Positions 1 to 41,065 of a DNA stretch of 41,065 nucleotides are shown piece after piece. Position 1 is the first letter of the stretch. Each line of letters opens with the position of its first letter. The stretch spans positions 1-41,065 of the forward strand of contig NZER01000146.1 of assembly GCA_002690445.1 (NCBI GenBank). Direction: 5' to 3'. A model generated the notes under the pieces. It worked only from the letters and a program-made list of their open reading frames with translations, did not search any database and had not been told where the DNA came from. The stretch is from Candidatus Pacearchaeota archaeon. GTDB lineage: Archaea; Nanoarchaeota; Nanoarchaeia; Pacearchaeales; GW2011-AR1. The translations under genes and the position numbers were made by a program.

Positions 1-2
1 AA

Positions 3-350
3 CTTAACAAGCGCTATGCCAATCTTTTAACCGCTGAGAAAAATCTTGAGAGAACAAATAGAAATCTTCAAAGATTAGTTCGAGTTGGCTTGAGGGCAGG
101 CATTTTTGGAAGTACAGCAGCAACTATACAAGCAGTCAGAGGTGAAACACCGTTAGAGATTGCCGCCGGAGGTGCAGCGGCAGCTGGCGCTACCCAATTT
201 TTGAGTTCACCGGCAGTGCAAACTAGAGTGGCTAATATTTTACGAAAATTAAGCCCAGATGATGCGGACTTAATAACTAGATTCGTCCCAAGTCTCAGGA
301 ATATCTTCTTCGCTAAACGCCAACGCGACACAAATACAGAAAATAGGTAA
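3..350 (+). CDS. 3' end of a structural-type gene, cut by the window edge
   Basis: This frame is open from base 3 with no start before the edge, so only the last 115 residues are seen. The visible part is a basic helical stretch, an Ala/Gly-rich hydrophobic segment (about residues 53-66 of the visible part) and a polar C-terminus. Position just before the lysis genes matches that of the 689-residue internal-protein gene at the right end, and the DNA after both genes becomes identical from base 406. I infer the C-terminus of an alternative internal/ejection or polyvalent virion protein. It is not recognisably similar to the end of the right-hand gene. Family unknown. Confidence 0.6.
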   Translation, partial: LNKRYANLLTAEKNLERTNRNLQRLVRVGLRAGIFGSTAATIQAVRGETPLEIAAGGAAAAGATQFLSSPAVQTRVANILRKLSPDDADLITRFVPSLRNIFFAKRQRDTNTENR

Positions 351-386
351 TAGTAATATAATTAATATTTCTATCATAATACTTAC

Positions 387-415
387 ATTATAGCATAGTG
401 CACACCATTTGTCAA
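387..415 (-). promoter_or_regulatory. Consensus sigma-70 promoter pointing left
   Basis: Read on the minus strand there is a perfect -35 TTGACA (410-415), a 17-base spacer and a perfect -10 TATAAT (387-392) preceded by TGC, an extended -10. It points away from the lysis genes, toward the end of the preceding gene. A diverged second copy lies at 40964-40992. No minus-strand gene is seen downstream, so the product would be an antisense or small RNA. Confidence 0.65.
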
Positions 416-420
416 TAGAT

Positions 421-615
421 ATGAAAGAATTACGTCAAGAGATTAAAGAAATAAAAGATATGGTCGGAAATCATCTCACCGATGTCGCTAAAGATATAAC
501 CGAGATGAGAACTGATATTGCATGGCTCAAGAGGAGTCAGACTTTTAGAATTGGTTTGGTAACTGCAGTGATAGCCGCGATGGTTAGTGCATTATTAGCC
601 GTTCTCATTAGATGA
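421..615 (+). CDS. Coiled-coil membrane protein, XhlA/holin-like lysis accessory
   Basis: This is a 64-residue protein with a charged heptad-like N-terminal helix (about residues 1-40) followed by one hydrophobic membrane segment (about 46-62) and a short tail. This is the layout of XhlA-type haemolysin/holin accessory proteins. It directly precedes the endolysin, whose ATG overlaps its stop codon region, as in phage lysis cassettes. I chose ATG 421 over the TTG at 409. There is no Shine-Dalgarno sequence. The first 68 bases of the gene are repeated at the right end of the window. Family assignment rests on layout and context only. Confidence 0.6.
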   Translation: MKELRQEIKEIKDMVGNHLTDVAKDITEMRTDIAWLKRSQTFRIGLVTAVIAAMVSALLAVLIR

Positions 616-1118
616 AGATAAAGAACATATACGTTCATCACAGTGCTTATCCCAGCGATAAGTTCCCTGATCAGTTCTTATTAATAGATTTACATCACAA
701 GAAGAAGTTCGGAGTTAAATCGAGCCTTGGCTATTACGGTGGATATACCAAGCTGATTGGCATGGATGGCTCGGTAAAGAGGTATAGAGTTGATGGAGAG
801 GAGCAAACAGCTCAGAAGGGACATAACTTCAATACTGTCTCATACTGCCTTGCTATGCACGGAGATAGGGAATACCCCTCAGAGGCCATGGAAAAGGCCC
901 TAACGACCGAATTAGACACCACTATGGCCAAGTATGGACTGACCTTCACTGATATAAAGCTTCATAGAGAGGTAAGACCAACAGATTGCCCAGGTTTAAA
1001 TATCACAAGGACTTATATTATGAATCTCCTCGACCGAAGACACTACCAGATCAATTTAATAAAAAGACTGATAGAATTAAGTATGAAGCTGGTCGGGCTT
1101 CTTAAAAAGAGAAAATAA
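612..1118 (+). CDS. N-acetylmuramoyl-L-alanine amidase endolysin
   Basis: The 168-residue protein resembles the Amidase_2/PGRP family (T7 lysozyme type), which cuts the amide bond between MurNAc and L-Ala in peptidoglycan. The zinc ligands appear as His9 or His10 (VHHS), His118 and Cys126 (HREVRPTDCPG), and a GYYGGY segment near residue 40 matches the substrate-side region. Length is close to the family's about 150 residues, plus a C-terminal basic amphipathic tail of about 25 residues that could help membrane contact. No signal peptide is seen, so it needs a holin. It overlaps the upstream membrane-protein gene by 4 bases and is followed after 2 bases by a holin-like gene. Confidence 0.85.
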   Translation: MKIKNIYVHHSAYPSDKFPDQFLLIDLHHKKKFGVKSSLGYYGGYTKLIGMDGSVKRYRVDGEEQTAQKGHNFNTVSYCLAMHGDREYPSEAMEKALTTELDTTMAKYGLTFTDIKLHREVRPTDCPGLNITRTYIMNLLDRRHYQINLIKRLIELSMKLVGLLKKRK

Positions 1119-1120
1119 AT

Positions 1121-1303
1121 ATGAACAAAGCTTTCTACAAATCCAAAGAGGTTTTGCTAGGCCTCTTGGTGTTAGCTGACGCACTGTTGAATGCTGTCGG
1201 CTTTCCGGCTGTTGAGCTCACTCCGGCTCTTCTTTTAGGAGTAGTGGGAGTGTTAGTTCTTCTACGATTGTTCTTTACCAAGAGCAAGCTAACTCTCCGC
1301 TAA
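1121..1303 (+). CDS. Small two-helix membrane protein, probable holin
   Basis: The 60-residue protein has two hydrophobic helices (about residues 11-28 and 33-52) separated by a short Pro-containing turn, a Lys-rich start and a basic end, the usual size and form of a class II holin. It sits 2 bases after the endolysin stop, so the two are almost certainly co-translated. The role would be timed permeabilisation of the inner membrane to release the endolysin. Holins share little sequence, so the call rests on form and position. Confidence 0.65.
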   Translation: MNKAFYKSKEVLLGLLVLADALLNAVGFPAVELTPALLLGVVGVLVLLRLFFTKSKLTLR

Positions 1304-1304
1304 A

Positions 1305-1313
1305 TGTTATAAT
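1305..1313 (+). promoter_or_regulatory. Extended -10 promoter (TGTTATAAT)
   Basis: A perfect extended -10, TG-T-TATAAT, lies just after the holin stop. No good -35 is visible at 16-18 bases upstream. It would start transcription near 1320, ahead of the 33-residue Cys-rich peptide. The same TGTTAnnAT element recurs before several other units in this window. Confidence 0.5.
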
Positions 1314-1353
1314 CAAAGAAAGGTCGGATGAGGTAAGAGAATTAAATAAATAA

Positions 1354-1455
1354 ATGAGTGAGGAATTAAAGAAATGCGAGGGTTGTGACGAAGGTTGCGA
1401 CGACTGCAAACTTGAAGAAGCTAATGAAAAACTAGACGAAGAGTCTGAGGAATAA
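1354..1455 (+). CDS. 33-residue acidic Cys-rich peptide
   Basis: A short open frame starts at ATG 1354 and contains four cysteines in a tight cluster (CEGCDEGCDDC, residues 8-18), followed by a strongly acidic helix-like tail rich in Glu. It lies about 40 bases downstream of a perfect extended -10 promoter and before another promoter at 1458. The spacing suggests a metal-binding knuckle, but no family is recognised. It is short enough that its coding status is inferred only from composition and placement. Confidence 0.4.
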   Translation: MSEELKKCEGCDEGCDDCKLEEANEKLDEESEE

Positions 1456-1457
1456 CC

Positions 1458-1486
1458 TTGACGAAACAACTGAAATACTTTAAATT
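1458..1486 (+). promoter_or_regulatory. Sigma-70-like promoter before the zinc-finger genes
   Basis: TTGACG (1458-1463), 17 bases, then TAAATT (1481-1486). Transcription would begin near 1493, immediately ahead of the inverted repeat at 1496-1513 and a strong hairpin at 1545-1574, and would then run into three small zinc-finger genes. Confidence 0.45.
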
Positions 1487-1495
1487 GTATATCGT

Positions 1496-1513
1496 TATAC
1501 CTAGTGAGGTATA
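1496..1513. promoter_or_regulatory. Perfect 7-bp inverted repeat, operator or 5' hairpin
   Basis: TATACCT-AGTG-AGGTATA is a perfect dyad located just after the expected start of transcription from the 1458 promoter. It may be an operator on DNA or a stabilising 5' hairpin on RNA; the sequence does not decide between them. Confidence 0.4.
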
Positions 1514-1544
1514 CCACCATGGTTATTAATCCGTAAGGAATGTT

Positions 1545-1574
1545 AGAACCCCCGGAGCTTCGGCAGGGGGTTCT
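1545..1574 (+). terminator. Strong 9-bp hairpin in the leader of the zinc-finger genes
   Basis: AGAACCCCC (1545-1553) pairs perfectly with GGGGGTTCT (1566-1574), with a 12-base loop. The following bases are only moderately T-rich (TCATTAG), so it may be a weak terminator, an attenuator or a processing structure. It lies between the 1458 promoter and the gene at 1597. Confidence 0.5.
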
Positions 1575-1596
1575 TCATTAGTAAGAAGGGATACTC

Positions 1597-1740
1597 ATGA
1601 GCGATCAGAAATGCCCCATATGCAAAAAGTGGGTCATTCTCTTGGCTCACGAATTCCATGCAGGCAGGAAGGGTAAACTCTACCACAAGAAATGTTGGGA
1701 GAAACTATGTCAGAAACACAAGAAGACAGGAGGTGCCTAA
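1597..1740 (+). CDS. 47-residue mini zinc-finger protein 1
   Basis: The protein has the pattern CxxC (residues 6-9) then HxxxC followed by a Trp-Glu-Lys-Leu segment near residues 29-36, consistent with one treble-clef-like or LIM-like zinc site. The C-terminus is Lys-rich. A purine-rich AGAAGGG sits 5-6 bases before ATG 1597, unusual in this mostly SD-less genome. The next gene overlaps its end, and the three genes in a row share the same plan. It may bind nucleic acid or a host protein; no specific function is recognised. Confidence 0.6.
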   Translation: MSDQKCPICKKWVILLAHEFHAGRKGKLYHKKCWEKLCQKHKKTGGA

Positions 1741-1895
1741 GCTGCAATAAGTACGTTAAAAAAAAAGATGAACATAAGGTGAATGGACACATTCTCCATC
1801 ATCGTTGCTTCAAACGTATTGAAGCTAATGCTGAGGAAAAGAAAACCCGTGATCGGCGGGGCATCCGAAAGAAAGGTGGTGATCCAATTGTCTAG
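1707..1895 (+). CDS. Mini zinc-finger protein 2
   Basis: The 62-residue protein starts at ATG 1707, preferred over 1692 because GGGAG lies 5-6 bases upstream. It has CxxC near residues 10-13, then HHRCF about 20 residues on, matching the CxxC...HxxC-aromatic-(K/E)(R/K) plan of its neighbours. The tail is basic and low in complexity. It overlaps the preceding gene by 34 bases in another frame and the following one by 8 bases, so translational coupling is likely. Function unknown. Confidence 0.55.
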   Translation: MSETQEDRRCLSCNKYVKKKDEHKVNGHILHHRCFKRIEANAEEKKTRDRRGIRKKGGDPIV

Positions 1896-2037
1896 CCGTG
1901 TTATCTACAACGGCCCTAAGTGTGACTATTGTCATGAGGTAGTCAGAAGTGGCCAAGGGATTGTTGTAGGGGCCGGCGATCCCAAAAAGAGCAGACTTCT
2001 GCACATCATGTGTTGGAAGAAGATTAAGAAAGGATAA
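1888..2037 (+). CDS. Mini zinc-finger protein 3
   Basis: I choose TTG 1888 as start because AAAGGTGG lies 8 bases upstream and this start barely overlaps the previous gene; the frame is open back to an ATG at 1783. The 49-residue product has CxxC (CDYC), a Gly-rich middle and HIMCWKKI near the C-terminus, again CxxC...HxxC-Trp. It ends directly at a strong terminator, closing a three-gene set of related tiny proteins. Function unknown; nucleic-acid or protein binding through one zinc site is an inference. Confidence 0.5.
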   Translation: MSSRVIYNGPKCDYCHEVVRSGQGIVVGAGDPKKSRLLHIMCWKKIKKG

Positions 2038-2059
2038 CCGGCCACGCGGCCGGTTTTTT
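2038..2059 (+). terminator. Intrinsic terminator after the zinc-finger genes
   Basis: CCGGCC-ACGC-GGCCGG is a perfect 6-bp GC stem with a tetraloop, followed by six T (2054-2059). Confidence 0.9.
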
Positions 2060-2060
2060 A

Positions 2061-2069
2061 TGTTATATT
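2061..2069 (+). promoter_or_regulatory. Extended -10 promoter fused to the terminator T-run
   Basis: TG-T-TATATT lies 2 bases after the terminator's T-run and only 9 bases before ATG 2079. Transcription would begin about 2076-2078, giving the methyltransferase an almost leaderless mRNA. Confidence 0.5.
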
Positions 2070-2078
2070 TGAGTTTGA

Positions 2079-3452
2079 ATGGAGATAAATAAGATATATG
2101 CAGGAGACTGCCTCGAAGTAATGCAAGAGTTTCCCGATAACTCAATAGATACGATCATAACAGATCCACCCTATGGTTTAGAGTTCATGGGTAAGAAGTG
2201 GGACTATGACGTGCCCAGTATTGAAACATGGAGAGAGTGTCTAAGAGTGCTCAAACCAGGAGGCACAGCTCTTATATTCGCTGGCTCAAGGACTCAGCAC
2301 AGAATGGCGGTAAATGTAGAAGATGCTGGCTTTATATTAAAAGATTGCATAATCTGGCTCTATGGCTCAGGCTTCCCGAAAGCTACTGATATTAGTAAGC
2401 AATTGGATAAAAGAAAAGATTGGACGAGATCTATTGAATTTTCAAAGAAACTTAAAGAAGCGAGAGAATCATTAAAATTAACTAAACAACAAGCATTTGA
2501 AAAATGTAATTTTAAAGCACAAACCTTTGGAGGTAATAGTTGGTTTGAAGATGGAAGATTGCCCTCACTAGAAGATTACAAACTATTGAAAAGTGGATTA
2601 AAGTTGGGCAATGAATTTGATTTATTATTTGAAGAAGCTGAAAGGGAGTTTGTAAAGAAAGATAAAAATTGGGGAAAGAAAGGGAATATCCCACTTTCGG
2701 GATATAAAGAGTTTGATATTACAGAATCTAAAACCCCCGAAGCTAAACTATGGAACGGTTGGAAGTCACATGGCCTAAAACCAGCCTATGAGCCTATCTT
2801 AGTAGCTATGAAGCCCAATGATGGTACATACGCTAACAATGCTCTTAAACACGGAGTGAGTGGCCTTAATATAGATGGTGGGAGGATAGGGGGAGAGTTA
2901 CCAGAACCAATGACGGGTCAGGGCTATGCTTCCCAGATGAAAACAAATAAAGAACAAGGTTACAGACCGAGCGATTACTATGAAAATCAAGAAGGCTTTG
3001 ATTACAAACCTAATCCTCAAGGCCGATTCCCAGCCAATGTCATCTTAGACGAACACACAGCTCAGAACGCAGGAGAATGGAGTAGATATTTCTACTGTGC
3101 CAAAGCTAGTAAGGCAGAGAGAAATGCTGGATGTGAGGGGTTGAAAGACATAGAACAACATGGACATTACGCACAAGACGAATGGTCAAGAAAGAATATG
3201 GGGAACACACCAGACGAGAAAAGAGAACCAACCAAAAACAACCACCCAACAGTCAAACCCCTCAAACTAATGGAATATCTATGCAAACTAACCAAGATCC
3301 CAACAGGAGGGATAGTCTTAGATCCCTTCGTAGGTTCAGGCACAACTCTTTTAGCTGCCAAGAATGTAGGTAGGCCATACATAGGGATTGAGAGAGAGGC
3401 TGAGTACGTAGAGATAGCTGAATCTAGGTTAAGTAGTCAAACTTTGTTATAG
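2079..3452 (+). CDS. DNA methyltransferase (N4-cytosine/N6-adenine, beta-type order)
   Basis: The 457-residue enzyme carries the amino-methyltransferase catalytic motif DPPYG at residues 29-33 and the SAM-binding motif DPFVGSGTT from about residue 415, preceded by HPTVKPLKLMEYL. The catalytic motif before the SAM motif marks the beta-type arrangement, which transfers a methyl group to an exocyclic amino group. About 110 residues (roughly 107-215) are inserted after the first half and include a charged segment that resembles a helix-turn-helix target-recognition unit. No restriction enzyme gene is adjacent, so it is an orphan, probably protecting or marking phage DNA. The ATG follows an extended -10 by 9 bases, and a strong terminator follows the gene. 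Confidence 0.9.
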   Translation: MEINKIYAGDCLEVMQEFPDNSIDTIITDPPYGLEFMGKKWDYDVPSIETWRECLRVLKPGGTALIFAGSRTQHRMAVNVEDAGFILKDCIIWLYGSGFPKATDISKQLDKRKDWTRSIEFSKKLKEARESLKLTKQQAFEKCNFKAQTFGGNSWFEDGRLPSLEDYKLLKSGLKLGNEFDLLFEEAEREFVKKDKNWGKKGNIPLSGYKEFDITESKTPEAKLWNGWKSHGLKPAYEPILVAMKPNDGTYANNALKHGVSGLNIDGGRIGGELPEPMTGQGYASQMKTNKEQGYRPSDYYENQEGFDYKPNPQGRFPANVILDEHTAQNAGEWSRYFYCAKASKAERNAGCEGLKDIEQHGHYAQDEWSRKNMGNTPDEKREPTKNNHPTVKPLKLMEYLCKLTKIPTGGIVLDPFVGSGTTLLAAKNVGRPYIGIEREAEYVEIAESRLSSQTLL

Positions 3453-3459
3453 AGACAAC

Positions 3460-3486
3460 AACCAGCCTAACGTGGGCTGGTTTTTT
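3460..3486 (+). terminator. Intrinsic terminator after the methyltransferase
   Basis: AACCAGCC (3460-3467) pairs perfectly with GGCTGGTT (3475-3482), followed by a T-run to 3486. Confidence 0.9.
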
Positions 3487-3487
3487 G

Positions 3488-3496
3488 TGTTATTAT
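3488..3496 (+). promoter_or_regulatory. Extended -10 promoter directly after the terminator
   Basis: TG-T-TATTAT begins one base after the terminator T-run, repeating the terminator-promoter junction at 2054-2069. No -35 is visible. It would transcribe the structured leader and the sugar nucleotidyltransferase. Confidence 0.45.
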
Positions 3497-3502
3497 TAAG
3501 AG

Positions 3503-3710
3503 GCACTAATCGGTAGTGTTTAGTCTTTCGTACGAAGGGCATCATTCGACAATACTCGCTTATAGACATAGCTCCTCTTCGGAGGAATCGAGATCGATGC
3601 CTCGGTCTCAAGGTCTCTAAAAGGATCAACTTCTTAGAAGTTCACTGAAAGGTGTTGTGCCTCGGGACGGGGGCTGTGTCCGTAAGCGGGTTTTGTTTTA
3701 TCATAAAACC
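3503..3710 (+). ncRNA. Structured 5' leader of the nucleotidyltransferase gene
   Basis: About 200 bases without a credible gene hold several hairpins: CACTA/TAGTG near 3506-3520, the palindrome TTCGTACGAA, TCCTC-TTCG-GAGGA with a UUCG tetraloop near 3573-3586, AACTTC-TTA-GAAGTT near 3629-3643, and GTTTTA-TCA-TAAAAC (3695-3709) ending one base before ATG 3711. The last could hide or expose the start codon. It may be a regulatory leader or a separate small RNA; no known riboswitch class is recognised. Confidence 0.4.
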
Positions 3711-4406
3711 ATGAAAGGAATCATCTTAGCAGGAGGCACTGGGTCTCGTCTCAGGCCATTAACCTCTGTCACTAATAAGCATCTCGTGGCTGTATATAAC
3801 AAGCCGATGATTGACTATCCTCTCGGTACTTTAATATCTATGGGAATAGGCGACATTTTAATTATTTCAGGACGAGAACATGTCGGACACTTCATCGAAT
3901 ATCTAGGGTCGGGAGAAAGGTATAATGCTCAATTAACATATCGAGTTCAAGAAGAATCTGGAGGTATTGCTCAAGCCCTGTCTTTGGCTAGGAACTTTAT
4001 CGGGCAAGATAATATGACAGTTATTCTAGGAGACAATATCTTTGAGGATAGTTTCACCTCAACTTTCAATGGAGGTAGCCGAGTTTTTTTAAAGAAAGTC
4101 CCCGACCCTGAAAGATTCGGGGTAGTCAGACTAGAGGGAAATAAAATAACTGAGATCATTGAAAAGCCGAATGATCCTCCCTCTGATTACGCAGTCACAG
4201 GTCTTTATCAATATGATGCTAACGTGTTTGATATTATTGAAAGTCTCAAACCGTCTGATCGAGGAGAGTTAGAGATCACCGATGTTAATAACGTATATAT
4301 TAAAATAGGATTAATGAAGGCTGAGTTTGTGAGAGGGTTCTGGTCTGATGCTGGTACTTTTGAATCGTTAGCTAAAACCACAAGATGGCTACACAAGACC
4401 TGTTGA
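3711..4406 (+). CDS. Sugar-1-phosphate nucleotidyltransferase, RmlA-like
   Basis: I choose ATG 3711, which gives 231 residues beginning directly with the signature GGTGSRLRPLT-x4-K of nucleotidylyltransferases (residues 7-22). Further family marks are a GD near the sugar site (LGDN), IEKP near residue 150 and WSDAGT near the C-terminus. It is close to glucose-1-phosphate thymidylyltransferase, which makes dTDP-glucose, but shorter than the usual about 290 residues at its C-terminus. It stands 5 kb from the main sugar cassette, behind its own promoter and structured leader. It could supply an activated sugar for the glycosyltransferases; the nucleotide and sugar used cannot be read from sequence alone. 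Confidence 0.85.
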   Translation: MKGIILAGGTGSRLRPLTSVTNKHLVAVYNKPMIDYPLGTLISMGIGDILIISGREHVGHFIEYLGSGERYNAQLTYRVQEESGGIAQALSLARNFIGQDNMTVILGDNIFEDSFTSTFNGGSRVFLKKVPDPERFGVVRLEGNKITEIIEKPNDPPSDYAVTGLYQYDANVFDIIESLKPSDRGELEITDVNNVYIKIGLMKAEFVRGFWSDAGTFESLAKTTRWLHKTC

Positions 4407-4415
4407 TAACTTTTG

Positions 4416-4444
4416 TTGACAGACCGATTTTATTTTTTTACACT
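4416..4444 (+). promoter_or_regulatory. Strong promoter for the large noncoding region
   Basis: A perfect -35 TTGACA (4416-4421), 17 bases, and -10 TACACT (4439-4444) predict a start near 4451. Nothing that looks like a protein gene lies downstream for 1.1 kb. Confidence 0.75.
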
Positions 4445-4458
4445 TGTCTTAACACACT

Positions 4459-4497
4459 GATTCCGGCAGTCTTAAAGAAAGAGCTCCCGCCGGAATC
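4459..4497 (+). promoter_or_regulatory. Antiterminator-like helix overlapping the terminator
   Basis: GATTCCGGC (4459-4467) is perfectly complementary to GCCGGAATC (4489-4497). The second arm covers the loop and inner base pair of the terminator hairpin at 4479-4507, so the two structures cannot both form. This is the classic layout of an attenuator. Confidence 0.6.
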
Positions 4498-4509
4498 GGG
4501 AGTTCTTTT
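4479..4509 (+). terminator. Intrinsic terminator, possibly conditional
   Basis: An 11-bp stem with one G-U pair (4479-4489 with 4497-4507) and a 7-base loop is followed by TTTTA. It would end readthrough from the nucleotidyltransferase gene and also stop most transcripts from the 4416 promoter unless the competing upstream helix forms. Confidence 0.75.
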
Positions 4510-5581
4510 ATAAGTTAGTGGCTATCGCCCCACTTCGGTGGGGATTGAGGGATGAAGCTTACCGGCTCCATTCTCCCAAAACTCCAGTCCTTCGGGATTG
4601 GGGCGATGGTCATTAGTGAATTAGCAGTTGGGGTGGCGGACAGTGAGCCGTATGCCAGTTGTCAAAGCAGCGAAGTTGTGACGGATAGCACGACATATCC
4701 TAGGATAAGGCTGCTACGAGGCTTATACATTGGTCTATCCCGAAACCGGGTGTCTGCAAGTCAAACCTTGCCCCCAACTTCTAGTTCATTACAGGCAGAG
4801 ATGGCGGAATAGGTAGACGCTCACGATGGGAACGTGCTTGTGGTTATTCCATCTAGACACACGAGACATGCAAGGTGACTATACGAGTATTTACTAGATA
4901 AATTGAGGTGGCCGCCCCTAACTGGGGCAAATCCTGAAAAGGATTGTTATTCTAGGCTCTATGTGGCCTCATCTCGGCAAATCCTTGCTCTCTGCCTATA
5001 GTGAATTAGTTATCTGGAGTAACGGCGGAATCTTATCTATTCACAACATTCTCTTAATTGAGAGACTTGGGTAAGAAACCGATACCCTACCCTGGATGAA
5101 CTCAAGGTTGATGCCTTGAGATCTGGAGATAAGGCTGACTAACCTTTAACATTGAGAAAATCATAGTTAACAATATTCTTCTTTTTCATTGTTGGTCTTA
5201 TCTTCAGGTCTCAGAGTGTTATTGGTTAACATATGCTAACTTGATGACTAGAGGTTAACAGTCGTTAACTAGTGGTGAATTGAGAGGAGGGGATGGGGAT
5301 AGTTAATCTAAGTAACTTGATGTTTGCACGTCTTAGATGGCGAAGAACAAGGGATCAAGCATGACCTTGTTTCCCGAACGCCCTCTCCTCTCAGAGCATC
5401 ATAGCTCTAACCCCGAGGGTAGCTGAACAGGGGTATATAAAAGCTGTCAGCAGGTCTGGCTTGTCAGGGAGCGAATAATCCTGATCCAACTCAACGGTGA
5501 GAACCGGACTCCTATCTCCTTAACTTATTAATCTAAGGGGGTAGGGGGTCATATCCAATCTAACAATGAGTAACTATATAT

Positions 5582-5902
5582 ATGAGTAAATTAAATAAGT
5601 TATCTAATAATGTCACAGAGAAAGAAGTTCAAGAGTATTTCCACGATTTGGGATATCATTCAATTAAGAGGGGTTGGCCCGATTTCTGTTTCTTCAAGGG
5701 CAAGGATATTATCTTCGTTGAAGTTAAGAGGTCAGACCAAAACACTATTAAAAGTCATCAAAGAAGAATAAAGAATATATTCAAAAAATTAGGTTTAGAC
5801 TATCGGGTCGCTTTCGGAATGAAAGATGGAAAACCTGATTATAAGCAAAGAGCTGGATTAAATAGACACCTAATAGATACAAAGGATATGGGACTCGTCT
5901 AA
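5582..5902 (+). CDS. VRR-NUC domain nuclease
   Basis: The 106-residue protein is a stand-alone VRR-NUC domain of the PD-(D/E)xK superfamily. The active site reads GWPDF (Asp34), then VEVK (Glu47, Lys49), followed by the conserved Gln60 in the KSHQRR segment. Such minimal enzymes in phages are structure-specific or Holliday-junction-type nucleases used in recombination or genome processing. The length fits a single domain. It is the first protein gene after the large RNA region and has no Shine-Dalgarno sequence (an AT-rich leader precedes ATG 5582). Confidence 0.85.
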   Translation: MSKLNKLSNNVTEKEVQEYFHDLGYHSIKRGWPDFCFFKGKDIIFVEVKRSDQNTIKSHQRRIKNIFKKLGLDYRVAFGMKDGKPDYKQRAGLNRHLIDTKDMGLV

Positions 5903-5939
5903 CCCGGAAGGGTATAAATAAAACAAAGTTTAAATAACT

Positions 5940-6476
5940 ATGAACAAAGAATTAAAAATAGGAGATAGATGTAGGGTGGTGGGAATGTACGAAGAAGGTA
6001 GAGTAGTTAAGATTATTGATTTTAGCGGTGACGGTTATCGTCTGGAGTTTCAGAATGGACAAAGAGATATTCTCACTGATGATGTTCTAGAACTCCTAGA
6101 ACCCTCCCTAGACACTCTCTTTGTTGGAGATGTGGTGGTTGATTTTGGGGTTGAGAAAAAGATATCGGGAATCTGCGGAGGCATTGTCTTCATAAAAGAA
6201 CTACCCATCAGAATTGGCGAGGATACATTTAAAGGAAAAGGGGCTGTTGTTGGTTATACGATTAAAGATTTAAAAGACAAAGGCTACACCCTAAAGCAGA
6301 GTCCTGAAGGCTCGGAGGATGATGTCTGTGAGGATAAAGGCCGACATTGCTGGGATCGTAATCATCCTTGTGTTGATTGTTGCTTTTGCCACGACCCAAA
6401 GTTAATAGAAATTGACGGCAAGAAATACAATAAATCTGATATATTGGAAAAGATAAAAGACTTAAAAGAGATATGA
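5940..6476 (+). CDS. Hypothetical protein with SH3-like start and Cys/His cluster
   Basis: The 178-residue protein begins with a KOW/SH3-like beta stretch (IGDRCRVV...GRVVKI, residues 6-25), continues with alternating beta-type segments, and has a dense Cys/His cluster near residues 132-152 (C, HC, C, CC, CHD) that could bind zinc, then a short charged helix. No family is recognised. It opens a run of small overlapping genes reaching 7339. Its stop overlaps the start of the next small membrane peptide (ATGA). Function unknown. Confidence 0.7.
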   Translation: MNKELKIGDRCRVVGMYEEGRVVKIIDFSGDGYRLEFQNGQRDILTDDVLELLEPSLDTLFVGDVVVDFGVEKKISGICGGIVFIKELPIRIGEDTFKGKGAVVGYTIKDLKDKGYTLKQSPEGSEDDVCEDKGRHCWDRNHPCVDCCFCHDPKLIEIDGKKYNKSDILEKIKDLKEI

Positions 6477-6562
6477 TACGAGAAATAATGCATATAACAT
6501 TTCTGTTAATGGTGATTGCAACAGCTATCGTACTTATATTCTTTCCATCAAGTTATGACTAA
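6473..6562 (+). CDS. 29-residue single-pass membrane peptide
   Basis: The ATG at 6473 overlaps the stop of the preceding gene (ATGA), and the frame ends inside the next gene's start (8-base overlap). The product is mostly one hydrophobic helix (about residues 7-24). Overlapping both neighbours in this way argues for translation by coupling. No family is recognised. Confidence 0.45.
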   Translation: MIREIMHITFLLMVIATAIVLIFFPSSYD

Positions 6563-6821
6563 AAAGACCAAAACATTTGATTGGAGAGAAGAGTTGGCTG
6601 ATCTAGCAGAGAAATACTGCAAACACGATGACAGAGAGCATAACAGTTGTCTCTGGCACATCTTTGAGCCATTCATAGAAAAGGCTATTAAAACCGAGAT
6701 AGCCGATGTCTTAGATAGAGCAAAAATAAATATCACTAAGAGAAGTAAAGTCGGAGGATTAATTGGAGTAGAAGTGGTCGAGTCAGAATTGCTTAAAATT
6801 TTTAAAGAATATGACAATTAA
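6555..6821 (+). CDS. Hypothetical 88-residue protein
   Basis: I chose ATG 6555 (MTKKTKTF...) over the upstream ATG 6516 because it fits the overlapping-gene pattern. The protein is mixed alpha/beta and charged, with Cys/His residues near 22-34 that may form one metal site. It overlaps the next gene by 11 bases. No family is recognised. Confidence 0.6.
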   Translation: MTKKTKTFDWREELADLAEKYCKHDDREHNSCLWHIFEPFIEKAIKTEIADVLDRAKINITKRSKVGGLIGVEVVESELLKIFKEYDN

Positions 6822-7119
6822 AGAAATAATCGAGAGTGGGATAAGGGGAGGCCATAAAGGAATTATGAATAAACACAAAGAAGAGATATTAGAATCTTTT
6901 AAGCTCGTGTCTTCCAAATTTGAGAATAAGAAACTCATTGAAGAATGGTTAATGGATATGCTAGATATCTATGCAGAGGAGATGTTGATGGAGTGTTTGC
7001 CTGATAGAAAAGAGCCTGACTGCTCAGAGAATGAGAAGCTAGACTGCACTCCTACCTGTGGACATAATAGCTGCCGCCAACGAACTCTAGACAACTTTAA
7101 GAAGCTAAAAGATGAATAA
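6811..7119 (+). CDS. Hypothetical 102-residue helical protein with Cys-rich tail
   Basis: The N-terminal two thirds is charged and helical. The last third has five cysteines and a histidine (C in DCSE, DCTPTCGHNSC) that look like a zinc site. Overlaps of 11 and 8 bases with its neighbours place it in the same operon. No known family is recognised. Confidence 0.6.
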   Translation: MTIKEIIESGIRGGHKGIMNKHKEEILESFKLVSSKFENKKLIEEWLMDMLDIYAEEMLMECLPDRKEPDCSENEKLDCTPTCGHNSCRQRTLDNFKKLKDE

Positions 7120-7339
7120 ACTCGACGAACTCCAACAAAGAACCAAACAATGGGCTCAAGGCAAAGACGTTGAGTTTGAAGAATACATTGATGAACCTTG
7201 GAAAGAACCTTTTATTAGATCCTCGCCGACTTTCTTTAACAGAATATTTAACTACTGTCCTAGATGCAAAAACATCAAAACAAGAAACTCAAAAACGTGT
7301 AAACCATGCATGTGGAAAGAGAGAAAGTTATCCACATAA
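7112..7339 (+). CDS. Small zinc-ribbon-like protein
   Basis: The 75-residue protein has an acidic N-terminal half and a C-terminal CPRC...CKPC pair (about residues 49-66) with basic flanks, the form of a zinc ribbon that may touch nucleic acid. It overlaps the preceding gene by 8 bases. It ends 6 bases before the -35 region of the next promoter, closing this gene run. Specific function unknown. Confidence 0.55.
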   Translation: MNKLDELQQRTKQWAQGKDVEFEEYIDEPWKEPFIRSSPTFFNRIFNYCPRCKNIKTRNSKTCKPCMWKERKLST

Positions 7340-7372
7340 TGACATTGACAAATGATGTCAAAGTGATATATT
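7340..7372 (+). promoter_or_regulatory. Promoter with overlapping dyad operator
   Basis: TTGACA (7345-7350), a 16-base spacer and TATATT (7367-7372) with the extended TGA before it form a strong promoter. Two dyads overlie the -35: TTGACA-5-TGTCAA (7345-7361) and TGACAT-9-ATGTCA (7340-7360). This looks like a repressor or activator site. Predicted start near 7379. Confidence 0.65.
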
Positions 7373-7382
7373 TACAGAGTAA

Positions 7383-7440
7383 GACTTGCGGTGCTAAACT
7401 TTATCAAGAGAGCCACCGTTCCCGCAAGTCCGGTGGTTTT
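7383..7440 (+). ncRNA. H-type pseudoknot leader with terminator-like end
   Basis: GACTTGCGG (7383-7391) is perfectly complementary to CCGCAAGTC (7422-7430), which lies in the loop of the hairpin CCACCG (7413-7418)/CGGTGG (7431-7436); TTTT follows. The two stems interlock as an H-type pseudoknot with adjacent 3' strands, or act as alternatives. It begins about 5 bases after the predicted transcription start and precedes ATG 7475, so it is a leader switch or a small RNA. Confidence 0.6.
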
Positions 7441-7474
7441 CGTTTAAGGTCGATACAAATCAATAAACAAACTT

Positions 7475-7597
7475 ATGAACGAACTAAATCAATTAGTAGA
7501 AGTGTGTGAAGCACTTGAAGGATGTATGACACCGGAGATCTATCAACTCTTAGAGATGATCTATCAATTACAAGCTCTATTACAAACATTAATTTAG
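7475..7597 (+). CDS. 40-residue helical peptide
   Basis: The frame from ATG 7475 gives a Leu/Glu/Gln-rich helical peptide with no membrane segment, ending one base before the sigma-like gene. It is the first open frame after the pseudoknot leader. There is no Shine-Dalgarno sequence. It could be a leader peptide or a small binding partner of the sigma-like protein; no family is recognised. Confidence 0.45.
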   Translation: MNELNQLVEVCEALEGCMTPEIYQLLEMIYQLQALLQTLI

Positions 7598-7598
7598 T

Positions 7599-8033
7599 AT
7601 GAAAATCACTCAAGAGGAGGCCAAGAGATTCTTTCATTTATCAGAAGAAATCACTAAGAGAAGGCATGAGACGAGGGTATTTCAAAGAGAGTTGTGGGAG
7701 ATAATCAAAAAGACAAGAGGACTACTTACTCCCAGAGAGTACAAGATAATTAGAATGAGGTTTCACGAAAAAAAGACCCTCGATGAAGTTAAAGTAGTCT
7801 TCGAGGTGACTAGAGAAAGAATCAAGCAGATAGAGAGCAAAGCACTCGTTAGATTAAAAGAATATTCTAATCAAATAAACAAAACTATGAGTCATCCACA
7901 AACAGATAACTTTGAGGAGTCTAAGTTTGAAGCTATGGTAGAGGCAGGTCTATCTCCAGCTGGGAAGGACGAAGAGGGAGAGCAACAGTTCATTGGTACG
8001 GCTAAAGAATGGGATAAAGCTAACAATGAATAA
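7599..8033 (+). CDS. Sigma factor region 4-like protein
   Basis: The 144-residue protein contains a clear sigma-70 region 4: LTPREYKIIRMRF at about residues 43-55 and the helix-turn-helix with the hallmark VTRERIKQIESKAL near 70-83. In RpoD this domain binds the -35 element and the RNA polymerase flap tip. Regions 1-3 are absent, so it cannot act as a full sigma factor. It may replace or block host sigma region 4 or act as a transcription activator. The C-terminal 55 residues are acidic and unrelated to sigma. It is transcribed from the dyad-controlled promoter at 7345. Its presence fits the many extended -10 promoters here that lack a -35. Confidence 0.8.
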   Translation: MKITQEEAKRFFHLSEEITKRRHETRVFQRELWEIIKKTRGLLTPREYKIIRMRFHEKKTLDEVKVVFEVTRERIKQIESKALVRLKEYSNQINKTMSHPQTDNFEESKFEAMVEAGLSPAGKDEEGEQQFIGTAKEWDKANNE

Positions 8034-8283
8034 ATTATTTTCGGCGGACGAGGTTAATAAAGGATTAACCAAGTGCCCCTGCGGAGGCGAGAAAGAAGGC
8101 TGGCAGAAACTATGCCTTAAATGTTATAAAAAGGATAAAGGCGATGATCGCACCGAACAAATCGCTTATGCCCAATCTTGGAACTTATCGGTTGCCTGGT
8201 TAGCTTACAAGACGAGTATGACCAAGAGCGACCTAGAGAAGTGGCAAAAATACTTTTACGAGAAACTAACAAATAGAAATTAA
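8026..8283 (+). CDS. Small zinc-binding hypothetical protein
   Basis: I chose ATG 8026 (8-base overlap with the sigma-like gene) over an upstream ATG at 7993. The 85-residue protein has CPC...CLKC (about residues 17-33) as a likely zinc site and a helical, Trp-rich second half. No family is recognised. Its place beside the sigma-like gene suggests an early regulatory role, but that is only context. Confidence 0.55.
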   Translation: MNKLFSADEVNKGLTKCPCGGEKEGWQKLCLKCYKKDKGDDRTEQIAYAQSWNLSVAWLAYKTSMTKSDLEKWQKYFYEKLTNRN

Positions 8284-8287
8284 TAAT

Positions 8288-8680
8288 ATGAAAACAATAA
8301 TATTTAATTTATTAGTAGCGTTGATAATCCTAGTTTTGTTTTGGTGGTTGTTCTTTTACATTGGTTGGTATAGTGGATATTCTGATGGGGAACGAACAGG
8401 TGAGGTTTATAAATTCTCAAAGAAAGGCCTGTTTTGGAAGTCGTGGGAAGGTGAGATGTATCTTGGAGGGGTTAGTAGAGACTCAGAGGGTGGATTGGTA
8501 CTGGATAAATTCAGATTTTCTATTCCCGTATCTCAGGAATCTGAAAAAATAGAGTTGATAGAAAAGTTAAGAGAATGTGGACAACAACGTGCTATTTGCA
8601 CCATTGAGTATGAGGAGTGGTTTAAAGGTCCGATACAACAATCGACTGGTTACACCGTATCTGGTGTAAAGAAAAAATAA
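8288..8680 (+). CDS. Membrane-anchored hypothetical protein
   Basis: The 130-residue protein starts with one strong membrane helix (about residues 4-28), followed by a soluble domain with beta-type segments and a conserved-looking Cys/Glu region (CGQQRAICTIEYEEW near 96-110). The form matches small phage and conjugative-element membrane proteins of unknown role. It is translated from an SD-less ATG 4 bases after the upstream stop and precedes an OB-fold-like gene by 1 base. Confidence 0.65.
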   Translation: MKTIIFNLLVALIILVLFWWLFFYIGWYSGYSDGERTGEVYKFSKKGLFWKSWEGEMYLGGVSRDSEGGLVLDKFRFSIPVSQESEKIELIEKLRECGQQRAICTIEYEEWFKGPIQQSTGYTVSGVKKK

Positions 8681-8681
8681 T

Positions 8682-9008
8682 ATGCCGTGGAAAAAAGTGG
8701 AAATTAAACCAGACGGTCTTACACAGGCCTGGAAACCAGAACTAAAAGGACAATCAGTCGAGGGAAAGCTCACAGGCGTTAAAACAGGCCTAGGATCGAA
8801 TGACAGCACCCTTTATGAGCTAGATGAGGGTAAGACCTCTTTCTGGGGTAGTACCGTCTTAGACAGGAAGATGAGCTATGTAAAAGAAGGAGACAGAGTC
8901 AAGATCGAGTACCTTGGTATGGTAGAGAATCCCAAGAACGGAAGAACCTACAAAGACTGGGATGTTTACATCGATGACATCGAGATAAACGCGCAACCTC
9001 AATTTTAA
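8682..9008 (+). CDS. OB-fold-like protein, candidate ssDNA-binding protein
   Basis: The 108-residue protein shows an OB-type strand pattern: a region with GKLTGVKTGLGSND, a central aromatic strand (SFWGSTVLDRKM), then GDRVKIEYLGMVE and a final strand WDVYIDDIEI with an acidic, aromatic end. Several phage single-strand-binding proteins have this layout. It sits among nuclease genes, which fits recombination or replication support. No primase or polymerase is nearby. The family call is by pattern, not by a matched signature. Confidence 0.55.
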   Translation: MPWKKVEIKPDGLTQAWKPELKGQSVEGKLTGVKTGLGSNDSTLYELDEGKTSFWGSTVLDRKMSYVKEGDRVKIEYLGMVENPKNGRTYKDWDVYIDDIEINAQPQF

Positions 9009-9010
9009 CA

Positions 9011-9097
9011 ATGAACTTCTTATTAGGAATCATATTCGGCTATGTCTTAGCAATATTGATGAGAGAACTAATCGACAGTGTTACCGTTGATAAGTGA
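9011..9097 (+). CDS. 28-residue single-pass membrane peptide
   Basis: The frame from ATG 9011 encodes one hydrophobic helix (about residues 2-17) and a short acidic tail. Its stop overlaps the GTG start of the nuclease gene (GTGA), so coupled translation is likely. No family is recognised. Confidence 0.45.
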   Translation: MNFLLGIIFGYVLAILMRELIDSVTVDK

Positions 9098-9393
9098 ACA
9101 AGTCAGCTAAAGGACACAGGAACGAACTCAAGGCCAAGAAGATCCTGGAGAATTCAGGATACAACGTAGTCAAGAAGGTACACACTAGACATGATCCAGG
9201 AGACTTCTTTGGGATCTTTGACCTTATGGCTGTTAATCAGAATGGATGGAGACTCATCCAGGTAAAAAGCAACAAGAGAGAGAAACCAGCAGAGAGAGAG
9301 GAAATAGAACTTTTCACTGTACCTATCAATAGCACCAAAGAAGTATGGGTGTTCAAAGACAGGATCAAAGAACCAATCATACATGTTTTATAA
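9094..9393 (+). CDS. Hjc-like PD-(D/E)xK nuclease
   Basis: The GTG start overlaps the upstream stop. The 99-residue protein follows the Holliday-junction resolvase/VRR-like plan: KGHRNE (Glu11), IFDLMAV (Asp43) and LIQVK (Gln56, Lys58). The usual second acidic residue of the (D/E)xK motif is Gln here, a variant present in some members of the superfamily; activity is therefore likely but not certain. It is the second small nuclease in the early region. It overlaps the sugar-transferase gene by 11 bases, so the polysaccharide cassette is fused to the end of the early operon. Confidence 0.7.
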   Translation: MNKSAKGHRNELKAKKILENSGYNVVKKVHTRHDPGDFFGIFDLMAVNQNGWRLIQVKSNKREKPAEREEIELFTVPINSTKEVWVFKDRIKEPIIHVL

Positions 9394-9865
9394 ATCTACA
9401 AGGATTGGAAAGAATGGAAAACCATTCACACTTTTTAAAATAAAAACAATGAAAGATGGAGATGGCCCTTCATCTACCTCAGCAGATGACCCAAGGATAA
9501 CTAAAGTCGGTCATTGGCTAAGGAAGTATAAGCTAGACGAACTCGCCCAACTTTGGAACATCATCAAGAGAGACATGAACTTCGTCGGACCCCGACCAGA
9601 AGTGCCAGAAGTAATAGACTTGATGACAGATCAAGAGAAACGTGTAATTCTTAGCGTACGACCCGGATTAACAGATCTCGCATCTCTGTGGAACTCCAAT
9701 GAGGAAGAGGTGCTTAAGGGTAGTCAAGATCCACATCAAGACTACCTAAACATAATCTGGCCAACTAAAAAGAAGCTACAAATAGAATATATTAATAAAC
9801 GCAGTATATGGCTCGACCTGAAGATAATAATCAAAACAATCTTAAAGATATTTGTAAGAAGGTAA
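9383..9865 (+). CDS. Bacterial sugar transferase domain (initiating phosphoglycosyl transferase), N-terminus missing
   Basis: The 160-residue protein matches the catalytic core of monotopic phosphoglycosyl transferases (WcaJ/PglC type, PF02397): RIGKNGKPFTLFKIKTM (7-23), ADDPRITKVGHWLRK, the catalytic Asp-Glu in KLDELAQLWN (Asp52-Glu53) and VGPRPE (68-73). Such enzymes move a sugar-phosphate from a UDP-sugar to undecaprenyl phosphate and start glycan assembly. The N-terminal re-entrant membrane helix that normally precedes FYK is absent; the frame starts inside the upstream nuclease gene. A host partner may supply the anchor, or the gene may be crippled. Confidence 0.8.
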   Translation: MFYKSTRIGKNGKPFTLFKIKTMKDGDGPSSTSADDPRITKVGHWLRKYKLDELAQLWNIIKRDMNFVGPRPEVPEVIDLMTDQEKRVILSVRPGLTDLASLWNSNEEEVLKGSQDPHQDYLNIIWPTKKKLQIEYINKRSIWLDLKIIIKTILKIFVRR

Positions 9866-10599
9866 GGCGTGATATTGTCGAACTCCTTTACAAAGCTCAG
9901 ACCTGCCACCTAGGTAGCGATCTCTCTATTGTGGAGATATTAGTGGCACTATATTTCAATGTAATGACCCCAGAGGATAGATTCATCCTTAGCAAGGGCC
10001 ATGGTGCTGCAGCCCTATACGCAGTCTTAGCAGAGAAGGGACACTTCGATTTTAAAGAGGTAATGGAATCATATGGAAAACCGGATACGAAATTTCTTAA
10101 TTTGGTTAATAGCGACGTACCTGGTGTTGAATTTTCTACTGGGGCGTTGGGTCATGGACTTCCTGTTGCTGTGGGATTAGCCCTAGCCAAGAAGCGATGG
10201 AATGAACCCGGCAAAGTATTCTGCCTCATCTCAGATGGAGAACTAGATTGCGGCACTACCTGGGAATCAGCACTCTTTGCTGCTCATCACAAGCTAACAA
10301 ACTTAGTGCTCATTATTGATAACAATCGGATCCAGGCCTGTGGAGAGAAGATGGGCATCATGAATGTATATCCCATAGCACCTAAGTTCGGAGCTTTTGG
10401 CTGGGGTATCTGGTCGGGAGATGGCCATGACACGACTGCCTTAATCACTGGAATGAATCAACCACGATCTCTTCCAACAGTTTTAATAGCGGACACAGTC
10501 AAAGGTAAAGGAGTCGACTTCGCTGAGAACAATAACGAGTGGCATTATAATAATTTAAATGAGGAGTTATATAAACGAGCTATGAAACAAAATGCCTAA
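9808..10599 (+). CDS. Transketolase, N-terminal (pyrophosphate-binding) subunit
   Basis: The 263-residue protein matches the thiamine-diphosphate PP domain of transketolases: SKGHGAAALYA at 62-72, GALGHGLPVAVG near 112-123 and the ThDP/metal motif SDGEL...TTWE followed by IIDNN. Split transketolases are common in archaea, some bacteria and sugar-biosynthesis clusters, and work as a pair with the next gene. The ATG at 9808 overlaps the sugar-transferase gene by 58 bases; no closer in-frame start is visible. The likely role is 2-carbon transfer to make a modified sugar, but the substrate is unknown. Confidence 0.85.
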   Translation: MARPEDNNQNNLKDICKKVRRDIVELLYKAQTCHLGSDLSIVEILVALYFNVMTPEDRFILSKGHGAAALYAVLAEKGHFDFKEVMESYGKPDTKFLNLVNSDVPGVEFSTGALGHGLPVAVGLALAKKRWNEPGKVFCLISDGELDCGTTWESALFAAHHKLTNLVLIIDNNRIQACGEKMGIMNVYPIAPKFGAFGWGIWSGDGHDTTALITGMNQPRSLPTVLIADTVKGKGVDFAENNNEWHYNNLNEELYKRAMKQNA

Positions 10600-10616
10600 A
10601 GGATTTCAAAAAGGGA

Positions 10617-11129
10617 ATGATGTCACATACAAATACACAGAGGCACAATAGCCGAGCCCGCTTTTTCCAAGGTCTAATAAAATTAGCGGAAAAAGATAGC
10701 AGCATCATATTACTCACGAACGACGTGGGTTATTCGTTCGTAGAAAAATTTGCCCAACTTTATCCCAAGCAGTTCCTTAACTGTGGAATCATGGAACAGA
10801 CAATCACCGGCATAGCGGCAGGATTAGCCCTGGCAGGCAAGAAGCCTTACTACTACAGCATGATCCCCTTTGTAATCATGAGGAACTATGAGCAACTTAG
10901 GAACGATATTCTCCTTCAAGGCCTGAACGTTAAACTAGTAGCTGTGCAAGGTGGAGAGTCATATAAGTTCCTCGGTGAGAGCCATAATATGGTCTGTGAT
11001 GATGAAGACATAAAACTTCTGACTCACCTACCGGTAGATATTTATATACCAGGAGAAGAAGGTGACGTCGTTGAGAAGACAGTCGAGGCGACATACAACA
11101 TCCAGAAACCTGCATATATCAGACTGTGA
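10617..11129 (+). CDS. Transketolase pyrimidine-binding subunit, short form
   Basis: The 170-residue protein matches the Pyr domain of transketolase-type enzymes, with IMEQTITGIAAGLALAGKKP carrying the catalytic Glu that activates ThDP, and a VQGGESY segment. Full C-terminal subunits have about 310 residues, including a last Rossmann-like domain that is entirely absent here. It would pair with the upstream PP subunit to form the active site. ATG 10617 or 10620 could be the start. Its TGA stop overlaps the GTG start of the dehydratase gene. Confidence 0.8.
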   Translation: MMSHTNTQRHNSRARFFQGLIKLAEKDSSIILLTNDVGYSFVEKFAQLYPKQFLNCGIMEQTITGIAAGLALAGKKPYYYSMIPFVIMRNYEQLRNDILLQGLNVKLVAVQGGESYKFLGESHNMVCDDEDIKLLTHLPVDIYIPGEEGDVVEKTVEATYNIQKPAYIRL

Positions 11130-11947
11130 TTAAAAACAAGAGAATCTTAGTCACCGGAGCATCAGGCTCTATAGGGTCCGAACTTTGTTCTCAGTTATCT
11201 AAAAGAAACAAGGTCTTTGGATTAGACATCAACGAGATGGAGATGCACCGACTGAAGAGAGACCTAGGGATAGCAGGAAGAGTTGGTGACATCAGGAACA
11301 GAGAGACCTTAAGGAATGTATTCGATGACTTTAAGCCGGAGGTTGTGTTTCATGCCGCAGCATATAAAAGCGTTGATATGATGGAGTACGTCCCAGAGGA
11401 GGCCATCAGCACCAACGTACTTGGAACCCTCAACGTCCTAGACTACTCTAAGATATACGAGGTAGACAGGTTTGTGTTCATCAGCACAGACAAGGTAGTC
11501 AACGCCAAGTCCATTATGGGTAAGACCAAGAGCTTAGGTGAGACCATGACGGTCAACTCCGGGAAGGGATACATGGCAGTTAGATTCGGTAACGTGATAG
11601 GGAGTAGAGGTAGCCTGATGGAGATATGGGAGAACCAGATAAACAGCGGAGGCCCACTAACAATCACTGATGAGAGAATGGAGAGATTCTTTATGACAAT
11701 CCCTGAAGCAGTAGGGCTAGTAACTAAAGCAGCTGAGATTGGTAAGGGAGGTGAGATCATATGCTTTGAGATGGGAAAACCGGTTAGTATCCTAGAGCTA
11801 GCCAAGGAGATTATTAATAAACTAGGAAGGAATACACCAATAGAGGTCATTGGCAATAGAGGAGGTGAGGTCCTCAAAGAAGAGCTAATGACAGTCGAAG
11901 AACAGAAAGTCGCAGTTAAAAAAGGAGACTATTACATAATAAAATGA
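11126..11947 (+). CDS. Nucleotide-sugar 4,6-dehydratase, FlaA1/CapD type
   Basis: The 273-residue extended SDR starts at GTG 11126, overlapping the previous stop. It has the Rossmann motif TGASGSIG (about 10-17), the family block HAAAYKSVDMMEYVPEEAI and the catalytic region FISTDKVV...MGKTKSLGE, in which the usual SDR Tyr is Met, as in FlaA1, PglF and CapD dehydratases. These convert UDP-GlcNAc to UDP-4-keto-6-deoxy sugars, some with C5 inversion. The membrane half found in PglF/WbpM is absent, so it is the soluble type. It feeds surface sugar synthesis together with the neighbouring aminotransferase. Confidence 0.85.
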   Translation: MIKNKRILVTGASGSIGSELCSQLSKRNKVFGLDINEMEMHRLKRDLGIAGRVGDIRNRETLRNVFDDFKPEVVFHAAAYKSVDMMEYVPEEAISTNVLGTLNVLDYSKIYEVDRFVFISTDKVVNAKSIMGKTKSLGETMTVNSGKGYMAVRFGNVIGSRGSLMEIWENQINSGGPLTITDERMERFFMTIPEAVGLVTKAAEIGKGGEIICFEMGKPVSILELAKEIINKLGRNTPIEVIGNRGGEVLKEELMTVEEQKVAVKKGDYYIIK

Positions 11948-13035
11948 AAGTACCATTTGTAGATTTTAAAAAGAGTTACGCTAAGTTACGCAGTGAAATG
12001 CTACCAGCAATAGATAGGGTATTAGGAGAGGGCAACTTAATACTAAGAGAAGACGTTGAGGAGTTTGAGGAGAACCTAGCCAAATACGTCGGCACTAGAT
12101 ACGCAGTCGGAGTCAATTCAGGGACAGACGCTCTGTATTTAGCACTTAGAGCCGCTGGAGTTAGAGAGGGAGACGAGGTTATAACTGTCTCTCATACCTT
12201 CATTGCCACAATAGAAGCTATTGTCAGGGTAGGAGCTAAGCCAGTCCTAGTAGATATAGGAGAGGACTACCTCATGGATGTAGCTCAGGTCGCGTCACTT
12301 ATAACCGATAGGACTAGAGCGATCATCCCTGTTCACCTATCCGGTGATGTCTGTGATATGGCAGCCCTATTCCTAGTAGCAGCTCAGGCAGAGCACACTA
12401 TTCATATCATTGAAGATTCGGCTCAGGCACTAGGAGCCAAGTCAAAGGAGAGCAAAGCTGGTTCTATGGGACTAGCCGGCTGCTTCAGCTTCTATCCTGC
12501 GAAACTCCTTGGGGGCTACGGAGATGGAGGAGCAATCACCACTAACAGTCTCAAGATGTACGAGGAGATCAAGAAGTTAAGAAACCACTACTACATAGGC
12601 AAAGGAACTAAGGATGATATGGTGAAATTCGGAGTCAATAGCCGCTTGGATAACATCCATGCCGCGGCCCTTAACATAAAGCTTAAACACATCGACGACT
12701 ATATCGAACGACGCAAAGAGATAGCTCGAATGTATGACGAGGGACTTAAATCGATAGCACATCTTGTCCTGCCAATAGAAAGAGGGGTCTATCAAGATTA
12801 CGTTGTTCGTGCTGAAGACAGAGACGAGCTTAGAGACTTTCTAACTAAAGAAGGGGTTGAAACTCTAGGTGGCGATATAGTTCCTAATCATCTATACAAA
12901 GGCCTTAACCTAGACTTTGAGTTGCCTAATACAGAGAAATACACAGCAGAGTTCCTAAGACTACCCTGCAACCCTGAATTAGAGAATGAAGAGGTGAACT
13001 ACGTTATAGACAGAATCAAACTGTTCTATGAATAA
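11944..13035 (+). CDS. DegT/DnrJ/EryC1 sugar aminotransferase (WbpE-like)
   Basis: The 363-residue PLP enzyme has the family's full length. Visible marks are NSGTDALYLAL (57-69), EDSAQALGA with the PLP-contacting Asp158, and the Schiff-base lysine in SFYPAKLLGGYGDGG (Lys187). It transfers an amino group from glutamate to a keto sugar nucleotide. Next to a Gfo/Idh/MocA dehydrogenase, and with a WbpD-like acetyltransferase encoded elsewhere in the window, it most resembles WbpE/WlbC, which aminates the 3-keto position of UDP-GlcNAc-uronic acid. It overlaps both neighbours by 4-8 bases. Confidence 0.9.
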   Translation: MKVPFVDFKKSYAKLRSEMLPAIDRVLGEGNLILREDVEEFEENLAKYVGTRYAVGVNSGTDALYLALRAAGVREGDEVITVSHTFIATIEAIVRVGAKPVLVDIGEDYLMDVAQVASLITDRTRAIIPVHLSGDVCDMAALFLVAAQAEHTIHIIEDSAQALGAKSKESKAGSMGLAGCFSFYPAKLLGGYGDGGAITTNSLKMYEEIKKLRNHYYIGKGTKDDMVKFGVNSRLDNIHAAALNIKLKHIDDYIERRKEIARMYDEGLKSIAHLVLPIERGVYQDYVVRAEDRDELRDFLTKEGVETLGGDIVPNHLYKGLNLDFELPNTEKYTAEFLRLPCNPELENEEVNYVIDRIKLFYE

Positions 13036-13843
13036 ATGGGCTGTTATTGGATTGGGATTTATCTCGCCCCGACATCTTAAGGCTATTAAATGGATTGGCG
13101 ACGAGATTTTGATTGGCTTTGACAAAGAGACAGAATGGGAACAGATGATCGAGGGCAACCTATGGAAAAAGGTCACTCATGTGGCGATATGTACTCCCAA
13201 CTTCCTTCATTACAGGATGTGTGAAGCAATGAAAGACAAGGTGGTTCTCTGTGAGAAACCTCTAACACTGACCAGTGAGGAGGCATTAAAGCTACCTGAC
13301 AATGTCTTCACAGTCCTTCAGCTGAGGCATAACAAAGAGATTGTAGCTCTTAAGAGCAAACTCGACGCAGAACCAGAGGGAACCAAACACTCAGGGAAGA
13401 TGACTGTAATCGTAAAGAGGGATAAAGAATACTGGAAAGGATGGAAGGGCGATGAGAGTAAGTCAGGAGGCATACTTTTCAATCTAGGCATTCATTACTT
13501 CGATCTACTCATCCATCTCTTCGGGGATAAGTATAAGATCAAGAAGTCCGACCAACTTTTTTCTATAAAAAATTGTTTTCTACCTGATCCTCCCCTCACC
13601 ATAGCTTCTGGAACGATAGATTTTGATGGCAATATTTTTGATTATCATCTAGCTATTAGAGATACGGACGATCAACAGGACAGGAGACTAGAGATAGATG
13701 GAAAGGAAATTAGTCTATCTAAAAAGGACAACCTATCATTCGAGGACTTGCACAAGGACGTATACATGAATCTTAAGCACGGAGTCGGTGTCAAACCACA
13801 GGAAGCAGCTAAGTCGATAAGACTAATAGAAAAGCTAAGATGA
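13028..13843 (+). CDS. Gfo/Idh/MocA oxidoreductase (WbpB/WlbA-like)
   Basis: The 271-residue protein has an N-terminal Rossmann motif (VIGLGFISPRH, 6-16), ICTPNFLH and the family hallmark CEKPLT (75-80), followed by an alpha/beta domain with LFNLGIHYFDLL. It is shorter than typical members (about 310-350). With the adjacent aminotransferase it fits the 3-dehydrogenase step on UDP-GlcNAc-uronic acid that precedes amination in the WbpB-WbpE pair. It overlaps the next gene by 4 bases. The substrate is inferred from gene context. Confidence 0.8.
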   Translation: MNKWAVIGLGFISPRHLKAIKWIGDEILIGFDKETEWEQMIEGNLWKKVTHVAICTPNFLHYRMCEAMKDKVVLCEKPLTLTSEEALKLPDNVFTVLQLRHNKEIVALKSKLDAEPEGTKHSGKMTVIVKRDKEYWKGWKGDESKSGGILFNLGIHYFDLLIHLFGDKYKIKKSDQLFSIKNCFLPDPPLTIASGTIDFDGNIFDYHLAIRDTDDQQDRRLEIDGKEISLSKKDNLSFEDLHKDVYMNLKHGVGVKPQEAAKSIRLIEKLR

Positions 13844-14877
13844 TATGTAACCGCTGTGTTCTTGATACCGTAGAGGTTCCAGACATTTACTTTGATTATG
13901 AAGGAATCTGTAACTACTGCAGGAAGTTTGAGAAGGATGAGTTCGACCGGACAGTAGAGAAGAACAACCTTCAGTGGGTGTATCACAACCTAAGGAAGAG
14001 GAAAGGTAAATATCAGTGCCTTCTAGGATTAAGTGGCGGAGTAGACTCAAGCATGTGTCTGCGCTATCTAATAGAGAATGGAATAAAACCATTAACATAC
14101 AGTATCGATAACGGATGGAATACCGAGGCCAGTGATGAGAACATCATGAGGCTGGTGGAAGGAATGAAAGTCCCCTTCTTCAGATATACAATCGACATCG
14201 ACAAGTTTAAGAACCTCCAAGATGCTTTCATACAATCAGGTACCAAGAACCTAGAGATTCCAACAGATCACATCCTAATGGCCTCGACCTATGAGATGGC
14301 CCTCAAGCATGGAATCAAGGATATCATCAGCGGCGGTAATCTAGCGACAGAAGGGATACTACCCAAGAGCTATGGATATCAGGCCAGAGACCTCAAGCAT
14401 CTCAAGGCTGTGTATAAACAATTCAAGGGTGAGAAGCTAACCGGACTGCCGATGATATCGTTGCCTAAGTATCTGTACAGCCGATTCGTGAAGGGTATTA
14501 GGATAACTAACCTCCTCGACTATTATGAATACGACAGAGGTGAAGCCATCAAACTCCTAGAGGAGAAGTACGGATACACAGACTATGGACTGAAGCATGA
14601 AGAGTCTAACTTCACCAAATGGTTCCAGAACTTTTACCTTCCAGCTAAGTTCAATCTCGATAAGCGTAAGCCTCACTTCTCTTCGCTAATCAACTCGGGA
14701 CAGATGAAAAGAGAGGACGCACTTAAGCAATTAGCTCAGTTCCCTACCTTTGACAGCATGGGGAACGAAGAAAAAGTGTTAAAATATACTAAGAGGGACT
14801 ATAAAGAATATCCCAATAACGAAAAGCTCTGGGACTTCCTCAGTAAGGTATATGCGAATCTTGTCAAGCGAAAATGA
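13840..14877 (+). CDS. N-acetyl sugar amidotransferase (WbpG-like)
   Basis: The 345-residue protein has paired cysteines at 3, 6, 24 and 27 (a zinc site typical of this family) and the ATP-pyrophosphatase loop LSGGVDSS (64-71). WbpG/PseA-type enzymes use ATP to activate a sugar carboxyl or acetamido group and put in ammonia, giving amidino or carboxamide sugars in O-antigens. Ammonia comes from a partner glutaminase, encoded by the next gene with a 26-base overlap. The usual third component, the HisF2-like channel protein, is absent from the window. Confidence 0.85.
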   Translation: MICNRCVLDTVEVPDIYFDYEGICNYCRKFEKDEFDRTVEKNNLQWVYHNLRKRKGKYQCLLGLSGGVDSSMCLRYLIENGIKPLTYSIDNGWNTEASDENIMRLVEGMKVPFFRYTIDIDKFKNLQDAFIQSGTKNLEIPTDHILMASTYEMALKHGIKDIISGGNLATEGILPKSYGYQARDLKHLKAVYKQFKGEKLTGLPMISLPKYLYSRFVKGIRITNLLDYYEYDRGEAIKLLEEKYGYTDYGLKHEESNFTKWFQNFYLPAKFNLDKRKPHFSSLINSGQMKREDALKQLAQFPTFDSMGNEEKVLKYTKRDYKEYPNNEKLWDFLSKVYANLVKRK

Positions 14878-15442
14878 TTTTGATACATCGGTACTCAAGG
14901 CTCTTGAGGAGATAGACCCTGAATACCACAAATACCACGGCTTATTAGCTGTTGGTTCACATACTCCAGTTGACTTGGACTTTAAACTAGAGAAGCTTAA
15001 GGAGGCAAGAGAGAACAAGATACCAACACTGGGGATATGCCTAGGCATGCAGATGATGGTAATTGAATACGCTCGCAACATTCTCAGACTACAGCTCGCC
15101 AACTCCACCGAAGTTGACCCGAAGAGCAAATACCAAGTTATCCACAAGCTGAATAAGCTGAGGGTCGGTATCAAGCCAGTGATATGGAACAATATAAAAA
15201 CCATGGAATCACATTGGCACAACTACTGGTTTAACAATTATTATAAAGACAGATATATGGAGGATTGGGATATGTCATTTAGCGGTGGAATACTGGAAGT
15301 GATGAGACTTAAGGGTCATCCTCATTTCTTAGGCATCCAGTTCCATGCAGAATATCAAAGCAGTAAGGAGAAACCTCACCCGATCTTGGTTGAGTTCGTA
15401 GAACAATGCAAAAGTTTCAATGCCGATGGGCTCCATCGCTAG
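14852..15442 (+). CDS. Stand-alone CTP-synthase-type glutaminase domain
   Basis: The 196-residue class I glutamine amidotransferase has the catalytic Cys63 in LGICLGMQ and the His165/Glu167 pair in IQFHAEY. The stretch after the nucleophile (VIEYARN...ANSTEVDP) is the signature of the PyrG (CTP synthase) glutaminase domain, not of HisH. No synthetase domain is attached, and the N-terminal part of the PyrG glutaminase domain is shortened. It most likely hydrolyses glutamine to supply ammonia to the WbpG-like enzyme encoded just upstream, taking the place of HisH2. Confidence 0.8.
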   Translation: MRILSSENDFDTSVLKALEEIDPEYHKYHGLLAVGSHTPVDLDFKLEKLKEARENKIPTLGICLGMQMMVIEYARNILRLQLANSTEVDPKSKYQVIHKLNKLRVGIKPVIWNNIKTMESHWHNYWFNNYYKDRYMEDWDMSFSGGILEVMRLKGHPHFLGIQFHAEYQSSKEKPHPILVEFVEQCKSFNADGLHR

Positions 15443-16254
15443 GTGAGCTTGAGGCCACACATCAAGAAGCCTGGGGGACCAGGGAATATAAGAATATAAT
15501 CGACCCAACGGTTTTCTTTGGGTTGTTCGATCTAAGAGACTATATAGCCCTAGCCTGGCACATGGGCAGGAAGTATGTCCTCTGGGCAGGCAGTGACTTA
15601 AGAAACCTAGAAGAGAGATTTATATTCAACGACGGAAAGCTGAAGTTCTTGTCTAAGATGTTCCGAGGTAACAAGTGGGTAATCCCCATTCTTAGAAAGG
15701 CAAAACATTACGTCGAGAATCAGGATGAAGCTGATAAACTAGCCCGCTTTGGCCTGAAATCGACGATAGTGCCCTCTTTCCTGGGAAACATACATGAGTT
15801 CCCACTATCGTATAAACAGGCATACAGGCCCAAAGTATACATATCCGGTCATCCACACCGAGAGGACGAATATGGCTTCAATTTCATACAAGGAATAGCA
15901 GATGCAGTACCAGAGTGTATCTTTCATCTCTATGGAGTCGAGTGGAAGTCAGAGAGGAAGAACATCGTCTGCCATGGCTGGGTACCCAAAGACAGGATGA
16001 ACGAGGAGATCAAAGGCATGCAGTGTGGATTAAGACTAAACGATAGCGATGGTTTCAGTGAGATCACAGCTAAGTCTATCCTGATGGGACAGTACCCAAT
16101 CACCAAGCTCCAATACCCTATGATTCCTAACTTTGATAATGCCGCGGAATTGGTTACTCTACTTAAAAGCCTCCGAACTATGAATGAACCAAATCATAAA
16201 GGCAGAGACTACTATCTCCAGGTAATAAACAAGTACCCTTGGGTCAATGTATAA
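15406..16254 (+). CDS. Glycosyltransferase-like protein
   Basis: The 282-residue protein looks like a GT-B type glycosyltransferase: an N-terminal region with VFFGLFDLRDYIAL and VLWAGSDLRNL, a mid region with a KVYISGHPHREDEYG strand-loop, then FHLYGVEW, VCHGWVPKDRMNEEI and a Ser-rich DGFSEITAKSILMGQYP segment that resembles the nucleotide-sugar site of family 4-like enzymes. It overlaps the glutaminase gene by 37 bases and the methyltransferase gene by 8. It would add one sugar in the surface glycan; donor and acceptor are unknown. Confidence 0.65.
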   Translation: MQKFQCRWAPSLGELEATHQEAWGTREYKNIIDPTVFFGLFDLRDYIALAWHMGRKYVLWAGSDLRNLEERFIFNDGKLKFLSKMFRGNKWVIPILRKAKHYVENQDEADKLARFGLKSTIVPSFLGNIHEFPLSYKQAYRPKVYISGHPHREDEYGFNFIQGIADAVPECIFHLYGVEWKSERKNIVCHGWVPKDRMNEEIKGMQCGLRLNDSDGFSEITAKSILMGQYPITKLQYPMIPNFDNAAELVTLLKSLRTMNEPNHKGRDYYLQVINKYPWVNV

Positions 16255-16867
16255 AACAACAGGAAGACATAAGAAGTACTGGATAGACAGGAAGATCGAC
16301 TGGAAGAAGGCATACTTCAATCCAGAACATCCTCACCGCAGACTAATGGTTGAAGCCCTGAGAGACACAGACTTTCGTAGCCTATTCGAGGTAGGGTGTG
16401 CAGCAGGTGCTAACTTATACAATATACAAAGAGCATACCCACACGCTCACATAGGTGGCATGGATATAAGTGAGGACGCCATAGAAACAGCCAAGAAGAT
16501 ATTACCTAACCATGCAGTCTTTGAGGTTGGTAGCCTAGACAGTATCTTTATGTCAGATAAGTGCGTAGATGTAACAATCGCAGACATGACCCTAATCTAT
16601 CTATCTCCGCTCAAGATCAAGCAAGCCCTAAAGGAACTAATAAGAATAACTAGGAACAATCTAGTCTTCTGTGAATTCCATCACACCAACTGGTTCAAGA
16701 GACAGGCACTAAGACTAGCCTCAGGATATAACGCATATAACTATGAGAAGAAACTAGAGAAACTCGGCTGCTATGACATTGAGATTAGAAAGATTAAACC
16801 GGAAGAGTGGCCAGGAGGGGAACCACAAAAGACTTTCGGATATATAATAAGAGCTAAAATAGTATGA
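16247..16867 (+). CDS. Class I SAM-dependent methyltransferase
   Basis: The 206-residue protein has motif I of class I methyltransferases (LFEVGCAAGANLYNI, about 45-59), an acidic residue after the second strand (GGMDISEDAI) and IADMTLIYL as motif IV. In a polysaccharide cassette such enzymes often methylate a sugar hydroxyl or cap the chain. The domain has typical length. It overlaps both neighbouring genes by 4-8 bases. The specific acceptor cannot be read. Confidence 0.75.
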   Translation: MYKTTGRHKKYWIDRKIDWKKAYFNPEHPHRRLMVEALRDTDFRSLFEVGCAAGANLYNIQRAYPHAHIGGMDISEDAIETAKKILPNHAVFEVGSLDSIFMSDKCVDVTIADMTLIYLSPLKIKQALKELIRITRNNLVFCEFHHTNWFKRQALRLASGYNAYNYEKKLEKLGCYDIEIRKIKPEEWPGGEPQKTFGYIIRAKIV

Positions 16868-17070
16868 TGTGCGTAATTAACGGAGAAAACTGTGAGCCAA
16901 CAAATAAGCTATATAGGATAGTGCGTCTACTAAGAACAGGCATCTTAGAAGTAGAGAATAAAGATTTCGTGATCTCTGGTAAGTTGGGTTTTGAGCTGTT
17001 ACAGAACCATGGATTACCAATACAAATAACAGAAAAAATAGTTAATCAAATGATAGATGGAAAAATATGA
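16864..17070 (+). CDS. Hypothetical 68-residue protein
   Basis: A small soluble protein between the methyltransferase and a glycosyltransferase, overlapping both by 4 bases. It has an N-terminal Cys pair and a compact alpha/beta pattern with a short GxxxLL segment. No family is recognised. The tight coupling argues that it belongs to the polysaccharide cassette. Confidence 0.55.
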   Translation: MMCVINGENCEPTNKLYRIVRLLRTGILEVENKDFVISGKLGFELLQNHGLPIQITEKIVNQMIDGKI

Positions 17071-17954
17071 TTATACATTTTCTTTATACTCCCTTCACCG
17101 GACTAGGATTGAGAGGGGGATATCGTGGGGATAACTGGCTAAAGAACAGGATCAGGGTATTCAAGGAGTACGTCCTACCCTCACTAATGAACCAATCCAA
17201 GAGGGAGTTCACCCTGTGGATAAGTTGGAGACCGGAAGAGAAAGACAACCCGATAGTCCAAGACTTCATGAGAAGCCTAGAAGGAATGAGAGGACTGGCA
17301 GTTATACATACCTTTCACGGTCTATGCTTCTACGATGATAAGTATGACCATTCAACAGCTAAGGAGAGGCTGAAAGCTAACCTCAAGGCAACTCTACCTG
17401 AATTGAGAGAGGCAGTAGGAGCAGCAGAGAAAGTATTGATGACCATACAACCATCAGATGATATGTATCTTTCTCATGCAGTAGACGAGATTCAATACCA
17501 AAGCGTAGATTGTAAGTCAATGGCATTCGAAGAAGGATATCTAATAAACTACGCCACGAAGGAGATGGCAGAGTATAACCCGACTACCATACCCCCGTTC
17601 AGTACCGTTGTATTCACTCCTAAGACGTTTTTAGACTACAAGCTACACTATGAGCACACAAAGGAGTATAAGAGCCATGAAGACCTTCCCAAGCTAAAGC
17701 CGTATAAGACAATACAAGGCAGAGGATTTGTTGTAGGAACACACGGTGCTAACATAAGTACAACGTGGAACATTCCCTTCAAAGGTCGTGACCTAACAGA
17801 AGAAGAAAGGGATGCAGTCTTAATCAAGACCAATACACTATTCGCAGAGCCAATAGTAATGAAACAAGGATTAAGACTATTCGCTCGAAAAGCATTTAAC
17901 AAACTACCGTCACCAATACAAAATAAGATAAGAGATATATATCACAATGTTTAA
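17067..17954 (+). CDS. Putative rhamnosyltransferase-type glycosyltransferase
   Basis: The 295-residue protein matches the PF11316-like 'putative rhamnosyl transferase' plan: a start with RF/RG-rich segment (LGLRGGYRGDNWLKNRIRVFKEYVLPSL), TLWISWRPEE, a QPSDDMYLSHAV block that contains the likely metal/nucleotide-sugar Asp pair, and later GxxSTT-like NISTTWN. It is the last gene of the polysaccharide cassette and overlaps the following coiled-coil gene by 8 bases. The call as glycosyltransferase is fairly sure; the rhamnose specificity is only a family name. Confidence 0.7.
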   Translation: MIIHFLYTPFTGLGLRGGYRGDNWLKNRIRVFKEYVLPSLMNQSKREFTLWISWRPEEKDNPIVQDFMRSLEGMRGLAVIHTFHGLCFYDDKYDHSTAKERLKANLKATLPELREAVGAAEKVLMTIQPSDDMYLSHAVDEIQYQSVDCKSMAFEEGYLINYATKEMAEYNPTTIPPFSTVVFTPKTFLDYKLHYEHTKEYKSHEDLPKLKPYKTIQGRGFVVGTHGANISTTWNIPFKGRDLTEEERDAVLIKTNTLFAEPIVMKQGLRLFARKAFNKLPSPIQNKIRDIYHNV

Positions 17955-18327
17955 TAAATGGAGAAAACGTAGACATTTCAAACAAAGTCACTTCAACGTA
18001 ACAAGAAAGCTATGGGACCTAGAGTTCCTAAGAAGCAAACACCGATCAATGAGAGAAGGTATAAGAGTTGAGTATGACAGACTAAAGGAGAGAGTAGACG
18101 CAGCTCAATTAAGACTAGAGGCAGAAAACAAGAAGGACAAACAAGACAAGAAGGTAATAGAGAATCTCGACAACTTAGTCAAGAGACACGGAGACGATCT
18201 AACACAGATGGAGAAACAAATGAAGAGTATAGATGAAACTATACAAGCCAAAGAAGGAATAGACGAGAAGATGGAAGGACTAAGGACAGTACTAGAGTTA
18301 ATCAAGGAACACATCAAGAAGTTGTGA
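17947..18327 (+). CDS. Coiled-coil protein before the terminase genes
   Basis: The 126-residue protein is basic at the N-terminus and then a long charged coiled coil (about residues 40-125) with regular Leu/Ile spacing. No catalytic motif is seen. It bridges the sugar cassette and the packaging genes through overlaps on both sides. Coiled-coil proteins in this position can be packaging accessories, but no family is recognised. Confidence 0.6.
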   Translation: MFNKWRKRRHFKQSHFNVTRKLWDLEFLRSKHRSMREGIRVEYDRLKERVDAAQLRLEAENKKDKQDKKVIENLDNLVKRHGDDLTQMEKQMKSIDETIQAKEGIDEKMEGLRTVLELIKEHIKKL

Positions 18328-18428
18328 GTAAGCTAGAGACACTCATACAACTAATTAAGCTAATATTCGGTGTATACTTCGCCTATGTAGCTTGGAGAAT
18401 ACTTGAGATACTGCCATTATTAAAGTAA
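18324..18428 (+). CDS. 34-residue single-pass membrane peptide
   Basis: The GTG start overlaps the upstream stop (GTGA) and the TAA stop overlaps the next ATG (TAATG). The product is almost wholly one hydrophobic, aromatic-rich helix. Double overlap strongly suggests that it is translated. No family is recognised. Confidence 0.5.
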   Translation: MSKLETLIQLIKLIFGVYFAYVAWRILEILPLLK

Positions 18429-18745
18429 TGGTTGATAAGCAACGACCCAAACAACTCGGTGGAGCAACAGGTAAAGGCTTCATGCCAGGTAAGTCTGGTA
18501 ACCCTAAAGGGAGACCCAAAGGTAAGACAATGAAGGAGTTCGCTAGGGACTTTCTATTATCAATGGACGATGAAGCTAAGATAGAGTTTCTTAATAATCT
18601 ATCTAAAGACACAGTGTGGAGAATGGCAGAAGGCAATCCACATCAAACAACTGACTTAAAAGCAGAGTTAACTCCAATACCAATAGACGATGTTCATAAA
18701 GACGACGGCATACAAGAGGATCAAAGCCCTAAAGCAGAGGATTAG
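18428..18745 (+). CDS. DUF5681-like protein, candidate small terminase
   Basis: The 105-residue protein carries the DUF5681-type signature GKSGNPKGRPKGKT (about residues 18-31) after a Lys/Gly-rich start, then a helical segment and an acidic tail. Proteins with this motif often lie next to large terminase genes and are taken as small terminase or DNA-recognition subunits. It overlaps the large terminase gene by 56 bases. The basic motif suggests DNA contact; the exact packaging role is inferred from position. Confidence 0.7.
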   Translation: MVDKQRPKQLGGATGKGFMPGKSGNPKGRPKGKTMKEFARDFLLSMDDEAKIEFLNNLSKDTVWRMAEGNPHQTTDLKAELTPIPIDDVHKDDGIQEDQSPKAED

Positions 18746-19871
18746 GGCTGTTCAAGGTGGTACTGCAGCTTCCAAGACAATCAGTATCCTTATATATCTA
18801 ATAGCGTCGGCTCAGTGTGATACCAAACCAACACTAACAAGCATAGTCAGTGAATCATTCCCTCACCTTAAGAGAGGAGCAATGAGAGACTTTATAAACA
18901 TCATGGAGGCACAGAGATACTTCAAGGCAGATCGTTGGAACAAGACAGATTATAGTTACACCTTTGAGACAGGGAGCAAGATTGAGTTCTTCTCGGCTGA
19001 CCAACCCAGCAAGGTCAGGGGACCAAGAAGACAGAGACTTTTCATAAACGAGGTTAATAACATACCTCATGAAACATTTGATCAATTAGAGGTTAGAACC
19101 AGCGAGTTCATATTCTTAGACTGGAACCCAACAGCAGAGTTTTGGTTCTATACAGACATACAGCCAAAGAGGAATGATGTAGATCACATTAAGCTAACGT
19201 ATCTAGACAACGAAGGACTGGACAAATCAATTGTCGACTCAATAGAACAGAGGAAAGGAAGACAGGGATGGTGGCAGGTGTACGGACTGGGGGAGTTAGG
19301 AGAGATAGAGGGCAAGATATACAAGGAATGGGAGATAATCGACGAACTCCCAAGACATGCAAGGTTAGAGAGATACGGCTTAGACTTCGGATATTCAAAC
19401 GATCCAACAGCTATAGTGGCTATCTTCTATTACGATGGAGTATATATATTCGATGAGGTCTGCTTCATGAAAGGATTAAGCAACAAGCAGATAGCGGATA
19501 CGATACTTCAGTACAGCCAAGCACTGGTAATAGCGGACAGTGCAGAACCCAAGAGCATAGACGAGATAAAGAGCTATGGTATAAACATCGTACCAGCAGA
19601 GAAAGGCAAGGACTCGGTAGCTCATGGCATTCAGCTAGTACAGGACCAGAGGATAGAGGTAACAAAGAGATCAACAAACATAATCAAGGAATACAGGAAC
19701 TATCTGTGGGAGACAGATAAGATGGGTGTTATCCTTAACGTACCGGAACATATGTTCTCACATAGCATGGATGCTATTCGGTACGGCATGTCTTCGTTAA
19801 TCAAGAAGCCTAAGATACAGATGAAAGCCAGTGAACCAGTGAAGTCATACTATCCGTCATTAGGCCTTTAG
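18690..19871 (+). CDS. terL: Large terminase subunit
   Basis: The 393-residue motor/nuclease has a Walker A variant QGGTAASKT (22-30), a Walker B-like RLFINEVN (the acidic residue of the ATPase), then the C-terminal RNase H-like nuclease: YGLDFGYSNDPTA (first Asp), VIADSAEPKSIDEI (second Asp) and HSMDAIRYG (third Asp near the end). It packages DNA into the prohead through the portal and cuts the concatemer. Length fits the family's shorter members. The start overlaps the DUF5681 gene; an alternative later start is not obvious. Confidence 0.92.
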   Translation: MFIKTTAYKRIKALKQRIRAVQGGTAASKTISILIYLIASAQCDTKPTLTSIVSESFPHLKRGAMRDFINIMEAQRYFKADRWNKTDYSYTFETGSKIEFFSADQPSKVRGPRRQRLFINEVNNIPHETFDQLEVRTSEFIFLDWNPTAEFWFYTDIQPKRNDVDHIKLTYLDNEGLDKSIVDSIEQRKGRQGWWQVYGLGELGEIEGKIYKEWEIIDELPRHARLERYGLDFGYSNDPTAIVAIFYYDGVYIFDEVCFMKGLSNKQIADTILQYSQALVIADSAEPKSIDEIKSYGINIVPAEKGKDSVAHGIQLVQDQRIEVTKRSTNIIKEYRNYLWETDKMGVILNVPEHMFSHSMDAIRYGMSSLIKKPKIQMKASEPVKSYYPSLGL

Positions 19872-19883
19872 AGGAGAAGAATC

Positions 19884-20288
19884 ATGATATGGCACCCAGA
19901 GTTGAGCAATATTGGAGACTGTGTAATCGGTGCGAATTGTATCGTTCATAGTCATGTATGGATTGGAGATGGTGTTATCATAGGAGACAACGTGAAGATA
20001 CAAGCCTTCTCCTTCATCCCGAGTGGTGTAACCATAGAAGCAGATGTCTTTATCGGTCCTAGGGTCACCTTCACTAACGATAAGAATCCTCCTAGTGGAG
20101 GTAAGGATTGGACCAATACCCTTGTGGGCAAAGGCGCTGTAATTGGTGCTGGAGCCATCATCCTTCCTGGCATTACTATCGGTCCTGGTGCTGCAATTGG
20201 CGCTGGTGCTGTAGTTACCAAGGATGTCCCAGGAGGAGAAACTTGGGTTGGTAACCCAGCTAAGAAACTATGCAAAAAGGAACGATAG
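19884..20288 (+). CDS. Left-handed beta-helix acetyltransferase (WbpD/WlbB-like)
   Basis: The 134-residue protein is a hexapeptide-repeat acyltransferase: repeated (I/V)GxxxxI units (IGANCIV, IGDGVII, IGDNVKIQ), then VFIGPRVTFTND and the C-terminal block IGPGAAIGAGAVVTKDVP...VGNPAK. The order closely follows WbpD/WlbB, which N-acetylate the 3-amino group made by WbpE/WlbC. It lies alone between terminase and portal, 2 kb from the sugar cassette. Unusually for this genome it has a strong Shine-Dalgarno sequence (GAGGAG) about 10 bases before ATG 19884, a sign of separate acquisition. The family usually has about 190 residues; this one is short at the N-terminus. Confidence 0.85.
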   Translation: MIWHPELSNIGDCVIGANCIVHSHVWIGDGVIIGDNVKIQAFSFIPSGVTIEADVFIGPRVTFTNDKNPPSGGKDWTNTLVGKGAVIGAGAIILPGITIGPGAAIGAGAVVTKDVPGGETWVGNPAKKLCKKER

Positions 20289-20521
20289 TTATAACACTAG
20301 AGGGACTAAGCTTTGAAGATGTAGAGAAGTATCGACGCATGATACACACACTATTCGAGCAAGGAGTCTTTGGTGTAAGGAACGGCAGTGCTGTTCTCAA
20401 CTTTGGACCTCAGGGCAATCTTAATTCTATTGAGATTAATCTTAAGAAGTGGAGAAGAGGCGACAAGCCAGTTCCTGTTGCAGCAAAACTAAAAGATGTT
20501 AAAATAGAAATAGATACATAA
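20270..20521 (+). CDS. Hypothetical 83-residue protein
   Basis: A small alpha/beta protein starting inside the acetyltransferase gene (19-base overlap). It begins with a beta strand and a helix with a Tyr/Arg-rich face (KYRRMIHTLFEQGVF), then GNGSAVLNFG-like strands and a basic end. Position before the portal could mean a virion or packaging accessory. No family is recognised. Confidence 0.55.
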   Translation: MQKGTIVITLEGLSFEDVEKYRRMIHTLFEQGVFGVRNGSAVLNFGPQGNLNSIEINLKKWRRGDKPVPVAAKLKDVKIEIDT

Positions 20522-20579
20522 ACCCATCCTTTACCAAAAAGCGGGACACTCACATCTGAGTTCCCGTTATTTTATTACT
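20497..20579 (+). promoter_or_regulatory. Conserved leader cassette 1 (portal gene)
   Basis: TG-T-TAAAAT (20497-20505) is followed about 15 bases later by AACCCATCCT and then TACCAAAAAGCGGG, leading into the hairpin at 20542-20566. The same order of elements occurs before the genes at 27318 and 30635. It lies between the promoter and the SD-less portal ATG at 20580. Confidence 0.6.
20542..20576 (+). terminator. Intrinsic terminator/attenuator before the portal gene
   Basis: CGGGA-c-ACTC (20542-20551) pairs with GAGT-TCCCG (20558-20566) with one bulged C and a 6-base loop, followed by TTATTTTATT. It ends 4 bases before the portal start codon, so it stands between the leader promoter and its gene. 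Confidence 0.65.
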
Positions 20580-22343
20580 ATGGCAATCACCCAACAAATA
20601 CTACCGGCAGGCATTACGTCGGAACTAATGGAAAAACTAAAAAAGGAGAAGATATCAGCACAAGAGTTTGTTGAACGAAGACATGAAGACTGGAACGAGA
20701 ACTACGACCTCTACAGAAATGAGGTTAAGACCAATAGACTGACTCAACGTCAATCTGTCAATATCCCCTTAATGAAGGAGACGGTGAAGACATTGTTATC
20801 CAAAATCGACGATCCACCTTCAGTTGACTGGAGAGAGCTAAGCGGAGACAAGGACAAAGAACTCCTCTTCCAGGAAGTATGGAACCATGACTTCGAAAGG
20901 CTGAACATGGAAGGCATCGACATCCAGGACAAGAAGACAGTCATGCTATACGGCAGAGGCTTCAAGAAGATGAACTGGGTAGACAATCAAGTTGAGGTCA
21001 CAGCCTTAGACGTATACGACGTAGTAGTTGATCCACTAACAGATCCTCTAGACATAGAGACAGCTAGGTTTGTGATACATCAAAACATCTTTCGTAACTT
21101 AAGAGATATCTTAGCTGATGAGAGATACACCAAGGAGGGCAAGGATAGGCTAAAGATATGGGTGACATCACCAGAAGGTTTGGTGCAGACTGCCCAGAAC
21201 AGAGATGAATGGGAAAAGAAGATGGACCGACTAAAGAGCATGGGAGTAGAACATGATGAGTTTCCTCTATTCGCTGGAGGTGACGTAATGGTCAACCTTA
21301 CAGAGCACTACCACAATCTGTGGAATACCAAGACCAAAGAGTTTGAACGACGAGTAGTTGTCTACGCAGATGATGAGGTAGAGCTGCTAGACGAGAAGCT
21401 AACTGATCTGCTGGGCGTGGACTTTTATCCTTTTGTGACATGGGGTGAGGACGTGGAAACACAGGACTTCTGGAGTGATGGTCCGGCAGACCTCGTACGG
21501 GTTCCTAACAAGATAATAAACATTTGGTATTCACAGCTGGTTGAGAACCGAACCTTAAGGAACTTCCAGATGCATTGGTACGATGCAACTATCCAAGGCT
21601 ATGAGCCTATTACATACGAGCCAGGAGCAGGAAGAATGCTCCCAGCACCAGGTGAACCAGGGAAGGTTATCAAGCCTGTAGAGATATCAGGACTCGATGA
21701 CACCCTTAACTCAATAGATTTCGTTATTAAAATGATCGAGCGTGGTACCTCAGCTACAGCCATAGAAAAGGGCGTAAGTGAGAGGAAACAGATCACACTC
21801 GGTGAGGTACAGACCTTAGTGGGTAAGGCAGCAGAACGCACATTATCCCTGGCTAAGTTCTACCGACGCTCATGGCAGGAGTTTGCACAGAAGTACGTGT
21901 CACTCCTAGAGGCTAACGCCAGAGGCAAACAGACACTATTCAAAGCATCTAGCACAGGAGCTATGTGGCCCAAGGTTGTATATGCAACAGACTGGAAGTC
22001 TAAATCAGGATACAGAGCCATTGTTCAATCAAGCTCCGAGCAGGAAGAAGAGAAGACGAAGGGCATCCAACGTTTCATGTTCTTGCTTCAACAGTTCCCT
22101 AATAATAGCGCTCTTAAGCGTATAGCCCAGAAGAGAATGCTAGAGATAGTCAACTTAACACCGGAAGAACAGCGTGAAGTGAAAGAATCAGAGGAGAAGA
22201 GGATAGACCAGCTTGCACAGGGTGAGGGTGAATTAGATCAATTAGCCGGCCAAGTTCCGCAACAGGTAGGACAAGCGGAACAAAACGACCAGCAGCTGTT
22301 TCAGTCCATCCAAGAAGGTTTGCAAGAGTTAAATGCCGAATAA
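20580..22343 (+). CDS. Portal protein
   Basis: The 587-residue protein has the position (after terminase), size and composition of a phage portal: a helical N-terminus, a mixed middle with VVDPLTDPLDIETARFVIH and SDGPADLVRVPNKIINIWYSQ, a region with ITLGEVQTLVGKAAERT resembling the stem/wing helices, and a Gln/Glu-rich C-terminus. The ring of 12 copies would form the DNA channel and the docking site of the terminase. It starts from an SD-less ATG right after the attenuator hairpin. The portal call is well supported by context, less by direct motif. Confidence 0.8.
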   Translation: MAITQQILPAGITSELMEKLKKEKISAQEFVERRHEDWNENYDLYRNEVKTNRLTQRQSVNIPLMKETVKTLLSKIDDPPSVDWRELSGDKDKELLFQEVWNHDFERLNMEGIDIQDKKTVMLYGRGFKKMNWVDNQVEVTALDVYDVVVDPLTDPLDIETARFVIHQNIFRNLRDILADERYTKEGKDRLKIWVTSPEGLVQTAQNRDEWEKKMDRLKSMGVEHDEFPLFAGGDVMVNLTEHYHNLWNTKTKEFERRVVVYADDEVELLDEKLTDLLGVDFYPFVTWGEDVETQDFWSDGPADLVRVPNKIINIWYSQLVENRTLRNFQMHWYDATIQGYEPITYEPGAGRMLPAPGEPGKVIKPVEISGLDDTLNSIDFVIKMIERGTSATAIEKGVSERKQITLGEVQTLVGKAAERTLSLAKFYRRSWQEFAQKYVSLLEANARGKQTLFKASSTGAMWPKVVYATDWKSKSGYRAIVQSSSEQEEEKTKGIQRFMFLLQQFPNNSALKRIAQKRMLEIVNLTPEEQREVKESEEKRIDQLAQGEGELDQLAGQVPQQVGQAEQNDQQLFQSIQEGLQELNAE

Positions 22344-25300
22344 AAAACTACTAAAAGCTAACCAACAGCTTCAAGAAGCTCTCCAAAAGAAAAGAGCGCT
22401 GAAACAGGTAAAGGGAGCTGTTAAAAGAGCTACAAGCCAGCGCAAGCTAACGAAAGAAGATGACCTCCAAGATTTGATATTAGAAGAAATGGAGGTGCAA
22501 GCCGATACCCTAGAGGATATCGCTGACACTCTAGATGAGATGGTTAATAAAGAAGAACCATCAAAGCCTTTAAATGTAACTTTCCCAGAGAAGCAACTTA
22601 TCGAGATAGATAACCAAACGCAGTTAAGCGAACTTAAGGAGATGGCAGGTAGGATCGATAAAACAAACTTGCTCCTTGAGGAAGTAAAAAAAAAATCAGA
22701 TCAAGAAATCTCAGATCTTGAAGCGTTTAAGCCGCTAAAGCCAAAGGATGGTGAGAGAGGCCCAGCTGGTCCATCAGGTAGGGATGGGAAAACTGGTGAG
22801 AAGGGTCCTAAAGGTTTCAAAGGAGATCAAGGCAAGGCTGGTCCAACTGGACCTGCAGGTCAGGATGGATCCTCAGATTCACCTGAAGAGATCAAAGACA
22901 AACTCGAGCTACTTATTGGCAATGAGAGATTAGATGCCAGCGCTATTAATAATCTTGATCTTTTTGTTGCTGCAGCCTCAGTTAATGAGAGAAGAGGCAC
23001 TGGTGCCACCACTGATACTTTCGCCACTATTGAAGTAGATGGCGCGGCGGTTTCGTCGGCTGCTCCTACACTAGACTTTGACGGCACAGACTTTTCATTA
23101 ACGGAATCTCCCACAGACGATTTCGATATAGTAATACTAGATTCTGGAATAGATCACGACGCCACAACTAACTTCGTTGCCAATGAACACATAGATCATA
23201 CTTCGGTAACTCTAACTGCCGGTGTTGGGTTGTCTGGCGGTGGAGATATATCTGCTAGCCGTACATTCACGGTGGACCTTGACGAATTAACTACCGAGGG
23301 AACCATCGCTGCCGGTGATTTCCTTGCTATGGTAGATATCACTGACTCAGGAAGTGGAAAGGTTGCCTTTTCTACTATCGAGAGCACCCTTAAGATTGAG
23401 AATCTAACCACCAACCTTAGTAACGGTTCAATAATATTTACAGACTCTAACGTTGTCTCTCAAAACAATGCCAATTTATTTTGGGATAATACAACTAATG
23501 CAAACTTTCTTAAGCTTGGTTCTGGTACTGCTGGTGGACAGTTGCGTTTCCTAGAAGGTTCGGCAGGCGGTTCAAACTATACAGGATTCAAAGCTCCAGG
23601 CACTTTAGCTGGTAACGTTATTTATACATTACCATCCGCAGACGGTGCTAATGGCCAGCAACTCACAACTAACGGCAGCGCAGTATTAAGTTGGACAGAT
23701 CAAGGCTCTGGAGGTTCAGACACCTTTGCGGTTATCGAGGTAGATGGAGTTGCAGTAAGTGCAGCTGCCCCTACATTAGATTTTGATGGAACAGATTTCA
23801 CTCTCACAGAGTCTCCAACTGATGACTTTGATATAACAATAAAAGACAGCGGAATAGACCATGGAAGCATAGGAGGACTATCAGACGATGATCACACCCA
23901 ATATTTATTGGTTTCAGGCACTAGGGCGATGACTGGAGATCTAGATCTCGACGGTAATAATATTGATAATGGTGGAGTTATTTTTCTTAAAGAACAGGCA
24001 GATGCCGATGCAGACGTAGCGGGAAGTGGCCAAATTTGGGTAAACACGGCCACCCCCAACGAATTATATTTCACAGATGACGCCGGTAATGATAGGGAAA
24101 TAGTATATTCAGGGGGTGCGTTCCACGATGGCTTCTCGGACTTTGTAGCCAATGAGCATATTGACCATACGAGTGTAACGCTCACTGCCGGACTAGGTAT
24201 TAGTGGAGGAGGAGATATATCAGCTAATCGAACGTTTGCTTTTGATCCAACTGAATTAGCAACTGCTACACCAGTGTTGGCAGATCAAATCGTGTTTGAA
24301 GATCAAACTGATTCAACTCCTAAGGTAGCGACGGGTACGAGTTGGAACTCTATATTAGTTCATGATGATTTAAGTGGTTTCGTAGCCAACGAACACATAG
24401 ATCATACTTCCGTAACTCTTACCGCTGGCGTAGGACTCTCAGGTGGAGGGGATATCAGCGCAAATAGAACCTTTACCGTAGATCTTAACGAGCTAACTAC
24501 TGAAACATCTATTGCCAATGAAGACTTTATAGCCATGGTAGATGCCACTGATAGTGGTTCTGGGAAAATAACTTACGCGAACTTCCTCGGAAGTATTGAT
24601 CATGGAACTTTGGGTGGACTGGCTGATGATGATCACACTCAGTACATTCTAGTTGACGGAACACGGGCATTTACCGGTGATCAATCTTTAGGAGACAATA
24701 ATATAACAAACGTGGGAGATATTGCGCTTGATTCGATATCTTCTGACTCAAGCAACATAACAATAAATCCCACAAGTAACTGTCTGTTTGCTGATGGTGT
24801 ATCAGTTGTAGTCGGTCACACTACCAAGATTGTTGCAGCAAATAGCCCAGAACTAGAAGTTTTAGGAACTGGTGCAGATGATTCCTCGATGTTGCTCGGC
24901 AGGTTCTCTGCTGATGCTTCCGAACCTATATTTAGTTTTGTTAAGAGTAGAGGAGCAAGCGTAGGCGGATCTACTATAGTTCAGGATGACGATGTTGTTG
25001 GATCTATCAATTGGTATCCAGCTGACAATGTTGATCTACAAACACTTGCCGCCAGTTTTAATGCTGAGGTTGACGATGCTAGCCCCGCTGCTGGCGATAT
25101 CGGCATGGCATTTGTTTGGGAACAGATGCCTGGAGGTGGAGGCGCAATTGCAGAGACTATGCGATTAGATGCTGCTGGTCACCTCCGCTTAGCAACTGGT
25201 GCATCAATATTCCTCAAAGAGAAAGCAGATGCAGGCACAGATGTGGCGGCTTATGGTCAATTATGGGTAAACACGGCGACACCTAACGAACTCTACTTTA

Positions 25301-27240
25301 CAGATGACGCTGGCAATGACCGGGAGATTGTTTATTCGAGCGGAGCCTTCCATGATGGATTTAGTGACTTCGTTGCTAATGAACATATAGATCATACGAG
25401 TGTCACTCTTACTGCTGGGGTCGGGCTTAGTGGAGGGGGTGATATATCAGCCAATAGGACCTTCACTGTTGATCTGGATGAGTTAACTACAGAGACTAGT
25501 ATTGCTGCAGGCGACTTCATTGCAATGGTTGACATCACAGACTCTGGTTCTGGAAAGATCACTTTTGCAAACTTTGAATCTGCTTTAGATCTTACTAATC
25601 TCACGGGTACTCTTGGGGTTGACCAAGGCGGAACAGGACAAACCTCTTATACTGATGGGCAGCTTCTTATTGGAAATACAACTGGTAACACCTTGGCTAA
25701 GGCCACGCTCAGTGAAGGCGAGGGCATAGATATTACGAATGGTAGTGGCAGCATTACCATAGCCGGTGAAGATGCCAGTGATTCTAACAAAGGTATTGCT
25801 TCTTTTGACTTGAATGAGTTTACAGTTTCCAGTGGCGATGTGAGCCTAAACCAGGCTGGTATTGATCATGGGGGTATATCAGGACTCACTGATGATGATC
25901 ATGGCCAGTACGCATTATTATTAGGACGCTCAAGTGGTCAGACACTTATTGGTGGTTTAGCTTCTGGAGAGGATCTAACCTTAAGGTCTACATCAGACCC
26001 TACAGCCGGAAGCATTATTTTTGGGGTTGCAGGTACGACAGCCTACGATGATGTCAATGACAGATTCGGTATTGGTGTTGCTGCTCCAACACAGCAACTA
26101 GAAGTTAGAGCTACTGCAGGATCAGCAGGAACTATACTACTTAGTACGGCCGAACTTACAGTCGTAGATGACGATAAGCTCGGACAGATTGACTTCCAGG
26201 CACCGCTAGAGTCATCAGGCAGTGACGCTATATTGGTGGCAGCCTCAATTTATGCTGAGGCAGAAGCCGAGTTTGTGGCGGGAGGGAACAAGACATCTAT
26301 TGTTTTTGCCACTGGTGCATCTGAGACAGCAACCGAGAAGGTGAGAATTACCTCTGCAGGAGATATAGGAGTCGGTGTTGATGCTCCAGACGAGATGTTC
26401 CACATGCAAGGAACAGGAGGTCTCAAATTCCTCTTAGAACGAGCTACAAACAGTGGTACTGGTCCTCAATTCCGAGGAGCTATAACAAGAGGAACAATAG
26501 CAAGTAAGTCGGCAGTCCAGGACAATGATTCGGCTTTATTAATGAATGCTGAGGGTTATGTTGGCGCAAGTAACGAATATCAAAAGATTGCCCAGCTACA
26601 GTTTAACGTTGATGGCAGTGTGACTGATGCAGCCAACGGCGCTCCTGGAGAGATGATTCTGAAAGTGGCAGATGGTTCAAGTTTTATATCAGTATTTAGA
26701 GTTACACCTGACAGATATCTTAAAGTTGATGATGGTGGAAGCTTACTAATGGGACCAACTGATCCTGGAACAAGTGCTACAAACACGATAGCAATTCTGA
26801 ATGGAACAATACCAAGCGCTTCTATAGCTAATGGTGTTCAGATGTATTCTGAAGATGTTGCTGCAAGTGCGGAACTTAAAGCAAGAGATGAGGCTGGTAA
26901 CATTGCCACTGTTACACCTCATAACTTCACAATGTTCACTCCTGAAATAGCAGATCCTTTTCCATGGACTATGTATCAAGAGAATCCGTATTTGGGAAAG
27001 AAATCGGCAGTTGATATGGCCAAATTGGTAAGGCTTGTGGAACAGCTAACAGGAGAGCAGCTTTTCTATATAGAAGACTTGCCTGAGGCAGAGAAGAAAG
27101 ATTGGACAGAGAATGAAAATAGAAAGAAGGCAGAACGAGATGAATATATATCTAGAGGAAAGGCAACAAAACCATATGTTCCAAAGGATCCGCCTGCTTG
27201 GATGAAGGACAGGGGAGTTAGATACAAAAAAAAGAAATGA
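22333..27240 (+). CDS. Long collagen-like repeat fibre protein
   Basis: The 1635-residue protein starts inside the end of the portal gene. It has a helical N-terminus with coiled coil (about 1-130), a collagen-like Gly-X-Y stretch (about 138-176), an IKDKLE segment that may help trimerise, and then repeated beta-rich modules. One module, FVANEHIDHTSVTLTAG with GLSGGGDISANRTFTVDLDELTTE, occurs four times (near 23170, 24140, 24375, 25370); another, VEVDGVAVS-type with FDGTDFTLTESP, occurs twice. The C-terminus (EQLTGEQLFYIEDLPEAEKKDW) is shared with the protein at 27318. It is probably a trimeric tail or head fibre for host contact. No intramolecular chaperone domain is recognised. Confidence 0.8.
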   Translation: MPNKKLLKANQQLQEALQKKRALKQVKGAVKRATSQRKLTKEDDLQDLILEEMEVQADTLEDIADTLDEMVNKEEPSKPLNVTFPEKQLIEIDNQTQLSELKEMAGRIDKTNLLLEEVKKKSDQEISDLEAFKPLKPKDGERGPAGPSGRDGKTGEKGPKGFKGDQGKAGPTGPAGQDGSSDSPEEIKDKLELLIGNERLDASAINNLDLFVAAASVNERRGTGATTDTFATIEVDGAAVSSAAPTLDFDGTDFSLTESPTDDFDIVILDSGIDHDATTNFVANEHIDHTSVTLTAGVGLSGGGDISASRTFTVDLDELTTEGTIAAGDFLAMVDITDSGSGKVAFSTIESTLKIENLTTNLSNGSIIFTDSNVVSQNNANLFWDNTTNANFLKLGSGTAGGQLRFLEGSAGGSNYTGFKAPGTLAGNVIYTLPSADGANGQQLTTNGSAVLSWTDQGSGGSDTFAVIEVDGVAVSAAAPTLDFDGTDFTLTESPTDDFDITIKDSGIDHGSIGGLSDDDHTQYLLVSGTRAMTGDLDLDGNNIDNGGVIFLKEQADADADVAGSGQIWVNTATPNELYFTDDAGNDREIVYSGGAFHDGFSDFVANEHIDHTSVTLTAGLGISGGGDISANRTFAFDPTELATATPVLADQIVFEDQTDSTPKVATGTSWNSILVHDDLSGFVANEHIDHTSVTLTAGVGLSGGGDISANRTFTVDLNELTTETSIANEDFIAMVDATDSGSGKITYANFLGSIDHGTLGGLADDDHTQYILVDGTRAFTGDQSLGDNNITNVGDIALDSISSDSSNITINPTSNCLFADGVSVVVGHTTKIVAANSPELEVLGTGADDSSMLLGRFSADASEPIFSFVKSRGASVGGSTIVQDDDVVGSINWYPADNVDLQTLAASFNAEVDDASPAAGDIGMAFVWEQMPGGGGAIAETMRLDAAGHLRLATGASIFLKEKADAGTDVAAYGQLWVNTATPNELYFTDDAGNDREIVYSSGAFHDGFSDFVANEHIDHTSVTLTAGVGLSGGGDISANRTFTVDLDELTTETSIAAGDFIAMVDITDSGSGKITFANFESALDLTNLTGTLGVDQGGTGQTSYTDGQLLIGNTTGNTLAKATLSEGEGIDITNGSGSITIAGEDASDSNKGIASFDLNEFTVSSGDVSLNQAGIDHGGISGLTDDDHGQYALLLGRSSGQTLIGGLASGEDLTLRSTSDPTAGSIIFGVAGTTAYDDVNDRFGIGVAAPTQQLEVRATAGSAGTILLSTAELTVVDDDKLGQIDFQAPLESSGSDAILVAASIYAEAEAEFVAGGNKTSIVFATGASETATEKVRITSAGDIGVGVDAPDEMFHMQGTGGLKFLLERATNSGTGPQFRGAITRGTIASKSAVQDNDSALLMNAEGYVGASNEYQKIAQLQFNVDGSVTDAANGAPGEMILKVADGSSFISVFRVTPDRYLKVDDGGSLLMGPTDPGTSATNTIAILNGTIPSASIANGVQMYSEDVAASAELKARDEAGNIATVTPHNFTMFTPEIADPFPWTMYQENPYLGKKSAVDMAKLVRLVEQLTGEQLFYIEDLPEAEKKDWTENENRKKAERDEYISRGKATKPYVPKDPPAWMKDRGVRYKKKK
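23169..25505 (+). repeat. Four coding repeats of a fibre module
   Basis: Copies start near 23169, 24132, 24370 and 25363, each about 105-135 bases. The encoded residues are nearly identical, while many codons differ at the third position, so the units are old or were selected to differ in DNA. Confidence 0.75.
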
Positions 27241-27241
27241 T

Positions 27242-27317
27242 TTGAGGTTAAATATAATTAAGTGTTATTATAAAGTTATAAAACTGCAGAACCTCATCCT
27301 TGCTTTTTATTAAAAAT
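27242..27317 (+). promoter_or_regulatory. Conserved leader cassette 2 (short fibre gene), no hairpin
   Basis: TTGAGG (27242-27247), 18 bases, TG-T-TATTAT (27263-27271), then AACCTCATCCT from 27290 and TTTTTATTAAAA before ATG 27318. It matches the leader at 30545-30634 except that the hairpin block between the box and the T-rich part is precisely missing. Confidence 0.6.
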
Positions 27318-28529
27318 ATGGCTAATGAATTCAACCAAAGAAGATCAAGAAGAGTTGGACCCCAAGGTCCTCCAGGGCCACAAGGACCACCTGGTGAATC
27401 TATAATCGGTCCACCTGGACCAGAGGGACCAATGGGTCCTATGGGAGTTTCAGGGCCTCCTGGAGAATCTGTTCAAGGACCCAGGGGATTTACTGGAGAT
27501 ACAGGTGAACCTGGTCCTAGAGGATTCAAGGGAGAACCAGGAAAAGATGGAGATGAAGGTCCGGCTGGCTCACCGGATTCAGCTGTAGATATAAAAGACA
27601 AGCTAGAATCCCTCGTGGGCAGTGAAAGACTTGATGTATCTGCAATCAAGAACATAGAGAATGTGATGGCTGCTTTTCATATGGCTGGAGGTGGTTCTGA
27701 AAGAATATTGTCAGAAGCCACTATTGAAGCGGATATTGATACCTTAGACAATTTGGCTTCTGTAGGTGCTACTTCAGGAGCAATCTCGTTTAACGATGGA
27801 AACATCACTAACGTAGGAGATATTACATTAGATAGTTTGACTCCGGATGATACTAGCCTGATCACTATTAATATTACAGGCAATCAAGATAGTATTTTGT
27901 ATAATGATGGTGCTAATGGCTTTAGAATCACTAATACCGAAAATAATGATTGGCGCTTAGGAAATAATATAACTGCTGGTGGAGTTCAATCGGACACCAC
28001 AAAATCTGCCTGGGTCCTTCATTTCGATGGAAGATCAACTGCTAACGACAGTAGAATCACTTGTACAGATGGAGCAGGACAAGCCACAACGTTTGGAATG
28101 GAAATGACTGGTGACGGCGGTTTGTTCATGAAGAATGCTGGAGGCGGAGCAGGTGCAGAGCCCGGTACAGAATCAGGAGCTGCTGGCATATACGCTGCTG
28201 ATGTCGCCACTGTTTCAGAGCTTTTTGCTGTTGATGAAAGTGCCAATGAAACACAGCTATCCCCTCATGATCCTGAAACTGGAGAATACTTTTTCTTCTC
28301 TAAGAACAGATTCTCTGGCCGTAGAGTAAAAATATTGATGGAGCAACTTGTTAAAGAAGTTGAAAGATTGAGTGGCAAGAAGTTTATGATAGAGGATTAT
28401 CTACCTGAGAGCGAGAGAAGGGATTGGACTAAGGAGCAACAACGACTTGCCGATAAACACGGAAAAGAATACCAAATGATAGAACCTCCTAAGTTCTTGA
28501 AGGATGCTGGTATTGTCTTAAATTCCTAG
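27318..28529 (+). CDS. Short collagen-like fibre protein, paralogue of the long one
   Basis: I use ATG 27318, giving 403 residues. Near the start comes a long collagen-like region (about 13-92: [13 protein letters not shown] and similar), then an [13 protein letters not shown] segment, beta-type modules, a Gly-rich loop and a C-terminal helix ([21 protein letters not shown]...DWTKEQQ) that match the same parts of the upstream 1635-residue protein. The two are paralogues with shared ends and different lengths. Collagen-like triple helices in phage fibres make rigid trimeric shafts. It is expressed from its own promoter. Confidence 0.8.
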
Positions 28530-28536
28530 TTAGTTG

Positions 28537-28545
28537 TGATACAAT
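28537..28545 (+). promoter_or_regulatory. Extended -10 promoter with leaderless start
   Basis: TG-A-TACAAT is followed by six bases and then ATG 28552, which places the transcription start at or next to the A of the start codon. Confidence 0.5.
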
Positions 28546-28551
28546 AAATTC

Positions 28552-28725
28552 ATGAATAAAATAACTTTCGAAGGGACGGAGTCTGATATTAAAAACACGG
28601 TTATTTTCTTGCGTCGATGCAATCTTAATGGGGAAGAATCCACTACCCACGCTCTTCTATTACAGAAGTACGTGGATTTATTAACACCTAAGCCAGTTAA
28701 GGCCGAGGCAAAGAAAGAGAAATGA
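28552..28725 (+). CDS. Hypothetical 57-residue protein
   Basis: The open frame begins 6 bases after an extended -10, so its mRNA should be leaderless. It has a beta/alpha N-terminal part and a Lys/Ala-rich C-terminal tail. The stop overlaps the next ATG (ATGA). No family is recognised; a virion or chaperone role is possible from its place between structural genes. Confidence 0.5.
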   Translation: MNKITFEGTESDIKNTVIFLRRCNLNGEESTTHALLLQKYVDLLTPKPVKAEAKKEK

Positions 28726-28841
28726 CAGTCATAAACCTTAAAGAGGAAGATATTGAGGAAAACCCACGTATTCCACTGTGGTTTACAATGGTTGGTCCTT
28801 ACCTATTTACTTATGCCGCCCAAACTGGAGCTGGTCTTTAG
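28722..28841 (+). CDS. Hypothetical 39-residue protein
   Basis: The ATG overlaps the previous stop. The product has an acidic start and a hydrophobic C-terminal half (TMVGPYLFTYAAQTGAG) that might be a membrane or assembly segment. Its TAG stop overlaps by 4 bases the stop of the converging glycosyltransferase gene. No family is recognised. Confidence 0.45.
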   Translation: MTVINLKEEDIEENPRIPLWFTMVGPYLFTYAAQTGAGL

Positions 28842-29653
28842 TGAAGTTTGCTTTCCGCGTCCATGTGGAAGGCTCTGACATCGTAGTCAGCATAAACCTC
28901 GTAACCTGAGAAGTTTAGTTCCATACCCATACAAATATCGGAGCCTCCCGTAGTACTTGATAGGGGGCTCTTTTCGTGAAAAATGGGCAAATTAGGGCGT
29001 TTAAGACGGTTTAGTATAGAAGTCCTAACTAAGGTGCAAGAAAAGCCAGCAGCGCCTATTTTTTGCAATCCCCAGCACTTCCTAGGAGGACGGAGGACAT
29101 AATCATGCTGATATTGCTTGATATCAGGTCGAGGAGTCTGTGCCATGTCTATATCCCAGACAAAATAAACGCCTGGATTGTGTCGATCAAAGACTATACC
29201 AGAGATATAAGCACATAAAGGATTCTCGGCATAAGCTTTTAAGAACCTTCTCAGGGCGTGAGTAGGAGTAAGAACGTCATCTTCAAGGAAGAACAATAGA
29301 TCAGTCTCAACATATTGATAAGCTGTGTTGTAAAGAGTGGCAATGGTATTAGCATGTTCCAGATAGCCAGTTCCCTGATCCTTGAATGCCCATGATGTAG
29401 GGCGGATAGGAGCTTTAATAAGCTGTAGAGAGGCATAATCTTTGAAGCGCTTCTCGCCCTCCCTCTCTAAGCACTCTAAGAAGATGTTGTCATCACTATT
29501 GGTGAACCAAACTAAATGGAGTTTCTTTTTTGGATAGTCCAGATTGTCTAACCCATCTAAGAAGGCCTCCAAGCAGTGCCACCTACCAGCAAACAAGGTT
29601 AGGACAGTGATCTCAGGAGTAGTATCGTTTAATGGCGTCACTTTCGACTTCAC
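28838..29653 (-). CDS. Glycosyltransferase (GT-A type) of the inverted cassette
   Basis: The protein begins a GT-A fold with EITVLTLFAGRWHCLEAFL, continues with DYPKKKLHLVWFTNSDD and has the metal-binding acidic motif FFLEDDVLTP; a C-terminal DIxMGMELNFSG segment may hold the catalytic acid. The frame is open to ATG 29767, but that would overlap the upstream sulfotransferase gene by 155 bases; GTG 29653 or 29641 leaves a far smaller overlap, so I use 29653 (271 residues). This is one of only two minus-strand genes. It would glycosylate a host or virion target; the sugar is unknown. Confidence 0.7.
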   Translation of the reverse strand: MKSKVTPLNDTTPEITVLTLFAGRWHCLEAFLDGLDNLDYPKKKLHLVWFTNSDDNIFLECLEREGEKRFKDYASLQLIKAPIRPTSWAFKDQGTGYLEHANTIATLYNTAYQYVETDLLFFLEDDVLTPTHALRRFLKAYAENPLCAYISGIVFDRHNPGVYFVWDIDMAQTPRPDIKQYQHDYVLRPPRKCWGLQKIGAAGFSCTLVRTSILNRLKRPNLPIFHEKSPLSSTTGGSDICMGMELNFSGYEVYADYDVRAFHMDAESKLH

Positions 29654-30206
29654 AGACTCTTTCTCTAAGTTCTGGCGGATATTCGACGAGCTTTTTCCAG
29701 GGATCGATGCTTGCTGAGGCGTTGGCCCTGGGGAACTTTCTGATGACTTCTTCGTTAAATTGTTCATTGCCTAATTGTAACGCTTTAATTAAATCTTCTA
29801 CAAGGTTCTCGTTCCTTCCAACGTAATCGACATAAGTATATTTCTTGTACATGGTACTCACATAACCAGAGGGATATTTATCCAATATAATCTCGATATA
29901 TTTGGGAAAGGAATAGGTATGTATGATCTGATCAAGTTCGTGGTCTGTGAGTAAACCCAATCTCTTCCTGTAGGCCCAGAATGAGGCATACCAATCTAAA
30001 GGGTGTCTAACAAAACAGAAGGTGAACCTCCCCTCACAGTTGAGATCAGCAGGAGTACAATGTTGCCAGTGTTCCGGTTTCTTTTCCGAATTCCGATAAT
30101 GAATCTCGTTGGTTACGATTCCAGATCTTCTAGTAGCTTGTCTAACCCACGACCCTCCTGTTTTAGGAATGTGTATAAATATTGAATTCTTCAGTAGAAG
30201 TGCCAT
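29613..30206 (-). CDS. Sulfotransferase-family protein
   Basis: I choose the ATG at 30206, so that the 197-residue protein starts just before the PAPS-binding loop FIHIPKTGGSW (about residues 9-19). A second family mark, VRHPLDWYASFW, matches the 3'-phosphate-binding segment (R...S). It fits the Sulfotransfer_2-like fold that moves sulfate from PAPS to carbohydrate hydroxyls. It is followed by a glycosyltransferase in the same orientation, suggesting a two-enzyme glycan modification unit. Its start codon overlaps the start codon of the divergent gene at 30205 (shared CATG). Confidence 0.8.
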   Translation of the reverse strand: MALLLKNSIFIHIPKTGGSWVRQATRRSGIVTNEIHYRNSEKKPEHWQHCTPADLNCEGRFTFCFVRHPLDWYASFWAYRKRLGLLTDHELDQIIHTYSFPKYIEIILDKYPSGYVSTMYKKYTYVDYVGRNENLVEDLIKALQLGNEQFNEEVIRKFPRANASASIDPWKKLVEYPPELRERVCEVESDAIKRYYS

Positions 30207-30543
30207 GATATATATTGTGACACAACCAGTAATAGAAAAACTAATGCATTCCAAAGGCATCAAAGATGTCGGGGATTTGACTGCAGAAGAGAAAGCCACA
30301 GTAGATAGGTGGCAAAAGATACTATCAGAAGGTGGGATTACCGTTGACAAGATAAGGAAGTTCTGTGAAAATCAAATTAGGACCATAGAAAAACAGTGGC
30401 GCAATCTAGACAATAAGCCTGAGAAAATCGAGCGTCTTGTAATGGTCCACACAGTTTACTCAATGCTTCTGGAAGTTATAGGCGCACCCAAACACCGCCG
30501 CGCAGAGCTAGAAGAAGAATTGAATAGCCTGTTAGAAAAATAA
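30205..30543 (+). CDS. Hypothetical 112-residue helical protein
   Basis: The start at ATG 30205 is chosen because the upstream frame lies wholly inside the antisense sulfotransferase gene. The protein is mostly helical: an N-terminal segment with TAEEKATVDRWQKIL, a KFCENQIRTIEKQW helix and a C-terminal acidic helix. The layout resembles small phage proteins that follow fibre genes, but no family is recognised. It shares its start region with the divergent sulfotransferase gene. Confidence 0.6.
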   Translation: MIYIVTQPVIEKLMHSKGIKDVGDLTAEEKATVDRWQKILSEGGITVDKIRKFCENQIRTIEKQWRNLDNKPEKIERLVMVHTVYSMLLEVIGAPKHRRAELEEELNSLLEK

Positions 30544-30544
30544 A

Positions 30545-30634
30545 TGTTATTATAAAATTATATAAACAAAAACCTCATCCTCTACCAAAGAGCGGGGGCC
30601 CTAGTCAGGAGCCCTCGTTTTTTATTAAAAGATT
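30545..30634 (+). promoter_or_regulatory. Conserved leader cassette 3
   Basis: TG-T-TATTAT (30545-30553), 17 bases, AACCTCATCC (30571-30580), then TACCAAAGAGCGGG leading into a hairpin, and TTTTTTATTAAAA before ATG 30635. The order and spacing match the leaders at 20497 and 27263. Confidence 0.65.
30593..30623 (+). terminator. Intrinsic terminator/attenuator before 30635
   Basis: CGGGGGC (30593-30599) pairs with GCCCTCG (30611-30617), one G-U pair, followed by six T. It lies between the leader promoter and the gene it should serve, 11 bases before the start codon. Confidence 0.75.
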
Positions 30635-31087
30635 ATGTTCAAACAAATAACAGCAAAATTACTAGGAATAGGTCGCAATACACAACCATCAGCAGTCAGC
30701 GATCTCGGTGATGTTCAGCCTTTTTTCGATGATGTCGGAAGACAAGTTACTTATCCATATCAAGTGAGGGATCTTCTATCAACAGCATATGTATCACTCA
30801 CCACGGGAACGGAGGCAACTTTATTAACAGGTCAAGCAAGCACTTTCCGAGACTTGGTGAGTGTGATTTGCGCAAATTCATCTACTGTAGCGGCCTCAGT
30901 TGATTTTAGAGATGCTACAGGCGGCGGCGTAGTTTTAACTCTCGAAGTTCCAGCTAACAGTACAGCTGGTGCTACCTTCACTTCACCACTAAGACAGAAT
31001 GAATCAGCTAATACATGGACTGCTGATATGAATGATTTAACTGGTACAACAGTGAATGTGGCGGCTCAATTCGTAGATAACATTTAA
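30635..31087 (+). CDS. Putative structural protein (150 residues)
   Basis: The 150-residue protein has a short basic start and then an alternating beta pattern rich in Thr/Ala/Val with Gly-rich turns (RDATGGGVVLTLEVPANSTAG near 92-112), typical of small jelly-roll-like head decoration or completion proteins. It precedes three tiny Lys-rich genes and the scaffold-capsid pair. Decoration protein is a guess from form and place. Confidence 0.5.
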   Translation: MFKQITAKLLGIGRNTQPSAVSDLGDVQPFFDDVGRQVTYPYQVRDLLSTAYVSLTTGTEATLLTGQASTFRDLVSVICANSSTVAASVDFRDATGGGVVLTLEVPANSTAGATFTSPLRQNESANTWTADMNDLTGTTVNVAAQFVDNI

Positions 31088-31088
31088 T

Positions 31089-31145
31089 ATGCCCAAAGGA
31101 ATAGGATACAAAGGTAAAAAAAGTCGCAAAAAGAAAAAGAAATAA
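31089..31145 (+). CDS. 18-residue Lys-rich peptide
   Basis: MPKGIGYKGKKSRKKKKK starts one base after the previous stop. It is extremely basic, like tiny DNA-condensing or virion peptides found in some phages. It is the first of three successive MP-starting basic small genes, which makes real translation more likely than its length alone suggests. Confidence 0.45.
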   Translation: MPKGIGYKGKKSRKKKKK

Positions 31146-31149
31146 TATT

Positions 31150-31314
31150 ATGCCAAAACAAACAAAGGTACGATCTACCACTCACTTTCCTCAGGGTAAG
31201 ATGCATTCTGTTTCTGTATCTTCACCAACCCACTTCCCACAAGGCACTTCCAAGATGATGATGCAATCCGAAGGGATGATGAAACGCATGATGAAGACGC
31301 CAAAAGCAAAATAA
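31150..31314 (+). CDS. 54-residue Met/Lys-rich peptide with HFPQG repeat
   Basis: The peptide starts MPKQTK and has two copies of THFPQG (about residues 11-16 and 27-32), then a Met/Lys-rich helix (KMMMQ...MMKRMMK). Spacing of one base to the next ATG and AT-rich, SD-less starts match its neighbours. It may bind DNA or capsid. No family is recognised. Confidence 0.45.
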   Translation: MPKQTKVRSTTHFPQGKMHSVSVSSPTHFPQGTSKMMMQSEGMMKRMMKTPKAK

Positions 31315-31315
31315 T

Positions 31316-31453
31316 ATGCCACATCTAGATAATTTAAAGAGAGTAAGGCCTATCGTCATGAGAAAGCCAACCAAGCATACCCATGAAGGTAACGTCAAAA
31401 AGATGAAGGTAATGAGGGGAAAGATGCCGAAGAAGATGGCACTTATAAATTAA
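31316..31453 (+). CDS. 45-residue Lys/Met-rich basic peptide
   Basis: The peptide starts MPHLDN and is dominated by Lys, Arg and Met (VMRKPTKHTHEG...KKMKVMRGKMPKK). It is the third basic peptide in a row before the scaffold gene. The set may act in DNA packing or capsid assembly. No family is recognised. Confidence 0.45.
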   Translation: MPHLDNLKRVRPIVMRKPTKHTHEGNVKKMKVMRGKMPKKMALIN

Positions 31454-31510
31454 TTAGCTGAGAGCAAACTCGTTAAAAGCAACAGTCGAAGACAAAACTT
31501 CAATAAAAAA

Positions 31511-32188
31511 ATGAGTAAGGAAATAGAAGTAGACAAGAGGTTCTTGCCCTCAAAGGAAGGCGCAGCTAGTGAGCCCGAAAAAAAAGCAAGTAAAGAGCAA
31601 CCTTTTCAAAGCGAAACTGAAAGCAAGGAGGATGAGGTAAATAATGATTCCGAATTGTTGGCAGAAAAAGAGGCCGAGTTATCGGCATTACAAAAACAAA
31701 CCATCGAACTCCAAAAGCAAAAAGAGCATTGGAGGGAGAAATATGAGCGAGACGTTAAAGAAAACGCCGCTCCACCTTCTGAGCCTGTTGAGGAGGAGTA
31801 TGTGACTGACGAGGGACAAGCACTGCGTAAAGAACTGGCTGGCCTAAAGAGTGAAATATCAACCTTTAAGCGAAACCAGGAAAAAACCGGTGTATACAGC
31901 AAGTACCCACAGCTAGAGGATAAGGAGGAAGAATTCAAAGAATTCCAGTCCGAATATCCTGATGTGCCGTTGGAGAAAGTTGCTAAAGTCTTCCTTGTTG
32001 AAAAGGACCTGTTGGACAAGAAGCCTATTAAGAGAAAAGGCCTCGAAAAACCAACATCCGGCACAAAAGCTCCACCAAGCACAGGTATGTCTGTAGAAGA
32101 AGTTCAACAGATTAGAACTACCCAACCAAGGCGTTACATAGAGATGCTAAAGAAGGGTCAGATCAAAACTGGGAAAATGTATTCTTAG
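31511..32188 (+). CDS. Probable scaffolding protein
   Basis: The 225-residue protein is highly charged, Glu/Lys-rich and largely coiled coil (about residues 45-125), followed by a more hydrophobic helix and a basic C-terminus (RRYIEMLKKGQIKTGKMYS) of the kind that docks on coat protein. It lies directly before the major capsid gene. Scaffolds drive prohead assembly and leave before or during packaging. The composition and place support the call strongly; no specific signature is needed or seen. Confidence 0.75.
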   Translation: MSKEIEVDKRFLPSKEGAASEPEKKASKEQPFQSETESKEDEVNNDSELLAEKEAELSALQKQTIELQKQKEHWREKYERDVKENAAPPSEPVEEEYVTDEGQALRKELAGLKSEISTFKRNQEKTGVYSKYPQLEDKEEEFKEFQSEYPDVPLEKVAKVFLVEKDLLDKKPIKRKGLEKPTSGTKAPPSTGMSVEEVQQIRTTQPRRYIEMLKKGQIKTGKMYS

Positions 32189-32224
32189 ACTGGGGTCGCA
32201 GATCGTGACAATTAAAATAAGAAA

Positions 32225-33523
32225 ATGGCATTAGCTAATTTCGGTGAGCAGTTTGCTGCTAAGACTCTACGAAAGTTTTATCAGACCGCTGTTACACCTG
32301 CTATAACCAACACTAACTACGAAGGTGAGATCCAGAAGGCTGGTGACAGGGTAAGCATCCTATCATTCCTTTCGGATATCACTCTAAGTGACTATACCGC
32401 TAACACCGACATGAACGTCGAGACTATCGTGGATGACGAGGACCAATTGGTCGTTGAGAAGAGACGCTACTACAGCTTTCCTCTTGATCGTCTTGAGGAC
32501 CTTTTCACCTACGCTGATGACGTAGCCGATACTCTAACCGAGAACGCCGCTAAAGTAATCGAGCGTGACATTGACTCTTACGTCATTGAGAACGCCCAAT
32601 TCTCCAAAGCTGGTAGCTGGGTAGGTATCGACATCCGTGTCGCTGGTTCAGGTCAGACTATGGCATCCATAGTTACAACCGCTGCTGGTGGAACTCTAAC
32701 CCTAAACGGCAACTCTGCCGCTGCAGGTAACTTGGTTCCTGTTGAGCACGGTGATGGTACTCTTGACCACATCGGTTTCCAGGACCCACAAGACTTGAAT
32801 AAAGGTATCCGACTAACTTCTGGAACAACTCACGCAACTGAGTGGTACAGAATTACCGCTGTTACTTCTACTCAAGTAGCTACAATCGAGAACTGGGATT
32901 CAGCCATCGCTGGAAGTGATATTCCAAACGGTGACATCCTAAGAGGTCTTGGTGGTGGTGAAGAGTTCACTTCTGCACAGAACACTGACGGTAAAGTAAC
33001 TACTGAAGCTGGATGGGGCTGGGAATTCCAGGCTGGTCGAGCAACAGCGCTTGCTGCCGGCACAGTTTATGAGCAAGTTACGGAAGTAGCTGAGGATCTA
33101 GACAGGAATGAGATTCCTGACACAGATCGTCACTTGACCGTACCTCCTGCCTTCGTGAAAGTATTGAAGCAAGCAGCAGAGCTGCAACCTGCTATTGCAA
33201 TGGCTTATGAGGGAGTGATCTTGAACGGTAAGGTTGGTCGCGTCGGAGGATTCGACGTTCACCAAGCTGCAGGCGTTCGAGTATCTACTCGTCTTGAGAA
33301 ATCAACAGCAACCGCTGACATGGTTCTTTCTGACGGTAGCCGCTCTCACCAAATCCTTGCAAACCACATCTCAATGATCACTTTCGCCTACAAGTGGGCA
33401 GAGTCTCGAGTTGTGGACGCAGAGGATCAGTTTGCTAAGAAGTACCAGGGATTGCACCTATATGGCGCATTAGTTCCTGCACTTCGAAGGAAGTCTGGTT
33501 CAACATTGTTCGTAACAATCTAG
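32225..33523 (+). CDS. Major capsid protein
   Basis: The 432-residue protein directly follows the scaffold and has HK97-fold-like composition. The N-terminal part (YEGEIQKAGDRVSILSFLSDITLSDY...) and the following DEDQLVVEKRRYYSFPLDRLEDLF match the P22-like/large-coat type start, then an inserted beta-rich domain (about 140-270) and a C-terminal spine (DRHLTVPPAFVKVLKQA...FDVHQAAGVRVS...ANHISMITFAYKWAESRVVDAEDQFAKKYQGLHLYGA). It is probably the most abundant virion protein. Codon use is smoother and richer in C-ending codons than in most of the genome, as in highly expressed genes. Confidence 0.85.
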   Translation: MALANFGEQFAAKTLRKFYQTAVTPAITNTNYEGEIQKAGDRVSILSFLSDITLSDYTANTDMNVETIVDDEDQLVVEKRRYYSFPLDRLEDLFTYADDVADTLTENAAKVIERDIDSYVIENAQFSKAGSWVGIDIRVAGSGQTMASIVTTAAGGTLTLNGNSAAAGNLVPVEHGDGTLDHIGFQDPQDLNKGIRLTSGTTHATEWYRITAVTSTQVATIENWDSAIAGSDIPNGDILRGLGGGEEFTSAQNTDGKVTTEAGWGWEFQAGRATALAAGTVYEQVTEVAEDLDRNEIPDTDRHLTVPPAFVKVLKQAAELQPAIAMAYEGVILNGKVGRVGGFDVHQAAGVRVSTRLEKSTATADMVLSDGSRSHQILANHISMITFAYKWAESRVVDAEDQFAKKYQGLHLYGALVPALRRKSGSTLFVTI

Positions 33524-33534
33524 TCGATAGTTAT

Positions 33535-33596
33535 GTAACTCGTTCGTAGGGCAGTAACCAAACCAAACTGCCTTACAACGTTTGGGAATGAGTTAC
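33535..33596 (+). terminator. Two-tier inverted repeat after the capsid gene
   Basis: An outer 11-bp stem with one G-U pair (GTAACTCGTTC 33535-33545 / GAATGAGTTAC 33586-33596) encloses an inner GGCAGT (33550-33555)/ACTGCC (33567-33572). There is no T-run, so it is more likely an mRNA end-stabiliser, a processing site or a weak terminator that sets the capsid apart from the genes behind it. Confidence 0.5.
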
Positions 33597-33606
33597 CAAA
33601 AAAATT

Positions 33607-34176
33607 ATGTTCATACCCAAAAGATTAGTTAAGTGGTTCTTTAATATCTACTTCAAATACCGACCACCTGAAATGGTCCAATACTGGAAAAAAGGTGATA
33701 GTGCCCGCGCAAAGGTAACTAAGGGTGAAGATGGCGCTACTAGAATGCACATCGAAGGTGAGAAATATGAATACCCTGGTTTTCCAAGGGGACATATTTT
33801 AACCAAGTCACTCGCTAAGGTTAAGAAAAAGATCAAACAAAAGTTCTTTAACACAGTGTTCGATGAGCTTAAGAGTATGGATGATGAAGCTGGATATGAC
33901 ATGGTCCCACCAGAAAACATGGTCCCACCAGTTAGAGAGCTATATCGAGCTCTGGATGAGCTTGAGAATGCTGAGGTTATTCCAGATATGAAGGGACGGA
34001 TCAGATTGATTAAAAAGGTTATTACTTTCTTTCTTCAGGAGGATGATGCCTACCGCATGAGATGGCAGTGGATTATGGAGAGGATCAACATGAAAAAGGT
34101 GAAGCTAACGAAGGCAGATAAGTACTACTTTCGAGGCAAGTATTTCAAAGTAGACCACGACAAATTTGATTACTAA
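33607..34176 (+). CDS. Hypothetical 189-residue structural-region protein
   Basis: A basic, aromatic-rich protein, mainly helical: an N-terminal amphipathic stretch (MFIPKRLVKWFFNIYFKYR), a Lys-rich middle (KVKKKIKQKFFNTVFDEL) and a C-terminal helix bundle with KYYFRGKYFKVDHDKFDY. A short Met-Val-Pro-Pro-Glu-Asn phrase occurs twice near residues 100-110. Place between capsid and propeller-like gene suggests a connector or head-completion role. No family is recognised. Confidence 0.55.
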   Translation: MFIPKRLVKWFFNIYFKYRPPEMVQYWKKGDSARAKVTKGEDGATRMHIEGEKYEYPGFPRGHILTKSLAKVKKKIKQKFFNTVFDELKSMDDEAGYDMVPPENMVPPVRELYRALDELENAEVIPDMKGRIRLIKKVITFFLQEDDAYRMRWQWIMERINMKKVKLTKADKYYFRGKYFKVDHDKFDY

Positions 34177-35640
34177 ATGGCACAAATACCCTATCTAATT
34201 AAATCATTCAGAGGTGGCGTCAGTGACGAGAATGACAAAGGTGTAGAAGGTTCTTTCAAGAACGGAGAAGCCCTGAACATTCACGGACGTGATGACATCA
34301 TCACCGGTAAACAAGCTATGTCCACTGTGGATGGTGGTTTGGTTACGGACCTTATTCAATTCTTTGTACCTGCAGCTGACGGCTCTACATACTGTTTTGG
34401 TAATACAGGCAGTATCTATGTCAGAAGTGGTGATAACGACTGGAGTTTCGCTTACAACGATGAGAATGGTGCGATTAGAGGAGCTGCTGAATGGCAGTTC
34501 GATGATGCTACTAACTATCTATTCTGGGCTACCAGTACCTCGATAGCTAGAAAGCTAATCCCTGGTGATACTACCCTACCCTGGGCTGATGCTACCCAAG
34601 ACCATAAGGTTGAGGGAATAAGCAGTACCGAGTGGCACACGATGAATAATATGTCCGGCGTTCTAGGCATTGCTAATGGTGAAGACCTAGCTACGTTCAG
34701 TTTCGGAAATGACTTTAATCCCTTTGCCGTGAATCTTCGTCCTGGCAATCGCATCAAGTCATTAGAAGAACGAGATGATTACGCCATCCTTGGTTCAGAA
34801 AGATTGGATCAGGCAGAAGAAGGCCATATTTGGTCATGGATCACTTCGGCCACTAACTTTGTTCAGAAGAAGCGAATACCAGCCAAGGGTGTTAATGCGA
34901 TTATCAATGCTGAATTGATGATACTTCAAGCAGGAACTGATGGAGAGCTGTTCTTCTCAGATTTTGTTGAATCAGTGCCGATAATTAACATCCCAGGAGG
35001 AGGACAAGTTAATCCTGGAGGTGTGACCATTGAGGACAATCTGGCTCTATTTGGTGTGTACGGAGGAACTAACCCTGGAATCTGGTCTTACGGCCGTTCT
35101 AAGAAGAATCGACCCTTTGCCCTTAACTATGATTATCGCCTCGCACAAGACGTCTCAGGTAGCACTATAAGCACTGTGGGAGCCATAGCTAACATTAGCG
35201 GTGTCCTATTAGCTTCGTGGGGTACGACAGATGGCTCAACCTCTGACTACGGAGTTGATCAGGTGAATACGACAACCAAAGCTAATGCCATATACGAAGG
35301 ACTAGAGTTCGATGATGGCGGGCCGTTCCTTAAGAAGATGTTCGATACTGTTAAGCTAACGATGACTGCCCTAGCAACAGGAACATCGATATCAGTACGG
35401 TTTAAACCAGACAAGGCTACAACAGGAGGCGCCAGTTCAGCTGGAGCCGGCTGGAGATACGCAGTTACAGGAGGTAATGAGACTACATTCTCAGAAACCG
35501 ATGCCACTGAAGCTATATTCATGATCGGTGATGTAGCGAAGGTTTATGAAGTAGCCGTTGATTTAAATGCTAGTAGCAACACTAGCCCTGAGATCCTATC
35601 GGTAACCACATACGTATCAGATCAAAGATATGAGTATTAA
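34177..35640 (+). CDS. Propeller-like tail hub candidate
   Basis: The 487-residue protein starts one base after the previous stop. It has a regular blade-like beta pattern with repeated G-S-x-Y and W-containing strands (TGSIYVRSGDNDWSFAY, GVLGIANGEDLATFSFG, GIWSYGRSKK), the form of beta-propeller hub proteins in short-tailed phages (P22 gp10 type). The C-terminus has a beta-sandwich-like region. It lies ahead of the glycine-rich adhesin candidate and the gp4-like connector. The hub call rests on fold pattern and gene order. Confidence 0.6.
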   Translation: MAQIPYLIKSFRGGVSDENDKGVEGSFKNGEALNIHGRDDIITGKQAMSTVDGGLVTDLIQFFVPAADGSTYCFGNTGSIYVRSGDNDWSFAYNDENGAIRGAAEWQFDDATNYLFWATSTSIARKLIPGDTTLPWADATQDHKVEGISSTEWHTMNNMSGVLGIANGEDLATFSFGNDFNPFAVNLRPGNRIKSLEERDDYAILGSERLDQAEEGHIWSWITSATNFVQKKRIPAKGVNAIINAELMILQAGTDGELFFSDFVESVPIINIPGGGQVNPGGVTIEDNLALFGVYGGTNPGIWSYGRSKKNRPFALNYDYRLAQDVSGSTISTVGAIANISGVLLASWGTTDGSTSDYGVDQVNTTTKANAIYEGLEFDDGGPFLKKMFDTVKLTMTALATGTSISVRFKPDKATTGGASSAGAGWRYAVTGGNETTFSETDATEAIFMIGDVAKVYEVAVDLNASSNTSPEILSVTTYVSDQRYEY

Positions 35641-36628
35641 ATCAAAAAAAAATCGAACGAAACCTGATCAAGAGCTTCCTTCAAATCAACAGAAGCCAGG
35701 GGGTTTTTCGGCTTTTGCTTTTAATATTGATGCCAAAGGGAATATAATGCCTACTTCAGCGATACCCTCTATTAACACAGTCTTTGGAGGAGATGGTAGT
35801 GATGGTGATCTGAAGGTGTCTAGCGGTACAACCACGCTTGATCTAGCGTCAACTTCTCTTTTTATAAAAAATTATCAATCAATTTCTATATCAGAAACAG
35901 GTAAATTAGCCTTTTCTAATCCATCTAGTAACGGCACAGTCATTATCTTGAACTGTCGAGAAAACGCCGTCATATCATCTACACAGCCTGCTATTGATGT
36001 TTCTAGTTTGGGTGGTGCAAGTGCAACGCCAGGAATCAGTTTATATCAAGGCGTTACTGCCAATGATGGTGGTGACAGCACAAACCCGACCGGAGGTGCA
36101 GCAGGTACAGCCACGTCAGTAGTTAAATCTTCTGGAATCTTGTTTCTCCAATGTGGAGGTGGAGGAGGATTAGGGTCCTTCAGTTTAGCTGGCGGTGCTG
36201 GAGGCGGTGCCTTAGGGATACTTGTAGCAGGTGATCTGACGTTTACAGGAACAATAGATGCAAATGGTGCCAATGGTACTTCTAGTGGTGACGCAGGCTC
36301 AGGTGGCGGCGCTGGAGGCAGTGTATATACCTTATTTACGTCAGCTATTTCAACAGCAGGCACAATAAACACAAATGGTGGAGCTGGCGGCGGTTCTGGT
36401 AGTAACAGTTCAGATGGAGGTGGTGGTGGCGGCTCAAACAGAGTCTCAGGTGGCGCAGGAGGAGATGGCAATGCTTCTGGAAATGGTACTGATGGTACTG
36501 CAGGGACTACCGATGATGGTACGGGTGGTGCAGGCGGCACAGGTGGTACTGGCGCCGGAGATAATGCTGGAGGAGCCGGTGGAGGTGCTGGTGGATACAT
36601 TGTCGTAAGTAAAAACACACTATATTAA
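35630..36628 (+). CDS. Glycine-rich adhesin-like protein
   Basis: The 332-residue protein overlaps the hub gene by 11 bases. After a polar N-terminus and a beta-helix-like part (about 55-125), the last 160 residues are dominated by GG, GGAGG and GGxGG runs separated by short Ser/Thr/Asn/Asp-rich segments. Gly-rich runs of this form make polyglycine-II sandwiches in the receptor-binding tip adhesins of T-even phages such as S16 gp38. It is therefore a candidate receptor-binding protein. The reverse strand has a long Pro-rich open frame here that is only a composition effect. Confidence 0.65.
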   Translation: MSIKSKKNRTKPDQELPSNQQKPGGFSAFAFNIDAKGNIMPTSAIPSINTVFGGDGSDGDLKVSSGTTTLDLASTSLFIKNYQSISISETGKLAFSNPSSNGTVIILNCRENAVISSTQPAIDVSSLGGASATPGISLYQGVTANDGGDSTNPTGGAAGTATSVVKSSGILFLQCGGGGGLGSFSLAGGAGGGALGILVAGDLTFTGTIDANGANGTSSGDAGSGGGAGGSVYTLFTSAISTAGTINTNGGAGGGSGSNSSDGGGGGGSNRVSGGAGGDGNASGNGTDGTAGTTDDGTGGAGGTGGTGAGDNAGGAGGGAGGYIVVSKNTLY

Positions 36629-36631
36629 ACA

Positions 36632-37333
36632 ATGATAAGAACTACAGGAGATATAGAGACAGAGTTTTTGGTAAGGATGCAACAGTCAACTACTGTGGCC
36701 TTCATTACCGACACAATTTTAGATGACTGGGTTGATCAGGCTCATGTTTGGGCCTCAGCCTACAAGAAGTGGCCTTTCACAGAAGGTCGTAACAGTACTA
36801 CCTACGCAAGCGTAGAGGAGTTTGTTTATCCAGAGGGCTTTAAGTCAGACAGTATTCGCTACCTGAAAGTAGGCACCAAGAGACTAAAGAAGGTGCTCTT
36901 TAGGGAATATCAAAACTACAGAGAGGACTCCGATACAGGAGAGGATCTTATCTTCTCGGATTTCGGTGGTCTTTATTACATAAATCCTAATGCAGATATA
37001 TCAGGCACTGTCACAGCCTATGGCCAGTTCACACCTAGAGACTTCGATAGGACTGACTTAACAGAGGTCACAGTCTTCAGTGATAGGGAAGAAGAAGGCA
37101 ATGAAGCCATCATTGAAAAGATGATGAACTACGCCAAGACACGAGAGAAGAAGTTTGCAGAGGCAGATGCCCATGACCTAAGAGCTAAAACGATGTTAGA
37201 GGAGGTATGGAAACGTATCACCGATGAACAATTTGGTTATCAGGGACACAAGTCAGCTGGTATATGGCAAAGAATAGATGTCGAACGGGGAGCTAGAGTA
37301 AGCGACCTCGATATAGAAGATAGATTTTTTTAA
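36632..37333 (+). CDS. Head-tail connector, P22 gp4-like adaptor
   Basis: The 233-residue protein follows the P22 gp4-type plan: an N-terminal helix pair with FITDTILDDWVDQAHVWASAYKKWPF, a beta core (VEEFVYPEGFKSDSIRYLKV...LYYINPNADISGTVTAYGQF) and a long C-terminal helix (EAIIEKMMNYAKTREKKFAEADAHDL). Such proteins form a ring below the portal and close the head. The call is by fold pattern and position. Confidence 0.65.
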   Translation: MIRTTGDIETEFLVRMQQSTTVAFITDTILDDWVDQAHVWASAYKKWPFTEGRNSTTYASVEEFVYPEGFKSDSIRYLKVGTKRLKKVLFREYQNYREDSDTGEDLIFSDFGGLYYINPNADISGTVTAYGQFTPRDFDRTDLTEVTVFSDREEEGNEAIIEKMMNYAKTREKKFAEADAHDLRAKTMLEEVWKRITDEQFGYQGHKSAGIWQRIDVERGARVSDLDIEDRFF

Positions 37334-37336
37334 ACT

Positions 37337-38806
37337 ATGGCTAATAATCAAGATAGATTAAGAACATTAAGGGATCGGCTTATGCAAGCTGAGAAGGATG
37401 TTTCTCTAAACCTTCCACCTGAAATAAGAGGAGACCAAGCAAGGATTACTTCGAGGGCGTTAGGTAGCGCTGCTTTTCAGATTGGCGCTCTCCCAACACA
37501 GAAGGTAGCTGGCACCGACTTTACCGGTTTTCAGCTAGGACAACAGAAGCTACAAGCACAGTTATCAGAACTCGAGGGTGCCGGCCTAGCAGTCAATGTA
37601 CCAACACTCCAAGGTTTGTTTGGTGAGACGGCCGCAGCTCCCAGCCCAGTTCAGCCAAAGACTTCGGTATCTGGGTTGGCTGCACCGGCACAAGCAGGTC
37701 CTGTGCCTGTCAGTGGGCCTGTAGGTGGCCCTACAGCGCCCGCACAGCCTGCTCCTGCCCCTGCAGGTGTAACGGCTCCACTGGGCTCTACAGAGCGCAC
37801 ACAGCAACTTATTCAACAAGGTAATATAGCCGGTCAGAGAGCTGCTCAAACTACAGGAATCCCCTTCACACCCGCTCAACAGGTTACAGCACGAGCGGGG
37901 GCGGGAGCAGCAGTAGCGCCGGGGGCAGAGGTAGCACCTACACCCTCGCCTTTTGAGGATATTAGGGATAGTACTGGGCTCGACATAGATGCAGAAAAAG
38001 CGAAGTCCAGACCTATCGAAGCTCTTACCGACTTTATGAGAGATCTTCTTGAACTAACAGGAGCTGCTGGTGGTGAAGATGCGATCAGTAATCTTAATGA
38101 AGAATTTGAACGACAGAACCAAGAATTAGAAGATATATTAAATGAACGTGATGAGGCTGTTGCCGACATCAATGAAAACCCCTGGTTATCGGAGGGTTTA
38201 CGTTTAAAACAAGAAGCAAGGGCTAGGGATAAATTTGCTAGTCAGATAAAGAATGCCGAGGTAACACAGGCAAACACTTTAGACAGATTAAAGTTGTCTC
38301 AGGATCAACAGCAAGCCCGTATAAAGCAGGTAGAATTTGCAGCTAAAACCGGTATAGACTTCTTGCAGAAACAAGAAGCCTTTGAACAAGGTCAAGTTGA
38401 GTTCCAAGCACAACAGGCATTGAAGGAACTTGTAGAGGAAAGAAAAGCAACTGAGCCTAATATTACCACTCAAACTAGTACTGATGCGTCAGGTAATGTT
38501 ACTGTCACTAGAATAGATAAAAAGACAGGAGAAATAGTAGGCCAAACTTCACTTGGTAAGGTGGGTAAACCTCTGGCTTCGGCTCTTGATTCCCAAAAAG
38601 GACCGTTCCTGACAACAAATTTTTTCCGGACAGTTTTCTCCAGAGATCAATTAATTAAAAAGGTTAAGGAGGGTGGTTTTAACAAAATTAGTAAAAATAG
38701 GGACGAAGAGATAGATGAGTATCTTACTAACTTGTTGAAAATTGTAGAATCTTATCGCAAGGCGGGCTTTACCGACTCCGAAATCCTAGATTTAATGCAA
38801 GGATAA
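37337..38806 (+). CDS. Virion-module protein with Pro/Ala-rich linker and coiled coil
   Basis: The 489-residue protein has an N-terminal helical part, a Pro/Ala-rich low-complexity linker (about residues 95-205: repeated PAP, APA, VAP) and a long coiled coil (about 250-375), then a soluble C-terminal domain (SQKGPFLTTNFFRTVF...YRKAGFTDSEILDLMQG). The layout fits an internal or ejection protein. Its stop overlaps the next gene's ATG. No specific family is recognised. Confidence 0.6.
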   Translation: MANNQDRLRTLRDRLMQAEKDVSLNLPPEIRGDQARITSRALGSAAFQIGALPTQKVAGTDFTGFQLGQQKLQAQLSELEGAGLAVNVPTLQGLFGETAAAPSPVQPKTSVSGLAAPAQAGPVPVSGPVGGPTAPAQPAPAPAGVTAPLGSTERTQQLIQQGNIAGQRAAQTTGIPFTPAQQVTARAGAGAAVAPGAEVAPTPSPFEDIRDSTGLDIDAEKAKSRPIEALTDFMRDLLELTGAAGGEDAISNLNEEFERQNQELEDILNERDEAVADINENPWLSEGLRLKQEARARDKFASQIKNAEVTQANTLDRLKLSQDQQQARIKQVEFAAKTGIDFLQKQEAFEQGQVEFQAQQALKELVEERKATEPNITTQTSTDASGNVTVTRIDKKTGEIVGQTSLGKVGKPLASALDSQKGPFLTTNFFRTVFSRDQLIKKVKEGGFNKISKNRDEEIDEYLTNLLKIVESYRKAGFTDSEILDLMQG

Positions 38807-40875
38807 TGGCCCTTCTACCCTTTTTGCAGTCAATAGGTCAGAAAGCATTGGTTGGCGCCGGTCAAGTCCAGGAGAAGGTTGAGAGTACTGAGGCAGGAAA
38901 AGCTTTTGGTGACCTCGTGCGCCGGCGCTTTGAGGTTAGCATGAAGGCCGGAGAAGAATTGGATAACCTTCAGAAGGATTTAGCCTTCGGAGTTTTTCAT
39001 GGTGGTCGCCGACCAACTGAGGAAGAGAGAAAGAGTTTAACAACAGTCAGCCTCGATGTGGGTGGGCTTACCCGCGGCCTGGGCAAGGTTGGGACTAAGA
39101 CAGCGCAAAAACTTACACAGAAATATGGCAAGAAGATAGCGCAACAAATAACTAACAAAGGCGGCGAGGAGCTAGCTCAGAAAGCTCTTGTCCGCGGCGG
39201 GGAGGAGGTTGTTTCTCATGCCCTAAAAATAGACAGAGCTAAAGTCACATTAGGCAAGGTCGCCGCTTCTATCCGAGAGGCTGAACCTGCTAGAAAGCAG
39301 ACCCAGAGACTCTTTAGAAAAGAACGATCTCAACGGGCTGCGCGTGGATCCAGAGCCTTAAAGGATGTTCCTGGTGAGAGGGGATTTTTCGCCGCAAAGG
39401 GAACTCTCAGAGGCGAGTTACCCAAAGCGAAGTTTGAGGCTGTCCGAGGACGATTCACACAAGAAGAGGTGGACTCTCTTTTCGATGTAGCTAAGAATCA
39501 CCCTGAATTAGATTTTTTCGATAAGATAAATGTCATGTCAGGCTTGGAGAAGGCGTTAGGTAGACGCGCTGGTGAAATTCCTCAACCCAATGAACTGAAG
39601 TTGATGAAGCAAGTCTACGGCAGCGAACTAGTAGACGCCATTCTTTCCAAGAGAGGTTTGATAAAACGAATTGCTGAGGGAGTGGCTGAGGTATTTAATG
39701 TACCGCGTGCGCTGATGTCCTCCATGGATATGTCAGCTCCCTTTAGGCAAGGGTTTGTTTTATCTCTCCATAAGCCAAAAAGAGCAGTGGGTGCTTTCAA
39801 CTCGATGTTGCGATTCTTTTTTGATGAAAAGTTTTTTGATGCCTCGATGGGTTCTATTAGGAAAAAACAAACATTCCCTTTGATGAAGGAGGCTGGATTA
39901 GCTATCGCCGACGTTAGTGGTGATGCAGTTGGCCTTAGCAGCAAAGAGGAGGCCTTCATGACCAATCTGGCGGATAAGATTCCTATTATAGGGAGGGGCG
40001 TCAAAGCCTCGGAGAGGGCCTACACGGGCTTTTTGAATAAGTTGAGAGCCGATGTATTCGATGACATGGCTCAGGAGTATATCAAAGGTGGCATTGATAT
40101 TTTTGATGAACCTGAATTAATGAAAGGCGTAGCTGAATTTATTAATGTAGCCACTGGTCGTGGCAAGTTACCAGGCAAGCTAGCCGAGGCTGCTCCGCTT
40201 TTGAACTCAGTGTTCTACTCCCCTCGTTACATGGCATCACGCATTCAGATGCTTAATCCTTATTGGTATCTAAAACTACCTCCTCCAGTTAGAAAAGAGG
40301 CGGTCAAATCAATGATAAAATTCGTTGGAACAGGATTGACTCTTGTTGCTTTGGCTAAGTTAGGTGGTGCCGATGTTGAGGATGACCCCAGAAGCTCTGA
40401 CTTTGGAAAGATTCGGTTCGGCAATATTCGCTATGATGTTTGGGCGGGTTTTCAACCATGGGTCAGATTTACCTCTCAGATGATTTTGGGAGAAAGAAAG
40501 AGTCTTGCCACTGGCGAAGTTGCTCAACTATCTACTGGTGAATTTGGTGGAAGAACAAGGTTAAGTGAGTCTGGGAGATTTTTGTCTGGCAAGTTTGCTC
40601 CTGTCCCCTCTTTGGCTGCCGATCTTCTACGGGGTACGAATTTTGTTGGAGAGGATTTGAGTTTACCTCAGTCAGTGGCAACACGATTAGTGCCTCTTTA
40701 CCTGCACGATATTGCGGACGGCGTTAAACAAGCTGGACCTTTGGGTGGTGCAGCCGTGGGGATTCCTGCCTTTTTTGGTGTAGGCACACAAGCATTTGAT
40801 CCTAGTCGAGATAGTGGCAGTGTTTTGCCTCAATTACCCCAATTACCGAAATTACCAAGCCTTCCTAGCTTTTAA
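38806..40875 (+). CDS. Large internal/ejection-type virion protein
   Basis: The 689-residue protein is mainly helical and basic. It contains a segment with FNVPRALMSSMDMSAPFRQGFVLSL, RAYTGFLNKLRADVFDDM and later LLNSVFYSPRYMASRIQML, a set shared with large polyvalent-protein-associated domains and internal virion proteins of tailed phages. A hydrophobic stretch near 500-515 (FVGTGLTLVALAKLGG) may be membrane-inserted during DNA ejection. The C-terminus is Pro/Leu-rich. The role would be to leave the particle with the DNA. It ends before a tiny basic gene and the right-hand copy of the leftward promoter. Confidence 0.65.
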   Translation: MALLPFLQSIGQKALVGAGQVQEKVESTEAGKAFGDLVRRRFEVSMKAGEELDNLQKDLAFGVFHGGRRPTEEERKSLTTVSLDVGGLTRGLGKVGTKTAQKLTQKYGKKIAQQITNKGGEELAQKALVRGGEEVVSHALKIDRAKVTLGKVAASIREAEPARKQTQRLFRKERSQRAARGSRALKDVPGERGFFAAKGTLRGELPKAKFEAVRGRFTQEEVDSLFDVAKNHPELDFFDKINVMSGLEKALGRRAGEIPQPNELKLMKQVYGSELVDAILSKRGLIKRIAEGVAEVFNVPRALMSSMDMSAPFRQGFVLSLHKPKRAVGAFNSMLRFFFDEKFFDASMGSIRKKQTFPLMKEAGLAIADVSGDAVGLSSKEEAFMTNLADKIPIIGRGVKASERAYTGFLNKLRADVFDDMAQEYIKGGIDIFDEPELMKGVAEFINVATGRGKLPGKLAEAAPLLNSVFYSPRYMASRIQMLNPYWYLKLPPPVRKEAVKSMIKFVGTGLTLVALAKLGGADVEDDPRSSDFGKIRFGNIRYDVWAGFQPWVRFTSQMILGERKSLATGEVAQLSTGEFGGRTRLSESGRFLSGKFAPVPSLAADLLRGTNFVGEDLSLPQSVATRLVPLYLHDIADGVKQAGPLGGAAVGIPAFFGVGTQAFDPSRDSGSVLPQLPQLPKLPSLPSF

Positions 40876-40892
40876 AGGCAGCAGCAATTAAT

Positions 40893-40970
40893 ATGAACAG
40901 CAAAAAGAAGCCAAGTATCTCAAAAAGGTACAGAATGAAACCTGAAATATCCATAATACCTAAACTATAG
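40893..40970 (+). CDS. 25-residue basic peptide
   Basis: A short frame from ATG 40893 encodes a Lys/Arg-rich peptide (MNSKKKPSISKRYRMKPEI...). Its end overlaps the -10 of the leftward promoter. It resembles the tiny basic peptides at 31089-31453 in composition. Coding status is uncertain. Confidence 0.3.
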   Translation: MNSKKKPSISKRYRMKPEISIIPKL

Positions 40971-40992
40971 CATGGTACACAGCATTTGTCAA
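40964..40992 (-). promoter_or_regulatory. Second copy of the leftward promoter
   Basis: On the minus strand: TTGACA (40987-40992), 17 bases, TATAGT (40964-40969), again preceded by TGC. It differs from the copy at 387-415 at four positions (three in the spacer, one in the -10), keeping both boxes and their spacing. It would transcribe against the end of the internal-protein gene. Confidence 0.6.
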
Positions 40993-41065
40993 TAGATATG
41001 AAAGAATTACGTCAAGAGATTAAAGAAATAAAAGATATGGTCGGAAATCATCTCACCGATGTCGC
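40983..41065 (+). repeat. 83-base terminal repeat of positions 406-488
   Basis: The last 83 bases are identical to 406-488. Upstream of this point the two copies still resemble each other for about 30 bases with scattered changes and then diverge. The likely reading is the closing overlap of a circular or permuted genome with a variant sequence at the left end. Confidence 0.85.
40998..41065 (+). CDS. 5' part of the coiled-coil membrane lysis gene (repeat copy)
   Basis: The first 68 bases of the gene at 421 occur again and run off the window edge. This is the same gene if the molecule is circular; otherwise it would be a second copy. Confidence 0.7.
   Translation, partial: MKELRQEIKEIKDMVGNHLTDV

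Follow-up and report, generated by a model that had tools for sequence, protein, structure and literature searches.

A predicted phage RNA built on a tRNA chassis, with a variable arm in place of the anticodon arm, and its relatives in other phages

We know of no family that combines a tRNA chassis with exchanged arms. In the tRNA-like structures of plant RNA viruses a pseudoknot lies in the acceptor, in tmRNA a tRNA body is combined with pseudoknots, and phage-made mimics of type III antitoxins exist. Ordered homo-oligomeric assembly is characteristic of GOLLD, ROOL and OLE. GOLLD and ROOL are large structured noncoding stretches of phages, often near tRNA islands and of unknown function (PMC12286853). 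Host factors that bind tRNA, RNase P among them, can be engaged through viral mimicry of tRNA (PMC4810234).

The alignments described below show that positions 4792-4998 of the window (the whole stretch of 41,065 nucleotides that was analysed) encode a predicted phage RNA on a tRNA chassis, in which the acceptor helix, a tRNA-Leu-like D-arm and the T-stem are kept, and a variable arm, with a helix in a constant position, stands where the anticodon arm would be. Its relatives form two types, A and B, and in type B, to which the window element belongs, the alignments show a predicted second variable domain inserted in the T-loop. Acceptor, D-stem and T-stem pairing are present in both types. With tRNA-Leu the elements share the D-arm sequence, the D- and T-stems and, in type A, an acceptor of 7 bp, and R1, a covariance model with the window sequence in its seed, gives tRNA-Leu 30.6-39.6 bits; they differ from it in having a variable arm, often with a predicted pseudoknot, and no anticodon arm, a 6-bp T-stem, and a T-loop that reads UGCAAAU or is opened by an insert. 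From GOLLD and ROOL they differ in the absence of a covariance-model match and in consisting of a tRNA-like module of about 110-250 nt. As in the tRNA-like structures of plant RNA viruses, a virus mimics tRNA (PMC4810234), but the elements stand in DNA phages and at an internal position, join a chassis to an exchangeable arm, and have their predicted pseudoknot in the anticodon position. From tmRNA they are set apart by a true D-stem and by the absence of a tmRNA match.

The element lies in a stretch, 4455-5575, that is without genes and folds far above chance as measured by dinucleotide shuffles. An earlier note on this DNA had described a gene-free, helix-rich, structured noncoding region, and this description is borne out by the analysis. 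Nowhere else in the window does a segment as long as 4407-5581 (1175 bp) lack ORFs of at least 90 aa on both strands, and an ORF of 86 aa within it (4552-4812) matched no Pfam or PHROGs family. The sense strand has a minimum free energy of -399.2 kcal/mol, compared with -339.5 ± 9.0 kcal/mol for 60 dinucleotide shuffles (z -6.7, best shuffle -364.1), and is favoured over the reverse strand, which reaches -334.3 kcal/mol; in a window-wide scan of 1.1-kb tiles the lowest tile is at 4481, and one domain also shows covariation. UUCG loops, a GAGA loop and three sites of the motif GGCGGA (4635, 4803 and 5024) are present. The promoter that the note called strong agrees with the consensus at 10 of 12 positions. 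By itself, however, this match is weak, given that five promoter-like sites were found in the 1.4 kb scanned against 2.4 expected in shuffles (sd 1.6). Membership in GOLLD, ROOL, OLE or HEARO did not hold: with the Rfam covariance models no family reached its gathering score in the whole window, and a permissive scan of 4200-5900 returned 11 weak matches (best E 0.31), from which these four classes are absent. Among the possibilities then considered (a member of GOLLD or ROOL, an analogue, or an undescribed class), an undescribed class comes closest. The features of the stretch are:

4416-4421 (TTGACA) and 4439-4444 (TACACT), spaced by 17 nt, plus strand: sigma-70-type promoter match facing the region.
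4515-4616, plus strand: domain 1, a hairpin domain from the predicted fold, with an 18-bp closing helix that includes G-U pairs, and with UUCG loops.
4624-4781, plus strand: domain 2, a possible divergent tRNA-like module with acceptor GUUGGGG (4627-4633) / CCCCAAC (4772-4778), UGGCGGA and T-arm GCAAG-UCAAAC-CUUGC; weak R1 match (16.2 bits, E 0.02), D-stem not formed.
4792-4998, plus strand: domain 3, the type B tRNA-like RNA; R1 113.9 bits (its sequence is in the model's seed), covariation, and other members found by nhmmer with the domain alone.
5281-5393, plus strand: domain 5, an H-type pseudoknot (5306-5312/5332-5338 and 5316-5321/5354-5359), its score reached by 1 of 150 shuffles, enclosed by a bulged helix of about 12 bp; a possible further module.

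The R1 score of domain 2 lies under that of true tRNA-Leu genes. In the loci collected, nhmmer with the domains other than domain 3 returned self matches only, against 81 matches for domain 3, which served as positive control. The UGGCGGA at 4802 is the start of the D-arm UGGCGGAAUAGGUAGACGC, and the site at 4634 may, from the weak covariance-model match, be a D-arm start as well; the GGCGGA at 5024 is assigned to no such arm. Clustered structured modules, similar or co-transcribed, probably make up the remainder of the 1.1 kb.

Read by eye, domain 3 has the layout of a tRNA, with an acceptor of 7 bp (GCAGAGA/UCUCUGC), U8, a D-arm that we take to be that of tRNA-Leu, and the T-stem GCAAGG/CCUUGC, and with GACUAUACGAG...CUCG inside the T-loop. 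Its parts are:

4795-4801, plus strand: 5' strand of the acceptor, pairing with 4989-4995 (helix 1); two-sided changes in each of the 10 pairs of the extended helix, 93.0% of cells paired.
4802-4820, plus strand: D-arm with D-stem GCG:CGC, from alignment and covariation.
4821-4867, plus strand: variable arm replacing the anticodon arm, with a possible H-type pseudoknot (4825-4831/4847-4853 and 4837-4842/4860-4865; p = 0.05 with 60 shuffles for the window arm).
4870-4988, plus strand: T-stem GCAAGG (4870-4875) / CCUUGC (4983-4988) around the opened T-loop (helix 3); 100% of cells paired, two-sided changes in 5 of 6 pairs.
4876-4982, plus strand: T-loop, consisting of U, the insert GACUAUA-CGAG (4884-4887)...CUCG (4973-4976), and GCAAAU (helix 4); 96.0% of cells paired, two-sided changes in 4 of 4 pairs.

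Covariation in homologues, which the earlier note had named as the decisive test, is strong for this domain; for the other domains no relatives were found in the loci collected, apart from the weak match of domain 2. In the type B alignment of 56 distinct sequences (A2), 96.3% of the cells are paired compared with 72.6% after shuffling, and two-sided changes occur in 307 cells compared with 80.5, with 20 of the 23 pairs having such changes. When the registers are slid, 39-46% of the cells are paired, every register remaining below 47%. The features with covariation are the acceptor helix, the D-arm, the T-stem and the CGAG:CUCG helix of the insert, the window member being in the seed. Hardly any variation is seen in the D-stem, where a single compensatory change, from C-G to U-A, occurs in L157. 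Beyond the seventh pair of the closing helix the next three are paired in 64, 84 and 91% of the sequences, and for this reason the type B acceptor helix is taken to be about 10 bp long. The insert measures 30-109 nt (median 71), and the window's element, with its T-loop carrying the insert, has no closed 7-nt T-loop. A pairing of GACUAUA with the D-loop AUAG was considered by eye and dropped, given that GACUAUA is unchanged where the D-loop is AAAGG.

The neighbouring VRR-NUC-like gene, as a route to homologues, gave nothing usable in viral contigs or named phages (8 relatives, genomic context absent), and BLASTN of the whole region against named phages gave no match. The terminase led to 63 loci; 44 of the corresponding records were screened in full for similarity to the window DNA, and portions of 12 were retrieved. 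A relative was found in phage record G028 only, and this is the first relative of domain 3. A pattern made from the window and G028 sequences returned three loci (G028, L093 and one chance match), and two further patterns returned 50 (pattern 1) and 31 (pattern 2) loci in viral contigs, with 23 more for pattern 2 in bacterial and archaeal genomes. In 48 of the 50 pattern-1 loci at least 6 of 7 acceptor pairs and 5 of 5 T-stem pairs form, neither pairing being required by the pattern; random cross-pairing of acceptors passes in 198 of 3080 cases, in a test that was free to choose among a few registers. Members make up 22 of the 31 pattern-2 viral loci, 16 by a strict pairing test and six more (L093, L145, L147, L150, L164 and L168) by R1 at E <= 3e-6; the other nine were dropped (L151 with E 0.67, L159 and seven others with no R1 match). 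Two of the 23 genome loci given to R1 are members (L171 and L184). L136 and L137 failed the strict pairing test and yet match R1, while L095 was rejected, being a coding gene with no R1 match. The tRNA-Leu scores quoted above come from four chromosomal stretches called tRNA-Leu by ARAGORN, and the lowest accepted type A members score 43.9-45.1 bits; given this small margin (up to 39.6 versus from 43.9), layout was also used in deciding membership. A 44.7-bit R1 match at L337 140-255 (G052), in which ARAGORN finds no tRNA, reads as a further variant with a short T-loop insert.

Second copies of the element in L097 and L148 have an uninterrupted T-loop, UGCAAAU, and it is from these that the type B insert is placed after the first U of the loop. 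When two type B members were compared by BLASTN with 50,697 named phages, the match covered the acceptor/D-arm end of the query only (best 50 of 120 and best 50 of 122 records), and among the records listed many are annotated as tRNA-Leu and many are without annotation. Eight matched stretches were fetched, of which six are convincing by R1 (45-58 bits) and layout, those of phiJL-1, Satyr, LN34, SPP1, VEsP-1 and phi3T; S-TIP28 and FL-1, at 26 bits, are possible members. Type A elements stand unannotated in SPP1, phi3T, phages of lactic acid bacteria and herelleviral Bacillus phages. A scan of viral contigs found at least 120 loci, which with two named loci that fit the pattern give at least 116 distinct sequences. 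The pattern fixed the D-arm, GGUGCAAAUCC and the T-loop UGCAAAU, so that their constancy in type A is no result, and the arm length of 39-68 nt is a range partly set by it. In the 116 listed, at least 6 of 7 acceptor pairs form in 113, all 4 of 4 T-stem pairs in 105, and both in 104. Acceptor positions 1-7 are paired in 91-99%, positions 8-9 in 59-64% and those beyond in 32-47%; given this sharp drop after pair 7, the type A acceptor helix is 7 bp long. The SPP1 element lies in the head operon, between genes 9 and 11. Directly after it, at L193 1615-1659, a second, shorter unit can be read as tRNA-like, with acceptor ACGGAC/GUCCGU and a T-arm and without a D-arm. In BSP38 (L323 2348-2423), a sequence just upstream of a tRNA-Gln gene can also be read as tRNA-like without a D-arm, with a possible pseudoknot between acceptor and T-arm.

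On the loci of the elements Rfam gave, besides sub-threshold scraps, only tRNAs and a few known RNAs that adjoin the elements; in the loci scanned no tRNA match falls on the elements themselves. ARAGORN called no tRNA in the window and none in the 116 listed type A cores. For tmRNA there is no Rfam or ARAGORN match on the elements, a 13.8-bit scrap falling outside the SPP1 element, and no known antitoxin RNA was matched in them with Rfam. Given that the elements match no Rfam family, no target is suggested. No description of tRNA-chassis RNAs was found in the literature searched, which consisted mostly of open papers. Phage K, a herelleviral phage, has two RNA-seq-supported noncoding RNAs beside tRNA genes, lnc001 and lnc002 (PMC9241854). 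Both were rejected as family members since R1 does not match them. For lnc001 (L327 333-469, minus strand) there is a near-threshold Rfam match to DUF3800-I, with 43.4 bits versus a cut-off of 44.2.

The last helix of the variable arm is firm, judged by its fixed position in the sequences: in 55 of the 91 arms of type A and 26 of the 47 of type B, exactly 2 nt separate the end of the best such helix from the T-stem. Taken alone, this helix reaches p <= 0.05 in 30% of type A and 21% of type B arms. When an H-type pseudoknot is placed in the 2-nt register, 41 of the 91 type A arms and 23 of the 47 type B arms give p <= 0.05, compared with 9-12 of 91 and 4-5 of 47 at control offsets 7-11. Control offsets 3 and 5 also score (35 and 15 of 91 in type A, 26 and 17 of 47 in type B), in part because they overlap with the same helix. 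The crossing stem 1, given stem 2, reaches p <= 0.05 in 9 of 91 type A and 8 of 47 type B arms, which is weakly above chance. These models indicate that an arm pseudoknot is likely in many members, short of all.

For the SPP1 element, together with about 20 nt in front of it, there are matches at 81-84% in herelleviral Bacillus phages (SPG24, Grass, BSP38, SBSphiJ5 and others). The remaining surroundings have no such match, and the downstream DNA resembles that of SPP1-like phages. Matches to the phi3T element lie in another herelleviral set (Goe3, Goe7, Goe17, Goe27, SBSphiJ1-4, 6 and 7, and others; best 25 of 31 records). At two loci taken from each set, the element lies in all four cases between a tRNA-Asn gene plus a short ORF and a tRNA-Gln or tRNA-Met gene. 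When SBSphiJ5 and SBSphiJ1 are compared at one locus, acceptor and T-arm are identical and the 200 nt upstream have 95.5% identity, with 60% identity between the arms, for which random arms give a mean of 55% and a 95th percentile of 64%. Their D-arms agree in 17 of 19 bases, with a compensatory change in the D-stem. The 18 nt after the acceptor are identical and are followed by a second diverged block, after which identity returns to 93-100%, and on the upstream side, at about 1300-1700 of L321, there is a third such stretch; the exchange between these two phages therefore extends beyond the arm. Between SPP1 and SBSphiJ5 the arms are 80% identical, and between phi3T and SBSphiJ1 they are 75% identical, with the 200-nt flanks at chance. 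The SPP1 relative 049ML001 has SPP1 similarity downstream of the element only, and no R1 match. In the largest group of listed loci that share one type A acceptor, 35 of 45 arm pairs are at most 64% identical. At the level of sequence, these comparisons show that a type A arm can be replaced with acceptor and T-arm left unchanged, and that unrelated phages have similar arms.

The explanation to which we lean, with somewhat less than even confidence, is that these are tRNA-chassis RNAs that are released by tRNA enzymes and act in trans, with the arm giving the specificity. The element would be excised from long phage transcripts by host RNase P and tRNase Z, which would take the RNA for a tRNA, and the RNA would be kept stable by its tRNA-like body. 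Once released it would act in trans, the constant body supplying processing, stability or docking to a tRNA-binding partner, and the exchanged arm, in type B also the T-loop domain, binding a target that changes, for instance a defence factor of the host or a rival element. Against this stand the type B acceptor helix of about 10 bp, which is ill-suited to a plain tRNA end, and the near absence of an encoded CCA, given that NCCA follows in the tRNA position in 1 of the 116 listed type A elements. The tRNA-gene context that would favour it is found in some cases, among them L184 and the four herelleviral loci; in the window ARAGORN finds no tRNA. It is a possible, more tentative proposal that phages of many hosts carry modular RNA effectors, with a tRNA mimic as the delivery chassis, swapped pseudoknotted arms as specificity cassettes in an arms race, the T-loop insert as a second variable site and the stretch in the window as an array of modules.

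Both proposals are weakened by the small number of tRNA neighbours and the absence of a strand bias in the folding of the family. A tRNA called by ARAGORN lies no more than 1 kb away for 4 of 55 type B and 21 of the 116 listed type A elements in the DNA collected. Two elements of L184, both supported by R1, abut tRNA genes. The L184 contig, binned as Patescibacteria, carries 23 genes for tRNAs and one for tmRNA within 8 kb, and may be a large phage or other mobile element. In G028 a borderline tRNA-Phe-like gene (L094 329-400, minus strand; Rfam 34 bits, odd D region) lies directly downstream of the type B element, and in the tRNA cluster around the type B element of L103 (999-1607, minus strand) the neighbouring tRNA-like genes have apparently abnormal anticodon arms and normal-looking acceptor, D and T arms. 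The cores fold with a mean z of -2.31 sense and -2.54 antisense in type B, and of -1.57 and -1.72 in type A (60 of the 116 listed), so that the strand bias of the fold is seen in the window only and not in the family cores. The upstream flanks have mean z values of -1.78 (type B) and -1.23 (type A) on the sense strand and of -1.35 and -0.98 on the antisense strand, compared with 0.04 for 36 control windows; as both flank strands exceed the controls, the wider surroundings of the elements tend to be rich in inverted repeats, like those in the window.

The main rival, which we regard as rather unlikely, is that the tRNA-like body punctuates operons in cis, as a processing or regulatory site (cleavage by RNase P or Z, control of translation or termination) with no target in trans. 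It agrees with the orientation of the neighbours at the 55 type B loci, where the nearest ORF of at least 90 aa shares the strand of the element in 35 of 43 downstream and 37 of 46 upstream cases, and with the place of the SPP1 element between genes 9 and 11 of the head operon. The next same-strand ORF starts within 50 nt in 9 of 40 cases, as punctuation would have it, but is more than 150 nt away in 24 of 40. Nor is there a shared neighbour: the matched same-strand proteins are mixed (HNH nucleases, terminase, portal, primase, recombination functions), and no PHROG is matched more than twice, either among the 40 downstream or among the 44 upstream proteins (40 of the 55 loci have a qualifying downstream ORF, and 44 of 46 upstream were used). 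Moreover, a processing site in cis needs no hypervariable, exchanged arms.

These arms, variable, exchangeable and often pseudoknotted, and of 39-68 nt in type A, would also fit a decoy form of the trans-acting effector, in which an arm on a stable tRNA body lures pseudoknot-binding toxins; we hold this to be improbable, with the absence of an Rfam antitoxin RNA match in the elements speaking against it. That the elements are drifting remnants of tRNA-Leu genes that lost the anticodon arm, as the D-arm, the R1 scores of tRNA-Leu and the place of some elements in tRNA clusters might suggest, is hardly credible and largely contradicted by the covariation, since compensatory changes in every helix, the fixed end of the arm helix and arms 75-80% identical in unrelated phages need selection. 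Just as little credit is given to intron-bearing tRNA genes, from which arm and insert would be spliced to leave a normal tRNA: the single place of the insert and the uninterrupted second copies in L097 and L148 fit, but type A, which has no insert, still has no anticodon arm, ARAGORN calls none of the 116 listed cores, and its intron options give nothing in the window at the default threshold and discordant calls at a low one.

If the trans-acting effector is the correct explanation, tRNA mimicry by DNA phages would be widespread, and would have been overlooked because annotation programs look for anticodon arms. In the exchange of arms on a constant chassis, swappable specificity modules would have a counterpart made of RNA, and the family would give a handle on unannotated stretches of phage genomes. 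With the element present in SPP1 and phi3T, this can be tested directly in Bacillus subtilis.

Two further observations concern the window as a whole. Its final 100 bases (40966-41065) repeat 389-488 with 3 mismatches, so that the record is nearly a full genome, about 40.6 kb in size and with a variant junction. The genes at 3657-4406 and 11126-14877 include a nucleotidyltransferase, a nucleotide-sugar epimerase, an aminotransferase and a weakly QueC-like protein, which suggests that the phage modifies sugar-nucleotides or DNA.
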